Below, one piece after another: positions 1-64,000 of a stretch of DNA of 64,000 nucleotides. The notes beneath the pieces were generated by a model, which made no database searches, was not told where the DNA came from, and saw only the letters and a list, made by a program, of their open reading frames with translations. This DNA is from Phanerodontia chrysosporium. Its lineage: Eukaryota; Basidiomycota; Agaricomycetes; Polyporales; Phanerochaetaceae. Made by a program: the position numbers and the translations under genes. Positions within the stretch are counted from its first letter, which is position 1, and the number at the start of each line of letters is the position of its first letter. The stretch is from assembly GCA_001910725.1 (NCBI GenBank), contig MJGA01000002.1, positions 2,356,001 through 2,420,000 of the forward strand, in the 5' to 3' direction.

Positions 1-643
1 ACAAGAGCTCCAGCTTCCGACAAGACTTCATTGAGGCTGTGGGGTACCTGGACGTGTACTTTGACAATGTCGGAGGTGATATCCTCAATTTGGCTCTCGC
101 ACGCTTGAACAAGGGAGCACGGATAGCACTGTGCGGTAGGTCTGAGTTCGCTAACTTTGTTTGCGGTGCCTGACGTTTGGGTCACGGGTGTAGGGGCCAT
201 CGCAGACTACAGTAGGTTTCTGGCCAGTGATACGGTTTCCACTTACTTTACTGAGCGGCCTCAGACTCGAAACCAAAGGGTATTACTGCGTATCTCAACC
301 TCATCTCGCAGAGAGCCGTAATGCAGGGCTTCCTCGTGTAAGGTGGAACCGTGCTGTACACATATTTCATGCTGACGTGACACCAGGCTTGACTACGCGC
401 CACAATTTGCCAAAGCACGACAGGAGTTGTCCAAGATGATCCATGAAGGATCGTTGAAGCGGCAGTTCCATGTCGTTGAAGGCATCGAAAAATGTCCCGA
501 AGCGCTGCCACTGCTGTTCTCAGGAGGCAACATGGGGAAGCTGTGCGTGCCTGTGATTCCTTGCGCAGTCAAGGCACTGAACTTGAATTTGGCACTGTAG
601 GGTGGTGAAGGTGGCAGACGAAAAGGCGGTGGCCAGGCTGTAG
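1..643 (+). CDS. NADP-dependent MDR-family reductase (alkenal/leukotriene reductase type), 3' part only
   Basis: C-terminal part of a zinc-independent medium-chain dehydrogenase/reductase; the 5' end lies outside the window. Visible exons are 1-135, 194-211, 265-337, 387-542 and 601-643, and their phases join cleanly. The first exon reads DVYFDNVGGDILNLAL followed by GARIALCG, the NADP-binding Rossmann region of prostaglandin/alkenal double-bond reductases. Splicing gives CGAIADYN, then KPKGITAYLNLISQRAVMQG, both conserved in this family. The end reads GNMGKLVVKVADEKAVARL. Family members reduce alpha,beta-unsaturated carbonyls with NADPH in the cytosol. The substrate cannot be told. The family call is firm; the specific enzyme is inferred. 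Confidence 0.85.
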
Positions 644-988
644 ATTTCGCAGCGAAAGCTGTGGAAGGTCACATCACCGGGGTTCGGCTATGCACATGGT
701 TCGCGCAATGACGCGCGTGGTCTGGAATCGGGGAACACGCTAAATGTGAGGACGCCTCGACGTCTGTCGGCGTGGATGGGTCGCGTCTGCGGGCGAATGT
801 AATCTACCGGATGAGTTGGAATGTGATCTGGAGTGTGCGCCTCCTATTTTCCGGACGGCGGGCTCCTGAGTCGAGTTCGCGCCCGCTGTGATCAACGAGC
901 ATCAAAGCTGCCTATTCCGTCATGGACGCGAACCCATTCATGACTTCGACCACCTTCTCTTGACCGGGACCTTTCGTGCCCCTCCAAT
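644..988. other. intergenic stretch
   Basis: About 345 bases between the reductase stop and the start of the PH-domain gene. It must hold the terminator of the first and the promoter of the second. No clear element is visible. Confidence 0.5.
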
Positions 989-3900
989 ATGGCATCGATC
1001 TCTCCGAGCAGCAGCCCGCGGTGGGACAACAGAAACACGGGCTTCATCTCTCCCTCCCAACTCCAGCTCTTGAAGCAGCAGGAGCTCGAGCAGCAGCAGC
1101 GGCTCCAGCAACAACAGCATCAAGGTCCACATCCCTTTCCCACCCAGAACGGCCAGTCCAACTCGCCTGCGCATGCAGAGGCCCCAGTGCCACAGCAGCA
1201 GGGCATGTTCAGGACCACCAGCAGGACGCCCCAAGATGCCCCGCGGCCGACGTCCGCGCACGGCCCACAGCACACTCATGCGCGCACGCACTCCGCGTTC
1301 TCATTCTTCAAGAGCAAGAGCCACCAGCCCGCGCCCTCGACCGCCTCTCTGCCGCCGCAGCATGTCGGCGAGCTGGGCGAGCTCCGAAACGGCGCCGCAC
1401 ACCAACCACCGCCGTCTGCGTCGTCCAGAGGTCCCATCTCACCCCGCGCCCCCGCGCCCTCGGGCAATGGAGAGCGACCCCAGACGGCTGGCAACCAGCA
1501 GCAGAACCGTCCGGCGACGCCTGTGCGTTCCGCGACCGTTGGACCGCCACCAGCGACAGCGCTTCCGCCGCTGCACCCCGAGATACGCTCTATAGTGCAG
1601 CTCACCGTCGCACATAGCCAAAAAGTCTATTTCTCGGGGCCGCTGGTGCGACGCATCGAGCGCCAGCCTGACGGACAGAGGCCGACCAAGGACGAAGGAT
1701 GGCGCGAGGTGTGGGCACAGCTTGGGGGGACCACATTGAGCCTGTGGGACATGAAGGAGATTGAGGAAGCCAGCAAGCAGGGCAAGCAGGTTCCTCCGAG
1801 CTACGTGAATGTCACCGACGCAGTACGTGGTGTGCATCTATCATTCTGATGTCTCGTCACTGAGACATCAACGCCCTAGTTCGTACATGTACACGGCTCC
1901 GTGACCACACCCGCGACTGCCACTTCCGCTGCACAGAAGTACACGAACGTGTTGACCTTGAACACGGCGGGGTCGAACCTGTTGCTCTTTGCCTGCCCTT
2001 CAACCCAGGCCCTTCTCTCATGGACGGCGGCGCTGCGTCTCGCGGCCTGGGAGAAGTCCAGGCTGGAGGAGATCTACAGCGCTCACTTGATCAGGATCAC
2101 GCTCAACGACGGTCAGTGTTCACAACCACCCAGACATGATGCATGCATATACAAGCTTTTGTTGACATATGCTTCGTAGGCCGTGACACCCCCACGCCGC
2201 TCCGTGACGGCCGTATGGAAGGCTGGGTCCAAATACGGGTGGCAGGGCAGACCGACTGGAAGCACCTCTGGATGGTCATTACAGCGGGCGCGCACAGCAA
2301 TGATGCGGGCGCTGGAGAGTCACAGTCGTCGTCCCCGAGCTACACTCGCAAGAAGCGGATCTCGTCGCTCTGGACGCGCGACCAGAGCCCGACGCGGGAC
2401 TCTGCGCCCGCACGGCCGATGTTGCAGCTGTTCACCTCGAACAAGCCCAAGGACAAGAAGAAAGCGGTCTTGACCTTGCGTAACATATCGCAGGCGTTTG
2501 CTGTGTACCCGGAACGGCCAGAGCTTATCAGTCGGAGCACGCTGTTGAAAGTCGAAGGCCTCCTTGGCGACGAAGAGGTTGCTGGACCTATGCGTAACAG
2601 GGAAGGATGGCTCTTGATTATGCCTGAACTCGAAGGGGGTAATATGCGAGCATCCGAGATGCTGAAATGGCTCATTGGTGAGTCAAGCTCGCTGTGACGG
2701 GGACGTATTCACTTAGTTGCATATACGCAGCTATACACGACGCCTTTGAGCTTTACGGACGACCTCAGATGTACAGCTGGAATCCTCGGGACCCCAAGTC
2801 CATGATGTTCGCGTATCCTGTGGGCCCGCACAAAGATGTGAGTACGCTAATCCGCATTAGTGACCGCCTATATTGACTATCCCCAAGCTCTTGTTCCTGG
2901 ATCGTGAGCTTGCAGAAAACCTGGATCCTCGAGAGGACAGAACATCGTTCACCCGTTCGCAACTGCAACACATCCTATGGGACCGCATGCGCGGGAGCCC
3001 TGATCAGTCTCAGTCCCCTGGGAAGGATGCACCTACGCTTCCTCCCCTCCCGGACATATCACTCATGGATGACAATAGAAACGGCGGACCGAGCTCTTCT
3101 GACCGTCAGGGTGACGAGCGGCAGCCTCCTGTCGCCGGCAGCGCTCAACAAGGTTCTTCCGGGTCGGGTGGGCCGCTGCAGCTACCCCCTCTTCACTTCG
3201 AGAACGATCGGGACCATGACCTTCCAGACATCCCACCGCGTTCGCTTACCCCCATCACTGAGAGAAGCGACCCGCGAAACAGCCGTTCGGGTTCCAGGGA
3301 GGGCACAGCTGCGCACTATAATGGGCAGCTTAGCACTTCTCCCGACCGTCCACAAGAGGAGAGCAAGCCTGCAAACTCGTTCTTTGGGGAAGCAATCACC
3401 ACAAGCCCCGTGGCATCCAACTCTCCATCGCCTCCTAACCAGCCGTCTGACACCCGCAAAAGACAGAGCGATGATTACTTTGAAGCAGGACCATCGTCTC
3501 GCCCCGACTCAAAGCTCACTGCGTTCACTCCCCCGACCCAACACGGGCCATCCTCTGCGCCTCATTCGAAGTTCGATTCCGGCTCCTCTTACTCCCAAAG
3601 CGCTCCTTCCAAGCCATCCTCTCCGTCTATGGCACATTCCAAGTTCGAGTCTAATACGTCTTATACCCAGAGCATGGACTATGGCAGACAGTCTCCGGCG
3701 TCGTCATTCGCTCAGCAACGCCAGTTCAGCATGACGCCTCCACCGCCTATCCAAGCTGCTGCCAAACCGTCGTCGCGGCCCGCGTCTCCTCGCCCGTCCT
3801 CTCGGCAATACGATACTCAATATGCGCCACCTTCACCTCAGTTCTCTGTGCTTACTTCTCCACACTCCATCGCGGAACCCCAGTCTCCCATGTCCCCTAA

Positions 3901-6616
3901 TGCCGTGCGTCGACCTGGCTCTAGAATGTCTCTCATGCACGATGTCTTCCCATTACCTCCCAATAACGCTCAACAGCGTCCTGCGACACCATCGACGCCA
4001 GCTTCTGCCGGCATGCAGTCCTCCTCTAATACCCCCACTTCCCACCTTGCGAGGTCCATGCATAGGCCACCTACCCCCGAGTCTCCGACGCCGCGCACTG
4101 CACCCTTGGAGCAGGCAGCGTCTACCTCAAGCTCTAAAGCGTCGGAGGCTCCTTCCAAGGACGAGCCCTCTCCGGAAATTCTGCGTGAGGCGGGTGCACT
4201 CTATTACATGCGACTTGAGCGGGGCGAGGTTGGCCCTCGCCGTCAGCTGCCTGTTCCACCCACGGCAGAAGACAAGGACGAGACTACGACGAGCGAGAGC
4301 GGGTCGGCGTACAGCCCTACGCCTGCAGGGACCACTCGTAGTCAAGGCAGCTGGGGGCCGTCTCGTGTGACGAGTGCGACGAGCCCAACGTTCGGCAGCA
4401 TGTCGCCCACAGGCTCGTCGTACTTCCCTCCCCAGTCGCCGGCTCAGAGTCAGGTCCAGAGTCGGGGTGGAAGTTCCTCCGGCCATGCGACGGCCAAGCC
4501 CGACGGCGCCCGGGCGATTCCCAGTCCAGACCCCGGCGTCTCCGTTAGAAGTTCCAGAAGGCCGTCCGGCGCACGTGATCTGCCGGTCAGCAAAACGTCT
4601 GCCACTGCACAACGCGAGCCTCAACATCCACCGACCCCGACTGCCCATCCGCCCTCCGACGTCGACGAGGACGACGAAGACAACATGAGCGACGACGAAC
4701 GCAACTCTGAGGACCGTGGGCCTCGTCTCCTCCCGCCACGTCTCGCCAAGGCCGAGGCCGAGAGCATGCATGGCAACCAGCAAGACGCTGCAGACATGCT
4801 TGCTGCCCTTTCGTTCCTCGAGCGCGAGGAGGCGCCTGCGCAACCGCAAGCGCCCCCCAAGCAGGCCCAGTCACCACCGCCGCCCGTTCCGCACCTCGTC
4901 GAGCCCCGTTCGACGTCCCCGACGCCCTCCGCCAAGGGGTCCATCCGCTCGTCCTTCGCCCCGTCTCGGAAAGCCGAGGAGCGCAAGGCAAAGTCGCAGG
5001 CGCAACAGGCCGCCCACGATGCCGCCGTGCACAAACCCGGACGCGCTAACGGCCGCCCGAAGAAAAAGGCGCGGGATGCTGGTGCTTGGGGCGAGAGCAG
5101 CGAGGACGAGGATGAGGAGGAAGAGGAAGAGGAGGACGATGACGCCGACTCTGATGACGAGCCGCCAGCGAGGAGTGGAAGGATGGATCAGCGTGGGTTC
5201 GGGTCGCCGCGTCCGCCGATGCGCTCGACGGAGCGCGGGACACCTCCTGGTGCGCCCCTCCGGGAGGGCAGCCCAGCGTCGCAGATGCGGCGTCCGCGCG
5301 ACCTCCCGCAGGTCCCAGGTCAAGGTTATCCTCAGATGGGTCCTGGTCTGTCGCCAATAGGTAAGTGCTGCGCATTCGTTTCACTTTGTCGCTCACGCTC
5401 AGCTTCCCCAGCATCCGAAGACCATCTTGGGCCGCAGCCCCGACGCTTTGTGTCCGACCAATACTCTGAAGGCGCCAGACGTTCATTCTACCCCGACTCC
5501 CAACGCCGGCAGCCTTCTCCCCAACCCCAGTTCCGTCCCCAAACCGAGTACCTGCAGCCAGGTGCCGCTCGTCAAAATATGTGGAGTCAAGTCCTCGAAC
5601 GCGACCCTGCTGCTGCCAACAACGAGCCTAGTCGCGACACATTCATTCAAATGGAGCCTCCGTCGCAAACGATGACCAAGGCCTTCGCCCCACATGGCCT
5701 CCTGTCTGCCGGTCTCCAAGACAAGCAGGACCGGTCAGCGAAGCGACAGGAGGAGCTTGCACGGGAGACCGGTGCATCCCTCATCAATGTACCCAACAAG
5801 CCACCACCACCGCAGACTGGCCTCCTGGGCGCAGTCACTGCCCACGAGCGTGAGCGCAAGCGCGAGGGTGGTCTCGGTGCCACCCTCACGGAGCGCGAAC
5901 GCGAACGGCGTCTTGCAGAGGAAAGGCAGCGCAAGCTCGATGAATACCAGCGCATGCAACTCGACCAGATGCAGCAAGGCGGTTCGATGTACGGTGGCAT
6001 GGGCATGCCCGCCCAGTTCACGAGCTTCAACCCAATGATGATGATGGGCATGAACCCGATGATGACTGGCGGTTGGGGCTTTCCTGGCATGATGGCCCCA
6101 CAGCACATGTTCGCGGCGCAACAGGCCGCACAGGCTTACCAGCAGGCCATGGTCGCGTTCTCCACCGCTGGCTCGCAGGTCGGCGGCGAGAACGGCCAGG
6201 TGCCCCCGCAGATGAACCCGATGATGACAGGCGCGATGTCGTTCGACCCGCGTATGTCGATGATGGGCATGCCCATGATGGCGCCGCAGATGACGGGCAT
6301 GGGTATGGGAGGGATGGGAACGCCTGGCATGGGTGGCATGAACCCAATGGCAATGGGCGGCATGGGCATGGGCATGGGAATGGGCATGGCCGGCGGCGGC
6401 ATGGCTCCGCAGATGACTGGCGGATCTGGCTTTGACGTTCGCTTCCCTCCCGGCAACGAGAGCGGTCTGCGCCCGTCCAGCGAAGGCACCGGCTCCCGCC
6501 CCTACTCCCAAAGCCCCTCTGCGAATGGCTCGCCCGCGACACCCTCCAGACCGCTCGACACAAACGCGACTTCGAACGGCGAGGAGTCGAAGAAGGCGCC
6601 ATCGAACGTGCAGTAA
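989..6616 (+). CDS. CAF120/Skg3-like PH-domain protein, about 1,785 residues
   Basis: Model: 989-1822, 1880-2111, 2180-2677, 2731-2837, 2888-5360, 5403-6616 (1,786 codons, all phases agree). A Gln-rich disordered N-terminus is followed by a PH domain spread over exons 1-3 (DAFVHVHGSVT; LLSWTAALRLAAWEKSRLEE) and the conserved stretch MYSWNPRDPKSMMFAYPVGP / LLFLDRELAENLDPRED seen in fungal Caf120 and Skg3. The rest is low complexity: Ser/Pro-rich, an acidic run (SSEDEDEEEEEEEDDD) and a Met/Gly-rich tail (MGMGGMGTPGMGGMNP). Yeast Caf120 is associated with CCR4-NOT and Skg3 with cell-wall and polarity pathways; the role here is inferred from those. The start is the first ATG in frame with the PH exon. 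Intron 5361-5402 is 42 nt and in frame, so the uncut reading is also open. Confidence 0.85.
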
Positions 6617-7090
6617 CTTTCGTAACGTACGCTCTTTTCTTGTTCTCGTTGGATCTACCTAGTCGGCTTGTTCTCGATCGCTTGGCACTACACGGACGCT
6701 CGTTTTTAGATACCTTTTTCATGCAACGCCTTCGCATCGTCACCTAGTCCCCCCTCCGTATTCTGGTCTGCATATCCACTATATCGTACTACATATTGGC
6801 TACAATCTCAATGGATCTCAGTATTATTGTATCTCGACATACGATCGCGAGGCGTCGTACGAGACGCCACGACGGAGATATGCGCGCCAATCAGAGGTTC
6901 TAAAGGCAAACAGGGCGCCTGAGCGGTAAGTTCCCGCCTTCACAACGTTGGACTCGCATTCCTGGGGCGCACTGCAGCTCTTCGATGTCCACGGCCGCGT
7001 TCTCCGCAACAGAGCGCACGGTTCAGTGAAGTGCGAGACCCCGGTCCCTGCCCAAGAACGGTTTTTCTTCTTTCTCTCTTTCGCACAGCC
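6617..7090. other. intergenic stretch between co-directional genes
   Basis: About 470 bases holding the 3' UTR of the PH-domain gene and the promoter of the deubiquitinase. A CT-rich tract (tttttcttctttctctcttt, about 7060-7080) lies just before the ATG, as is common in basidiomycete promoters. No other feature is seen. Confidence 0.5.
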
Positions 7091-9262
7091 ATGGGCGACT
7101 TTGGCGGGCTCGCGGCGCAGGGGTGCCCGCACCTCGCGGAACTCGACGGCGAGGAGGAGAAGGAAAGCATGCTCAAGCGCTACAAGACCGTCGTCTCGTG
7201 GCACATGTGTCGCAGATACGAGGCGGTCCGCCCTCTCAAGCGACGCAAGGTACGGTCTCGTCCTGTGCACCCGGGCCTGAACGCACACGCTGAGCCTCTG
7301 CCTAGATCGCCTCGCCGACCTGTGCGCCGTGCCAGATGACGCTCTCGCGGCCGTTTGTGTGCCTGCAGTGCTTCCACACGGCGTGCTGGCGCGAGTCGCA
7401 CATTCACGATCACCTTCGTGAGATCGGCCACAGCTTTTGTGAGTCCTCCCTGGCCCTGCCGCCACCCTGACTCATCCTGAATTTCCTGGAATCAATAGGT
7501 GCAGACTCGAGATCTGGTGCTATTTACTGTCTTGATTGTGACGATTTTGTTTATGACCCGACGTTCACGAGTGTCCTCTCGGAGACGTCGGTGATCGCCA
7601 GCGAGCGGTTCACGGCTGGTGAGTGCCGCACAATCGGCGTGTACGTGATTTTCGACTCATTATATCTAGTCAAGAGCCGAAAGGAGCCGTACAAGCCCTG
7701 GATACCTGACAGCAAAGATAACGCAGCTCTGGAGGGGGCGGTTGCGTTACCTTGTCAAGGTAGGATGTCCTGAAGCACTGTGAGTTTAACTACGTTTAAC
7801 GAATCAATGTTTCAAGGACGTCGAGGGCTTCTTAACCTCGGCCAGACATGCTTCTTGAATGCTATCTTGCAATCATTCCTTGCAAACCCTCTGCTCCGTA
7901 ACTACTTCCTCAGTGACAAGCACAACGAGAGGTTGTGTACCACTAAGGAATGCATGTGCTGCGAGATGGACAGGTTATTCACTGAGGTGAGTCCTCTATC
8001 CTTTTTCGGTTCAGCCATATAAATGACGAATACCTAGGTATATTCCGGCAAAGGCGGACCATTAGGACCCACAAGCTTCCTGACCACGACCTGGAAAGCC
8101 TCGCCTGCGGAGCTGTCAGGTTACGCACAGCAGGACGCACATGAGTTCTTCATCGCAGCGCTGAACCAGATTCACGCGACGTCAAAGGGCAAGACCGCTG
8201 CATCGTGCATCTGCATCGTGCACACGACGTTTGACGGGCTCCTGCAGAGCGATGTGCGCTGCGAGCGCTGCGGGAACGTGACGTCCACGACGGACCCGAT
8301 GCTCGACATCAGCCTCGAGATCGAGGCCAAGGGCGCCGCCGCGGCGCAGGAGGCCACCCTCGCGTCGTGCCTTCGGCGATACACCCAGCCCGAGAAGCTC
8401 GCACTCAACGATTACACGTGCAGCAAGTGTCGCGGGCCGTCTCATGTACGTATACCGCTTCCCATCGCGCCGCACGCTCACCTCCTTTTATGTACGCAGG
8501 CTAGCAAGCGGCTGAGCATCCGCAAGCTCCCGCCGGTGCTGAGCTTCCAGTTCAAGGTGCGCACCGCCAGTCTCTCGAATACCCCACAGCCATGAACGTC
8601 GCCCTAGCGGTTCGAGCACCCGACGGCAGACAAGTCCTCCGCACGCAAGGTCGAGGCGCCCGTGCGCTTCCCGGCGAGCCTCAACATGGTCGAGTTCACG
8701 ACGCACGCCGTCAAGGCGAGCTCTCCCGGGCCCAAGGCGAAGCCCGGCGCCGACGCCCTGTGAGCACCCGCTCCCACGCACCACTTCCCGCGCGTCGTGC
8801 AGCACTCACGCATGTAGCAGGTACCCCGGACCGGACTCGCTGTACGAGTACGACCTGTTCGCGGTCGTGTGCCACGAGGGCTCGATCGACAACGGGCACT
8901 ACATCTGCTACACGCGCCACCAGGACGAGGTGAGTCCTGGCCGTTTCACCCTCGCGGACGGTTCGGTGTCTGACATGGCGCGGCAGTGGTACCGGTACGA
9001 TGACGACAAGTAAGGCCGTGTGGCGGGGCACTGCACCGGACGACGCACTGACGCATGTACATCCAGAGTGACACATTCGACGCTCGGCGCGTGCCTCAAC
9101 TCGCAGGCGTACATGTGCTTCTATGTGAAGCGCCACCTCGACTACAAGCCCTGGTCTACGCCGTCGTACGTCAAGGCACGCGAGGCAGAAGCGGTGAAGG
9201 AGAAGGAGCGCGAGCGTGCACGCATGAAGGAGGTCGAGGACGCGCTGCTTGGGACTATATAA
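7091..9262 (+). CDS. UBP8: ubiquitin carboxyl-terminal hydrolase, Ubp8/USP22 type (SAGA deubiquitinase)
   Basis: Eleven exons: 7091-7249, 7306-7438, 7499-7618, 7670-7759, 7817-7986, 8038-8445, 8500-8556, 8608-8759, 8821-8929, 8987-9009, 9067-9262; 538 residues. The N-terminal ZnF-UBP shows CAPCQ, FVCLQCFHTACW and ADSRSGAIYCLDCDDFVYD. The USP fold starts at GLLNLGQTCFLNAILQSF, with the catalytic Cys near residue 179. It continues with SGYAQQDAHEFFIAAL, a zinc site (CERCGN ... CSKCRG), and the catalytic His region NGHYICYTRHQDEWYRYDD. This architecture and length match yeast Ubp8 and human USP22, which remove ubiquitin from histone H2B as part of the SAGA deubiquitinase module. Exon 10 is only 23 nt. 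Start chosen at MGDFGG because upstream frames close. The family call is strong. Confidence 0.93.
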
Positions 9263-9519
9263 CTAGAGATTGGATCGGCGTTCAGATTGGCTATGTATCT
9301 AAGGGACTCGGGCTAACTAGATACAGGTTATCATGAGAGAAAAGGCAAAGAAGTGCGAATACAAGTGGTACAGGAGAGAGGTGAAGATTCCAAGGGAGAA
9401 CGTGACTATCCGATGAGTAGATGAGAGATCTATGCGATCTGTGTGGGCAAAGGGCAAACGGGTAGGTGACATACGTATACTGTGGGGTGGGCCGCCGATG
9501 GCGCATTAGGTTGAGTGCG

Positions 9520-10277
9520 TTAGGGGATGATATCCTTGAGCTCGCCCTCCTTCACACGGATTTCCACCACCTCGACCTCGTAATCCGTCATGGATGAATT
9601 AGACGACAAGGAGGAGGGGATGAACCCGCGGGAGTTTGACGGCGAGGTCGAAGCAACATCTGTATGATCAAGCATATAAAGTGGATGATATCCATGAGCA
9701 TGAGTAACGAAATAGACAAGCAGAAGACGAACATCGGTCCTTGATATATGGTGGCACAAAGAGATCCTGCTGCGGTTCAGCACCCCGAGGGTGGCAAGAT
9801 AATAAGAATACGTACCTGGTTCCAGACGAAGCCTTGGCTCTTCTGTATAGTCAGAATCGGACGGAAGGTGAACACAGGCTGGCGCCGCTTCTTGTGGTGC
9901 TGCCGCTTGGGGCTGCTCGCGGGCTCGGGCTCCATCGCACGCTGCTTGCCCTTGACGTCCTTCTTGTACTCTGCCGCGATCTTGTCGGCGGACATCGGCT
10001 CGTCGCTCTCGTCGATCTCCATGTCGCCCGCGGGCGGCGGGCTCGCCTTGCGCTCGGGGCGCACGGGCGAGCCCTCGCTCGCGCTGTCGCTGTCCACGGC
10101 GTGGGCGGGCGCACGCCCGTAGTCGTCGTCGTCCTCGGAGCAGGACTGCTCGTCGGAGCCGCTGTCGCTGTAGTCGTCGTCGTACGGGATCTGCTCGTAG
10201 CACGCCCACGTCGGCGGCGACGGAGCGCGCCCGATGGGGCGCCGCCGGAAGTATTCCGGGTAGGAGTCGCTGCTCAT
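9520..10277 (-). CDS. acidic conserved hypothetical protein, about 211 residues
   Basis: Proposed model, minus strand: 10277-9816, 9766-9733, 9659-9520. It starts MSSDSYPEYFRRRP and has a Ser/Asp/Glu-rich middle (DDDYSDSGSDEQSCSEDDDD). It then reads KSQGFVWNQ, spliced to DLFVPPYIKDR, and ends with VEVVEIRVKEGELKDIIP. The 34-nt second exon is inferred because only it keeps the frame; its donor (gat|gttcgtc) is weak. No domain is recognised. The acidic low-complexity region would suit a nuclear or chromatin-linked protein, but that is a guess. The gene is divergent from the tRNA-His guanylyltransferase with about 278 bases between the starts, so the two may share a promoter. Confidence 0.65.
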
Positions 10278-10555
10278 GGGTGTACGCGGGTTGGTGGGAG
10301 GCGTGTGCGGGGTGCGGGCGCGGCGGCGGCGGGGGTGTTGGCAGCGGTGGTGGTGGTTCGGGGGCAAGATTCGGAGCGGAGTAGTGCTGAGGCTCTGGGC
10401 GGCGGGAAATGAGACGGCAGGACGCCGCGAGGCGCTATCTCGAGTCACTCGCGGGCCCCAAAAGCGGCAGGTCTCGTCCTCCTAACCCCTTCGCTTTCGC
10501 ACTCCCGCACCGCCCGCGCACAAAGCCTCCGTGCTGCTCTATACCGGCTGTGCAC

Positions 10556-11700
10556 ATGGCGGGCACAAGGTTTGCATATGTGAAGAACTTTGAGCTTCCC
10601 GACCCCCTCCTCCCGGGAACCTACATTCTCCTCCGCCTCGACGGACATGGCTTCCACCGGTGCGGGTCTCCGCCCTCTCGCGCCCGCGCTCGCTGATCGG
10701 ACAAGGCTTTCCCAGGACCATGAGTTCGTCAAGCCGAACGACGAGCGCGCTCTGCAGCTCATGGACCATGCCGCGCGAGACGTCATGGACGAGTTCAAGG
10801 ACATCGTGCTCGCGTTCGGCGAGTCGGACGAATACAGGTGCGTGTGGCGGCACAACAGCTTTGCCTTGGCCATTGAATAGACCCATACAGTTTCCTCTTC
10901 CGCAAGTCCACTGCCGTTTACAATCGCCGGCAGGCCAAGATCCTTACTACGGTGACGTCTCTGTTCACCTCGTCATATGTCCTCAACTGGCCGCGCTATT
11001 TCCCCGACTCGTCGCTCAAGTATCCGCCTTCCTTTGACGGCCGTATAGTCCTCTACCCCTCGGCCAAGGAAGTCCGGGACTACTTCGCATGGAGGCAAGC
11101 AGACAGTGAGTGTCTGCCTGCCTCTTCTGTCAATACGTTCTCAGTCGGACCTCGCAGCGCATATAAACAATCTCTACAACACCACCTTCTGGGCCTTGGT
11201 GCAGCAGGGCGGACATACGACGACAGAGGCGCATGCGATGCTACGGGTCCGGCCTCTTTCTCTTTCTCCAGCCCGCACCCCGTGCTCACGCACAGCTCCG
11301 CAGGGCACAGTCTCGAAACAGAAGCACGAGCTGCTCTTCTCACGCTTCGGCATAAACTACAACACCGTCCCGAGCGGTACAGGAAGGGCAGCGTGCTTGT
11401 GCGCGAAGAGGTGCGCCGCGCGCCCCCCATGGGCAGCCGTGACGGTGCCACTCAGCGGGCTGATCGCGCTTTGTTTAGGTTGCCGCGGGCAATAAAGAAG
11501 ATGCGATCGCCGAGAGCTCCCCGATGGCGGACGGCGGCCCTGCATCGGGAGGAAGGGCCGGGGTATCAGACTTGGAGGAGGGGCACGTTCAGGGCACGAA
11601 GAAAAACAAGAAGCCGAAAGCCCAGATGCGTGTAGAGCTTCACCATTGCGACATCATTGAGCAGGCATTCTGGGATGCACGTCCGTATTTGTTGGAATGA
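10556..11700 (+). CDS. THG1: tRNA-His guanylyltransferase (Thg1), with one frame slip
   Basis: Exons 10556-10659, 10706-10837, 10891-11105, 11158-11246, 11304-11410, 11479-11700. It begins [20 protein letters not shown] and keeps the Thg1 core: [12 protein letters not shown] (metal-binding Asp), [56 protein letters not shown]. Thg1 adds the G(-1) base to tRNA-His. The C-terminus [19 protein letters not shown] is also typical. Between INYNTVP and [13 protein letters not shown] (about 11369-11373) the frame moves as if one base were missing. The exon before the last then ends in the correct phase only if that base is restored. All catalytic residues are present, so a sequencing or assembly error is more likely than a dead gene. 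Confidence 0.88.
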
Positions 11701-13266
11701 ATTGATTGCAGAATAACTTCCGGCGTGAGCAGCTGCGGTCACTCTTTGAGAGCGCCATGACTGGATCCTCATGACGCGCTCTTGTACGGACCGTGACTCT
11801 CGGTGTTCATTACGAGAAGCCGTCGTTGTACGACGACAGGCCTAGCCTTGCGTGTAGCTGCTGAAGCGGCAAGACTCTGTCATGGGATGACTGAATGCGG
11901 AACTAAATAACCAGTCGACTCTCTGCACCTCTTTCGTTCATATCTGCTCTGTACAAAACCACCGATATTGCGACTCTTCTCCTCTATGTGCGCCCTGACC
12001 AAAAGCCCCAGGTCCAGAATATGATCGCCGATCTGGGTGTCGTCGCCCCGGGGTGGCTGGCACTCTTGCGCGCGTCACCCGACACCGCGCTCTTGCACCG
12101 AACCACGACACCCGCCCGGGGACCCAGCCTCGCCATGACGCCATCCCATCCGCACACCGTGATCGGAGCATATACGAGGTCCACATCGATAACGAGGGCC
12201 CGCCGTCCCGAGGTACAATGCCGGGCTGCCTCTTAGACACCGCGGGGGAGGGCCTGCGCGCGCGCCGGCCGGGTCTCGAGCCCGCGGACCATCGCGGGAG
12301 GCTGCACCTGCACGGCAAGAAGGTTCCAGCAGGGTGAGCACGCAGTGTGCCCCGGTGTCCAGACAGCAGCGCGGGGGCGAGCCTGGCGGAGCTTGCTGAC
12401 CAGTCGGCGGCGGAGACGGGCAGGTCGGCGAGCAGAACTGGTACTTCGGGCGCGCACCGGGAGAGGCACGACGGGGTACGCAATGATGCAATGTTGTCTT
12501 GGTGCGTCGTATTTTCCCTGCTTGACCCAGGCCCTTGTGTCGCAGAGTTCACGCCGTTGCGGGACGTATGAGGCGTGCAGCGCTGCTCTACACAGCGAGC
12601 GACCCCCGCGGCAAGTTGTTGGAATGAGTTGCTTGAATAATAGGCTTGTGAGGGTGGAGGTGGACCGTGTGCATTTGGCGGTCGGCGGAGGGCTATTGTT
12701 CTCTCTGGGCCGATCTCAATCGTGGAGGGAATCGGGCGGTGCCGACGAACAGGAACCTGCCATCTTGAGAAATACTTCCGCGAAGCAGTCGTCTTTTGGA
12801 CTGCAACCTCGGCGACGCCTCCGTGGAGGATCTGGCAGATGGTGTGCGATTTCAATCTGGAGCAGGCGACTTGACACGATGCCGTTACTCACAGCGTGTT
12901 GTGCAGACCATGCAGCGCGGGGCGCTTGCGCTGCGGCGCTGAGCGTTGTGTCGCCGAGCAGGCTGAGAGTCGCGCGCACGGCCCAGAGGCCGAGTGTGCA
13001 GGCTCGCAGACGCGTCCGAGGCCCGCTGGCGGGACGCAGACGAGAACGGAGAACAAGGCAGCAGCAGGACGACCCGGGAGCGTCTGGGTGGCTGCATTTG
13101 GCATCTGTATGTGGACCCACAACGGCATACAAATACTTGCGTTGAGTTTTCGAGTCTTTCGCTTGCTGCCTGATTCCCACCCCGGCGCATCGTCCGGTGC
13201 GCACTTTCCAGCCTCTGTGAACGTCCAGTTTGGCTCTGTGGGTCCGACCCGCCGCCCTACGCTCGC
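11701..13266. other. 1.5-kb stretch with no supported gene
   Basis: GC-rich sequence between Thg1 and the forkhead gene. Long open frames exist on both strands (a 305-codon minus frame at 11938-12855, for example) but none has recognisable motifs or consistent splice sites. A weak similarity exists between 11690-11720 and 12610-12640 (ttgttggaatga), possibly a decayed duplication. It probably includes the forkhead promoter or 5' UTR. Confidence 0.4.
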
Positions 13267-15986
13267 ATGCCTCCCGACAGCCCGACCATCTCCCGCCTGC
13301 CCCCGCCGCACCCAGCGCACCCTCTTCGCCGCGCACCAGCCCGCAAGCAGCCCCGCAGCAGCCCGAAACCCACTCGAGGACAAGAGGACCGCGTTCATGG
13401 GAGCTCAGCAGGCCCGTAGACTACGGTCCTGCGACCGATCTGCCCGGCACACCCCCGCTGCCTCCACCCACACCACCCGTTCGACCGCGCTACAACTACG
13501 GGCTGTTCGACTCGCAGCCGATCCCGCCTGAGGAGCTCTTCCTTCCCGCGGACGCGCCCACGCCCCGCCCGCCCCAGCGAGATCACCCGTTCGATCCCGT
13601 GGATGATGCCCTAGAGTCCCAGGGATATGCGCCCCGCTCCTCGCGTCCTGTGGCGCTGCGTGGGTCTGGTGCAGTGCAGGTATGCTTCCTGTCTTACTTC
13701 ACGGCGACTGCCCGTAGCTTATCAGACTGATCCGCTAGGATGATTTCGAAGAAGGCAGCAGCAGGCAAGCGGGCGGCTCGGGTGACGGTGAAGAGGACGA
13801 GGAGATGGGTCAACAGGGAGCGGAAGGCGAGGCAAGTGGCACAAGAGATCAGCGGCAGCGGTCGCTGTCAGGCATGAGTGTGGACGAGCCAGACACAAGT
13901 TCGACGAACCAGCAGGGCGCATCAACTCAGACGCCACCGACGCTGGCCCAAGCAGACATCACTCGGATGCGCTATCCTGCATACGATGCAAATGGACGGA
14001 GGATAGGCCTGGAACACACACAACTCGTGAACCCTGCGCTGCGCGGCAGCGGAGGGTCGTACTACCGTGCGCGCACGCACAACTACCCAGGACCAATGTC
14101 AAGGCGAGCGACCTGCCACACGTGATGAACCTGGACATGCGTATATCGCCCGCCGCCATTGCACCGTCCGGCCCTGCTGCGTCGATGGTCTTTCGCACTA
14201 ACGCGCGGCCAAATACTCTGCATCCTAGTTCCTCTGTGCAGGGTCAGTTCAAGGCGCCGCTGCCGCCTCACAATGCCTCTCAGCCGCTGCCGCCGCCTCC
14301 GCCACCGACCCCACCAGTCCGCGATCCAGTCGGCCTGCGCCGCGGAGCCACTCCCACCGCGCCGCCTCCGTCCTTGGGTCGACGGAGAGCGCTACAGCAG
14401 GCGCAGGCGTCGCCTCAGATCCCGGCCCACTCAGTCCTGTTGCCTCTGCGGCAAGTGTGTCTGACACGCACAGTCAGGGACGTGCTTCCGAGCCACCCCC
14501 GTCGCCGTCGCCTGCCCCTGAGCCAACCCTTCCAGAGGCGCCTCCGGCACCTCCAGCCCCGCCGGCCCCGCCACGAAACCCGCGTGTCCCGGACTTCGAG
14601 GTCGACGCGCCTGAGATACCCGACGCTGGCCCAGCCCTGCGCGAATTGCTCGGGGTGGGCGACGATATCGAGATTAGTTTGAATGCACTGGAGGACCCAC
14701 CCGAGGGTGAGAAGCCGGGCTGGCCCCTGCCTACCCTCATCAAGCTCGCGATTTATGGCAGCCCCAACAAGCGGTTGACTCTGCAGGAAATCTACGCAGC
14801 CATTGAGAAGCGCTTCAAGTGGTATCGAGAGAGCCCCGACAGAGCATGGCGGGTGTGTATGACGGATCTGGGCGGGTGAAGCCAGCTCTGATGACTCTTA
14901 TAGGACTCTATCCGCCATAACCTCTCGCTGAACAAGTGCTTCCGCCGCGTGCCACGACCTATATCCGAACCTGGCAAGGGATTCTTCTGGGTGGTTGACT
15001 ACTCGCAGGGAGAAGGCAACAAACGAGAACGGAAGCGTAACAAGAAGAAGACCAAGGCGGAACTGCGGAGGGAGGAGGAAGATAGGCAGCGAGCTACTGT
15101 CAGCGGCTCCTCTGAAGAGCCAGAAGATCGCCGCCGTGCCGAAGCCACCCCGGGACCCAGTACTTCCATTGCTCGAGGGTCTTCAGCCACCCGGTCTCCT
15201 CAAACTTCCCGTTCTCCAGCCCTCGCGGGTGCAGAAGCGATGCCACCCCCACCACCACCCGCGTCAATTGCGCGTCCGATGAGCGCCCCGCGCGGCGGGC
15301 TTCCCCCGGAGCTCTGGTCGCAGAAGGGCGACAAGCGCAGCCTCATGCACCTGCTCGTCACGCCCCGCCTCGACAACGCGCCGATGCCACCGGGGACGCC
15401 GGGCCCGAGCAGCGCGCGCGACTCGCCGTCGCTGATCGCCGCGCGGCTCGACGACGCGCACATCGACCCGCTCCTGCGCGACAGCGCGCCCGAGGGCGGG
15501 CACGTCGTCGGCGAAGGCCGCATCCGCGCGCCGCGGCGCGGCCGCGCGTACTCGCCGTACTCGCCGTCGCCCACCGGCATGCCGATGGGCCCCGCACGCT
15601 TCGCGCAGGTTCCGCCGCACCCGGGGCACCCCTCGCCGACGCTCCGCGGGAACTGGGCGCCGTACGGCTCGCCGGGGCCCCTCCCGCCGCCGCAGGCGCC
15701 GCGCAGCGTCATGGCGGGGAACATGCTCGGCCTCTCGGGCAGCGCGCCGACGCCCGGCCCGTCCTCTGCGACGTTCTCCATCCCCGGCCCTGGTGACCCC
15801 CTGCCTGCGCCGCGGCCCCAGGCGAGTGCGTCTGCCCGTGCTGAGGAGCAGCAGCCTGAGCCTGAAGGTGTGCGTCGTTCCGCGCGCGTCAGGTCGAAGC
15901 GCACGGAATATCGTGATTCGCGTGGCGCGGTGTATGCTGCCGCTGGGCGGGAGCCCGTGTCAAGCGACTCGGACGACCAGTCCTGA
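13267..15986 (+). CDS. forkhead-box transcription factor, with about three frame slips
   Basis: The DNA-binding domain is clear: [36 protein letters not shown] and DRAWR, spliced (intron 14853-14903) to [18 protein letters not shown] and [20 protein letters not shown]. This is helix 3 and wing of a fork-head fold, which binds DNA in promoters. An earlier intron spans 13680-13738. The remainder is Pro/Ser-rich and disordered, ending [16 protein letters not shown]...SDSDDQS. ATG 13267 ([14 protein letters not shown]) is the likely start. The coding frame then has to move three times as if a base were lost: once in 13290-13400, once near 14090-14095 and once at about 14262-14290. Coding-like sequence is continuous otherwise and the domain is intact, so I treat these as probable sequence errors. 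The target genes are unknown. Confidence 0.82.
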
Positions 15987-17755
15987 CGAAAGACCTTGCG
16001 TTCGAACTGATTCTCTCATTGCAGACTCCGTCCTTACGACGACCGACTGCTGATCGATCCTACCTTGCAGAATGCTGTCTGCATGACCCACTATCTGTGT
16101 ATCTGTCATCTCTATCTTGTGTTCATGCCGTTACTGTCTAGCGTTTCGAATCTTGCTTAGCTATCCTAGCTGCTGCCCTCCTACACACTGCACATGTTGC
16201 TACACGTTGTTCGTCGTATTTTACACGCGCAAGTGCCTCCTCGGATCGTCTATCTATGCAGTGTACAACGTTATAATAGTCTTTTCTGATAGGCTGCATC
16301 GCACTCATCTATTACACTAACTTCTGCTGTACATACCCACGCCATGCACCTCTCTTAAACATGCACACACACTGGTTCGTTCAGTTGACAATGTTTGTCA
16401 CCACGGCCATGACATATCTAACTCTTGTTCAAAGTACGCTGGTAGGTGATAACACGGATTCCCTAGGTGATCGCGTGATTGTCACCGGGATGTCTTCATT
16501 GAGACTCTATCAATAAATCTCGAACTATGTAGGATGGCGTCTTGCTGATAGCGACTAAGGAGCCGGTCGCAAGGAGAAGCAGGCCTAGCTTCACTAGCAG
16601 CGCCATATGCGCGTCGAATAGGAAAGAGACGACAGCCATGAGGAAGGCGAGTATGCTATGCGGAGAGATCAGCATTGCGGCCGCATCAGCGGTCCATTTT
16701 GCTTACCTCCAGAGACAAAGTGCGACCGGAAGACTACAGTATATCCCATTAGCACTGAGGGTTATATTTGTGGCGAAGTGGCTGACCTGAATATCAAAGC
16801 TACCCTCTCAAGGTCATGATGATTAGAGGAATCCGGAATATAATCGAGCTGGAAGCAACAGTGGGGTTAGCTTCGAGAAGATCAGCATGTGCGAATAATC
16901 ATACGATTCCTTGGTTGATATCAGGATGCAGTTTAGAATGTCGTTTCAGAATGAGGACATAAGTACACGTCGACATGCTGAAGATTGCCGAGATAAAGCA
17001 CAAGAGGCGCGGGACAGAATCGGCTGCCGAGCTTGCGTTTGTCCCATCTATCGACAGAAACGCTACATTGACAGAGAGCAAAACAGTAGCCTGCTGGAGC
17101 ATAAGCGGAAATATTGAGCGAAGGAGTCGTATAGGGCTCTCACTAGTGTCATCATATTGTTCCAGTCCTCTCCGCGATCATGCAGGAAACGGCGCCAGCG
17201 GTGATAGCTACCGAGGGCATAGGTCAACTCTTCGAGGTGGGATCTAGGGACCAGGAATAGGCATTGCGAGAGTGTCTTGAACGCGGCGCCGCTCTGCTAA
17301 ATTATGAGTCGACAGCGGCATTGACATCTACGCGAGCATATACATACCATCGAAGGGTTCACGTCAGTATTAATTCGCATACTATGGCGACTGTGAGACT
17401 GATTACGAGACGCTAGGTATAGGAGACGCACTAGATAGTTATTGAGGTATGTTTTGGCGATGTTTGCTTGCCGCGCATAGTCACCACAGACTTCGCTCCT
17501 AGTCTGGAAGACATTCCGGTGTCGGAATGTTGCCGACGCGTCGTTCTCATCTCGCCACTACACCACTGGTCACACCGGCTTGCCGCGTTTCACCCACGAA
17601 GGCCACTGAACGAAGAAACCAAACTCGCTTATGAGTTAATAATCGAGGTTAAACAGTCGAAGCGTGTCACCTCCGTCTTCACCGATGTGTATAGGAAAAC
17701 GTTCTCCCCTTGCTGATTCTCGCATGGCGAGTCTTGTGATACCCGGGGATGCCTA
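15987..17755. other. 1.8-kb stretch with no supported gene
   Basis: AT-richer than the flanks. Only short frames occur, with no shared splice logic or motifs. The left part is forkhead 3' UTR and the right part is downstream of the minus-strand gene ending near 17756. Confidence 0.45.
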
Positions 17756-19344
17756 TCAGGCTGCCGTGATGAGGCATGCGTGAGACATCTGTGACCACAG
17801 CGGGTATTAAGAGGCATCGCACCGGGAAGATGGAGTAGAAGTCATCATGGGAAATGACGGCAGCATTCGCGGACGGCGAGCTCTGCCACAAAGCGGTTTA
17901 GCATGGCACTGCAGACACGGTAAAAATGCTCACCTCCAGGATCATGTCGAGCATGTCGTCCAGAACATCGGGAGTCTGAGCAGGGCAGACTCAAAACTAG
18001 AATGCTCCACAGAACAGTAGTTTACTTACGGTCTCAGATGTAGCTGGCTCTTCCTCGATGTCTATGGCAGTATGATCCTGCGCAGAAGACCTCCCAAGGC
18101 CCATCTCGGAGCGAGAATGCTCATCGGTACTCACATCGCCAGCGTCATTCACTCCCCCGCTAGACTTCGAGCGCCAGACGCGGGAGAGGAACCCGGGAGG
18201 TGAGCTTCCGCCAGCTGCTTGTGACGAGCGAGAGCGCGAGAAGAAACTATCGTCGTCGTCGCCAGGCCCCACGATGTCACCGTCCTCGACCGTGTCGCGC
18301 ACCCTTGACGTGAGCGGCACCTTACGCGTTTTGAGCTTGTAATATCGGATGAACATGCACTGGTTGCAAGGTAGCGCTGGTTGAAGGGACTTGTGTGCCT
18401 GTTCGTGTGCTACAGGCGATTGTAGGGCCGATGCCCCCGGTCCAGAGGATCAGCGTCAGGGCCTTCCTCTGCGCATGATTGCAGCGTTGGGAGACCCTCA
18501 TGCGCTGCTGGCCCTATGGCCTGCGTAGCCTGGCTCGCCGCGTCCGAATCTCCGTTATGCGGTAGATGCCTCGCAACTGGTGGGCCCCAGCGTTGCTCCA
18601 CGGATGTGCGGACTTCCTTGGACGTGGATGCCTGGACATTTGCGGAGACATATGACCCAGCTGATGCGGAGAGCGAGAAGTCGAGTGCTTTGCCGGAGCT
18701 CGAGACAGCTGCCGCTGCCCATTGAGTTGTCTTGAGCCAGCCCGAGACGAGCACGATCGCAGAGGGACTATACGGGTAACCTTTGGTAAGTGCGAAGTCG
18801 TACCAGGAAGAATGGTATTTCTTGACGTAGTCCCGAAATTGGATATTGCTTAGGTACCATTCCTGGTGTCCGAAGTCTCCGAGGATTGCTACTGCACCGC
18901 GGTTATCGTTGCAGCTGAAGTGAAGGGACGTATTGAAGAAGTGGCTAAGTAAAGTAGTGTTAGGAAATGTATCGGGTTACTAGAGAACTAGACTCACGCG
19001 CCATCAGAGATGCCTCCACCAACGTTCTTGACTACAGTTGTGCTCGCACATATCGCGCCTGGAAATTGGTGATATGGCTCGGACATGAAGTTATGCGCGT
19101 CGATATCCTCAGGCATGGTGAGCATCGCGAAGTCCTTCGGTACACCGCCCTTGTTGACTCCACATTTCGCAGAGTGCATAGCGTTGAAAAATCGAATGAA
19201 CCGCCCTTCCGAGACATATCCAACGTCTCCAATCTGGATGTCGCCGTGCGGGCCCGACCTTGGTTCAGGATGCCAGAGAGGCAGCCCGTGCCCGCGGTCA
19301 ACTAGCTGTTCTGCGTAGACAAGCCAAGCTGGAGGGCTCCTCAT
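17756..19344 (-). CDS. hypothetical protein of a basidiomycete-expanded family
   Basis: Minus-strand exons: 19344-18998, 18944-18030 (one frame slip near 18431-18440 in a C/G run), 17975-17934, 17882-17823 and probably 17788-17756. It begins MRSPPAWLVYAEQLVDRGHG and continues HGDIQIGDVGYVSEG, VPKDFAML, GAHFFNTSLHFSCND, AIVLVSGWLKTTQWAAA, CMFIRYYKLKTRKV and LDDMLDMILE. I recognise this layout from a large family of unknown proteins in polypores and other Agaricomycetes. The C-terminal part is acidic. No catalytic motif is evident. The start is the ATG of MRSPPAW; an upstream in-frame extension exists but looks like untranslated leader. The last exon is the least certain. The frame slip sits in ccccc/ggggg and is probably a lost base. 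Confidence 0.7.
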
Positions 19345-19984
19345 GAGGGAAAGAACTGTGCGTTTCCAAGTACCTGTCAGACGCTCCGTTGCTTCCAGGT
19401 ACAGGACTCGGCAACTCACTTTGTCTCGATGACATGCCGGCGTCATGACTCGAGCAGGAGACGTAGCTGCGCTCACTACGCACCGAATACAACACTTATA
19501 GCAGCAGGATAATGTGCGACCGCGAGACTCCTGAGATAGAGGAACGAGCCGAGTAAAAATATCTGTATTATGAACAGCCTGTAGCATGTCTGGCGATATT
19601 ACTGAGCGAGCACTTTAGCACCTGCGCTACAGAATGTGGCATCCAGGGTTACCTCTATATAGCATTTGCGTACATCATGAATCAACATAGCAAAAATTCC
19701 GCTCTCAGGAAAGTTGTGCAGACGACATCGAGAGTGGCAGATGATGGGAGTCCGCGGGAAAGCGGTGGCAGAGCGCTAAAACACGACGGGAACTGACAGG
19801 CGCGCTGCCGTGCGTGGCGCGTCCACACGGACAGGCGCCGCTGCTTCCAACTTTCCCGGTTGAAATACCCTCTGCGAATACTCTGGACGGTTTCGCAGCC
19901 TCGAGTCATAGGTGCTCTCTAGGAAGTACCTGCAAGATTACAAGCGGAGAAGCGCAGGCTCACTGAAGATACGTCTACGACCAA
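19345..19984. other. intergenic stretch between divergent genes
   Basis: About 640 bases upstream of both the minus-strand unknown gene and the plus-strand phosphatase. It should carry both promoters. No RNA gene or repeat is seen. Confidence 0.5.
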
Positions 19985-21484
19985 ATGCCGCGTCCCTGGG
20001 CCCGGTTGCTGGCCCTTCTCGGCGCGACGCTCGTCCTCGTCCTTGTTGCGCGCTCGTACAACGTTTCCGCGCGCATACAGCTCTCTTGGCCGCTTGCCGT
20101 GCACCCGACGGGCAGGACGACGGCGCGCAGATCCCGGTGAGCGCGGACAAGACCGCAAATGCGAACGGCGCGTACAAGGACGGACACGCTGCCACTGCCT
20201 CTGGAGCATTCACAAGGAGGATCGTCGCTGTGGGAGACCTGCATGGAGACCTGGGCAATGCCCACAAGGTGCTGAAGATGGCGGGCGTGGTGACGGAGGA
20301 CGGGAACTGGTCGGGGAATGTGGACTTTTTCGTGCAGACGGGAGACATCATTGACAGGTGCGTGCTACGGACGCCTTTGCTTGCTGGCATCGGTGTAACC
20401 TGCTGCTGTAGAGGTGATGACACCATCAAGTTATATGACTGGATGGAAGAGCTACGAGCCCAAGCATTGAAGCAAGGCGGAAACGTCATTTCACACCTTG
20501 GCAATCACGAGTGGATGAATGTGATAGGTAAGTCTTCCTGTCATGTTTCAAGGTCCAGTGTTCAGTGTTATTATCTCAGGCGATTGGCGGTGAGTAAGCC
20601 AGCAACATGACTTAGCTTGAACTCACACTCGAAGTCAGCTACGTTCCAAAGACGGAAATAAAGACGTTCGGCGACTCAGATGCCCGTCAAAAGGAACTCA
20701 TGACGGTCGCATTGGCAAACGATGGGCGCAGAACTACACCACGACCTCCCGTCTCCCTCTGCACCTTTCGCTCGGGGAACCAAATACCGACTACGATCCG
20801 TCAGATAAATCCCCGCTGTCACATGCGGCCCTGTCGTTTGTACACGGCGGACTTGCGCCGAACTACCCAGACCTTACGCCCTTTCCGTCGAAGATCAACA
20901 GCCTCGGCCACTCGCTGCTGTACAAGCTGCAGCACCGCAGTCCTCCCCCGGCGCCGCACCCGCCGAACCCATACCCGGTCTCCGCACGACGCGACGCCTG
21001 CGGAGCACAGACTCTACGGGACCGATGGGCCTCTGTGGTACCGTGGTTGGGCGTTGGAGCCTGAGACGAAAGTCTGTGCCGCTGTCGACGCGGTCCTGCA
21101 GAAGACTGGGACGCGACGTATGGTCATGGGTCATACGCCTGATTTTCAGGTACGTCCGATGATTTATGGGTCTCACTCAGTGGGCTGAGGTTGTCGTAGA
21201 AAATTGTGTCGAGATGCGGTGGCAAAGTTATCATCATCGACACTGGTAAGTCTTTGATGTTTGGGTCCGAGCGAACAGGCGTCTGACGTGGAGTATCAGG
21301 CATCTCACACGCCTACGGCGGAGTGCTTGCGGCTCTCTCGATAGAGTACACGCTGACTCCTGTGGGCGCGTCAAGTTCCTCTAAGGTGAAGAGATGGACA
21401 GAGCGTGAGGTCGTCACCGCTGTATATCTGGATCACAAAGACGTACTTGCTGTGAGCGAGCGCGAGATTGAAGGGGCCTTTTAG
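19985..21484 (+). CDS. calcineurin-fold phosphatase, Shewanella-like type, membrane-anchored N-terminus
   Basis: It starts MPRPWARLLALLGATLVLVL, a signal anchor or signal peptide. Metallophosphatase motifs follow: VAVGDLHGDLGNAHKVLK, FVQTGDIIDRGDDT, SHLGNHEWMNVIGDWRYV, SFVHGGLAPNYPDL and MVMGHTPDFQ, then KVIIIDTGISHAYGGVLAAL. This set (GDxHG, GDxxDRG, GNHE, HG, GHTP) is the PPP-type two-metal site; the spacing and tail fit Shewanella-like phosphatases. Exons: 19985-20357, 20412-20527, a 10-nt microexon 20580-20589, 20639-21149, 21200-21245, 21300-21484. The frame slips near 20100-20110, 20715-20722 and 20940-20990 (losses of one, one and two bases). The motifs on both sides are intact. It probably acts on phosphoproteins in the secretory pathway or at a membrane. 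Confidence 0.85.
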
Positions 21485-21776
21485 ACGTTCTGCAGGCTGT
21501 GTTTGAGGAAGCGTAACTTATTATTTTTGTACTTTAGGGCAGAAATTGGGAGCATTGGAACTCGAAACGACAGCTTTGTGGCGTTGCGATCGCGATCAGT
21601 GCCAGGACTATGACGTAAGCGTCGGGTGTCGCCCAATTAGGTCAAGTAGAACGCGGAAACGGTGAGGCTGACCGGCGTCTCCGCGAGGCTCCACCGCGGA
21701 AAGGCTCATAAAATTCGAGCATCTTCCGTTCCATCCACCAACTCACTATCCTACGCTCTATCCTCACCAGTCGTAT

Positions 21777-23168
21777 ATGTCTCAGAACAGACCCACCTTC
21801 ATCGACTACTCTTCACCAGACAGCGAGAAAAGCGTATATTTCGACGCACCCCTGATGCACATCTTCTCCAAGCGCAGCGACGGCGGAAATGGCGACGCGG
21901 AGGAAGGCGGACACGTCGCGCCACCCCCTGCGGGACACAGCAGGATTCGCAGCACCACCTCACTAAGCGGCGCGAGCCCCGCGCAGGCCCCAAGCGCGCT
22001 CCCTGACGGCCCCGACGCGGCTGTGCCGCAGTCCGACGACGAGCCGGGCACGTCCGAGGGCGAGGACACGGGCGGCCTGCTCACGCGCGACTACGGCGCA
22101 GGGCGCGTCGCCACGAACAAGCCGCGCAGCTCCGGCACCGCGTCAGACTCAGGCTACGGCTCGCCGACGCCGCGCAACAAGCCGCTCGAGGACGATATGC
22201 AGCCGATCCCCGTCGTGTGGGCGGGCGACCCCGGCGGCACGCCCAGGCAGTCGAAGGTGTCCGCAGGCGAGGCGGACGTGCGCCGCTCCCAGTCGATGCG
22301 CTCGTATCGCTCGAGTGGCACGCGCCGCGAGACGGAGGACGGCCAGAGCATGCACACTGCATCGACTGGCAGGTATACCCCGGCACAGCGTCCACGGAGG
22401 GTCAGCATGAGTGGTGGAGCGTTTGCGGAGGGCGCTGGGACGGTCGGGCCTGCTGCTGCTGCAGATCCTGAGCAGACGAATCTGTTCAGGTCACGCAGCG
22501 TCAGTGCAGAGTCCGCGTTGTCGAACAAGCAGAGGTTGAGGATCACCAAAGAAGAGCGTACGTGGCCGTATTTCCCGTCTCCTTGCACTATCTGAACTGG
22601 AGGGCGGTATAGTGAAGGAGGGTAGACGTTTGGCCAAGGTCATCCAGCAAGAAGCGAAGGTCGAGAAGCGCGCTCTGGAGGCCTCTGTGCGCGAGCTTGC
22701 AGAATTGCAGAAGTTGCAGAAGTACGCAGTCAAGGTGCGCCCTAGTTCGACTCTCATTCGCATAAACGTGCTCACGCTTATCACAGGAGGAGGCGAAGGC
22801 AAACGCTGCGTACGGGCATGCTCTGCAGAAGTTCCATCAGGAGGAGCTCGCGTTCCTTGCAGCTCAGGCCAGGTTCGAACGTGCAAAGGCCGATCTCATG
22901 GTACGTCGTGCGCTATAATTCACTCGACGAACCCTGACCGTGCCGACTGCTCCGTAGGCTCATGAAGACGCTCGCGAGGCTGCTCGAGAACACGCCCAGC
23001 AGGCGACCGAGATGCTCCAAGAGAAGAGCCGCGAAGTGGAATGGCTCCGAGCCCAGAAGGCTGCTGACGATGTGAGTATTTATGGCCTCTGGAAAGGTCT
23101 GGCACTGAGCGAGAGCATTCCAGCGTGAGCGCGAAGCCAAGATCCGACAGCTGAAGGGCAAGGTGTAG
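21777..23168 (+). CDS. hypothetical protein with disordered N-terminus and C-terminal coiled coil
   Basis: Exons 21777-22557, 22613-22734, 22787-22900, 22958-23071, 23124-23168; 391 residues, all phases agree. It starts MSQNRPTFIDYSSPDSEKSV. The first 260 residues are Ser/Pro/Gly-rich with many RSxS sites that could be phosphorylated (RSQSMRSYRSSGTRR). From KEGRRLAKVIQQEAKVEKRA to REREAKIRQLKGKV the protein is a nearly continuous Ala/Glu/Lys/Arg/Gln helix that should form a coiled coil. Each of the last four introns falls inside this helix. I do not recognise a named family. A scaffold, cytoskeletal or trafficking role would suit, but that is inference. Confidence 0.78.
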
Positions 23169-23941
23169 TTCTCATGCACTATGATACCCAGTTGTCTACG
23201 CGTTGTACCTATAGGTAGGGATCTTTGTCGTGTCTGGTATTGTATATCTTGTAGTTGCATGTGGTTGCTTGTCGGAATACATGTGTCATACTCGGAGAAC
23301 CCTGCTATAAGAGGCACGGCAGTCACACAGAGGTCCAGTAGAAGCTTGGCTGGAACCAAAACAATGTCGGAGGCACGCACAATCCGTTTTTTCGGTAGGT
23401 ACGGGTCACCGCTGTGGGCTAGGGTCAAGGGCGGAACGCACTACCACAGCCTCATCGCGGAGAATACTTGCAGCATGTTGTCCACTCTGCTCTGTACATG
23501 ATACCCTGCTGTACACGCAGGGCAAGCAACGTGTTGGTGGCTAGGGCTTGGCGCGGATCAGGCAAGCCACGGCAACTGCTTAGTATGATGCGGGCCACGC
23601 TGCATCGTGCAGGTATCGCGGGGCGCGTCGGGCAATGGATGCGAGGCTAATGTATAGGATTGGCGTGTGCCAACCGTTTAGCAGAGCGTGGAGGTTGTAA
23701 ATCAGTGTTCATAATGTTATTTACGGGAGCGCTGCCAGCGGGTATGGCTGGAAACTCGGGGATCATCGGTAGCATCTACTACATGTATGCATACGTATGA
23801 CTGCCTATAGCAGTACGTTAGATATACATAGGAAAGCACGACACGCCGTTTACGATAGTTATATAGTTATCTCGAGCTTTCTGATCCTGAAGGGCCCGGA
23901 TAGTCTGCGGCTGCGGTGGGTCTCAGGCGAGGCAAGGCGGA
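23169..23941. other. intergenic stretch
   Basis: About 770 bases between convergent genes. Only short unrelated frames; no feature seen. Confidence 0.45.
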
Positions 23942-25032
23942 TCAGTTGTGCTTACTATCAAAGAACGTGTTTGCTTCTGAAACGGCCTGCTCCACCAATT
24001 GAGGAGAGAGTCCGTCTATCATCGACTTCTGAGGCGAGAATTTGTACGCCTGGAAGACTGCGGTATTGATAGTGCTGAGGGCATGCGAGATGGCGAGTGT
24101 GGCTAGGCGACTCACCTCCTGCCAGGCCATTGACAGGACGTCTGAAGCTGAAGAAAGGCCACCGCTGGAACCATGCGTCGACCTTTATCCGGTAGAGCTG
24201 TTGGCTGTATTCAATGCTTGTCTAGACTTTGCAAGTTTACGGTCGTTACCATAAAGTAAGGACGGTCTCCGTCTGGCAACCAAAGCACGTTGATGTCGAT
24301 GAAGGGCTGTTCACGACGGACGCCTTTGAGCCAGTGGGATGGAATTCGCGTCCCAAGGAGAGAAAGACTATCTGACAGCGCACTACTGTCTATTGCTAGG
24401 GTGTCCGAAATGTCTTCGTTCGCGATAAGTGTAGAAAGCCATAACTTGACCTGACACGCATCAGAGCCCCCTTACACAATGTACGTGATGGTGAAAAGCG
24501 TACCTTCTCCGCCCCGATGCGCTTTCCGAAGGAAAACATGCCACCACGGGATGGAGGGCTGCGCTACGATGCTCGGGATCTGGGTCAGACCCTAGCAACG
24601 GGATTTGTGTCATATTGCTCAGAGCGGTGTCCCAGTTGCGGTCATCGTCAGGAATCCCGGTTAGCGAACGGAGAACTGCTGCAGTTGCCACCAGCAAGTC
24701 TCGTCCTGGGCGTTTCTCACTTGTCCTTGACCGCGTCACTGCCAGCGCGATACGCAAAGGTTGTCCGCCAGCAGGCCCTTTGTGCGTGTCAGTCGCTTGC
24801 GCGCATTCTACAAATTTCAGTACGCACCTCTTTCAGGTTGTTGGTTTGGAGCACTTGGCTCAGATCTGCAAGAGGACTGAGAACAGTATCTTTTGAGTGT
24901 GCAGGACGCTTGGCATCGGTCGGTTTCTGTGGTGGCGCGGGAGGCATTTCGCAGAGGGTAAGTTCGGGACACGCGGCCATGAGGAGTGAAAGTTATACCT
25001 TCACCTCATCTAGAACTTTTACATGCACGTAA
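23942..25032 (-). CDS. unknown multi-exon gene, 5' part unresolved
   Basis: The 3' half splices cleanly on the minus strand: an exon ending at 24504 (GGMFSFGKRIGAEK), then 24450-24250, 24197-24116 and 24057-23942. It reads KLWLSTLIANEDISDTLAID, GTRIPSHWLKGVRREQPFID, INVLWLPDGDRPYFM, LYRIKVDAWFQRWPFFSFRR, and ends FSPQKSMIDGLSPQLVEQ...NTFFDSKHN. That run is too regular to be chance. Upstream, pieces such as RDLLVATAAVLRSLTGIPDD (about 24700) and PLADLSQVLQTNNLKEVRTE (about 24830) look coding but I could not join them in one phase, so the 5' limit is approximate. I recognise no domain. There may be further frame slips. Confidence 0.5.
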
Positions 25033-26334
25033 CGCGTGTCAACGACCCTAGAGATGCGTGCACATTCAGGGAGACATACTTACTTTCATCTTCAGACAGA
25101 CGCTGTTTGCTGTGCTGCCTTGTGGCATAGTACAACAATATGTTGCAATGAGTCTGGCAACCGTACGTCACGGTGCTTGTGTGCGTTCTGCGCTAGCGGT
25201 CCTGCTGGCATGGAACACAACCAGCGCATCTATACAGGTGAAAGATGTTGTGCCTGCCAACGTGCAGGTGCATAGATTTCTGGTCGCACCCTCACGCAGA
25301 GCCGCGCTACACTGTTCCACGAGTCGAGCATCACGATCGCGATATAAAGCGGGCGAAGAAATTGACGCGGCCTCCGACGCACCTATCTTGGACAAGCAGC
25401 CTGTCTGGCTTCCAAGGCCGCTAGCAGATTGATGTTCAGTCGATGGTTTGTGTAGCCTTGTAATTCCGTTCCCTACATTGTCAAAGGCGTGTAGTCGTAA
25501 CACAAGAGCCAGAAGGTCAGAAAATCCGAATCCATAGCGTTAGGCGCCTACAGCGACAAGGGCGAAGCGCTGCGTGCCGGCGCGCGCTGCTGTCAAGTCC
25601 TGACTACGAGGCCAACTACAAGCTTACGGCAGGATCCTCCCATGTACTTCGACAGCTATCTCGTACACACTGCAGGCATTCATAGGATTGACGACTTTAT
25701 ACCACGTGCACTGCGTGCCTCCGGGCCAGAAGGAGTATCATCACATCCACCACAACGCCAACTTTAAGCCAGCCTGAGCATCGTGGCGGGTAACCTGCAC
25801 CGTGCCACTCCAACATGAAGGCCTTGGACCAACCGCGTGTATGTCGATCTACCGCGCTAGACATCATGCTGCTGAGCAGAGCAGCGAAGCTCGGGAGGGT
25901 TTGTCTCGGCATGCCATTCAGTCTCGAGGTTAACATGAAAGGTGCAGATATTGGGTCCAGATGTACAGTCACTGCAGATCGAAGGCATCCGAGAGTGCAG
26001 CCCTGGAGTGTTTGAAGTGGTGACGAGATTTTCTTGCAAGCCGGGTGCGACAAAACTGTCGCGGTTTGTCCGAAGCAGAACACATTGTCAGTTGTTGTCT
26101 AAACATGGGCCGTCGCAGTCGGTATGCCATGCGGCTCTTCTTCTGTTGCTCACCGTCCCAGTCCTCAGGGGGGGGGGGGGGCACGACCGGAGGTAGAGCG
26201 ACAAGTGAGTGTTGTAAGTATAACACGGTGTTCGACGCCGCGGGTCCGGACGCAGCAGCCGTTGGCGCCCATCACCCGCGAGTTAAACAAGATGCAGGAA
26301 GACGCGGAGACGTGGTCTGCCCACCCTGAGTTGA
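25033..26334. other. 1.3-kb stretch without a supported gene; contains a 14-G run
   Basis: A minus frame at 25168-25503 could be an upstream exon of the preceding unknown gene, but no splice path is convincing. An unbroken run of 14 G occurs at 26168-26181, shortly upstream of the U6 gene. Nothing else is seen. Confidence 0.4.
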
Positions 26335-26360
26335 GTGTCCCCTTCGGGGTGACATACGAA

Positions 26361-26391
<31 letters not shown>

Positions 26392-26463
26392 GGCCCCTGC
26401 ACAAGGATGACACGCTTTCCCGGAGTGGTAGACCTACGGGTCTCAATATTTATGCTTCTTTTT
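26335..26463 (+). ncRNA. U6: U6 spliceosomal snRNA
   Basis: The block starting with the 5' hairpin gtccccttcggggtgac is followed by the near-invariant core: aattggaacgatacagagaa (containing the ACAGAGA box that pairs with the 5' splice site), gattagcatggcccctgc (with the AGC triad) and aaggatgacacgc (U6 ISL). A T-rich run (ttctttttcc, 26457-26464) ends the unit, as expected for RNA polymerase III. U6 forms the catalytic core of the spliceosome with U2. The 3' part after acacgc (tttcccggagtggtag...) is longer and unlike the usual short tail. The exact 5' end could be 26335 or 26337. The core identification is very strong. Confidence 0.93.
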
Positions 26464-26762
26464 CCTACCGAAAGCCTATACGCAGACAGTCTACATACGT
26501 TGTACATTCCCACTTCTTGTTTCAGTTTCGTCGTTATATGATGTTTTGCTCGCGTTGGTTCATCATGATGCTCCAGACAACGAACGCCAAGTCCTCGCCA
26601 GGACGACGCTCGACCAGACGAAGCACTCGAGATGGATGTGCATCATGCATGTACGCGTTCAATGATGAGGTATATAAAAGCTACGCTACTTCGAGACTCT
26701 AAATACAACTAACATTACAGTTTGGCATCGCTCGCTTTGCTCATGGTCGGATTCTTGTGAAG
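26464..26762. other. intergenic stretch after U6
   Basis: About 300 bases between U6 and the end of the glutathione peroxidase gene. A clear polymerase-III B box could not be located. Confidence 0.4.
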
Positions 26763-27585
26763 TCACAGCAACTTCGCGATCTCCGCGTCGATAGACTCTG
26801 GAGAGGTCGTCGACGCCCAGCGGTGGACGACGTTGCCTTCCTTGTCGACCAAGAACTTCTCAAAGTTCCACTGCAGAAGCCCTCGTCAATTCTGGGCCTG
26901 ATATCAGAGACAGCAATGCGCACCTTGATACGCGTCAGACCGAGGAGGCCTGCCTTCTGACTCTTGAGGTACTTGAAGACCTCGTTCGTGTTGTCGCCGT
27001 TCACGTCCGACTTCTTCATCAGCGGGAACGTCACGCCGAAGTTCTTCTCGCAGAAGCTTGCGACGTCTGCGTCCGTGCCGGGCTCCTGCCCGCCAAACTG
27101 AAGCACACCGGTGAGTATGGGGCGAGACGAGCGGGGACGCGTCGACGCACCTGGTTGCACGGGAAGCCGAGGATCACGAGGCCCTGGTCCTTGTACTTCT
27201 GGTAGAGGGCCTCGAGGCCCTTGTACTGTGGCGTGAAGCCGCTGCGGCGTGGGGGTTAGCTCAGGGGATGCGCAGCCATGCAGCGAGTCACGCACCACTT
27301 GGATGCAGTGTTCACGATGAGGACGACCTTGCCCTTGAGCTGCTCAAAGTCGTATGTCTCGCCGTTGGGCAGCTCGGCCTTGAGTTTGTAGAATTCAGAC
27401 ATGGCTGTTGTGGTATAGAGTGCAGCGGAGGCGGTGGTAGCAGCGAGGAAGCGACGAGATGTGAGAGCGGAGAGCGAGGAGTATGGCTTATATATGAGGG
27501 CGCGGGATGGGCGAGCAGACCGGGTCACTATGCGAACAGAGGTGAGGAAAGCATACAATCGATTGGGCCGCATGGTCGTGCGCAC
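26763..27585 (-). CDS. glutathione peroxidase (thioredoxin-dependent Gpx), mitochondrial presequence
   Basis: Minus-strand exons 27585-27296, 27241-27151, 27097-26924, 26870-26763; 220 residues from the first ATG, 159 from the internal ATG at 27402 ([15 protein letters not shown]). Gpx signatures: [20 protein letters not shown] with the peroxidatic Cys, [20 protein letters not shown], and [18 protein letters not shown]. Cys (not selenocysteine) is the active residue, as in fungal enzymes that use thioredoxin to reduce hydroperoxides. The upstream 61 residues ([20 protein letters not shown]...) are Arg/Ser-rich without acids, as in a mitochondrial targeting peptide. The two ATGs could therefore give mitochondrial and cytosolic forms. 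The peroxidatic Cys codon is split by intron 1 (tg|c). Confidence 0.93.
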
Positions 27586-27738
27586 ATTCCGGCGGGCTGT
27601 GCGACCTGCCCGAGCGCACTGATGACATACGTGGCACGTGAATTACAGCCGCGATCGAGGGCCCGATCGCGTCAGGCCCGCCCTCCCTCCGCTCGGTGTA
27701 GTCTAACTGTCCCTGACTCTCCCAGCCCGGAAATGAAA

Positions 27739-30700
27739 TCAAAATGAGAGCACGCTGAATAAGCCCTCAGCCTCCTTCACCGTCCGCCCATACCGCCGCC
27801 GCAGCGTACGGGCCCGCGGCAGGCCCAGCTCGAACGCCAGCGACTTGAGAACCTGCTCGTATCCGTGCGACTTGCGCGAGAGCACGGCATGGAACGCGTG
27901 GGTGCCCAGCCTGATTTACATGAGTAACCGGAGATATCCTCGGCGAACAAGGCTAAATTACTTGCCACAACACGACGTTCCGCTGCGCATCGCACCGCCC
28001 GCCGACAGCGCGCGATATTTTCCCCTGCGCTTTGTTCCGCATCGTACTATGCGTGTATCGAATCATCTGGTGAATCGTATCTGGCATTCAGTGCTTAGTG
28101 GACAATCGGAAATGTCCGCTGACGCGCAAAGAACTGACTCAGCAGGAATGACGGATGCTTGCTGACGGTGAGCTTCCAGCTGTGGATGTAATGGTGCATC
28201 TTCATGGCCGTAATCACGAAATTGTGGTAGATATTCTTGTAGATGGTCTCCATGGTATTGAGGCCGGGGTCGTTGAATATGATGTGGCTAGTGAACTGTG
28301 AGAGCCTTCGAGTGCTTCGTCAGTGCGCGAACTCCGACTCCCACGGAGAACATACTGGAGCATCTTTTGGGTGAACTTTGCGCCAGGCCTTCGACCACGG
28401 TCTACAGTCAGAGAGTCTGACAGAACTAAGCCGGGAGTGAGCTGCCTGCGAGTGTACGAGCGACAGACGACGCACATGTATCATGGTACCGCGAATAGTC
28501 TTTGGACACGGATAGATCTTTCATGTCAAGCAAGAATCCGCACCACGGAAAGTCTAGAGTCCTCGCCATCAGCCAGTAATTTGAGAGAATAACGCCTGGC
28601 AGAGAGATACTGACATCTTTGCGTAGGATGGATGACATTGCCGAGGTTACCGTCTTCGAAATTCGTGAGCGTCTTCTCCTTCGAGATGAAGCATCCGTAC
28701 TCCGGGTGACCTGGTGGGCATCGAATTCAAGATCATCCTACAAAATCTAGGCTGCACACGTACCTCTTTTCATGGTGGATAGAAATCTCCTCGCATCGTC
28801 GTAGCTCGTCGTAATATAAAGGTAATCGTCAATGAGCCTGAGCAGGACCTTTAGATATCATGAGCGCAAAGCCAGATTGACAGCTGAATCATCCATACAC
28901 TCTCAGGCTTGGCCGTGAACTTCAGCTCTTGTAGCTCAAGGTCGCCGTAGAAGAAAGAGCAGAGCAGCGTCGAAAGCACGGACCCCTGCGGTATCCCAAC
29001 CACCTGCCTGTAATAATCATTCCCGATCTGCCACACCACAAGTCAGCGCATCATTCAATACCAAGCAAAAACGCGGCGCACCGCACCTTGACGATGTTAT
29101 CCGTGATGTGCTGCTCGAGCAGCTCGAGGACCTCGCGGCGGCTCACGCTCGGGTACGTCACCTGGTCGACGAAGACGACGTGCCGGAGCGCATCTGCGAG
29201 GCGGCGCGCGTGCGCGAGGAAGTGCGGGTGCTCGTCAGCGGGCATCGCGCGCTTTACAAAGCGGCGCTGCACCTGCCCCGTCGTCACGCCGACCTGGCCG
29301 TGCCGCTGAATCGTGTACTGCTCCTGCAGTGGGTGGCGTCAGCGGTGGGTAGGGCGCGTGCGGGAAGGGATGCAGACTTCTGAGAGGATGCGCCGCAAGA
29401 TCGTGAGGAGCTTCGTTTGCTCGATGGTGTCGAAGCAGGCTTGCACGTCGAGCTTGACGAAATACAGTTTTGGACTGCTCGTTCCGTTAGTCTCCGCTAA
29501 CGCACATAGAATGTCAGAACGTACAAATTACCATCCGGATACTTCTGCATCAGTCGCGCTTTGTAGCCCTTCAACTTTGTGTAGATTTCGTTCGGACCAA
29601 GAACGGATGCACCAAACAATGATGGGTGCTTGTTCTACAGAGAAGCCACCGGTCAGATAATTGCAGCAAGCCTGATGTCAGCTGCGCACCTTTTCGTATT
29701 GCAGCACGAGAAAAGCGGCTTTCAAGATCTGATTGATTGACTGAGCATATTGACCTGCGCCGACCTGAGAAGGAAGTTAGCAGGTTATTTCGCTATATGC
29801 GCTTTCTTACCTTCTTTCGTCGCAAATTGACGATTGGCCGTACCCCCGTCTCCTTCGGTAAGAGCCTGACGAAAGAAAAGCCGAGCCTCCTCTGACGTAG
29901 GATCTCCTTCGCGTCATGCTACACAAAGAAGCCCATAAGTTTTGTCTCTGGCTTCCCCGAACACAACGACGACACACCTGACTGAGCTTCTGAAACGTCT
30001 CTCCAGAAAGCCTCTCCACAAGTGGCCGACACAGCGTCTCCCAATCGTCGTGCCGGAAGTACAGCACACGGTTGCGGAACGCGCCGCTCTCCGTCACGTA
30101 GAAGTGTGCCCGAAGCAGCGGCAGGAGGAAGCCGTCAAAGTACCAGAACACGAAGTCTTCGAGCAGCTCGCGCCGCTTGAGCGCGTCCGACACCGACACG
30201 CGCCTTTGGGCACGCGAAGGGGCGACCCAGTCGCAGTCTGACGTGCGCAGACCTTGCAGTAAGTGGTGCAGAGAGAGCGTCTCGTATCGTCGCAGCGCAA
30301 TGAATGTGCGTATATCTGATGCACTGTCAGTGCGACCAGCAATCTTAGGTTGGGAGACGTACGCCTCGTGACAAGTTTGAAGTTGTACTCTGAACCCCAG
30401 AAGCCCATCGGGATGACCGCTTTGGTGACCACGACAGCGAAGCGGAAGACCTCGGCGTAGCTGCACATGAACTCGGCGAAGCGTGGTTTCTGGCGTGCTT
30501 GTGATGCAGCAAAAGACACGCCAACCGCAACGATCGAACGCCCCTCGGATCAACAGAAATGTTGTTGCTGGATCGGAGAGCCTGGGTCAGCGGCTGCGTG
30601 TGGGTCTCGGACATCATCTCCTGCATGGCTGAGGTCAGTGTATGCTATTCAGGACAATCGGCGGGGCTGACTAGAATGATAGACTCGTCCAGCGACTTCT

Positions 30701-32186
30701 GCTCGTCAGTCCTTAACTGTGCCTCGCATCAGTGTCGGACCATCGAAGTGAACTCACGGGGCCTTACCCTTGACGGACAAGTCCTGTCCAGCAGCGGCTT
30801 ATAGCCACACTTCCCGTGCCTCCATGTCATCTTCTCCACAAGGTTGAGGGCTTTTCGCAGCCGCTTCGGTGTTTTGCATGGTCCTAGAGCCTGCGAAATA
30901 TGGCAAACATGTGACTAAAGTGTGTATGCCGCGCATATACCCCATACAGACCTTGATTTGAGACTCCCTATCGGTATCTGAGACGTTATGCGGGGCATCC
31001 CTGGCTTGTGTCTGACATATAAACGGATGTGGCAAGTCATACTGCCGCGGAAACATATACTTCGCGGCATGCCGTGCTTTATCATATTGCTTTCTGGGAT
31101 CGGGAATGGGAGTTTGGGGTGTGGTACACGGATACAGTGAGCCAGCCTATTGAAGATGTCTGACAACGTAAGCCCGGGTGCCCAGTTCGTAGAGGAGGCT
31201 GCGTCTCACGGTTTTCGGACAGACCAAACATAATCTTTCCGGTACGCGATGAGCGATTTGGGCGACTGAAGAACAGCCTCGCCCGGGATATCGAGATATC
31301 TGCTGGACTTCGCTTCTCGTAGGTTATATGTGAAGGTGCCGCTGTTGAGAACTTCATCGATGTACCATGCTCGAGCTTCAGTCGCTTGCAGGGCCTCTCG
31401 ACCAAGTTCGATGGCGCAGGTCGCTTCAATGGACTTTTAATGGGCTCGGTACTGGAAGATGCTAACGGCCCTGCCATAATGCAGCTGGAACCTTCAGATT
31501 TAAGAGTGGTTCCCCAGTCAGCTGGCAATAGCAGTCGTTCGGAAGACCGATAAACAGAGAGGTCTCTGTAAGAAGATGAAATAGGATGTCTGTGCCGACT
31601 CTACGCGGTTTGAGTATTCCCTTCTGCATAGCCTGGAATGCGTAGCCACTTACCTCTCGTATAATGATGACCACTCCTGGGACTCAAAGACAGTTATCAT
31701 CGTGTTAATAAAGTAGTTCTCTAAGGGAGGTCCACTAGAACCAGGCAAAGCGTGGCTTCTGGTATTCTGAGCCGTTCATCAGGACCGGTCTGGCCGGGCT
31801 GGGTACTTGAATGAGACGTACAAGCCTGTAACCAGCTGTGATCAGGTTGCTCCCGCTCGGCTTGGTCAGGAGCTTTCTCTGGGCTCGCTCTACAATCTGA
31901 AAACGCGTGCTGTCACGTCTGCGGCGCAGCATACACGACCGCGTACCTCTCGGAGATGACCCATAGCCGGTGTCACTCTCATCGACTTGCTCGCCGGGCG
32001 GTCGCGACGAAGACCAACGACGCATGTCTGGAGTAGATTGCGATACATACGGGAGTCCGTCTCGTGAATGAGGCCAAGGTGGCCCGGCTCGAACACGGCG
32101 ACCTCCTGAAGATATTCGCCGAGGGTTTCGACGATCGGATAATAGGAGCGGAGGATCTGCAGGGGCAGTGTGTGTGGAGAGCCCAT
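27739..32186 (-). CDS. TERT: telomerase reverse transcriptase
   Basis: A long minus-strand gene with more than ten introns. It starts MGSPHTLPLQILRSYYPIVE. N-terminal region: GTDILFHLLTETSLFIGLPN then CYCQLTGEPL (TEN/GQ-type). RNA-binding part: SRARLFFSRPNRSSRTGKIM, SDIFNRLAHCIRVPHPKL and the T-motif-like MFPRQYDLPHPF; then CKTPKRLRKALNLVEKMTWR. Reverse-transcriptase domain: RRYETLSLHHLLQGL, FWYFDGFLLPLLRAHFYVTE, NRVLYFRHDDWETL, motif A KLDVQACFDTI (about 29440-29470), motif B' VVGIPQGSVLSTLLCSFFYG (about 28950-29010) and motif C LLRLIDDYLYITT with the catalytic DD (about 28800-28850). It ends HAFHAVLSRKSHGYEQVLKS...LFSVLSF. TERT copies telomere repeats from its RNA template. All three catalytic Asp residues are visible. 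Exact exon borders were not all resolved. Confidence 0.93.
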
Positions 32187-32964
32187 CTCGGATGAAACAC
32201 AAGGGAAAGGGCCGCGAAAATCCCAAGAAATTCGAATGTGGTGGACCCGCGGCGGCAGAAGCGGTCGGGAACGAAACCAGAGAGACGCGCACCCGCCTCC
32301 CGCGTCCGTGACACGGCGTTATGATCTCGTGACATAACGCGGAGCGTGACGTGTGAGCATGGTGTGTAAGCGCCGTGCCGCTTGCGCTTTGCTTCCGCCT
32401 TTCAATGTCAAGGTTTCGATCTCGGCTTGTGTACGTTTCTTTCAGGGGCGGTCGAGGCCCATTACATCTGGAAATACGCAGGAAACCGCCAACAAACGGA
32501 GCCCAGTGGCTTGAGCGCACGGATGTCTAGCCCCACTTGACCTCCTGGCTCCTGCCGGTCCCACGGAGTCAGGAGAACGCTCTCAACGCATGGTGCGTGT
32601 CGTAAATTCTTACTGAATTATTTCGCTTACTTTACTGAGCAGCGGATACAAGTGGGCTCGCCTCTGGACCGCGCGGCAACCAGGCTTCGCCTCGGACGGT
32701 CTATCCGTGGCAGAGCCTCCCGAGCTCAACTGTACGGGCCATAGAAGCAGATCGTTACTAATCTTTACGTCGATCACGAAGAGTGATCGTTCTAGCTCGG
32801 TCTTTCCCCGCCATTCGGCCGTGCGATCTCTTACGCAGAAATTTTCGTCGTCCCCAGGGGCCCCTGCCTTCGCCTGGTGGGTCCGGCCATAAAAGCGGAC
32901 TGTCGCTGCACTACATCCGAGCGCAGGACTCTCGTCACTCACCCACATTCCTCCTGCAATCCTT
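32187..32964. promoter_or_regulatory. shared upstream region of TERT (minus) and the MFS gene (plus)
   Basis: About 780 bases between two divergent start codons, so both promoters must lie here. No specific operator can be named from sequence alone. Confidence 0.5.
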
Positions 32965-35063
32965 ATGTCCACGAAGCAGCTCCAGTCTTTGTCCAAGGGC
33001 AAAAAGTACTTCCTCCTAGTCGTCTTCTGCTTTGTACAGTTCCTCGATGCATTCAACTTCAGTGCATTATTCTCTGCCCTCCCACACATCCAGGAAGACC
33101 TGCACATGAATGCAGGAGAGACGACCTGGATTATCAGTGCGTTTCAGCTCACATTTGCCTCTTTCCTGCTTCTCAGTGGACGACTCAGCGATGTGACCAA
33201 TCCCAGTACGTCTCCTGGTATTTCATAATTTTCTGCCTAAACCTACACGTTGTGCGCAGAATACACATTCGTGATCGCCACCGCTGGCATCGGCTGCATC
33301 TCCATTGCGACTGGATTCCTCAGCGCGAAGATCCCGTTCATTGTCTTCCGGGCTGTCGCCGGCATAAGTGCGTCTCGTCAGCTCCACACTTTACGGTTGT
33401 TTCTAACTAGTACCCCGCGCAGTGGGTGCCATGACCATCCCGTCGGCGTTGACCCTCATCGTGAACATTTTCCCTGACCCCCACGAGCAAGCACAGGCAA
33501 TCGGAGCTTTCGGCGGCTCCGGTGGCGTCGGCAACGGTAAGCCTCTCTGGCGCCCTTTTTACGTTTTGGCTTGGGCTCACGCATGTGGACGCACAGTCAT
33601 CGGTCTCCTGGTCGGTGCAATCTTCGTCAAGCTCGCGTCTTGGCGGTGGATATTCTGGTTCATTGCCATCATTGCCATCCCGATTGCCATTGTGTCAGCT
33701 ATGCTTGTTCCGCCCCAGAGGCACGACGATGACCCGCTCCGTCAGCCCACCATCCTTCAGAAGCTCAACAGCCTCGACCTTGGCGGTATCTCACTTCTGA
33801 CTGGTACGTTTCAATTCCTATGGAAGATCCGCCCACCTGCTGACAGCGGCCCGAACAGTCTCGGTTATCCTCTTTATATTCGCGCTGACAGAGGGCTCCG
33901 CGGGGATCTGGGTCAGCGTGAAGGTACTCCTTCCCCTCGTGCTCTCCATCTTCTTGATGATCGGCTTCTTCGTCTGGGAGCGACTCGTCCCGACCCATAT
34001 AGCCGCCATGTGAGTTACACGTCCGTCCTCAGGAAAGGCTAGTCGCTCACCATCCCTGGATTCTTACAGCCCGCCACGCACGTGGTTTTACCGTAACTTT
34101 GCCGTGCTGTTTGCCGTTGCATTGTTGCCGTATCTGTGGTTCACGACCATGTTTGACGTGAACATGATCCTGTGGCAGGAGGTGTACGGCTGGAACAGCC
34201 TCATCTGCGCGCTACGCATGTACGTAACCCTCCCTCCAGCTACGATCTCGAGAGCTGACAGTCGTCACAGGATTCCCAGCGGTGTCGTGACGTTCTCTAT
34301 GGCTCTCACAGGCCCGCTGGCGCGGCGCATCAGCCCAAAGTGGATCATCCTGAGCGGCATGGGCCTCATGATCGTCGCCAACGTGCTCTTTGCGTACGCG
34401 GACGGGCCGGGGCGCTACTGGTCGTTTGCGCTCCCCGCGATCATCGTCGGCGACGCGGGCGCGATGCTGGCATATACGCACGCGAACATCGCGATCTTCG
34501 AGGCGACGCCGCCGCACATCGCAGGCACCGTCGGCGCGATCTTTAACGGCGCGCTGCAGCTTGGCAGTGCTGTTGGCGTCGCGGCGATCACGAGCATCGA
34601 GACGAGCGTCGAGCGCACGCACGGCGGCTTCACGAGCTACGCTGGCCGCGCCGCCGCGTGGTGGTTCCTCGTCGGCGTCGTCGCGGTTGAGGCGGTCGCG
34701 GTCGCTGTCTTCTATCGCACAGGTCCCGCGCCTGCTGCAGTTGACGCCAAGGCTGAAGTTGCCGAGGGCGCTGCTGAGGCGGTGCTCCCGGAGAGGGAGA
34801 AGCTCCAGCGTTCGTTCAGCGCGTTCAGCTCTTCGGAGCCGACGCCCGTGGGCACGCCTGCGTTCGAGAAGACGCTCAGCGAGCTTGGCTTTGCTCCTGG
34901 CAAGCTGTCTGCGGTGACTACACCGAGTGCTGAGCTTGAGTCGCTCTCTTTCCCCCCTCGAGTCCACATCAGTCGCACTTCAAGTGAGGCAACTTTGCAT
35001 GACGGCGCTGCGGGTTCCAAGAATCCCCTGAGCCTCGACAGCATCGTTGAGAAGGTGGTCTGA
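32965..35063 (+). CDS. MFS transporter, DHA2-like (14-span type)
   Basis: Seven exons: 32965-33205, 33260-33367, 33423-33536, 33597-33803, 33859-34009, about 34070-34219, 34271-35063; 587 residues. It starts MSTKQLQSLSKGKKYFLLVV. Hydrophobic helices: FCFVQFLDAFNFSALFSALP, the loop motif LLLSGRLSDV between helices 2 and 3, FVIATAGIGCISIATGFLSA, MTIPSALTLIVNIFP, VIGLLVGAIFVKLASWRWIF (motif C region), ISLLTVSVILFIFALTEGSA, VVTFSMALTGPLARRISPKW, WWFLVGVVAVEAVAVAVFY. This fits DHA2 drug:H+ antiporters of basidiomycetes at the plasma membrane. A 120-residue Ser-rich cytosolic tail follows the last helix. Intron positions fall at phase-matched sites throughout. The substrate cannot be predicted. Confidence 0.9.
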
Positions 35064-35351
35064 TCTAGCGGTCACAGCTCTTCTCATACATCCCTTCATG
35101 ACTTCATGACTCCCGTACGATACCATCAACATTTGTCTTCGTTCCTAGGGCATGCGCAGAGACTCGTTTATCAGTAGAAGCTTTATCGTCATTTGTAAAC
35201 AGGGACACTTCGTTTTAGATCAGACCAGTTATTGTTGTCAGTAGTAGCTACACGAATGAAACATGCAATTAACAAAACACCGATAGCAGAGGGAACCAAA
35301 TGGAGTGGACAGAGATCAACGAAACCTTGATCCATGGGTATACGAGGCAGA

Positions 35352-36366
35352 TTACGCGTTCGCACTCAGGACTCCGGGTGTAGAGACTTCAATGACCTCA
35401 TCATCGTTCTTCTCGACATCCTTGCCCTTGGTCTCGCGGTTGAGGAAGCCTGCGATCATGAGTATGCCAAACTTAGCGAAGCAAAGCTAACACTCACCTT
35501 TGAATTTTTGATTGTGCTTTCTCTCACGTTCTTTGTCAGCGGCGCGGAGACGTGCAAGTTCCGCCTCGATAGCAGGTTTGTCTACGCGTGCAAACATGAT
35601 TAGTCCTACGGCACTGAAGCGAGAGAAAGGTACTAACCTGCTGAGTCGGTCTTGAGAAGGTCCTCGAGGATCTTCTCCGCCTTCTCAAAGTACCCCTGCT
35701 CTCCAAGAGCCTTACCCTTTCGGAAGAGTGCCTTGGTATTCTTCTCATTCTTCTTCAACGCCTGCGGCAGCCGATCAATACAGTGTCAGTCGCTACTGGC
35801 TCGATGCGTACCTTGTCGGCAGTCTCGACAGCACGCTTCCAGTTGCCCTTTTTGATATGGCATGCAGACATATTCGAGTATATCTTCTCTAGCATCTCGT
35901 CTGCCTGTCCAGATTATAAGCACCGAGAGCACATGCGGATGGCGATGAGGGACACACCTCAGTCTTCGGCTTCGATTCGTTCGACGGTTGGTCCATGGGC
36001 CCAGTCGGCATGGCGGACGCAGCATTCCTGAAAACATGGGTCAGCCCGACCACAATACTAGGCATTTGTTGGACCACGCACTTGTTGATGCCTTCCAAGT
36101 ACAGCAGGGCCTATAAGAATATGTAACTCCAGATGAGCCCGATAGCCCTCACATAAGCCTTGTAGACGATACGTGCCTCATGATATGCCCTCAGCGCTGC
36201 AAGAAAACTATCAGTGCTGCCCTTCATGTAGTGCTACATTGCGGCCGCAGACGCGGTGGCGTGCCGTACCATTCACGACCTCGCCGGCCTTGAAGGCCTG
36301 GTCGCCGACCTCCTTCTTCTGTTTCGCAATCGCGAGCTTCTGCGCTGTATCCTCGTCCGTCGACAT
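35352..36366 (-). CDS. TPR-repeat protein (cochaperone-like)
   Basis: Minus strand, about eight short exons. It starts MSTDEDTAQKLAIAKQKKEV; tetratricopeptide helices follow: GDQAFKAGEVVNALRAYHEA, ALLYLEGINK, IYSNMSACHIKKGNWKRAVE, TADKALKKNEKNTKALFRKG and KALGEQGYFEKAEKILEDLL. It ends with a charged helix (ELARLRAADKERERKHNQKF) and a short acidic tail (EVIEVSTPGVLSANA). Three TPR units plus a charged C-terminal helix resemble the TPR parts of FKBP-type or TTC9-like cochaperones, but no isomerase domain is present. An Hsp90/Hsp70-adaptor role is plausible and unproven. It is divergent from the small membrane protein at 36611 with about 245 bases between them. Confidence 0.82.
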
Positions 36367-36610
36367 CTCGTGTATATCTCGCAAGGGGTGTGATAGTACA
36401 AGCTGGTCAAGTGCAACAGTCCAAGCACGCGCGGTGGCGGTGAGCTGCAGCTACCTGGGCGCCTGCGCCGAAGCCTCGAGCACCGGGCGCCAAAGCGCAC
36501 AACCGAAGTGCGTCGCGGCGGGCGCCGCACCCGTCCTCGAACCTCCACCCACCACCCACCCACACCCACACCGCCATTCTCGAAACGCGCACGGCGCTGG
36601 TGTCTTTGCC

Positions 36611-36912
36611 ATGGCCATGTTCACGACGATCCTCGGCTTCTCGCTCTTTGGCCTCGCGTCGCGCATCGGCCAGCTCGGCATCCAGAAGCGCAACCTCTTC
36701 GAGAGTGAGTCTGCCCCGCCTGCAGCCGCGCGGGGCGCACGCTGACGGGCGCCGCGACAGACCTCGGCGGGCATGCGATTGCCATGGGGGCCTTCGGCTA
36801 TGCAGGATACTGGGCGCACCGCTGGGACGTCTACTCGACTGAGCTCCTCAAGCAGAAGCGTGCGGAGATTGCTGCACGAAAAGGCATCTCAGTGGAGGAG
36901 TTGCAGTTCTAA
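36611..36912 (+). CDS. small single-span membrane protein, 81 residues
   Basis: Exons 36611-36704 and 36761-36912. It starts MAMFTTILGFSLFGLASRIG; a second, weaker hydrophobic segment (GGHAIAMGAFGYAGYWAHRW) is followed by a Lys/Arg/Glu helix (LLKQKRAEIAARKGISVEEL). Length and layout are like accessory subunits of mitochondrial inner-membrane complexes, complex I in particular, but I cannot assign it to a named subunit. The intron phase and the conserved-looking sequence on both sides support a real gene. The next ATG (MFTT, two codons downstream) is an equally possible start. Confidence 0.68.
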
Positions 36913-38459
36913 AGGGCTTGGGGGCTAAACACCCGACGCAATATATTGTAAGTCCTGAGTTCTTGCTGCATGTTCTTAGCCTGACAGTCGTCCCAGAGAG
37001 CGGTTCCCGAGGGCTACTCGACCGCCTTGCTAATCCTCAATAGCTCTTCCGAGAATGGCAGAACCAGCTTTATGCATCTTTCGTGATACCTCACAACATA
37101 GTGGGAATATAACCAACTCTAAACACTTCTCGCCGTTGATTCCTGTGAACGAGCCGAGCACCCTGTCGTAGCTGCAAGGTCGGTGTGGACTCATAACCAA
37201 CTAAATTCGTATCACACCTTCAGGAAACCAGGACGGGATGCTTCACCTTCCGATGCGCCAGTGCTACCGTAAAATAGTGAGGAGTCCAAGCAGACAGCAA
37301 TTAGCGCATTCGCACCGCAAATTCTTGCTTGACCCTCGAACGAAACCTGCGTCAATGCAGCCACGAACACCTGTTCCCTCAGGCGGACTGCACGAGTTCC
37401 ACATAGTATTCTTCACTTCAGCCGAACGATACGAACAACACAACATGCATTGTCAGGCATCCAAATAACGACAGTGGTGTTACACCGGGTCTACCGAGAT
37501 GTATGGCACAACAGCTCCGAGACAGCAATGAAGGTGATGAGCATTAAACATGACTCTAATGCAAAAAGGTACAACAGGACAGAAGAGAAAGAGCGGATAA
37601 GGGGGCTACGACGTCGCAGGCCCGTTCGCGCAGCGAAGGTCGAAGAATGCAGTGCGTAAGGAAGGCAGCTCTACTTTTGGATGAAGCATAAGATTGAGAG
37701 ACGGAGAGCTGGGCAGAACGATGGTACATGCGAAGGGGAAGGATACGAGCACTGGCGAGGAGAGTCGGGGGTAGAGGAGTGACGGGGAGAATGTACACGC
37801 AGAGTACACCATGATACAGGGTACAACGGCCAGAGCCGTGGGAATAACGGAGTGCACTGTGGCGGGAGATAGAGCAAGACGAGACAGTGAAACAAGCTGA
37901 ATGGAGAGAACTTGGAGAGTGGCGAAGGATAGACTTGAGGGTTATCTGTACACAAAACTGACCGAGAATAAGGTGGTGATAGAAACAGCGCCGCGCGTAA
38001 GGCGGGCGAGTCCGGGGTGCCTTGAGATATAACTAATCCGTGAAAGAGTGTGGACGACGAGACGAGTAGAGTCCCTGCCGCAAGGTTGACGGAGCACTGG
38101 AGAGCGAAGCAGCGGTAGAAGGAGCGGGACGCCATGGGCGTGTCTGTGGGAGACATTAACCAAACCAGATAGTGAAGCCAAAGCGATAGCCGTGACGGTC
38201 CGTCAGTTGCCAGGGTTGGAGGGAACTGATCGGCGTTGAAGAAGGGTCAGAATGAGTGTGAGCAGGCAAAATGAAGCAGCTGAGATGCGTCAGTGGTTTG
38301 TCGAATGTGGTAATGGTGAAGCTTGAACGTGATTGAAGAGTCCGCGAGAGGAATATTGGGTTGAACGTTGAGGCACTGAGGGAGAAGGATGTTACCAGGC
38401 TGCGGAAATGACCACCACGCATGGGGTGGCGTGGCGGGAGCTAGTCCAAGGCAGCGTGC
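36913..38459. other. 1.5-kb region between convergent genes, purine-biased
   Basis: Runs of GA-rich plus-strand sequence (about 37560-38400) give long minus-strand frames with Ser/Pro/Leu-rich content that I judge spurious. It probably holds two 3' UTRs. No RNA gene seen. Confidence 0.4.
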
Positions 38460-40149
38460 TCAGTGAAGCTGGAACGCACTGCCCAGGCCCTGTCCGGAGC
38501 CACCACGAGGCTCCTCTTGCGTGGGCAAGAGACCACCGAATTCAATCTTCCGTGCCAACGAGGCACGGGGAAGAGGCGCGGTCTGGCGGTTGCGGCGAGA
38601 GGACTTGTGACTGGTCGGCGTGACCGGGGGAATGGAAGTCAGAGCGTATGGGCTAGCAGGGACGTTGTGATACACCGCAGGAGAACCTGGACGCATGGAC
38701 GCAGTGCCAGTGCCAGAGCACGAACGGCTGGCGACCGGCGATTGCGGCGTACGCTGGGGGTTGGGCAGCTCGGGACCAAGAATGCTTGGATTGCGCTGCA
38801 AGTTAGCTCGAGGCTTGGAAGCGCGGCTCTGGCTCCCACCCTGTCCGGATGGTGCGGTCTTTGTCGGTACCTTAGACGGCGTCTTTGGTGTAATCCGAGC
38901 CCTCTTGTTAGACGACGTGGGAGCGGGCGAAGCCAGCGGAGACTCGAGGGTTGGAGAAGCGGCCTTGCGGCGAACTCGCTTTGCATTCTGATTCCGCAGT
39001 CTCTCTTCCTCGTCGGAAGATGTGGCGTCTGAGTGCCTAGCGTTAAAGTCGATGCTCATAGCGACAGACTCCAAGCTGTTGCGGGAACTGCCAAAGGAGG
39101 GTGCGCGCTTGATACCACCCGTGCGAGAGGGTATTCCCGTGGTAGTCTCAGACCGCCGCACACGGCGAGTGGCAACTACAAGCTGCTGGTCTGATTCGCT
39201 GGAGGTAGAGCATGCTGACCTGCGGAAAGCAGAAGGCCTAACGTCTGAGAGCCCAGAGTTCAGTGTCATAGAGCTGGGCGTTGAAGGCATCAGAGATGGA
39301 GGTCCGCGAGTGGGAGATGAAGGATGAGCGTAGTGGTTGTACTGGGGGCTAGTGAGGATGCGGTCCGTCTTTTGCAGACGGCGCGAGAGACTGGCGCTGA
39401 CCGTTAGCAGCGCCTCAAAGCGCAGGAAAAGAGTTGCACCGACCGAGTGATGTTTGCATTGTCCTTGAGATCGGTCTTGTCCGGTTGCATAAAATCCATA
39501 CTCGACTGCCTATACAGGGGCCGTCTGAGACCAATGTTAGTCGTCTGCTTGAGCGGCGCGTCGTCTGTGCTATCTTCCTCCGCTATGGTGTCGCTACCAG
39601 ACCCGTCGCGGGACTCCTTGGCACGGGTACGAGCCAATTCGACGATCTTAGCGCGCGTCGCCCGCATGGAATGCTGCCAATTGTTGCCCTTCGCATCAGC
39701 CACGCCTCGCGCAATCTTGTCGAGAAGATTCGAGGGCGGAACGGGACCGTTGAAGGGGGTCAACAGGTGAGAAGGCAACGCGTCGAGAGTCTTTTGATGC
39801 AAGAGGGATAGCGAGGACGCGACCGAGGGAGAAAACGCGGCGCGACACGGTCAGCGCCCCTGCGAACATCGCGACACGCCGTAGAGCGACGCACCCTTTG
39901 CAAGAGACGGATCTGGTCCGGCTTCCAGTCTGGCTCGATTTCGCTCGCGGCGTCGAAGTTGGAGCTGTTCCAGCTGTCCGTGCTGTATCTGTTCGTGTTT
40001 GTCGAAAACAGCGGCAGTGGCTCGGCGCGTCTGGTGGGCGTATGGGGCGTGGATCCGGAACCGGAGATGAGGGCACTCATGTCGCGCGGGCGAGGTGGAA
40101 GAGAAAGCGCAGGGAGCGGCGCAGCGGCGGCGGACGGCCGACCGTGCAT
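38460..40149 (-). CDS. Ser/Arg-rich hypothetical protein, about 512 residues
   Basis: Minus-strand exons 40149-39895, 39790-39444, 39396-38460; phases agree. It begins MHGRPSAAAAPLPALSLPPR (a later ATG, MSALISGSGS at 40080, is possible). The ordered part is short: DWKPDQIRLLQRTLDALPSH, GPVPPSNLLDKIARGVADAK and NNWQHSMRATRAKIVELART. The rest is basic and Ser/Pro-rich (KRVRRKAASPTLESPLASP; RARITPKTPSKVPTKTAPSG), with many SP/TP sites, so a nuclear, CDK-regulated protein is a fair guess. I do not recognise a family. The KDZ transposon sits about 400 bases upstream of this start and may alter its promoter or a leader intron. Confidence 0.75.
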
Positions 40150-40550
40150 AACTGTCCTAGGGTTAGCGAGCGACAAGTTGAACAGGCGAGTGTAGCGTAG
40201 AGGACAACAATGGGGAAGGGCAAGCCGGGCCAACAGCGTCTACCATACAACATCACATCACCTCCTGCACACGTGCCCTTTAGGGCAGACGCCGCCGCGT
40301 GTCCCGCTGAGTTCGATCGGAGTGCAAAACCGCCAGCCGTGACCGTGTCCAGACGCGTACACAAGACGCGTCGGACGCAGTAAAAGACACTTGCGACCGA
40401 GCGGGACGCCGGGGAGTCTAGCGGCGGCGAGACCATCGCGAGGATGTGCAGTAAAGCGTCGCGTCCAACCCGAAGATACTCTGCAAAAGCGCATATACCC
40501 AGCATTGAGACGGTCTGTGACGGCCAGCCACGCACGGAGTAGCGATGGCT
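40150..40550. promoter_or_regulatory. leader/promoter remnant left of the transposon
   Basis: About 400 bases between the minus-strand start codon at 40149 and the transposon. On the minus strand an acceptor-like site (gcgcttttgcag, about 40480) could end a 5' UTR intron. Just right of the element, a donor-like gcggtgagtac lies on the minus strand (about 53910-53920). The insertion may therefore lie within a leader intron. Confidence 0.3.
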
Positions 40551-40558
40551 CACAGGAA
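40551..40558. repeat. left 8-bp target-site duplication CACAGGAA of the KDZ element
   Basis: CACAGGAA precedes the element start CACCTGACGAGC and recurs exactly at 53899-53906 after the inverted end GCTCGTCAGGTG. Confidence 0.93.
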
Positions 40559-41054
40559 CACCTGACGAGCCCAACTTCCGGCGCTCGTTAGGCTTGGTAT
40601 CAGATCTTGATGGCGAGGCTTGTAGCCTTGCGCCCCAGCGAAATGCGGGCTTCCCGAGAAATGCTCGCAAGCAGAGGGGGCCTCAGGCCCTTCCCTCTGC
40701 CCGAGCCGTCCCTCCCCGGTTCCCCGCGTGATCCCGCCGTCCGCTGCCTTTCCTGGTATCCGCCCGCCCCTCCTTACCATCACGCCGCCCTCCAGCGCTC
40801 TCCCGCCCGCATCCAGACTGCGCGCCGGCGCCTTCGGTTGCCACCTCGCGCCCCGAGCTGAGGCACGTGCCTCCGAGCGTCACCACGCGTCCTCCGGCCT
40901 CTCCCGTCCTCTCCCGCCCTCCCCCAGCCCGCTGTCGGCGCTGCTGGAGCTCTCTCCTCCGTATCGCACTCTTCTGCCATGTAAGAAGACGCTCCCACAC
41001 GATCCCTGCGCTGTCGTCATGTCCAAGTATATTTCTGAATAAATCAATCTTTTT
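40559..41054 (+). repeat. left terminal inverted repeat of the KDZ element, 496 bp
   Basis: It begins CACCTGACGAGCCCAACTTC and ends at aatcaatcttttt. The reverse complement is found at 53898-53454 continuing at 50662-50604 (496 bp after removing the hAT insert and one duplication). Translated frames across the two copies agree residue for residue over more than 100 residues. It contains the single, uninterrupted hAT target site (CACACGAT, about 40998-41005). Confidence 0.94.
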
Positions 41055-41454
41055 GTACTGCTTTTTCCGCCTGTCTTGGGCATATCCAGCCACTAAATTT
41101 GTTACAAAACCAGGGCCTGTTCCTACCTCTGCTACGTGCATTCTGGCATTAAGCAGGGCTGGACAGGGGCGAGGCTATTCTCATAAATGTGCGAGAGATC
41201 AGAGCCCCACCCGCGCTGCGACGGTGATTTGACGCCTGTCGCTCGTCGCTGCGTTCGGCGTCTCCGCTCTAAGTTCGCCGGCTCCTCCACGCTCATCGTC
41301 CATTGCCCGTCGTGCTCTTGCTTCTGCTGCTCGCTTGCTGCCCCTCACTCTGCCTTGCCGTTGGAACGAGTCTCCCGCCCAACTCCTCGCGCGCACAATC
41401 TGTTGAAGCCCGGCATCCCACGCACTCCTCAACCCAGTTGCTCCGTCAGTCAGC

Positions 41455-44400
41455 ATGAAACGTAAACGCACCTCAAGAGGTGTCAGTGTCAGAACGGGCG
41501 ATAGCCATACAAAGGTGGAGAAGGAGACTCGGCTTGGATCGCAGTTTCGCCAGCGGGAGCAGCAGGTGATGAAATTGAGAAGAAGTCACATCACTTGTAA
41601 GTACACTGTGTCGCCCACTCTACCATCAGCTTCATGAGTAACGTAGCCCTCTCACTCGAAGAGCGAGAGCAGTTCCTAGAGCAAGCTCGAGGCAATGCAC
41701 CGGACGAATGGATGGATATTGAAGAGGACGAGGCGCAGGCGTTTGCCACGCTGCCATCTGGTGAAGAAGGCTTCCACGCCAGTCATGCTGGGGGCGAGGA
41801 GGAGCTCTGCCGCATTCTATTTGAACTACCCCAGAAGTGCGTAGACATGATTGCCAATCATAACAGAAGATACTAACACCCTGTGCGCAGAAAGGGCAAG
41901 GACACGCGGACACGTCGCGATCGTCGTGTCCGTCAGACAGAAGATTGGCTGGTGCAAATGCCAGAACTCGTAGACGCATACCTCATGTTCAGTGCGGGGG
42001 CGCAACCAGAATGTCACGGATGTGACGGTGCTGCCCTATTTTTCGCCGATTTTTGACGATTTTCCTCGATTAATCCAACGGGCGAGCAGCCCTCGCGCCG
42101 TCTGGAGTCCTAGCCGCCCACACTCAGCGCCTGGCCACTCAGCGCCAGCGCCCTGATGGCGCATCACCCCTAGACGCCAGCGCATCCCGCTGCGCGCTCA
42201 GACACTGCCCGGATCACCGGTCTGCCTTGCAACCGGCTCCCCGGATCGCCGAGGAGGCACTGTCATCCCTGATGACTCCCCTCGCCGAGACACGCCAAGC
42301 TGATCAGCCTGATGACACAGCCTCGGCCCGACGCAGCCTCGGACACTGCCAGCTGACACAGCCTCGTGACATAGCCCCGCACAGCCTCGCCGCGCAGCCC
42401 GCGTCGCAGCCTCGCTGGCTATGCCAAGCGCTGCCCATCAGCTTAGGTAATCATACAGCCTGCCCTAAAGACTCTGTAGTATATAAGGGTAGCACTCCTC
42501 GCTCCTGTCCGTCATCTCGACCTCTTGGTCAATACGGACAGGTAAGCCCCAGCTTGTATAGTAGAACAGTTTGCTAATGTTAACTTGGTCAATACGGACA
42601 GCTGTACAAGTCTGTTCGTCGCCGCGTGATACGCTCCGCTGCGCCTCGTCGTCGTCCTCCCCATTCGCCCTCCCTCGTGTAGCGTTGAGCCTCTGCTCCG
42701 CGACACAGAAGCTCCACAGATGTCTGAAGGCACCGTCGCTTGGAGTGTCCACCTCATTGATATGTTTTGTAAGTGCGCCCAGATGTTCCCTCAGAGATTT
42801 GCTCACTTTACCCATAGTAAGGGAAACACGGGAGTTCTACAGCACCTCCGACCAATCCGCGAACATGATATTAGCAAGGCATGGCTACATTGGAGTCGCA
42901 CCCAGGCCCACGTGTGCCATCTCTCTGAGGGTGCTAGAGTATTTTCATTACCTCTGTCTCGCGTGCCCAAGGCTTAGCATGCATGCACAAGCGAAGGCGT
43001 TGTGCCGTATGCATCGAGTACGTGGCCTCAGGTTCTCTGCTGCTCTGTCCTAACGATTATCAGGTCGCTTTCGCCCCCTACCTTGCAGTCCAGCTCAGTG
43101 CCGCCTACGACGTCTATTTGGAAATCCGACGTCGTGTCGACAGTCGTGTAGCTGCGGCACTCGGACGCGATTCTCCAGACTGGCGCATGCGTAATGCATG
43201 TGCCCCATGCTTATACACCCTCGACGACGAACCCGAACTCTCCCCGGCAATGCTTGTCAGCATGGATGGCAACCAGTCCTTGAAGCTCATCGACGACATG
43301 TTCCGCTACGGCCCAGGTCGTGAAGACCCACGTGATGCCCGCTCCGACATCTGGCTTTCACCTGAGGAGGTTGACAAGTTCAAAGACGAGGTGGTGAATG
43401 CGCGTATGGTGAGATAGATCCGGCTTCGTATATGCATAGTTCTAACTAAGCTCCTCCAGCGACGGCCCCTGGGTGATGTGCAAGAACTGTCGGCGTCTTC
43501 AAATGAAGATCTCTCCCCTTTCGCGAACACCAGTCACGCTCGCATGCCAACGGGCTCTGCCGAGCAGGGTCCAGAATCTGAGCACCCCGATAACTCTGAC
43601 AACGACACCCCTATTCTCGAGCTGGCTGACGTCGACGGCGACATGAAGGAGCCTCTTGATGAATGCGTGAAGAGGTGGAAGAACGCAGGACCTGAAGCGC
43701 GGAAAAAGATGTTCGCCTTGTTCGCTGTCACCAGTATCTTCATCTCCATTTGTTGGCACGGGCACTTGCTGGCCATTTGCGATATGGTCCGCAGTGGAGA
43801 ACTGTAAGTTCATTCAACTCCGTCAGTGTGTTTCTGACATGTTGCTCAAATATAATGTGCAGGATGAAATATCCACTCGCTATGATCAAGAAGATGGCAG
43901 ACGTGTTCGGCTCCGATTTCCGCTATGGCTACGACATCGCCTGCGCTTTCCACAAGATACTCTGCCGCTCCAGCCTCGGTTCAAGAGTGAAGACTCTCGG
44001 CATCACTGGCGTCGTCCCCGCGTTTCATGGACATGCACACAATCGACGGTGCCAGGTGTCATGGCACCCTCTCTACATGCAAGGATGTGGTAAGGAGGAC
44101 TTCGAGGGGTGCGAGCGCGTTTTCTCCGCGTCAAACTCTCTGGCGACAACGACCCGGTTCGCATCCCCGTTTCACCGCCACCAAGCGATCGACGAGTTCT
44201 TCAAGTACTGGGACGAGGAGAAGTCTGCAGAAGAAGGTTCGTGATAGAATACGACTGCATCTCATGTTATACTCACGCATTGCAGCCCGATTCATCGTGA
44301 ATAACTACCGCCAGGCTCTCAAGATCATCTCAGAAGACGGAATCGCCCTGGATGCCCTGCGTGTGCAGGTTCCGATGAGTGCCGACGACCTCGAGGGCTA

Positions 44401-45603
44401 TCTGGTAGAGGAGACGCTGTACCTTGACTCGCTCACTCACGAGACCGATGAGACCCTCCGGGTAGTCGAGTACATGGAGGTACTGTCAGCTCTGGAATCC
44501 GCATAGTGAGTATCCCCTCAATTCTCTTTTGATGCTGCTCATAAGTGTACAGTGAAGATGCGGCGGCCGCGCGAGCGGACTTTTCGAAGCTCGACCAGTA
44601 CATAATCCGCGACGGCATCGGTACCAAGGAAATTGCAACGATCAAGCGGCGCCATACCACTACATCCCAGAGGTACCTTGAGCTCTGCGAGCATGCACGG
44701 ACTGTCGAAGACACACAAGGAATCGTCGAGCGTTGGCGGAGGGGAACGCCTGCATTTGAGAACGGACTCAGGGTCCTAGCTGAACGGAAATATCGACTCG
44801 CCATTGACAACCTCGAGCGCCTGCTTGTGCAGAGGTTCTTCGAGTTGTCGAAGCTCGGGATGAGTGGAACCGGTGCGTGTCTTGCAACACTGAGGTGCTA
44901 TGCTGACAGTTGCACAGGATATCGGCAGCGGGAGAAGATCACGAAGGCGTTGAAGACCCGAGCGACCGCTATCAAGAAAGCACTCGAAGAGTACAACCGT
45001 CGGGCATCGCAGTTGCCGACTCCCCGGCCCTCTATCTCATGGGCGGAGGCAACGGAAATGGTCTCCGTCGCCGACTTTGACGTTCTCCGCGACACACGGC
45101 AGGACCTCAAGGCTCTCGAGTGGACGGAGCCGCTCCGGCGACGAGCGACAGGCCTGCACTTCAATATCAAGTGTGCAAAGGATGAAATCAAGCGACTTAA
45201 CATCGAGATACCGCGTCTACTCACCAGCATGTACGACGACCATGTCGACTTCTCCCTCGCGATCAAGCAGCACATTTGTACAGACCCGTGGCTCGCCCAC
45301 GAGCTCTCGCTTCGATGGGAACACCGCAACGCGACGAACTTTGCGAAGGCGCGCGAGTTGCATAAGCTGTCAGAGCTGCCCGGCTTCTCCGGGGTTCTGC
45401 ACACTGGCCAGCGGGTAGGGCGCAACCCGAGCCTCAGTAATGGTGTGCCGGTGCCCGGCTGGGCCTCTGCGGCTGCTGTGCTAGATGACGTCTCGACCGA
45501 CACGCACGAGGACGCGCAACATGAAATAGAAGATTTGATCATAGGTCTCACGAATGAAGAGAACGCGAACGACTTTGTAGATTATGTAGATCGCCTTTGT
45601 TAA
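41455..45603 (+). pseudogene. KDZ transposase, interrupted by a solo LTR
   Basis: Exons 41455-41596, 41647-41836, 41891-42011, [LTR], 42711-42768, 42818-43017, 43064-43408, 43460-43803, 43863-44236, 44286-44505, 44553-44872, 44918-45603. Skipping the LTR and one CAGAA copy gives exactly 1,000 codons with no other defect. Family blocks: QTEDWLVQMPELVDAYLMF, ARHGYIGVAPRPTCAISLRV, PYLAVQLSAAYDVYLEIRRR, LVSMDGNQSLKLIDDM (first catalytic Asp region), KRWKNAGPEARKKMFALF, CDMVRSGELMKYPLAM, FRYGYDIACAFHKILC, VVPAFHGHAHNRRCQ, KEDFEGCERVFSASNSLA and FHRHQAIDEFFKYWDEEK. These match the RNase-H-fold KDZ transposases. The N-terminal cysteine cluster seen in some relatives is not obvious. As it stands the gene cannot give a full protein unless the LTR is spliced out. 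Confidence 0.92.
42012..42705 (+). mobile_element. solo LTR, 694 bp, with 5-bp duplication CAGAA
   Basis: It starts TGTCACGGATGTGACGGTGC and ends CTCCGCGACA (TG...CA, with inverted TGTC/GACA ends), flanked by CAGAA at 42007-42011 and 42706-42710. A TATA-like tatataaggg lies near 42479-42488. No internal coding region exists, so it is a solo LTR from recombination of an LTR retrotransposon. The orientation follows the TATA box. An 18-bp repeat (CTTGGTCAATACGGACAG) occurs at 42524-42541 and 42584-42601. Confidence 0.88.
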
Positions 45604-45934
45604 TATATGTCTCAATTCGCTGTGCCGACCTTGTGCATGTGCGAGAATTAATGTGTCAATCGTTGAAGGAGGAGTCCGTTTATGAGTAAATGGGCAAGAC
45701 ATGACGAAAGACGATATACATACTGCTATATCACTTATATTACTGGTTGCACTATTGAAGAGGAGCAGGACGGTAGACACAGAGAACGACGAACGATGAG
45801 CGTCGAGCAGTAACACGCTCACCGCACATGGTACTGATAGCGCCCATCGCGTTCTCGTGCCTTGCATGCACCTCTCGCATTGCTTCCTCCTCACGACGTT
45901 TCCCCTTCCTCGTATCACCACATATTCCCTCTCA
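45604..45934. other. spacer between KDZ transposase and passenger 1
   Basis: About 330 bases inside the transposon. It contains a CT-rich stretch before the passenger start codon, consistent with a promoter. Nothing else seen. Confidence 0.45.
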
Positions 45935-47445
45935 ATGGCTTCTACAACCTTCGAAGATCTTCTGCTCACACCAGACGGCATCTGTCGTCTACGCGCAAAG
46001 CTCAGTACCGGGGTCACACCCCGAGAGCAAGTGCAATACACCGCGAGATTCCGAGCTGCAGACATAGCCTTCCTCGCCCACGGCCTTCATTCTGACAACA
46101 AGCACATCTCTTCATCACGAACCCCATCCTTCCACCAAATGTTCCATGACTTGCAGTCCCAGTGTCCATCTTACAAGGATCGGGAGAGTTTCGTACGGGC
46201 GATCAATGACCTGATAGTAGATCTCGTGTGTTCTTGAACCCCCTTACTCTCTCTCTGTGCATGCTAACGATACTATGTAGATGACTGCAAGAGATCGCAT
46301 GCTCGGTAGCGCAACAGTAATGGTCCATTTCCATGGTGCTCAGCGACCCGGTTTGGAGCCCACAGTCACGAACATGAAGAACGTTGTATATTTCCCCCCC
46401 CCGAATACATGAACAATATACCAACTGCACGCCACGCCATTCTTCGCATCTCACAGATTTTCGCTGAAGGCATCGCAGCCCCAGTCGCAGCACGGTGGCG
46501 AGAAGCGTTCACGGCTGCCGGGTTTGCGCTCCCGACACCACTGCAAGCATCCAACGACGCCGATTCACAAGGGAAAGGGAACCCACTCCGCCCTCATCCT
46601 CTGCCCAGAACCCCCCTCTACCTCATCCAGGGATTTCCCCCACACAGTCTTGAGCAACTCATCGCGGACGAGGCAGTAGACGTCGAGTCGCACGAGGACC
46701 CGGCAGCGCTTGCTGCGCAGATGCAGTCTATGGCGGACGGCTACCAGGAGCGGATCTCGTCGCTCGAGATCCAGGTCAATGAGCTAGAGAGAAAGCTCAT
46801 GCAGCAGGTCGAAGAAAACAATCGTTTGCGCCAATCTCATACTGGCCAAGGTGCGTGCTCAAATATATTGTAAGGTCCCGGAGGCTCACGTTACATGTCC
46901 TAGCTCGCCGCGCCCCTCCCTCAAAGCCACCGTCTTCTACACGTGAAGCGAAAGTAGAGACGGTCTCCACTTGCAGCAAGTCGTCCCTGTCTGACTACGT
47001 CGACATTCCGAGTGTTTCAGCTCGCTCTTTCTCCATCGGCGTCAGCGACCATACGGTACCACCCGCACCTACCTCCTATCCACGGTACCCGCCCACTGTA
47101 TCGGCACCCTCCATCACTGCGTCCTCAACCACTACGAAGACGAACCGCGGCCGCCCAGTCATTCCTTCCAGTCATCCCGCTGTGCCCGATGATGAAGAAG
47201 TCGTACCCTTTGGCCCGCGCACAGAGCGGTGGTTGAAAGACCACAACTTCCATGCTCTTTGGCACATTGTGATCAACAAGGTTGCACACGACGACGCACC
47301 CATTGATTGGTCCAATGCCTTGTTGGCGTACATGTGCCATGAGCGATGCGGTGATGAACGGGAGGAGAATCGAGCATGGGCGACAAGTCTAGCAAAGGCT
47401 ATGCATCGTGATAAGCATATTCGTTGGTCTGAACCCGCTGTATAA
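45935..47445 (+). CDS. KDZ passenger gene 1: coiled-coil unknown protein
   Basis: Exons 45935-46225, 46281-46850, 46904-47445. It starts MASTTFEDLLLTPDGICRLR. Ordered segments: PREQVQYTARFRAADIAFLA, SFVRAINDLIVDLMTARDRM, MNNIPTARHAILRISQIFAE, GIAAPVAARWREAFTAAGFA. A coiled coil (YQERISSLEIQVNELERKLM...) is followed by a Ser/Thr/Pro linker and a C-terminal block (RTERWLKDHNFHALWHIVIN ... NRAWATSLAKAMHRDKHIRW). About 502 residues if one C is restored in the nine-C run 46394-46402, where the frame breaks (YFPPP...EYMNNIP). No named domain recognised. Same strand as the transposase and passenger 2, with short spacers, so it belongs to the element. Function unknown. Confidence 0.72.
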
Positions 47446-47580
47446 GTAATTGTCCTGCACACGTGATCTCCATCGAGTTCGTTTTCTAGTTCGCAAAGCG
47501 CCTAAGCTTTGGTTTCGCACCATTCCCGCGCTCGAGATACCCACGCATCGTCCAGTGCAGGTCACAGGACAGTGAGAAGA

Positions 47581-50297
47581 ATGGACACGGCGTCCACAAG
47601 TCATGGTGCAGCGCCCACCCTTACCACTGCTTCTCAACCACCGCGCACGAGGGCACCTGTACCTCCAATGAGCAGTCACGAGCGAGCTGCGAAGACTAAT
47701 CAACGGAAGGAACGCCAGAATGCAATTGAACGGGACGTCGAGTCGTGGTATCAAGATACAGTCAAGTTCGCTGCAAAAATGGCGACTGATCACGGAAAAA
47801 CCACCCAGCATTTCCTCAACGTCCTCTTCACGCATGCAACACATATTCTCAACCAGCGCGGCCCCAACGCATGGAATGCCTTCTTACACGTCACGTCGCA
47901 GGATATTCCGCCTAGCGGTAAGCTGTCGCTGTGCCACGTCTTTGATATATGAACTCATTCAGCTGGCAGAGCTCGGCAAGTCCGGACGTGAATACCTGCT
48001 GGCGCTGCAAGATGCGAGCCGTGAATCTTACGACAACCTCACCGATGAGCAAAAGCAAGACTTGATCGAAATTCTGGAAGAACACCGCCAAAAGCTCGCA
48101 CATTGCCAACGCATGTCTCAGCGGTCACGGACGCAAGACGTGTCACATGTTCTGGCCACAATCGAGAGTCTGGTATGGATGCTCATTCGTGTGTATGCGT
48201 TAACTTACCAGTAAGCTCCAGCTACGTGCACTTCGGGATCGCTGCGGAGTCGACGCCTTCATGTGTATCGTCCGAAACACGCCCGAGTTCTTCATGGAGC
48301 CGAGATGGTTCTTCACACGTGCGGGGATCGACGAGTACCTGAGCATAGCGGTCCGCCAGAAGGCCGGTTGGGACTGCAACGTCATCGGCCAGCTGACGGA
48401 GGCATTCTGTGTTGCTGGTGGGGACATTGCGAGTGCGTGGATATTTTTTTCAGGCATTCAGGTTGTCGCTAACATCATCCAAAAGGTATCTATAGAGATC
48501 ACAAGTCGCGCTGCGATTATTTGAAGCGCCTTATACAAGAAAAGCTCTTGCGGATGCTAAGTAAGTTCAAGGAATGGCTTACAATGTTCTAAAGCTCACA
48601 TTAGCGCAGTCTCAATCACCAATAATCCGAAAATCGGCATGGAATACGTTCACTTCCATGAGAAGATCCGGCGCACTTACAAGATCGACCTCGTAGGCTG
48701 GACAGGCCCGCCGTTCAAGTGCCTGTCGAAGATGTCGAACAACCAGACTGAGCTTGACGAGCTCCTGGATGCGCTCCGAAGTGGCAAGTGCAAGTTCATT
48801 AAGCTCACCACGGAAGAGGTGATCCAGAAGCACGCCGAGTACCTGGCTGAGGTCGCCGCAGGAACTGCCGTCCTGCCCAAACCTCGGAAGAAGCGGGCGG
48901 ACGCCGGTACGAAGAGGAAACGGGTGGTGCAGCCTGATAGCGGTGACGACGATACGAGCAGTGGCGTGGACGACGGCGGAAGTGAGAACGATGGTGGGGA
49001 CGAGAACGATGGCAGGGATGGGAACGATCAGGCAGGTATCGGCGGAGACAGGCAGCGTGCACGACCGGCAGAGCCTCAGGCTCCAGCGCGGCGCGAACCG
49101 TCTTCCAGCATTACGTACATCGCAGACGACCCGGCCTCCAAGAAGCGCAAGACTGCCTTTCAGCAGAAGGCGAAGCGCAGCGGTGAAGCATCTCAAAGAG
49201 CACCGCCCAAGCCAAGGTCGAGGGTGCATGCACCCCAGCCCGGACCCAGCGAACCCAGCCCTCTGTCGACGATGCCGAATGCTGCACCTTCACCCGCAGT
49301 GCCATCTCACGTGTCGCAAGCACCATCCCTGTCATCGCCCATGCAGCAGCCACAGTCACCGCAGCCGCCTCCATCAACCCAGCCTCCTTATCCTCCCCCA
49401 TCCCGTTCACCTCCACTGCTGCAACTACCGTCTTCTCGTTCGTCGCCGCCGCTGCCACCATCACCGCCGGCGGCTGCTTTGCCGCTTTCCCAACTGTCTC
49501 CACCATCGACGTGGTCACAATCTCCGCCTCCAGCGTCGCAACCTCCGCCTTTCCCAAGAACGACGCCGCCGGCATCGTCGACGCAGCCGCCTCTGTTTCG
49601 CGCGTCCCAGCCCCCGCCGTCGACGCAGCCGCCTCTGTTTCGCGCGTCCCAGCCCCCGCCGTCGATGCAGCCGCCTCTGTTTCGCGCGTCCCAGCCCCCG
49701 CTGTCGACGCAGCCGCCCCCATCTCGCATGACCCATCCGCCCCTGTCAATGCAGCCGCTATCCCAGCCACTGCCTTTGACGCAGCCATCAACGCATTTTC
49801 AAATGACGCCGTTGCCATCATGGGCACATCCGGCACCTTCTCATGCGGCGCAACCCCTGCCCCGGTACACGTCGCAGCTGCCGCCACCACCACCAGGGAT
49901 GTATGTGTTACCTTCCGGCGCGTCGCAGCCGCTGTCACCAATGCACCCGCACTCCCATCACATGCTGTCCTCTCTTCCCTCACCGCAATTGCCACTTACG
50001 GTACAGCAGCAGCCGCCTCTCGAACCGGTCGGAATGTCAACGTCCCTGTCGCCACATCGATACCCTCATCCCGCATTGCAGCTACCTCCCCACAGGCCCG
50101 CTTCACAACCACAAGTCCACCCATCCGCAGCACGCTCTCTATACCCTGCTGCGCCGCCAGCATACTACCCACATCCATTATTGACTACGACGCCTGCAGG
50201 CAGCCGTCAGGGTGACGACTACTATTCCTTTATTCGAGGTCGTATTAATGCTCAGAATATTACTACACCGGGTCCGTCACGCAGCCCTCCTACGTAG
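47581..50297 (+). CDS. KDZ passenger gene 2: unknown protein with Pro-rich repeat tail, 841 residues
   Basis: Exons 47581-47917, 47970-48172, 48216-48432, 48486-48561, 48605-50297; 842 codons, all phases agree, no defects. It starts MDTASTSHGAAPTLTTASQP. Ordered N-terminal half: NAIERDVESWYQDTVKFAAK, LLALQDASRESYDNLTDEQK, CGVDAFMCIVRNTPEFFMEP, DYLKRLIQEKALADA, NPKIGMEYVHFHEKIRRTYK and IDLVGWTGPPFKCLSKM, ELDELLDALRSGKCKFIKLT. A basic cluster (KPRKKRADAGTKRKR) should act as a nuclear signal. The C-terminal 400 residues are Pro/Ser/Gln-rich with a 14-residue tandem repeat. The ordered half resembles unknown proteins that are abundant in Agaricomycete genomes; I know no function. An intact frame in a recent transposon implies it has been under selection or is young. 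Confidence 0.78.
49574..49715 (+). repeat. 42-bp tandem repeat, about 3.4 copies, in passenger 2
   Basis: The unit encodes QPPPSTQPPLFRAS. Copies differ by one or two bases (STQ, SMQ, LSTQ variants), so the array is young. The flanking Pro-rich stretches (SRMTHPPLSMQP) look like older, diverged copies. Confidence 0.88.
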
Positions 50298-50603
50298 TTT
50301 ACTCATAGTATACTTATATCGTATCTACTGAACGCTTCCGCGCATAATTCAATGCCCTTTATCGCACTCCAGAAGAGATTCTCGCACAGCAGCACGTCTC
50401 GAAGGGGCAAGCGCCCAGGCTTCGTGGCGTCGTCAGATCATGGCAGCTCGGCGCTTACAGCTTCAAATGCAGATAGGGTGATGGTTAGTCGTTGAGCAGC
50501 GTTGCGAAAGGTATAGACATAGCATACTCATGAGAGCACTGAGCACCCAATGATCAAGGAGACGAGAGATGGCCAATATACATACAGTGTGATATTTCGA
50601 GCA
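50298..50603. other. 3' flank of passenger 2 inside the KDZ element
   Basis: About 300 bases between the passenger stop and the inner edge of the right inverted repeat. No feature seen. Confidence 0.45.
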
Positions 50604-50654
50604 AAAAAGATTGATTTATTCAGAAATATACTTGGACATGACGACAGCGCAGGG

Positions 50655-50662
50655 ATCGTGTG
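50655..50662. repeat. hAT target-site duplication ATCGTGTG (left copy; right copy 53454-53461)
   Basis: Perfect 8-bp direct repeat flanking the hAT ends. The uninterrupted left arm holds one copy only. Confidence 0.94.
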
Positions 50663-53453
50663 TAGTGTAGGGGGCAAAATTAATTCGTCGTGTTTTGCCA
50701 GGCAAAATGGCAGAATGGCAATTGCCACATGTGGCAGAATGCGGCAGAAATCTATTGGGCGCTAAAGTGACACACCGTTCTGAGCCATGAGCAGAGCGAC
50801 GTCCCACGACTTATCCGCCTTGTCCGTGACGACCTTCACCTGCTCCGCATACGACGCCGGCACCTGACCCTTTTCGACCCTCTCATACTCGTCAAAGTCG
50901 TACACCTTGCCTTCAAGAACCTCCTGGTCATTTACTTCCGCAAGCTCCTCCGTCTCCCTCTCCCTCCGAAAGCGTTCGAATTCGGCTTCGAGCTCGTCCA
51001 ACGAGATGGATTCAGGATCCTCAGGTGCAGAGTCAGTGGAGTCCTCATTGGACAATGGAGGAAGGTACGTCCAGTCCTGCTCGAGGCTCTCTGCGACATC
51101 TAGATTAATGCCGTGTTCAGGACGGGTGTGCATGTGTGCATGCTTCCGTCGTGGGGGTTTCCCGCCGTTCGCAAGGCACGCCTCGGTCCAAAGCTTGAAC
51201 AACAGGTTCGTGCGTATCTTGCCCAATGCTTCGAACGTTTCCACTGATAGCTGACACCGCTTCACAGACTGGACGCCGCCGAGAGCTGAGAAGAGTCGTT
51301 CCACTTCCGCGGAGTGAGGGACAATGGTGAAGAGGGCGATCGCAAGGGCTCTGATTGGGTGCGTGGAATTGTCAACTGATAGCTGTTCCCACCATTCAAG
51401 ACCGTCCCGTAGGCCGCCGCTGAAGACACCCTTGCCGGAGTAATACTCCCGCATGTTGTCGATGAGTCGCCTAGCCCTTAACTCGTCCCAGCCCCATTTC
51501 CTCGCCAACTCCAGCCCGACTTTGATCATGAACTCAACTGAGCGGCCGCTTGTGACCTGGCCGACAGCAAGCTTGCGGCAAAGCGGATGGAGGAAGAGGG
51601 CGAGCGAGTGCAGGTCCGTGTTCATGTTGTGGAAGCGTTTGTTGAAGACTGACCGCGCGTGCATGTAGAATCCGTGGTCATCATCTTCAGGGTCCAGCGG
51701 GAGTTTGGCGAGGTCGCGGGCTACCCGAATAAGCTCCAGCATGCAGTCCGCAAGGGTCGCCTCTCGGGACTCAACATTCCCGATAGCATCCACGATCGGC
51801 TTCGTCGTCTTGATGAGCTGGTTGAGCAGCTGCCAGTACCTCTCGGTATGTAGCACAATCCGGACGACTTCTGGTGCGACAGGGGTAAGTCCATTGGTCT
51901 TCTTTTGCGCATCAGGGCGGGCGCAGGTTGTTACGAGTGCATCTCTGAGGGCTTGTCAAAGGATGTCTAGCAACAAGTATGGTAGATAAGACCCACCTGT
52001 AACTCTGTACGCTAAGTGCTTGTAGAATAAGAGCATACCATCGTGACTCGCAGTTCTGCTTGAGAGTGCGACGGACGCCGTCTTGCTTCGCTCGCCTGTC
52101 AAGCTGCCCACTCCAGTAATGGGATCTGTTGAAGAATGAGACGATCTTCGTTGTCCGGGTGACGTTCTCTTTCATAACAGGATAGCTGCATATCTCGCCG
52201 ATAATATTTCCAAGTGCGTGTAGGAAGCAGCCAACAGTCTGCCATGATGATCAGTCTGGTATCATAGGGCAGGTGCAGTAATACCAGTACTCACCACGAT
52301 CCATGGGAACTTCTCCTCAAATTTACGTCGCACTGCAACCATAGTGGTTGGACTGTCAGTGGTGATGGCAATGAACTGACGCCCCTTCTCGAGCCCTTGC
52401 TTCTGCAGCGCCTTCATTCCAGATTCAAAGATATTCTCCGCCGTCGCGCGCACACCCGTCAAGTCATCGAGACTGAGTACACTGGGGTATTGATTGACTT
52501 CCGCAGCGACACAACCATACAGCTCACGCTTCGTACGGTCCTCCCAGCCGTCAAGCAGAAGGGTCAGGAAGGTGCGCTTCCCGAGACGATCCTGCTCTTC
52601 AAGTTCTACACGAGCGAGTTCCGAGTTGAGTATGCGATGAGACAGAATATATCGGCTTGGTGGCATGTATGATGGGCGGATGATATTCGTGAACTTGGAG
52701 AAATATTCGCTCTCGGCAGCGCGAAATGATATATTGACATGCACGAGCCATCTGGAAAACTGTCAGGTACGTCTGCTACTGATGGGCAATGTACATACCG
52801 GAACAGGGCGAGATCTGCCGCTGACTGTTGCGCCGGCGTGAGAGCCTGGTCGACATATCCATCGAGCGTAGTTCCACGCTTCTTCTTCCGTGCTTCGATT
52901 GGCGTGCCCACGTCATTGTCCAATATTGTGATAGGTGAGCTGGAGGAACCGTCTTCGTTGCTCGAGGTAGCAGCCTCGGGGGTCCTTGTGGACTTGAAGG
53001 AGCTCTTCCTTGCCTGCCCGCCCTTGCCCATCAGGTACTGCAATGCACGTACACGGACATGCTGTGGCGCCTCAGGGCACTTCTCGGCATTGCTGAGATG
53101 CTTCGCAAGGGCGTCATCGCGATGTTCAAGTTTCGTTCCGCAATGGTCACAGCTGTAGTAATATCGGTTTGATTTGTTTGCCACCTGTTCGAGACAAGTG
53201 AAGTTATCGGTAACTAATGCCGCAGGCGGGCGGCCGCGTTGGAGACCCATGTGAGGAAGACGCGGGATAGGACGGTGGATAAGGGAGCAAATTTTGCGTC
53301 GGACACTCAGTTTCGCTGCCATAACATCACATATCTAGTAATTACTATATCTAGATTCTGCCACTTTTTGCCGAACCCTGTCAGTTTCTGCCATTCTGCC
53401 ACCCTCGGCAATTGCCATTCTGGCAAAACGGCAGATGTTTGCCAACCACACTA
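50663..53453 (-). mobile_element. hAT transposon, 2,791 bp, apparently intact
   Basis: Ends are TAGTGTAGGGGGCAAAA on the left and the inverse of TAGTGTGGTTGGCAAAC on the right, flanked by the perfect duplication ATCGTGTG. Subterminal copies of a GGCAGA/TCTGCC motif and ggcaattgcc occur at both ends (50695-50755 and 53355-53440), likely transposase-binding sites. It encodes one complete transposase. All parts need be present for it to move, and I see no defect. Confidence 0.93.
50762..53322 (-). CDS. hAT transposase with BED zinc finger, 801 residues
   Basis: Minus-strand exons 53322-52799, 52751-52295, 52238-51997, 51944-50762; 802 codons, no defect. It starts MAAKLSVRRKICSLIHRPIP (a start at MGLQRGRPPAALVTDNF, 53250, is possible). 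BED-type finger: YYSCDHCGTKLEHRDDALAK with HLSNAEKC. Middle: TTLDGYVDQALTPAQQSAAD, LFRWLVHVNISFRAAESEYF, TFLTLLLDGWEDRTKRELYG, IAITTDSPTTMVAVRRKF (catalytic Asp region), GCFLHALGNIIGEI. C-terminal hAT dimerisation block: HPIRALAIALFTIVPHSAEV, ERLFSALGGVQSVKRCQLSV. The tail is acidic. It cuts and joins the ends of its own element. Confidence 0.93.
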
Positions 53454-53898
53454 ATCGTGTGGGAGCGTCTTCTTACATGGCAGAAGAGTGCGATACGGAG
53501 GAGAGAGCTCCAGCAGCGCCGACAGCGGGCTGGGGGAGGGCGGGAGAGGACGGGAGAGGCCGGAGGACGCGTGGTGACGCTCGGAGGCACGTGCCTCAGC
53601 TCGGGGCGCGAGGTGGCAACCGAAGGCGCCGGCGCGCAGTCTGGATGCGGGCGGGAGAGCGCTGGAGGGCGGCGTGATGGTAAGGAGGGGCGGGCGGATA
53701 CCAGGAAAGGCAGCGGACGGCGGGATCACGCGGGGAACCGGGGAGGGACGGCTCGGGCAGAGGGAAGGGCCTGAGGCCCCCTCTGCTTGCGAGCATTTCT
53801 CGGGAAGCCCGCATTTCGCTGGGGCGCAAGGCTACAAGCCTCGCCATCAAGATCTGATACCAAGCCTAACGAGCGCCGGAAGTTGGGCTCGTCAGGTG

Positions 53899-53906
53899 CA
53901 CAGGAA
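53899..53906. repeat. right 8-bp target-site duplication CACAGGAA of the KDZ element
   Basis: Exact match to 40551-40558, directly outside the right inverted repeat. Confidence 0.93.
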
Positions 53907-54372
53907 AGGGTACTCACCGCTTGCCCTTACACATCTCCATATCCCGCATCGCCCATCAGGACACGCGTTCGAAAACAAACCGCAGCGCGCCAGTCAGGGT
54001 CACACGGTCATAACCGTGAGGCTGCACGAGGCAGTTCGTACGCGAAGACGGCCTTCGGGGTCTGTTCGCTGTAGCAGCATCGGGATGGTGGAAGGAGGAA
54101 AGCAAGATGTCGAGGAGAGTTGTGCTCATTGCAAGCTTGGAGACCAGCTTGACAGCCTGCCCAAAACCGGACGGAACGGGAACACACTCCGGAGGGCGCT
54201 CCGAGACGTCATACAACTACAGGGAGCGCATTGTATTGGGTAGTTCACAACAAAGCTTTCGATACGGCAGCCAAGGCGAGACAAAGGAACGACAGAGATG
54301 AGTATTATGAAGACAATAGTCTATCATGCCTGGTAGAACAGCCTGAATTTGAGCGGAGGAAAGCACAGTTCG
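53907..54372. other. right flank of the KDZ element, no firm gene
   Basis: A minus-strand frame (MSTTLLDILLSSFHHPDAAT, about 53956-54130) followed by a donor-like site at about 53915 might be a first exon or leader of the gene now left of the transposon, but this is unproven. Confidence 0.3.
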
Positions 54373-55100
54373 CTAAACAAGAATAGTAGGGGTTGCCACG
54401 GAACGGGCGTTCGATAGATTCAAGTCGAGGCTTCTGTGTGCCTCAGCGAGAGAAGGGGTTGCAAACCAGGTGGATGGTTTTAAACTCATGAATATCCTGG
54501 CGGTCATTGCGGTGATCACCACCACGAGCGCAATGTATGCCACCGCGACGAAGGCAGCTAATTGTTCGTTGTCGTCTTTGGTGCCGAGGGACACCTCATC
54601 AAGGCCCTCTTCAGAAAGAGCCCAGGCGGCGAGGCGGTATAGGATGAAAGATACAAACGCACTGCATTCCAGTCAGCCCAGTCTGGCGCTGAGCCGGAGC
54701 CGGAGGTTGAAAGCGCGTACCTTCCTGTCATCCCGAAGGGCATGGCAAGCATGATGGCCGCGCCCGGCGTCGAAAGCGTCACAGCCCGCTGTTCAACAGT
54801 CGGTCTGGCGGTGAGAAGGAGAGACAAGGTGACTCACCTCGATCCAGCAGATCGTTAATCCGTATGACAGGCAAACCTCGACCATGGTATTCTCAAAGAC
54901 TATGCTCAGGTAAAGACCTGACATCAGCAAAAAAAAGACCGCTAGATCTAGCTAGGCCAGCGATGACCAGGCTACCAGAGCAGGTCAGCGCTTTCAGGCT
55001 GGGATTGTAGTTGCCAGCTCAGACATGCGATCGATAAGCGTGACCATGCCCATCAGTCTGACACCATAGACCAGGCTCGCCATCATGGTAAGCTAGATCA
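54373..55100 (-). CDS. probable multi-pass membrane protein, unknown, model incomplete
   Basis: Minus-strand pieces in order: LTMMASLVYGVRLMGMVTLI, LYLSIVFENTMVEVCLSYGL then TICWIE, spliced to AVTLSTPGAAIMLAMPFG, then EEGLDEVSLGTKDDNEQLAA and FVAVAYIALVVVITAMTARI with FMSLKPSTW. At least three membrane spans are visible. No domain recognised. The 5' end and one intron were not resolved. A transposon-like or low-complexity insertion near 54930-55000 may have damaged it. Confidence 0.4.
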
Positions 55101-55585
55101 GGCATGGCCAGGGCTGGTAATGCCTGGCAAGCGGTGGCAGTTCCGGGCGCACTTTTGGGTTCGTTCGGCTGCTACTCGGGCTCATCCCATATATTTTAGA
55201 CAATAAAATCGATTTATTCATCTGGATACAGTACAGTACACAAGTGGCTGGGTGACAAATGCAGAATAGAACAGACGGCTGGCTGTACCACATACTTGTG
55301 CCACCCACATGCTAGCCGTGCATGACGCTGATCATGCTAGACGGATGCTATACGCTAGGCACTGCCGATAGGGGTTCGTTGAAAGTGAGCAGCATATAGG
55401 ATACAGTGACGAACCTGTCAAAGGAAAAGACTGCTGCGCCTGCAAGTGGACATCAGTACAAAAGGGTCAGAAAGCAGAGAGCTGATCACGTACATGCGCA
55501 CAACCCTACATCCCAGGGTATCCTGTGTAGCACAGCAGGTCAGATGAGTAACAGGTAAATGTCGACCACCGTCTGCCAAATATTC
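55101..55585. other. no supported gene
   Basis: Repetitive-looking sequence (catggccagg...tgcctggca; catgctag repeats near 55310-55360). No coding motif seen; the missing 3' half of the P450 is not here. Confidence 0.4.
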
Positions 55586-56360
55586 TTACCTTTGCTCGCT
55601 GTCGGAAGTCTGCGCATGGTCCGGGATCAGCAGCCGCATAAAGACGTTCTCGGACACTGTGTGCAGCACGGTCTGCGTGCGTGACAGCATGCCGTGAGCG
55701 TGGGAGAGGTGGGAAAGATGGGGAGGGCATGACGGGAAGTGGGGCGCACCTTGAGTCAGGTCATCGTGTGCCCGGCAGGCACGACGTCCTCGTTCTGCCA
55801 TGGGATGCGACGCCCGAAGCATGTGACGCCGACGACGAACAGGGCGATCTTCGCGGCCAAGGCGTGTGCCCAATGTCCGGGGAGAGAGATGGACGCAAGT
55901 GAGCGCACGATCGGGAAACAGGTGCAGGCGCGCGCACCAGGAGGGTGATGTCGACGGCGTAGTCGACGTGGATCTCGGCGCGCTTGCCCCAGACGTGAGT
56001 GAAGAGGTCTTGAAGAATGAGGCGCGTCTCGTCCCACACGAGCTTGTTGTTCCGCTGCGCACGACCGCTCAGAAATGCAGGGTCGACAGGGGACGGCACG
56101 AGGGCATACCTCAGAGAAAGCGGGCGCGGCGATCTTGCGGGAGCGCTTCCAGTGCTCGCCCTCGCTAGCGACGATGTTGCCGCCGAAGAAGGTGAGGATC
56201 TTGTACTGTTCTATCGATTTCGGAAAGCGCGAACCATGTGTCGTATTTCCTGTAATGAAGATCAGTAGGAGTATGCAGCGGGGAGGGGGAATTGAACCAT
56301 GATGACGTCTGCGTCTGCGACATAGAAATTGGCGTTGCTCCCGATGAACGAGGCAACCTG
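55586..56360 (-). pseudogene. cytochrome P450 fragment, N-terminal half only
   Basis: Minus-strand exons read VASFIGSNANFYVADADVIM, RFPKSIEQYKILTFFGGNIV, ASEGEHWKRSRKIAAPAFSE (C-helix WxxxR), RNNKLVWDETRLILQDLFTH, VDYAVDITL, IALFVVGVTCFGRRIPWQNE then DVVPAGHTMT, TVLHTVSENVFMRLLIPDHA. These are the B-C to F-G region of fungal P450 monooxygenases (haem enzymes on the ER). The I-helix, ExxR and haem-binding FxxGxRxC parts are absent in the 1.6 kb downstream, and the membrane anchor is not found upstream. Two further frame slips (near 56225 and 55755) are likely. I therefore call it a truncated relic. Confidence 0.72.
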
Positions 56361-57569
56361 ATGGGGCCTTTTGGTCAGCGGACGCAGCGGTCTGGCAGGA
56401 GATAACGCGCTCGGCGAGCCACACTGCGGGGCATCGGGTATCCGTTGTTCTCGCAGTTGTGTGCAATGGTTGCAAGCGTGTGCAGGGCGGGTGCATATAT
56501 GCGTGGAATTGATGTTGTAATTTCATAATTTCATACACGCGTACCGTAACTCTGCAGAACAAAGTCGAGAGCACCCTGTTAGCAGGGCAAACAGCAATAG
56601 GAATCTGATGGCGTACCTTAGAGTTGCCCCATAAATGCGCTGTCACCTGCACCAGCCCGCGCAACAAAGAACAAGGCATTCCTCGTTGCGCATGATGTTT
56701 ATCCTGAAGCTCGGCTTCGGAGTTTCGCACGCGATGGGGAGGCGGCTTGACAAGGCAGGGGCAATGTAGGGGTGGGGAACATGGTGGTATGAGGGAGAGA
56801 GCAGGGCAGAGGGGACAGAGGATTTATATGCGTTGGAGATGGTCTTTACTTCTCGGGCACTTCGACGTCATGTCTCCTTCCGTCTTGGGCATGACGCGTC
56901 AGTGTCACAGGTTTTGAAGTCCTGGTAAGTAAAAACGTCACAGGTAAGTCACCATGTGACCGGGTAAGCCGTCAGGTTGTAAGGGTTGGCTTTTCTGCTA
57001 TGCACTAGCATCTCGAGCAAGTAACATGGGCAGAACAGCCGCAAACCTTTGCTTGGGCGAGATCGTTGACCACCCGATACACTTAAGTAAGGTGTGTTTG
57101 TCACATTGTAGAGGTATGCAGATACATGCTATGTAGATGTCAGTGAGGCCGACGAGGGGCCTGCTGTGTCAGGCTTCGCATGTGGCACATGCCACTGATA
57201 TATGCGATTGCGGAGGCTGCGCTGCGCATGCCACAGAACCATGAAACGTTTTAAGCTGCCTTTGCAACCCCGTTTCACAATGTAAGTAGTGCCCGAACGA
57301 TTGAGCGTGCCCCGGACACGGTGCCAAAGTGAGGAGCTGGCCCATGTGCGCTTAGGAAGTAAGACGACGGTGAACTGTCGATTACTGCTCATAAAAACTC
57401 ATACAGATATTAAATCCCATCCATGACCTTACCAGGACGTTTCATGCCATGCAGCATCAGGATGACAAGCCATGGCCAGGCAATACCAGGCGATACCAGA
57501 CTGGCGCGCCTTTGCCATTGCAGGTCAGCGCTAGTCTGACTGGCGCCGCCTTGCCAGCCCTACCGTACC
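56361..57569. other. no supported gene
   Basis: About 1.2 kb upstream of the P450 relic. Some short frames, none with family motifs. The sequence near 57480-57600 (ccatggccaggcaataccag) is similar in style to 54930-55110 and could be part of a diverged repeat. Confidence 0.35.
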
Positions 57570-58256
57570 AGATCTGCGACCCATTTTTTTGCTGATGGAG
57601 AAGGCGTTCGCCATGGTCATGACCATTAGTGCTTGCAACACGAGGTGCGCTGACGCCTGGGACTTCACTGCCTCGATATTGAGGTACATTGTCACAGCAC
57701 TAGGGTAATCGAGTCAGGAGGAGGCGAAGGGACAGGTCGGAGCGGGTGTACTTACAGGACCAAGGCAAGCGCAGCCATCGTGTTGAAACTGCATCTTTGC
57801 TTGTAGGTCTCGTAGAACTTGGAGAATGGAGCCGAATTGATGGCGCAGCTACCATCTTGGGGCGGATTGGACTTGTAGACAGAAAATATGTCATCTACAT
57901 GAGGCTTGAATGCGCGGGCCATGAGGGCAATGAAGACCGCGCAGATGCCTATGTCGACAGGGACCATCATCTCCGGTCGAGGGAAAGCATGAAAAGCTGC
58001 ACGTATGCAATTGTGTGCTTGTCGACCTAAATTTGTAGCGAGCGTGCTGAGCACCGCAGCTGACTCCATTCAGTGCTGGCAAGGGAGGTGGCTGCACAAA
58101 GTGGGGCACAGCGAGAGTCAGGTCAGGCGTTATATACCCAAGTACGAGCACGGTACCGCAAAACACAGAACGGGCGATAGCCAATGACTCGAGACTGGCA
58201 AGTATGAGGGAACGCACCTGGTCAAGGGGAGGGCACTCAAAGGCTGTCTCAACCAT
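57570..58256 (-). CDS. probable four-span membrane protein (MARVEL-like topology)
   Basis: Minus strand. It starts MVETAFECPPLDQ, followed by an intron. Further exons read PEMMVPVDIGICAVFIALMA, RAFKPHVDDIFSVYKSNPPQ, DGSCAINSAPFSKFYETYKQ and RCSFNTMAALALVL, then MYLNIEAVKSQASAHLVLQA and LMVMTMANAFSISKK. Hydrophobic segments alternate with a Cys-containing loop (DGSCAINS ... QRCS), as in small fungal MARVEL-like proteins. The exact family and 3' end are uncertain. Confidence 0.45.
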
Positions 58257-58866
58257 GTCTGGTTCTTTAGGATGTTATTGCGTTCGCAGAGAGCTGTATT
58301 CTGATCTGTATCTTTGGTATCTTAGCACTGCGTACTGCTGTGCTCCGATGCCGCTGGGGCAGAGCCTCGAGGATGGTAGTATTGACTTGTGCCAACAATT
58401 GGCTTCGAAAGTCGAATATTGAGCATCACGTGAGGTGATCACGACGGGCGTCCTAGGTTTGGAAGACGAAAGAAGCTCAGGATGAAGGAGGCGCGGCTAG
58501 AGCTACTGGGGTATGGTGCAGTTATGAGGATTGGATGCTATGATACTTGGCAGGTGAGGCAGTGGAGAAAGCTTGGGAAGGTGCGCGGCATAACAGCATT
58601 TCCTAGGACGCGCGCCGTTTGCTGTTATCCCGTTGTGGACTCTGAGTGTCGAGCCAGCAAAAGGAAGGCTATTGTGCTTGCACTCACGGTCCATACCACA
58701 TCCGCATCCTTCTCCATGTCTGATGGCAGACACGGTACATGGTTCCCTGGCAGTGCATCGCCCCACTGACCGCGGAGCGCGACACAGAACCTCAAGCTAC
58801 TGCTATAAAGAGTGAGGGCTCGCTATCGTAGCACAACGCACACAGCTCTCTCCTGTAACATCCAAC
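58257..58866. other. intergenic, no supported feature
   Basis: About 600 bases upstream of the minus-strand membrane protein. No conserved element seen. Confidence 0.4.
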
Positions 58867-59540
58867 ATGAGCAACACGGTACGTGCGATCATGTGTGCAA
58901 GGATTGACACCAAACCGACTAATGGCTGTACTCTCGCAGTGGCATAGCTCTGATACTTGCATGAGCCATATCCCTGGAATACCAAACAGCTACCGCGAGA
59001 AGCAATCAGTCAGCATTGTCCTGGACTGGCAGCCTGCCAAAGAATATGTACCTGATCTTCTACATCAATACACAAAAGCACGCATGTTGTGCGAACGGCT
59101 CAACAACACTATGCTGGTCACTGGCGTGATGGCAAGGCAAGTTTAGCTGCACCTTACACAGGAGACTTGACGCAGACTCGTTGCAGTCCATTGTTCTCTG
59201 CAACTAACCTGCCGAGTATTGCTTGCAATCCCGCTCTGTGCACAACTGCGCTCGTCGCGTGTATCCTGGACGCCGTCGGTTTCCTTCTGGCCTTCTGGTT
59301 CCGACTGAGATTGTGGCACAAGCGGTCAAAAGGAGAGGATGAGATATACACATCGGTAACGTCGCTCAGCTGGCCCAACTAGAATCAAAGCTAAATTGCA
59401 GGATGCAGCATCTAGACAGCAGTCAATCAGGGAGACTTATGACAGCGATATTGCCCATGGTCCTCATTGCCAGGTATGTGCGTATCTATCCGTATCGGAA
59501 CGTTTATAACTCACCACTACTCTCAGTTCCATGCTCCTGT
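58867..59540 (+). CDS. possible membrane protein gene, poorly resolved
   Basis: A plus-strand start MSNT with a good donor (gtacgtgcg) is followed, in several frames, by hydrophobic pieces (CTTALVACILDAVGFLLAFW then FRLRLWHKRSKG, about 59245-59330; MTAILPMVLIA, about 59440-59475). I could not build a continuous model. It may be a relative of the neighbouring membrane proteins or a decayed copy. Confidence 0.25.
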
Positions 59541-60143
59541 TTTTAACCGCGCTCTCCGGTAGCCTGTTCGTGGACCGTGTATGAGATGCAGGCTAGACCG
59601 GCCATGTTGTTGGCTTGGACCTTCGCAGCGCGCTCCATTCCTCTCATCCGTCGGGTCTGGCCTAATAGTATGTAAGCTCCTCAGTAGCAAGCTAGCTTTG
59701 ATGGGCCGCAGACGTTCTATCATCTCTAGGGAACACGTACCTCCACCACAGAGTCTTCACCCAATTAGATAAGCATGGTATTCTCAAACTTCGCCGTCCC
59801 TTGGGTGACGACGTTCTGTGGTCAACAGTCGAATCCAGTACAACGTATCATGCGGGAAGATGAATATTCCACCAGATGGTTGTTACAGCTTTGAATGTGG
59901 TCATGTACGCAACATGCACTCGCGTTCTTAGATCATGTCTTAGCAACCCTCCTCAGATTACAACCAAAGAGTATTTCATCAAAATCTTCAGTGCAGTAGC
60001 GACTGTCTGGGAACATCGAACAACGTGAAAGCGTATTAGGTATCTATCATAGAATGTGAAGTGTCAGAAGGTTCATGTCCGTAAATCATAGGCTGCTCGT
60101 TATTGTCCTCATAAATTAGAAAGTCCTGTCAACGTTCGTGGTC
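59541..60143. other. no supported feature
   Basis: About 600 bases, AT-rich toward the right, downstream of the minus-strand Ser/Thr-rich gene. Nothing recognised. Confidence 0.4.
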
Positions 60144-61620
60144 TTACGCGCTCGCAGAAGGCGACGCGATGGAAGTCGCGGGGGTCGTTGTAGCTCCAAC
60201 GCCAGGGCTAGACACAACGTCAGTGCCGGAGGGAGTAGTGGATGATTCGGGCACAGTGGTCGGGATGGCGCTGCTGACGATGCTGCTGCTGGCCGGCTCG
60301 GTAGTGACTACGCTAGCACTGGCGGAGGAGGAGGTGACGGGGCTTGCGCTGGAGGAGGCAGAAGAGACGATGCTTGTGCTAGCGGGGACGCTGCTGACTG
60401 GAGTGCTAGCAGAAACACTGCCGCTGGAGCTGGTGCCGCCTGCAAAGCTGCTGCTGATAGACGAGGACACAACGGGAGTGCTGCTACTCGCGAGGACGCT
60501 GCTGTTCGCTGTCACAACGACACTGGTCGACGGCAGAACGCTGGTGGTTGGCACGGCACTGGTGCTGGGCGCAGCAGTGATAGTAACAACCTCGGTCTTA
60601 GTCTTGATCTCGGTCTTCGTCTTGACCTCGATCTTGGTCTTGGTCTTGGTAACCGTGTGGGCGATAGTGGCCGTGCAGTCATGCACGGTCTTGTGGTCCG
60701 TTTTCGTGACCGTGACCGTGTGGCGCGGAACGTCGATGGTGAAGGGCCCGATGACGACCTCCGCACCGTTGGGCAATGGCGAGACGGGGACCGTGGTGGG
60801 GATGATCGTCGTCACGGGCGGCGGGGTCGTCGGAATGGCGTTGCTGATAGTGATTGGGGTGCTGCTCGGGATGACGGTGGGCAACGTCGAAATAGTCGTC
60901 GGGGCGATGCTGACCGGGCTTGAGATCGTGGTAGGATGTCCCGACGGTGCAACGCTCGTGGGGATGACGGTTGGGATGCTCACAATGGAAGTAGGGCCGA
61001 TGGCCGGGGAAGACGGTACAACAGAGGTGCTGACAGTACCCGGCGGGAGACTGGACGAGGTGACGCCAATCGAGCTGGGACCGAGGACTGCGTGCCGCCC
61101 GGGGCAGAGCTGGAGACCGCGCTCGGAGTCGACGATTCCACCGAGCTTGGTGGTTGACTTGACGAGATGATGCTCGAAGGAGCGAGCGAGCTCTGGACAG
61201 ACGAGGGGACGGAGCTAGCAGACGCGGAAACGGAGCTCGGTGCCGACGACGCCACAGAGCTGATGGAAGCTGGAACGGTGCTTGGCGAAGACGACGCTAC
61301 TGAGCTCGCGGACACAGCGACCGAACTGGGAGCCGACGATGCCACAGAGCTGTCGGACGTAGCGACCGAACTTGGCACTGTGGTCGTGGCACCAATGCTG
61401 GATGCGGGGGCGGAGCTCAGCGTCGACCCAACGGACTCGCTCGCGGACACTGAAGGCGTCGACGACGCAACGGCGGTAGTATCAGCACGCTGTGGCCTAC
61501 AGTTAGATCGAATGCCAATGGGGAGAAAGACCTGAAACCTACCCGCAGAGGACCAGCGGAGGCAAGTGGGACGCTGGCGAAGGCCAGGACGATGCCGATG
61601 AATCCAGTGGAGACCTTCAT
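60144..61620 (-). CDS. secreted Ser/Thr-rich mucin-like protein, one frame slip
   Basis: Minus-strand exons 61620-61543 and 61489-60144. Signal peptide MKVSTGFIGIVLAFASVPLA, then PLRRADTT, where the RR could be a Kex2-type cleavage site. The mature chain is almost entirely Ser/Thr/Ala/Val/Pro (VASSAPSSVAVSASSVASSS), a mucin-like region for heavy O-glycosylation. A central island differs: NGAEVVIGPFTIDVPRHTVT, VTKTDHKTVHDCTATIAHTV and TKTKTKIEVKTKTEIKTKTE. It ends TSIASPSASA without a GPI-type tail. The frame moves at 61096-61105 (ccccggg) as if one base were lost; about 474 residues when read through. Probable cell-wall or extracellular protein. Confidence 0.78.
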
Positions 61621-61950
61621 GTTGGTAGGTGGGCGAGGAGTTTGGGTACCTGCTCGGAAGGTGCTGGAGGAAATACTGTCAGTGGGCACTTATATAGGTC
61701 GGGGCCGATGTCCGGCGGCGGAGGGCACGGGAATGAAGTCGCTTCAGGCCCGACGGTCATTTGCGACCGTGTGTGGGCTCCGTAGCCCGACCGGTCATAC
61801 AGCACGGGTCGGCCGTGGAGAAGAAGCGGCAGTGCGTGACGGCATGTGAGCAACAAAATAAGCAGTGTTCCAGGTGGAGAATGTGTACTATACATCCAAT
61901 ATAGGGCGGAGATTCCAGAATATCACGGGCGCGTAAAACGCGAGATGTGG
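61621..61950. other. intergenic stretch
   Basis: About 330 bases containing the promoter of the secreted protein and the 3' end of citrate synthase. A TATA-like tatatagg (complement side near 61690) lies about 70 bases upstream of the start codon. Confidence 0.4.
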
Positions 61951-64000
61951 TCATAGCTTAGCCTTTCCCTTGAAGTCCGCAAGCATAGTGCGCTTCGTAA
62001 TCCTGTTTGAAATGAGGTTAGGAGAGGTTTGGGCACAAAACAATAGGGTACTTACCCTCCATGTTCGACGACGGAGGGCGTCTCTCCAAGTTTGCCTTCG
62101 CCAGCGTCACGTTCATCAACGGGCACATATTCCCGCTTCCCCGATCCCAAGTAAATCTGCGCGAACGTGAGCAACGAACTGTATAGAGATGGCGGGAAAA
62201 GAGCGTGGAGAAGCCAAGACGCAACAGAAAACAGAAGAATGAGAATGCACCGTACCTGTCTTGGCCTCCAGATTTTGACACCGCCATCTTGCAACATCAT
62301 TTGACGCCAGTGCGCAAGCCAGCCGACGACGCGAGGCACAACGAAAAGCACGGGGAAGAAGTCCAGAGGGAAGCCTGGGCCGTTCCGGTGTTAGGTAATG
62401 ACAAGCGGGGAAAGCCTGACCACCTACCCATGGCACGGTAAATCAAGCCGCTATGGAGTGTGATGAGCAAAGCAGCGCCTCATTCACAGGACGTAAAAAG
62501 GGCCTACCTCCTGAAAGCGCATGCATTTGTCAGTACCGGATGTTGTCCTCGGAAAGTGAGCATGGACTCACCAAAAATCCACATTGGGAGCAAGCTTCCG
62601 TTTGACGAAATATTCGTCCTTCATGGCAGCATCGTGTAAGGCCATGGCGGTATCAAGCAGTTCGTCCTTCCCGGTCCTGTGATCGGACTCAGCTATGGCC
62701 GGCTACACTCTAAGCGATTGGAAGAGGACTTACACCGCGAAAACGGCGTCGGCGGTCTTGCGGACAATGAACGAGCGTGGATCCGACTAATAGGAAAGTT
62801 ACGTTCAGTCATCCCGGACTTGATGGAATATTGGAAGGGTGCAGGAAACTTACGGTCTTGTAAACCCTGTTCGGTGGGAGTGCATGAGAAGGATGATGGG
62901 GCACAAGCGGTCGTAACGCCGGCGTACCTATGTCCGAACCCAGAGAGGGTCTTTTCGCGTCGTTTCACCGCCTCGATGAAGGCAGGCACGTTCTCGGGCC
63001 TGTCAAACCACGGGTTAAGAATGGGCCAAAGCGCAGGTTGAGGAGATCGTCAACTGACTTTCCTATAGATATCAGCATGCGGATGACTGCTTCGTTGGCA
63101 CCGCCGTGCAGAGGGCCACTGCATTTCCAAGCACCAGCTCAGACAGTGCTACGGAGCGAAACCCAGTCTAGACTTACTAGAGCGATGCGCAACCGGCACT
63201 GTGAAAATGGGTTGGTTAACCTTATCGGCGGGTATAAGGTATGCAGAGAAGCGACATACGCAATAGCCGAGTATGGATCTACCAAGGAGCTTCCGGTTTG
63301 GAGCACGGTGGTGCAGGACGCGTTGAGCTCGTGGTCCGCATGAATGAGGAAGAGCACGTCGAGTGCCTTCTCGAGAACAGGATTTGGCACGTAGTTCTCT
63401 TCACTGAGGTGGTCCATTTGATACAGGAATCTGCAAATTGTGTCAGTTGAATTGTCCCCAAAAAGGAAGCACGGCAAATGTAGCTCGCGAACCACGCTCG
63501 CAGGGGGGAGCTGACGGCATATATGTTGTCAAAGTGACACTTACGAGCCTGTATAACTGAGTCCTGTAGGAGGCGTCACGAAGTCACGACCTTGACGAAC
63601 ACGATAGGCCATTCTAAATGAAGGCAGGTAAGATGTTTCGCTCTAATGGAGGCCTGCATCAATTAGCTCACGCTGCGAGCGTCGTAGCTTTGCCAATAAT
63701 ACGGTATATTTGTCTATCCATCGTTTCGAGCGAAGCCTTGTCGCCTTTGGTGTATAAACGTTGCCCTGTAACAGCACACGGCAGGTCTGCACGCAGTAGC
63801 GATCTATGGCGCGATGGACGGACCTTGCAACGACGGGTTAGCCTCCGAGTAGTACGATCCGAGCATGGCAAATGCACTCGTAAGCATGCTCATGGGATGT
63901 GCGTCGTAGCTGACAGGTAAGCTCAGCGTTGGGCAGCGTGAATTTTGCAACTAACACTCACCGGAAGGAGCGGAAGAACGTCTGCGCGTCCGAATGCATG
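61951..64000 (-). CDS. citrate synthase family enzyme with C-terminal AKL, 5' end outside window
   Basis: Minus-strand multi-exon gene, incomplete at 64000. Readable exons: [163 protein letters not shown] and [40 protein letters not shown]. The catalytic triad is present (His in HADHELNAS, His in GPLHGGANE, Asp in YKTVDPR). The last exon (62002-61951, phase matched) reads [16 protein letters not shown], so the protein ends in AKL, a type 1 peroxisomal signal. A glyoxylate-cycle or 2-methylcitrate role is therefore likely, rather than the mitochondrial TCA enzyme. Confidence 0.9.

Follow-up and report, generated by a model that had tools for sequence, protein, structure and literature searches.

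Three plus-strand genes, coding for a KDZ transposase and two companions (gene 2 and gene 3), lie between terminal inverted repeats (TIRs) in the window, that is, the whole 64,000-nt stretch of Phanerodontia chrysosporium DNA that was analysed (Table 1). The sequence CACAGGAA flanks both ends as a perfect 8-bp target-site duplication (TSD); by chance, such a match would occur at any one site with probability 4^-8. With a hAT insert removed from the right arm, the two 496-bp arms are identical (445/445 and 59/59 bases). The hAT element is bounded by its own duplication, ATCGTGTG, and has two more near-full copies in the genome (99% and 90% identity), plus two partial ones. An earlier interpretation of the locus (the sequence-only reading) had proposed the KDZ identity, the arms, the duplication, the hAT insert and the three genes, and each of these points was borne out, the first by the presence of the PF18758 domain. 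TIRs combined with an 8-bp TSD, a feature of the KDZ superfamily seen in Zisupton and in Cryptococcus KDZ1, are thus present in this element.

Two other terms of that description, "complete" and "giant", had to be dropped. A solo LTR divides the transposase gene, gene 2 shifts frame at a run of nine C residues and the hAT element interrupts the right arm. Net of inserts, the element measures about 9.8 kb, which is an ordinary size for KDZ since it falls within the 9.2-11 kb given for Cryptococcus KDZ elements in the available part of the report (PMC12810828). At least 40 other genomic sites match the solo LTR, 39 over its full length or nearly so (693-bp query, 42012-42704, last base left off; 40 of 433 candidates scored). 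At this insertion, the protein match between the transposase and its counterpart in a second element (C13) halts at 42011 and picks up again at 42820. Because the LTR splits the transposase gene, this copy is probably non-autonomous now. The frame break in gene 2 could be a sequencing error.

Table 1. Features of the KDZ element and of the insertions it carries (window coordinates)
Feature	Position	Strand	Basis or details
Left TSD copy CACAGGAA	40551..40558	.	sequence
Left TIR, 496 bp, terminus 5'-CACCTGA	40559..41054	+	arm comparison
KDZ transposase gene, several exons, predicted start codon, split by solo LTR	41455..45603	+	PF18758; exon-by-exon matches to C13 and C105
Left 5-bp duplication CAGAA of LTR insertion	42007..42011	.	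sequence
Solo LTR (TGTCAC...GCGACA), 694 bp, within transposase coding region	42012..42705	+	genome copies; protein-match gap
Right 5-bp duplication CAGAA of LTR insertion	42706..42710	.	sequence
Gene 2, coiled-coil protein, without known domain	45935..47445	+	exons 45935-46225, 46281-46850, 46904-47445
Nine-C run, gene 2 frame change	46394..46402	+	sequence
Gene 3, 837 aa, five exons	47581..50297	+	exons 47581-47917, 47970-48172, 48222-48432, 48486-48560, 48610-50297
HMG-box-like region of gene 3 (approximate), cut by intron 47918-47969	47863..48115	+	profile searches, reversed control
Gene 3, conserved basic motif KPRKKRADAG (approximate)	48876..48926	+	alignment
Gene 3, proline-rich tail; repeats with 42-bp spacing at 49576-49758	48990..50294	+	sequence
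Right TIR, inner part	50604..50662	-	59/59 identical to left arm
hAT element in right arm, 2.8 kb	50663..53453	-	own 8-bp duplication ATCGTGTG at 50655-50662 and 53454-53461
Right TIR, outer part, 445 bp	53454..53898	-	445/445 identical to left arm
Right TSD copy CACAGGAA	53899..53906	.	sequence

Arm identity in CACCT-ended elements

Identical arms and a perfect duplication would mark the element as young, and the sequence-only reading had concluded in favor of recent movement. This conclusion is unsafe, since each of the seven CACCT-ended elements compared has nearly perfectly matching arms (98.7 to 100% alike in the columns aligned; columns with gaps were not counted and numbered 68 in C53, 16 in C80b and 0-4 in the others). 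Arm identity was therefore set aside as an insertion date. Six of the seven elements have a perfect 8-bp TSD. Between different elements, arms differ to near the level of shuffled sequence, except inside two related groups; those of the window element and of the C139 element are no more alike than shuffled sequences are. Differences between arms may be erased through gene conversion or during transposition, which also argues against dating by identity, as does the load of this particular copy (solo LTR, hAT element, frame break). Very recent movement is accordingly a doubtful proposition, although one that retains some credit from the perfect arms and TSD. The seven-element comparison leaves aside an eighth pair of inverted repeats, at C96:55944-58188, which has different termini and arms that are 91.7% alike.

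Proteins encoded by the element

Matches to the KDZ transposase domain were obtained on separate exons, scoring 154.6, 51.5 and 26 bits against a cut-off of 26.6; in a further search, two matches, both above the cut-off, covered profile positions 2-217. The CxC cysteine cluster, treated here as an associated rather than a defining feature of KDZ, gave no match in the tested pieces of the window element (in which the LTR interrupts this region), C13 or C105. At C80, CxC1 scored 16.1 bits, below its 26.9 cut-off.

The two companions had been described as proteins without a recognised domain. This still applies to gene 2, whose profile gave nine weak rows against the PDB, by name mostly coiled-coil proteins, and which had no relatives outside this genome among 7996 candidates in the protein database searched. 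It no longer applies to gene 3, in which profile searches point to an HMG-box-like region. Single-protein PDB searches with either product returned no convincing relative, and a protein search with one exon as query gave no match. Neither gene yielded a methylation, TET/JBP or chromatin-enzyme domain above cut-off, or a Pfam match to the Myb/SANT/MADF partners of the PIF/Harbinger type. The absence of a TET/JBP gene, also proposed earlier, stands to the extent that PF12851 had no match in the genome; the null is a weak one, since control genomes were equally silent.

The gene 3 model uses splice sites picked from GT-AG candidates. Relatives were found in Trametes sanguinea and Phanerochaete sordida with a 416-aa core query (two among 6993 candidates); the basic motif KPRKKRADAG is common to all five gene-3 sequences aligned. 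When the profile of the region was compared to the PDB, HMG boxes made up 24 of the first 25 matches and 29 of the 60 listed, with a best E-value of 0.0069, as against none of 7 for the reversed-profile control. Another gene-3 family profile found HMG boxes in 7 of 8 PDB rows. Pfam HMG profiles gave no match in gene 3 of the window element, with the core at E 1 or a fragment at E 10, and none in the gene-3 fragments of C105 and of the Phanerochaete relative (P0002). The Trametes relative (P0001) scored 27.9 bits as a fragment and 22.0 as a whole protein (HMG cut-off, 22.4); C13 gene 3 reached 15.6 bits against the HMG profile, and a fragment from C139, spliced by hand, scored 12.7 (HMG_box, cut-off 25.4).

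Two predicted structure models, both built from the same 11 alignment rows (mostly exon fragments), had pTM values of 0.32 and 0.35 and no Foldseek match at E 0.001. The assignment is thus a sequence-based one, since no HMG-box chain appeared among the fold-match rows listed (48 of 48; 50 of 69; 37; 45). Weak fold matches of gene 3 were to transcription-factor domains, and its middle and C-terminal parts gave MADS-box- and GTF2I-like matches, none at E 0.001. Altogether, gene 3 looks like a protein bearing a divergent HMG-box-like region.

Recurrence of the trio and role of genes 2 and 3

Other elements of this genome contain the trio as well. In the diverged C13 element all three genes are present, in identical order, within a perfect TSD, GAGCAGTC. 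Transposase, gene 2 and gene 3 are again found in this order at C105, in an element that lies in a rearranged array and has arms of about 255 bp, CACCTATG ends and unequal flanks (TGCTCTCG and CCCAGTCC). At C139, gene 3 lies within TIRs on the opposite strand. Codon comparison between the window and C13 showed pN to be lower than pS in the nine segments kept out of ten, in protein-guided alignments near saturation, which biases toward low pN; the tenth segment, the proline-rich tail, was left out, the C13 slice being out of frame (8 stops). Three KDZ loci (C80:108k, C75:205k and C96) have neither gene 2 nor gene 3 within the 10 kb examined around each, and gene-3 relatives at C42 and C113 sit on contigs without a KDZ match.

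A genome search for passenger-free copies turned up no other copy of any kind with closely similar ends. The closest ends, 75-76% alike, belong to a 2-kb element. Beyond the arms, neither it nor two other short elements with C13-like ends could be matched to the full elements by blastn. These short elements look, from their sequence, like non-autonomous derivatives and therefore do not refute the linkage of passengers to transposase. The earlier proposal that the passengers travel with the transposase is in fact stronger than supposed, and genes 2 and 3 are not casual cargo.

We favor, with reasonable confidence, the view that this is a cut-and-paste transposon of the KDZ superfamily, with long TIRs, 5'-CACCTG termini, 8-bp TSDs and a three-protein module that includes accessory proteins. 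Genes 2 and 3 probably belong to the transposition machinery because they recur beside the transposase and one of them resembles a DNA-bending protein. The best reading of gene 3 is that of a putative element-encoded architectural DNA binder. Cleavage at the CACCTG ends would fall to the transposase; the product of gene 3, with its HMG-box-like region and conserved basic motif, would enter the nucleus, bind and bend the arms and help to bring the two ends together, much as host HMGB1 does in the Sleeping Beauty and RAG systems; and the coiled-coil gene-2 protein would bridge partners of the complex.

Genes 2 and 3 might instead be conserved cargo, directed against host silencing or serving the element's own transcription control, as proposed for TET/JBP in other KDZ elements, outside the cutting complex. 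This seems unlikely on the whole, although nothing specific speaks against it, linkage and constraint being silent on role. A DNA-binding protein, HMG-box-like or other, could act on chromatin or promoters, the weak fold matches to transcription-factor domains fit such a function, and transposon-encoded TET/JBP enzymes aid escape from silencing according to the available part of Kojima 2025 (PMC12730594); against it, no methylation, TET/JBP or chromatin-enzyme domain rose above cut-off in either gene. Finally, chance proximity or a single capture of host genes, to which the shortage of known domains and the three KDZ loci devoid of both genes in the 10 kb examined around each might point, is highly improbable and was ruled out by the strongly diverged C13, C105 and C139 elements, and signs of protein constraint (pN < pS) also oppose it.

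The preferred reading, a transposase with two accessory proteins, can be carried further. The lineage might bring its own DNA-architecture factor, a gene-3 protein that would run from an HMG box through MADS-like and GTF2I-like modules for DNA binding to a basic tail. Together with the coiled-coil protein and the transposase, it would form an element-encoded paired-end complex independent of host HMGB, and the arms of each element, kept identical by homogenisation, would co-evolve with their own binding protein. We regard this extension as speculative and rather improbable.

Relation to known systems

The founding KDZ paper is reportedly that of Iyer et al. 2014 (PNAS). The KDZ literature searched, with partial coverage, yielded no HMG-box protein in KDZ elements; an earlier description is possible. 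One close comparison is with KDZ1-3 of Cryptococcus neoformans, which were shown to move and share with the window element a KDZ transposase, TIRs, a similar size and, in KDZ1, an 8-bp TSD (4-8 bp in KDZ2 and KDZ3). Their TIRs are shorter (139-241 bp versus 496 bp), CxC1 accompanies their transposase whereas no CxC match was found here, and no companion genes are mentioned in the available part of the report, in contrast to the two found here (PMC12810828). Kyakuja elements of the Agaricomycotina likewise have a KDZ transposase and CA..TG termini and occur in mushroom-forming fungi; however, the families described in the accessible text have no TIRs, a 7-bp duplication and a TET/JBP gene (Kojima 2025, PMC12730594), whereas the window element has 496-bp TIRs, an 8-bp duplication and no TET/JBP gene detected. 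Zisupton and Dileera, as described, share the 8-bp duplications, and Zisupton the TIRs; an HMG-box-like partner is not mentioned for them in that portion of the source (PMC12730594).

In organisation only, the element resembles PIF/Harbinger, where a transposase and an element-encoded second DNA-binding protein (a predicted one here) are both reported as required in the part of the source available (PMC9710019). The transposase there is unrelated, the partner is of the Myb/SANT/MADF type and the duplication is 3 bp, whereas the partners here are HMG-box-like and coiled-coil proteins. HMGB1 is given as a host cofactor in Sleeping Beauty (PMC7827188) and of RAG1/2 (PMC2324110), both sources being available in part. 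The likeness would lie in an HMG-box protein aiding paired-end assembly; the factor is host-encoded in those systems and, for the HMG-box-like candidate described here, element-encoded.

KDZ elements are poorly understood fungal DNA transposons. Should genes 2 and 3 encode accessory proteins for transposition, they would provide a testable parts list for moving large KDZ elements, and gene 3 would serve as a marker for those with a decayed transposase. An HMG-box-like partner encoded by the element itself, if true, would be a counterpart to the host HMGB1 of Sleeping Beauty and RAG, and would make the need of some transposons for DNA-bending helpers testable within a single element.

Ends and insertions of the window element

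The sequence-only reading had drawn a complete KDZ transposon with inverted ends and a perfect duplication, and its ends are borne out: CACAGGAA flanks both the left and the right end, and the alignment of the arms (TIRs) that it had proposed, once run with the hAT insert discounted, gave identity at 445/445 and 59/59 bases. The termini read 5'-CACCTGA...TCAGGTG-3'. Among relatives, Cryptococcus KDZ1-3 are described as 9.2-11 kb long, with TIRs of 139-241 bp and with duplications that measure 8 bp in KDZ1 and 4-8 bp in KDZ2 and KDZ3 (PMC12810828); the Kyakuja families in Kojima are given as lacking TIRs and having 7-bp duplications, and Zisupton as having 8-bp duplications (PMC12730594). Other genome copies with the window element's ends, which that reading had suggested seeking, came down to one short element, C80b, whose ends are 75-76% alike.

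The hAT insert has further genome copies at 99% and 90% across the entire query, and two partial copies. A second insertion, overlooked earlier, is a solo LTR within the transposase coding region, where protein similarity to the element on contig C13 stops at 42011 and restarts at 42820. Queried without its last base, it matched 41 sites in the genome, its own among them, and 40 of these matches span all or almost all of its length. Its family has at least 40 further matches (a lower bound, with 40 of 433 candidates scored), some paired about 7 kb apart, fitting full retrotransposons. Open frames beyond the left end suggest a possible host gene, two frames of which had no match in a Pfam search; since the start guessed for this gene is roughly 0.4 kb away from that end, the element may have inserted into the gene's promoter.

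Features of the window element and related loci (bare positions refer to the window; arm agreement in aligned columns)
Feature	Position	Flanking duplication	Arm agreement	Remarks
Window element	40559-53898	CACAGGAA	445/445	
Solo LTR	42012-42705	CAGAA		starts TGTCAC, finishes GCGACA
Gene 2 exons	45935-46225, 46281-46850, 46904-47445			
Nine-C run, gene 2	46394-46402			frame change
Gene 3 tail repeats	49576-49758			42 bp apart
hAT insert	50663-53453	ATCGTGTG		
Possible host gene	38460-40239			minus strand
C13 element		GAGCAGTC	352/352	11.4 kb
C13 gene 3 tail repeats	C13:43305-43687			
C139 element		GAGATGAT	591/599	600-bp arms
C105 element			254/254	arms ~255 bp
C80b short element	C80:484748-486741		554/558 (16 gap columns)	~2.0 kb
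C53 short element	C53:341694-344317		366/366 (68 gap columns)	2.6 kb
C91 short element	C91:55200-57891		426/428	2.7 kb
C80 gene 3-like exon	C80:92772-92936			minus strand
C96 repeat pair	C96:55944-58188			606-bp inverted repeats, 91.7% alike

Genes 2 and 3 in KDZ elements

Splice sites were picked from GT-AG candidates. Separate exons of the transposase match PF18758, two matches covering profile positions 2-217. Gene 2 changes frame at the nine-C run, which may be a sequencing error. It has no Pfam domain above cut-off; its profile matched mostly coiled-coil proteins in the PDB, judged by name, and its heptad score, a rough, ad hoc measure applied to pieces of each gene, was reached by 34 (window), 63 (C13) and 0 (C105) of 5000 shuffles. 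Gene 3 reads open across its five exons, which encode 837 aa. Its tail is rich in proline and contains repeats, and the C13 counterpart has a separate set of repeats. Relatives of gene 3 suggest that the host is probably a polypore-like Agaricomycete. In Pleurotus, CxC2 clusters are described as preceding intact KDZ transposons (PMC7641404); a CxC domain search found no match in the tested pieces of the window element's lineage.

The genome holds 17 KDZ matches in ten places (the window, C13, C80, C139, C96, three on C105 and two on C75, one of the latter under cut-off). Transposase, gene 2 and gene 3 are ordered alike in the window, C13 and C105; for C13 and C105, the profile hits are not independent of the profiles used, but the pairwise matches are independent of them. 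In C139, gene 3 lies on the strand opposite to the transposase. Profile searches of C80 103001-113000, C75 201001-211000 and C96 55001-65000 found neither gene 2 nor gene 3 at E <1.

Gene 3 matches occur at nine places. Four lie within TIR-bounded KDZ elements (window, C13, C105, C139) and two in truncated C105-related copies, on C72 (3,840 bp, 99.97% to the C105 element) and C23 (near-identical exons). The C80 exon is separated by about 13 kb from a KDZ transposase on the plus strand, a divergent layout as in C139, and two matches (C42, C113) are on contigs without a KDZ match. On C105:1-16300 and C72, a third KDZ element is also present in copies that are rearranged, in part inverted and in tandem, and whose repeats are near-identical.

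Between the window and C13, the introns of genes 2 and 3 can be assigned to corresponding points. Protein identity, over three segments each, is 62-78% (transposase), 30-45% (gene 2) and 34-53% (gene 3). pN is below pS in 9/9 segments, with pS near saturation (0.67-0.85) and the protein-guided alignments biased toward low pN; a tenth, the gene 3 proline tail, was out of frame and left out.

Arm identity and proposed roles

The three short elements, which have related ends, are each flanked by a perfect 8-bp duplication; blastn did not match their sequence outside the arms to any of the four full elements. Those on C53 and C91 are two copies, 93% alike, with C13-like ends. Arm pairs agree almost perfectly over aligned columns in all seven CACCT-ended elements compared, the C96 pair, with other termini, being set aside. 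That pair resembles a short element, and a decayed KDZ transposase is nearby. Compared from one element to another, the first 250 bp are about as alike as shuffled sequence, the exceptions being window-C80b, C13-C53, C13-C91 and C53-C91. Because arms are near-identical within all seven elements and near-shuffled between most, these comparisons make homogenisation more likely than a single insertion's age as the source of arm identity.

A less likely but plausible reading is that genes 2 and 3 act against silencing or in the control of transcription. We favour a role in transposition, in which the transposase would cut at the CACCTG ends, staggered joining would yield the 8-bp duplications, the HMG-box-like gene 3 protein might bind and bend arm DNA and aid end pairing, and the gene 2 protein may bridge partners. 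Analogies for these roles are HMGB1, described as recruited to Sleeping Beauty TIRs, where it assists bending (PMC7827188), and as stimulating RAG (PMC2324110), and the second, DNA-binding protein that Harbinger elements are reported to need (PMC9710019).
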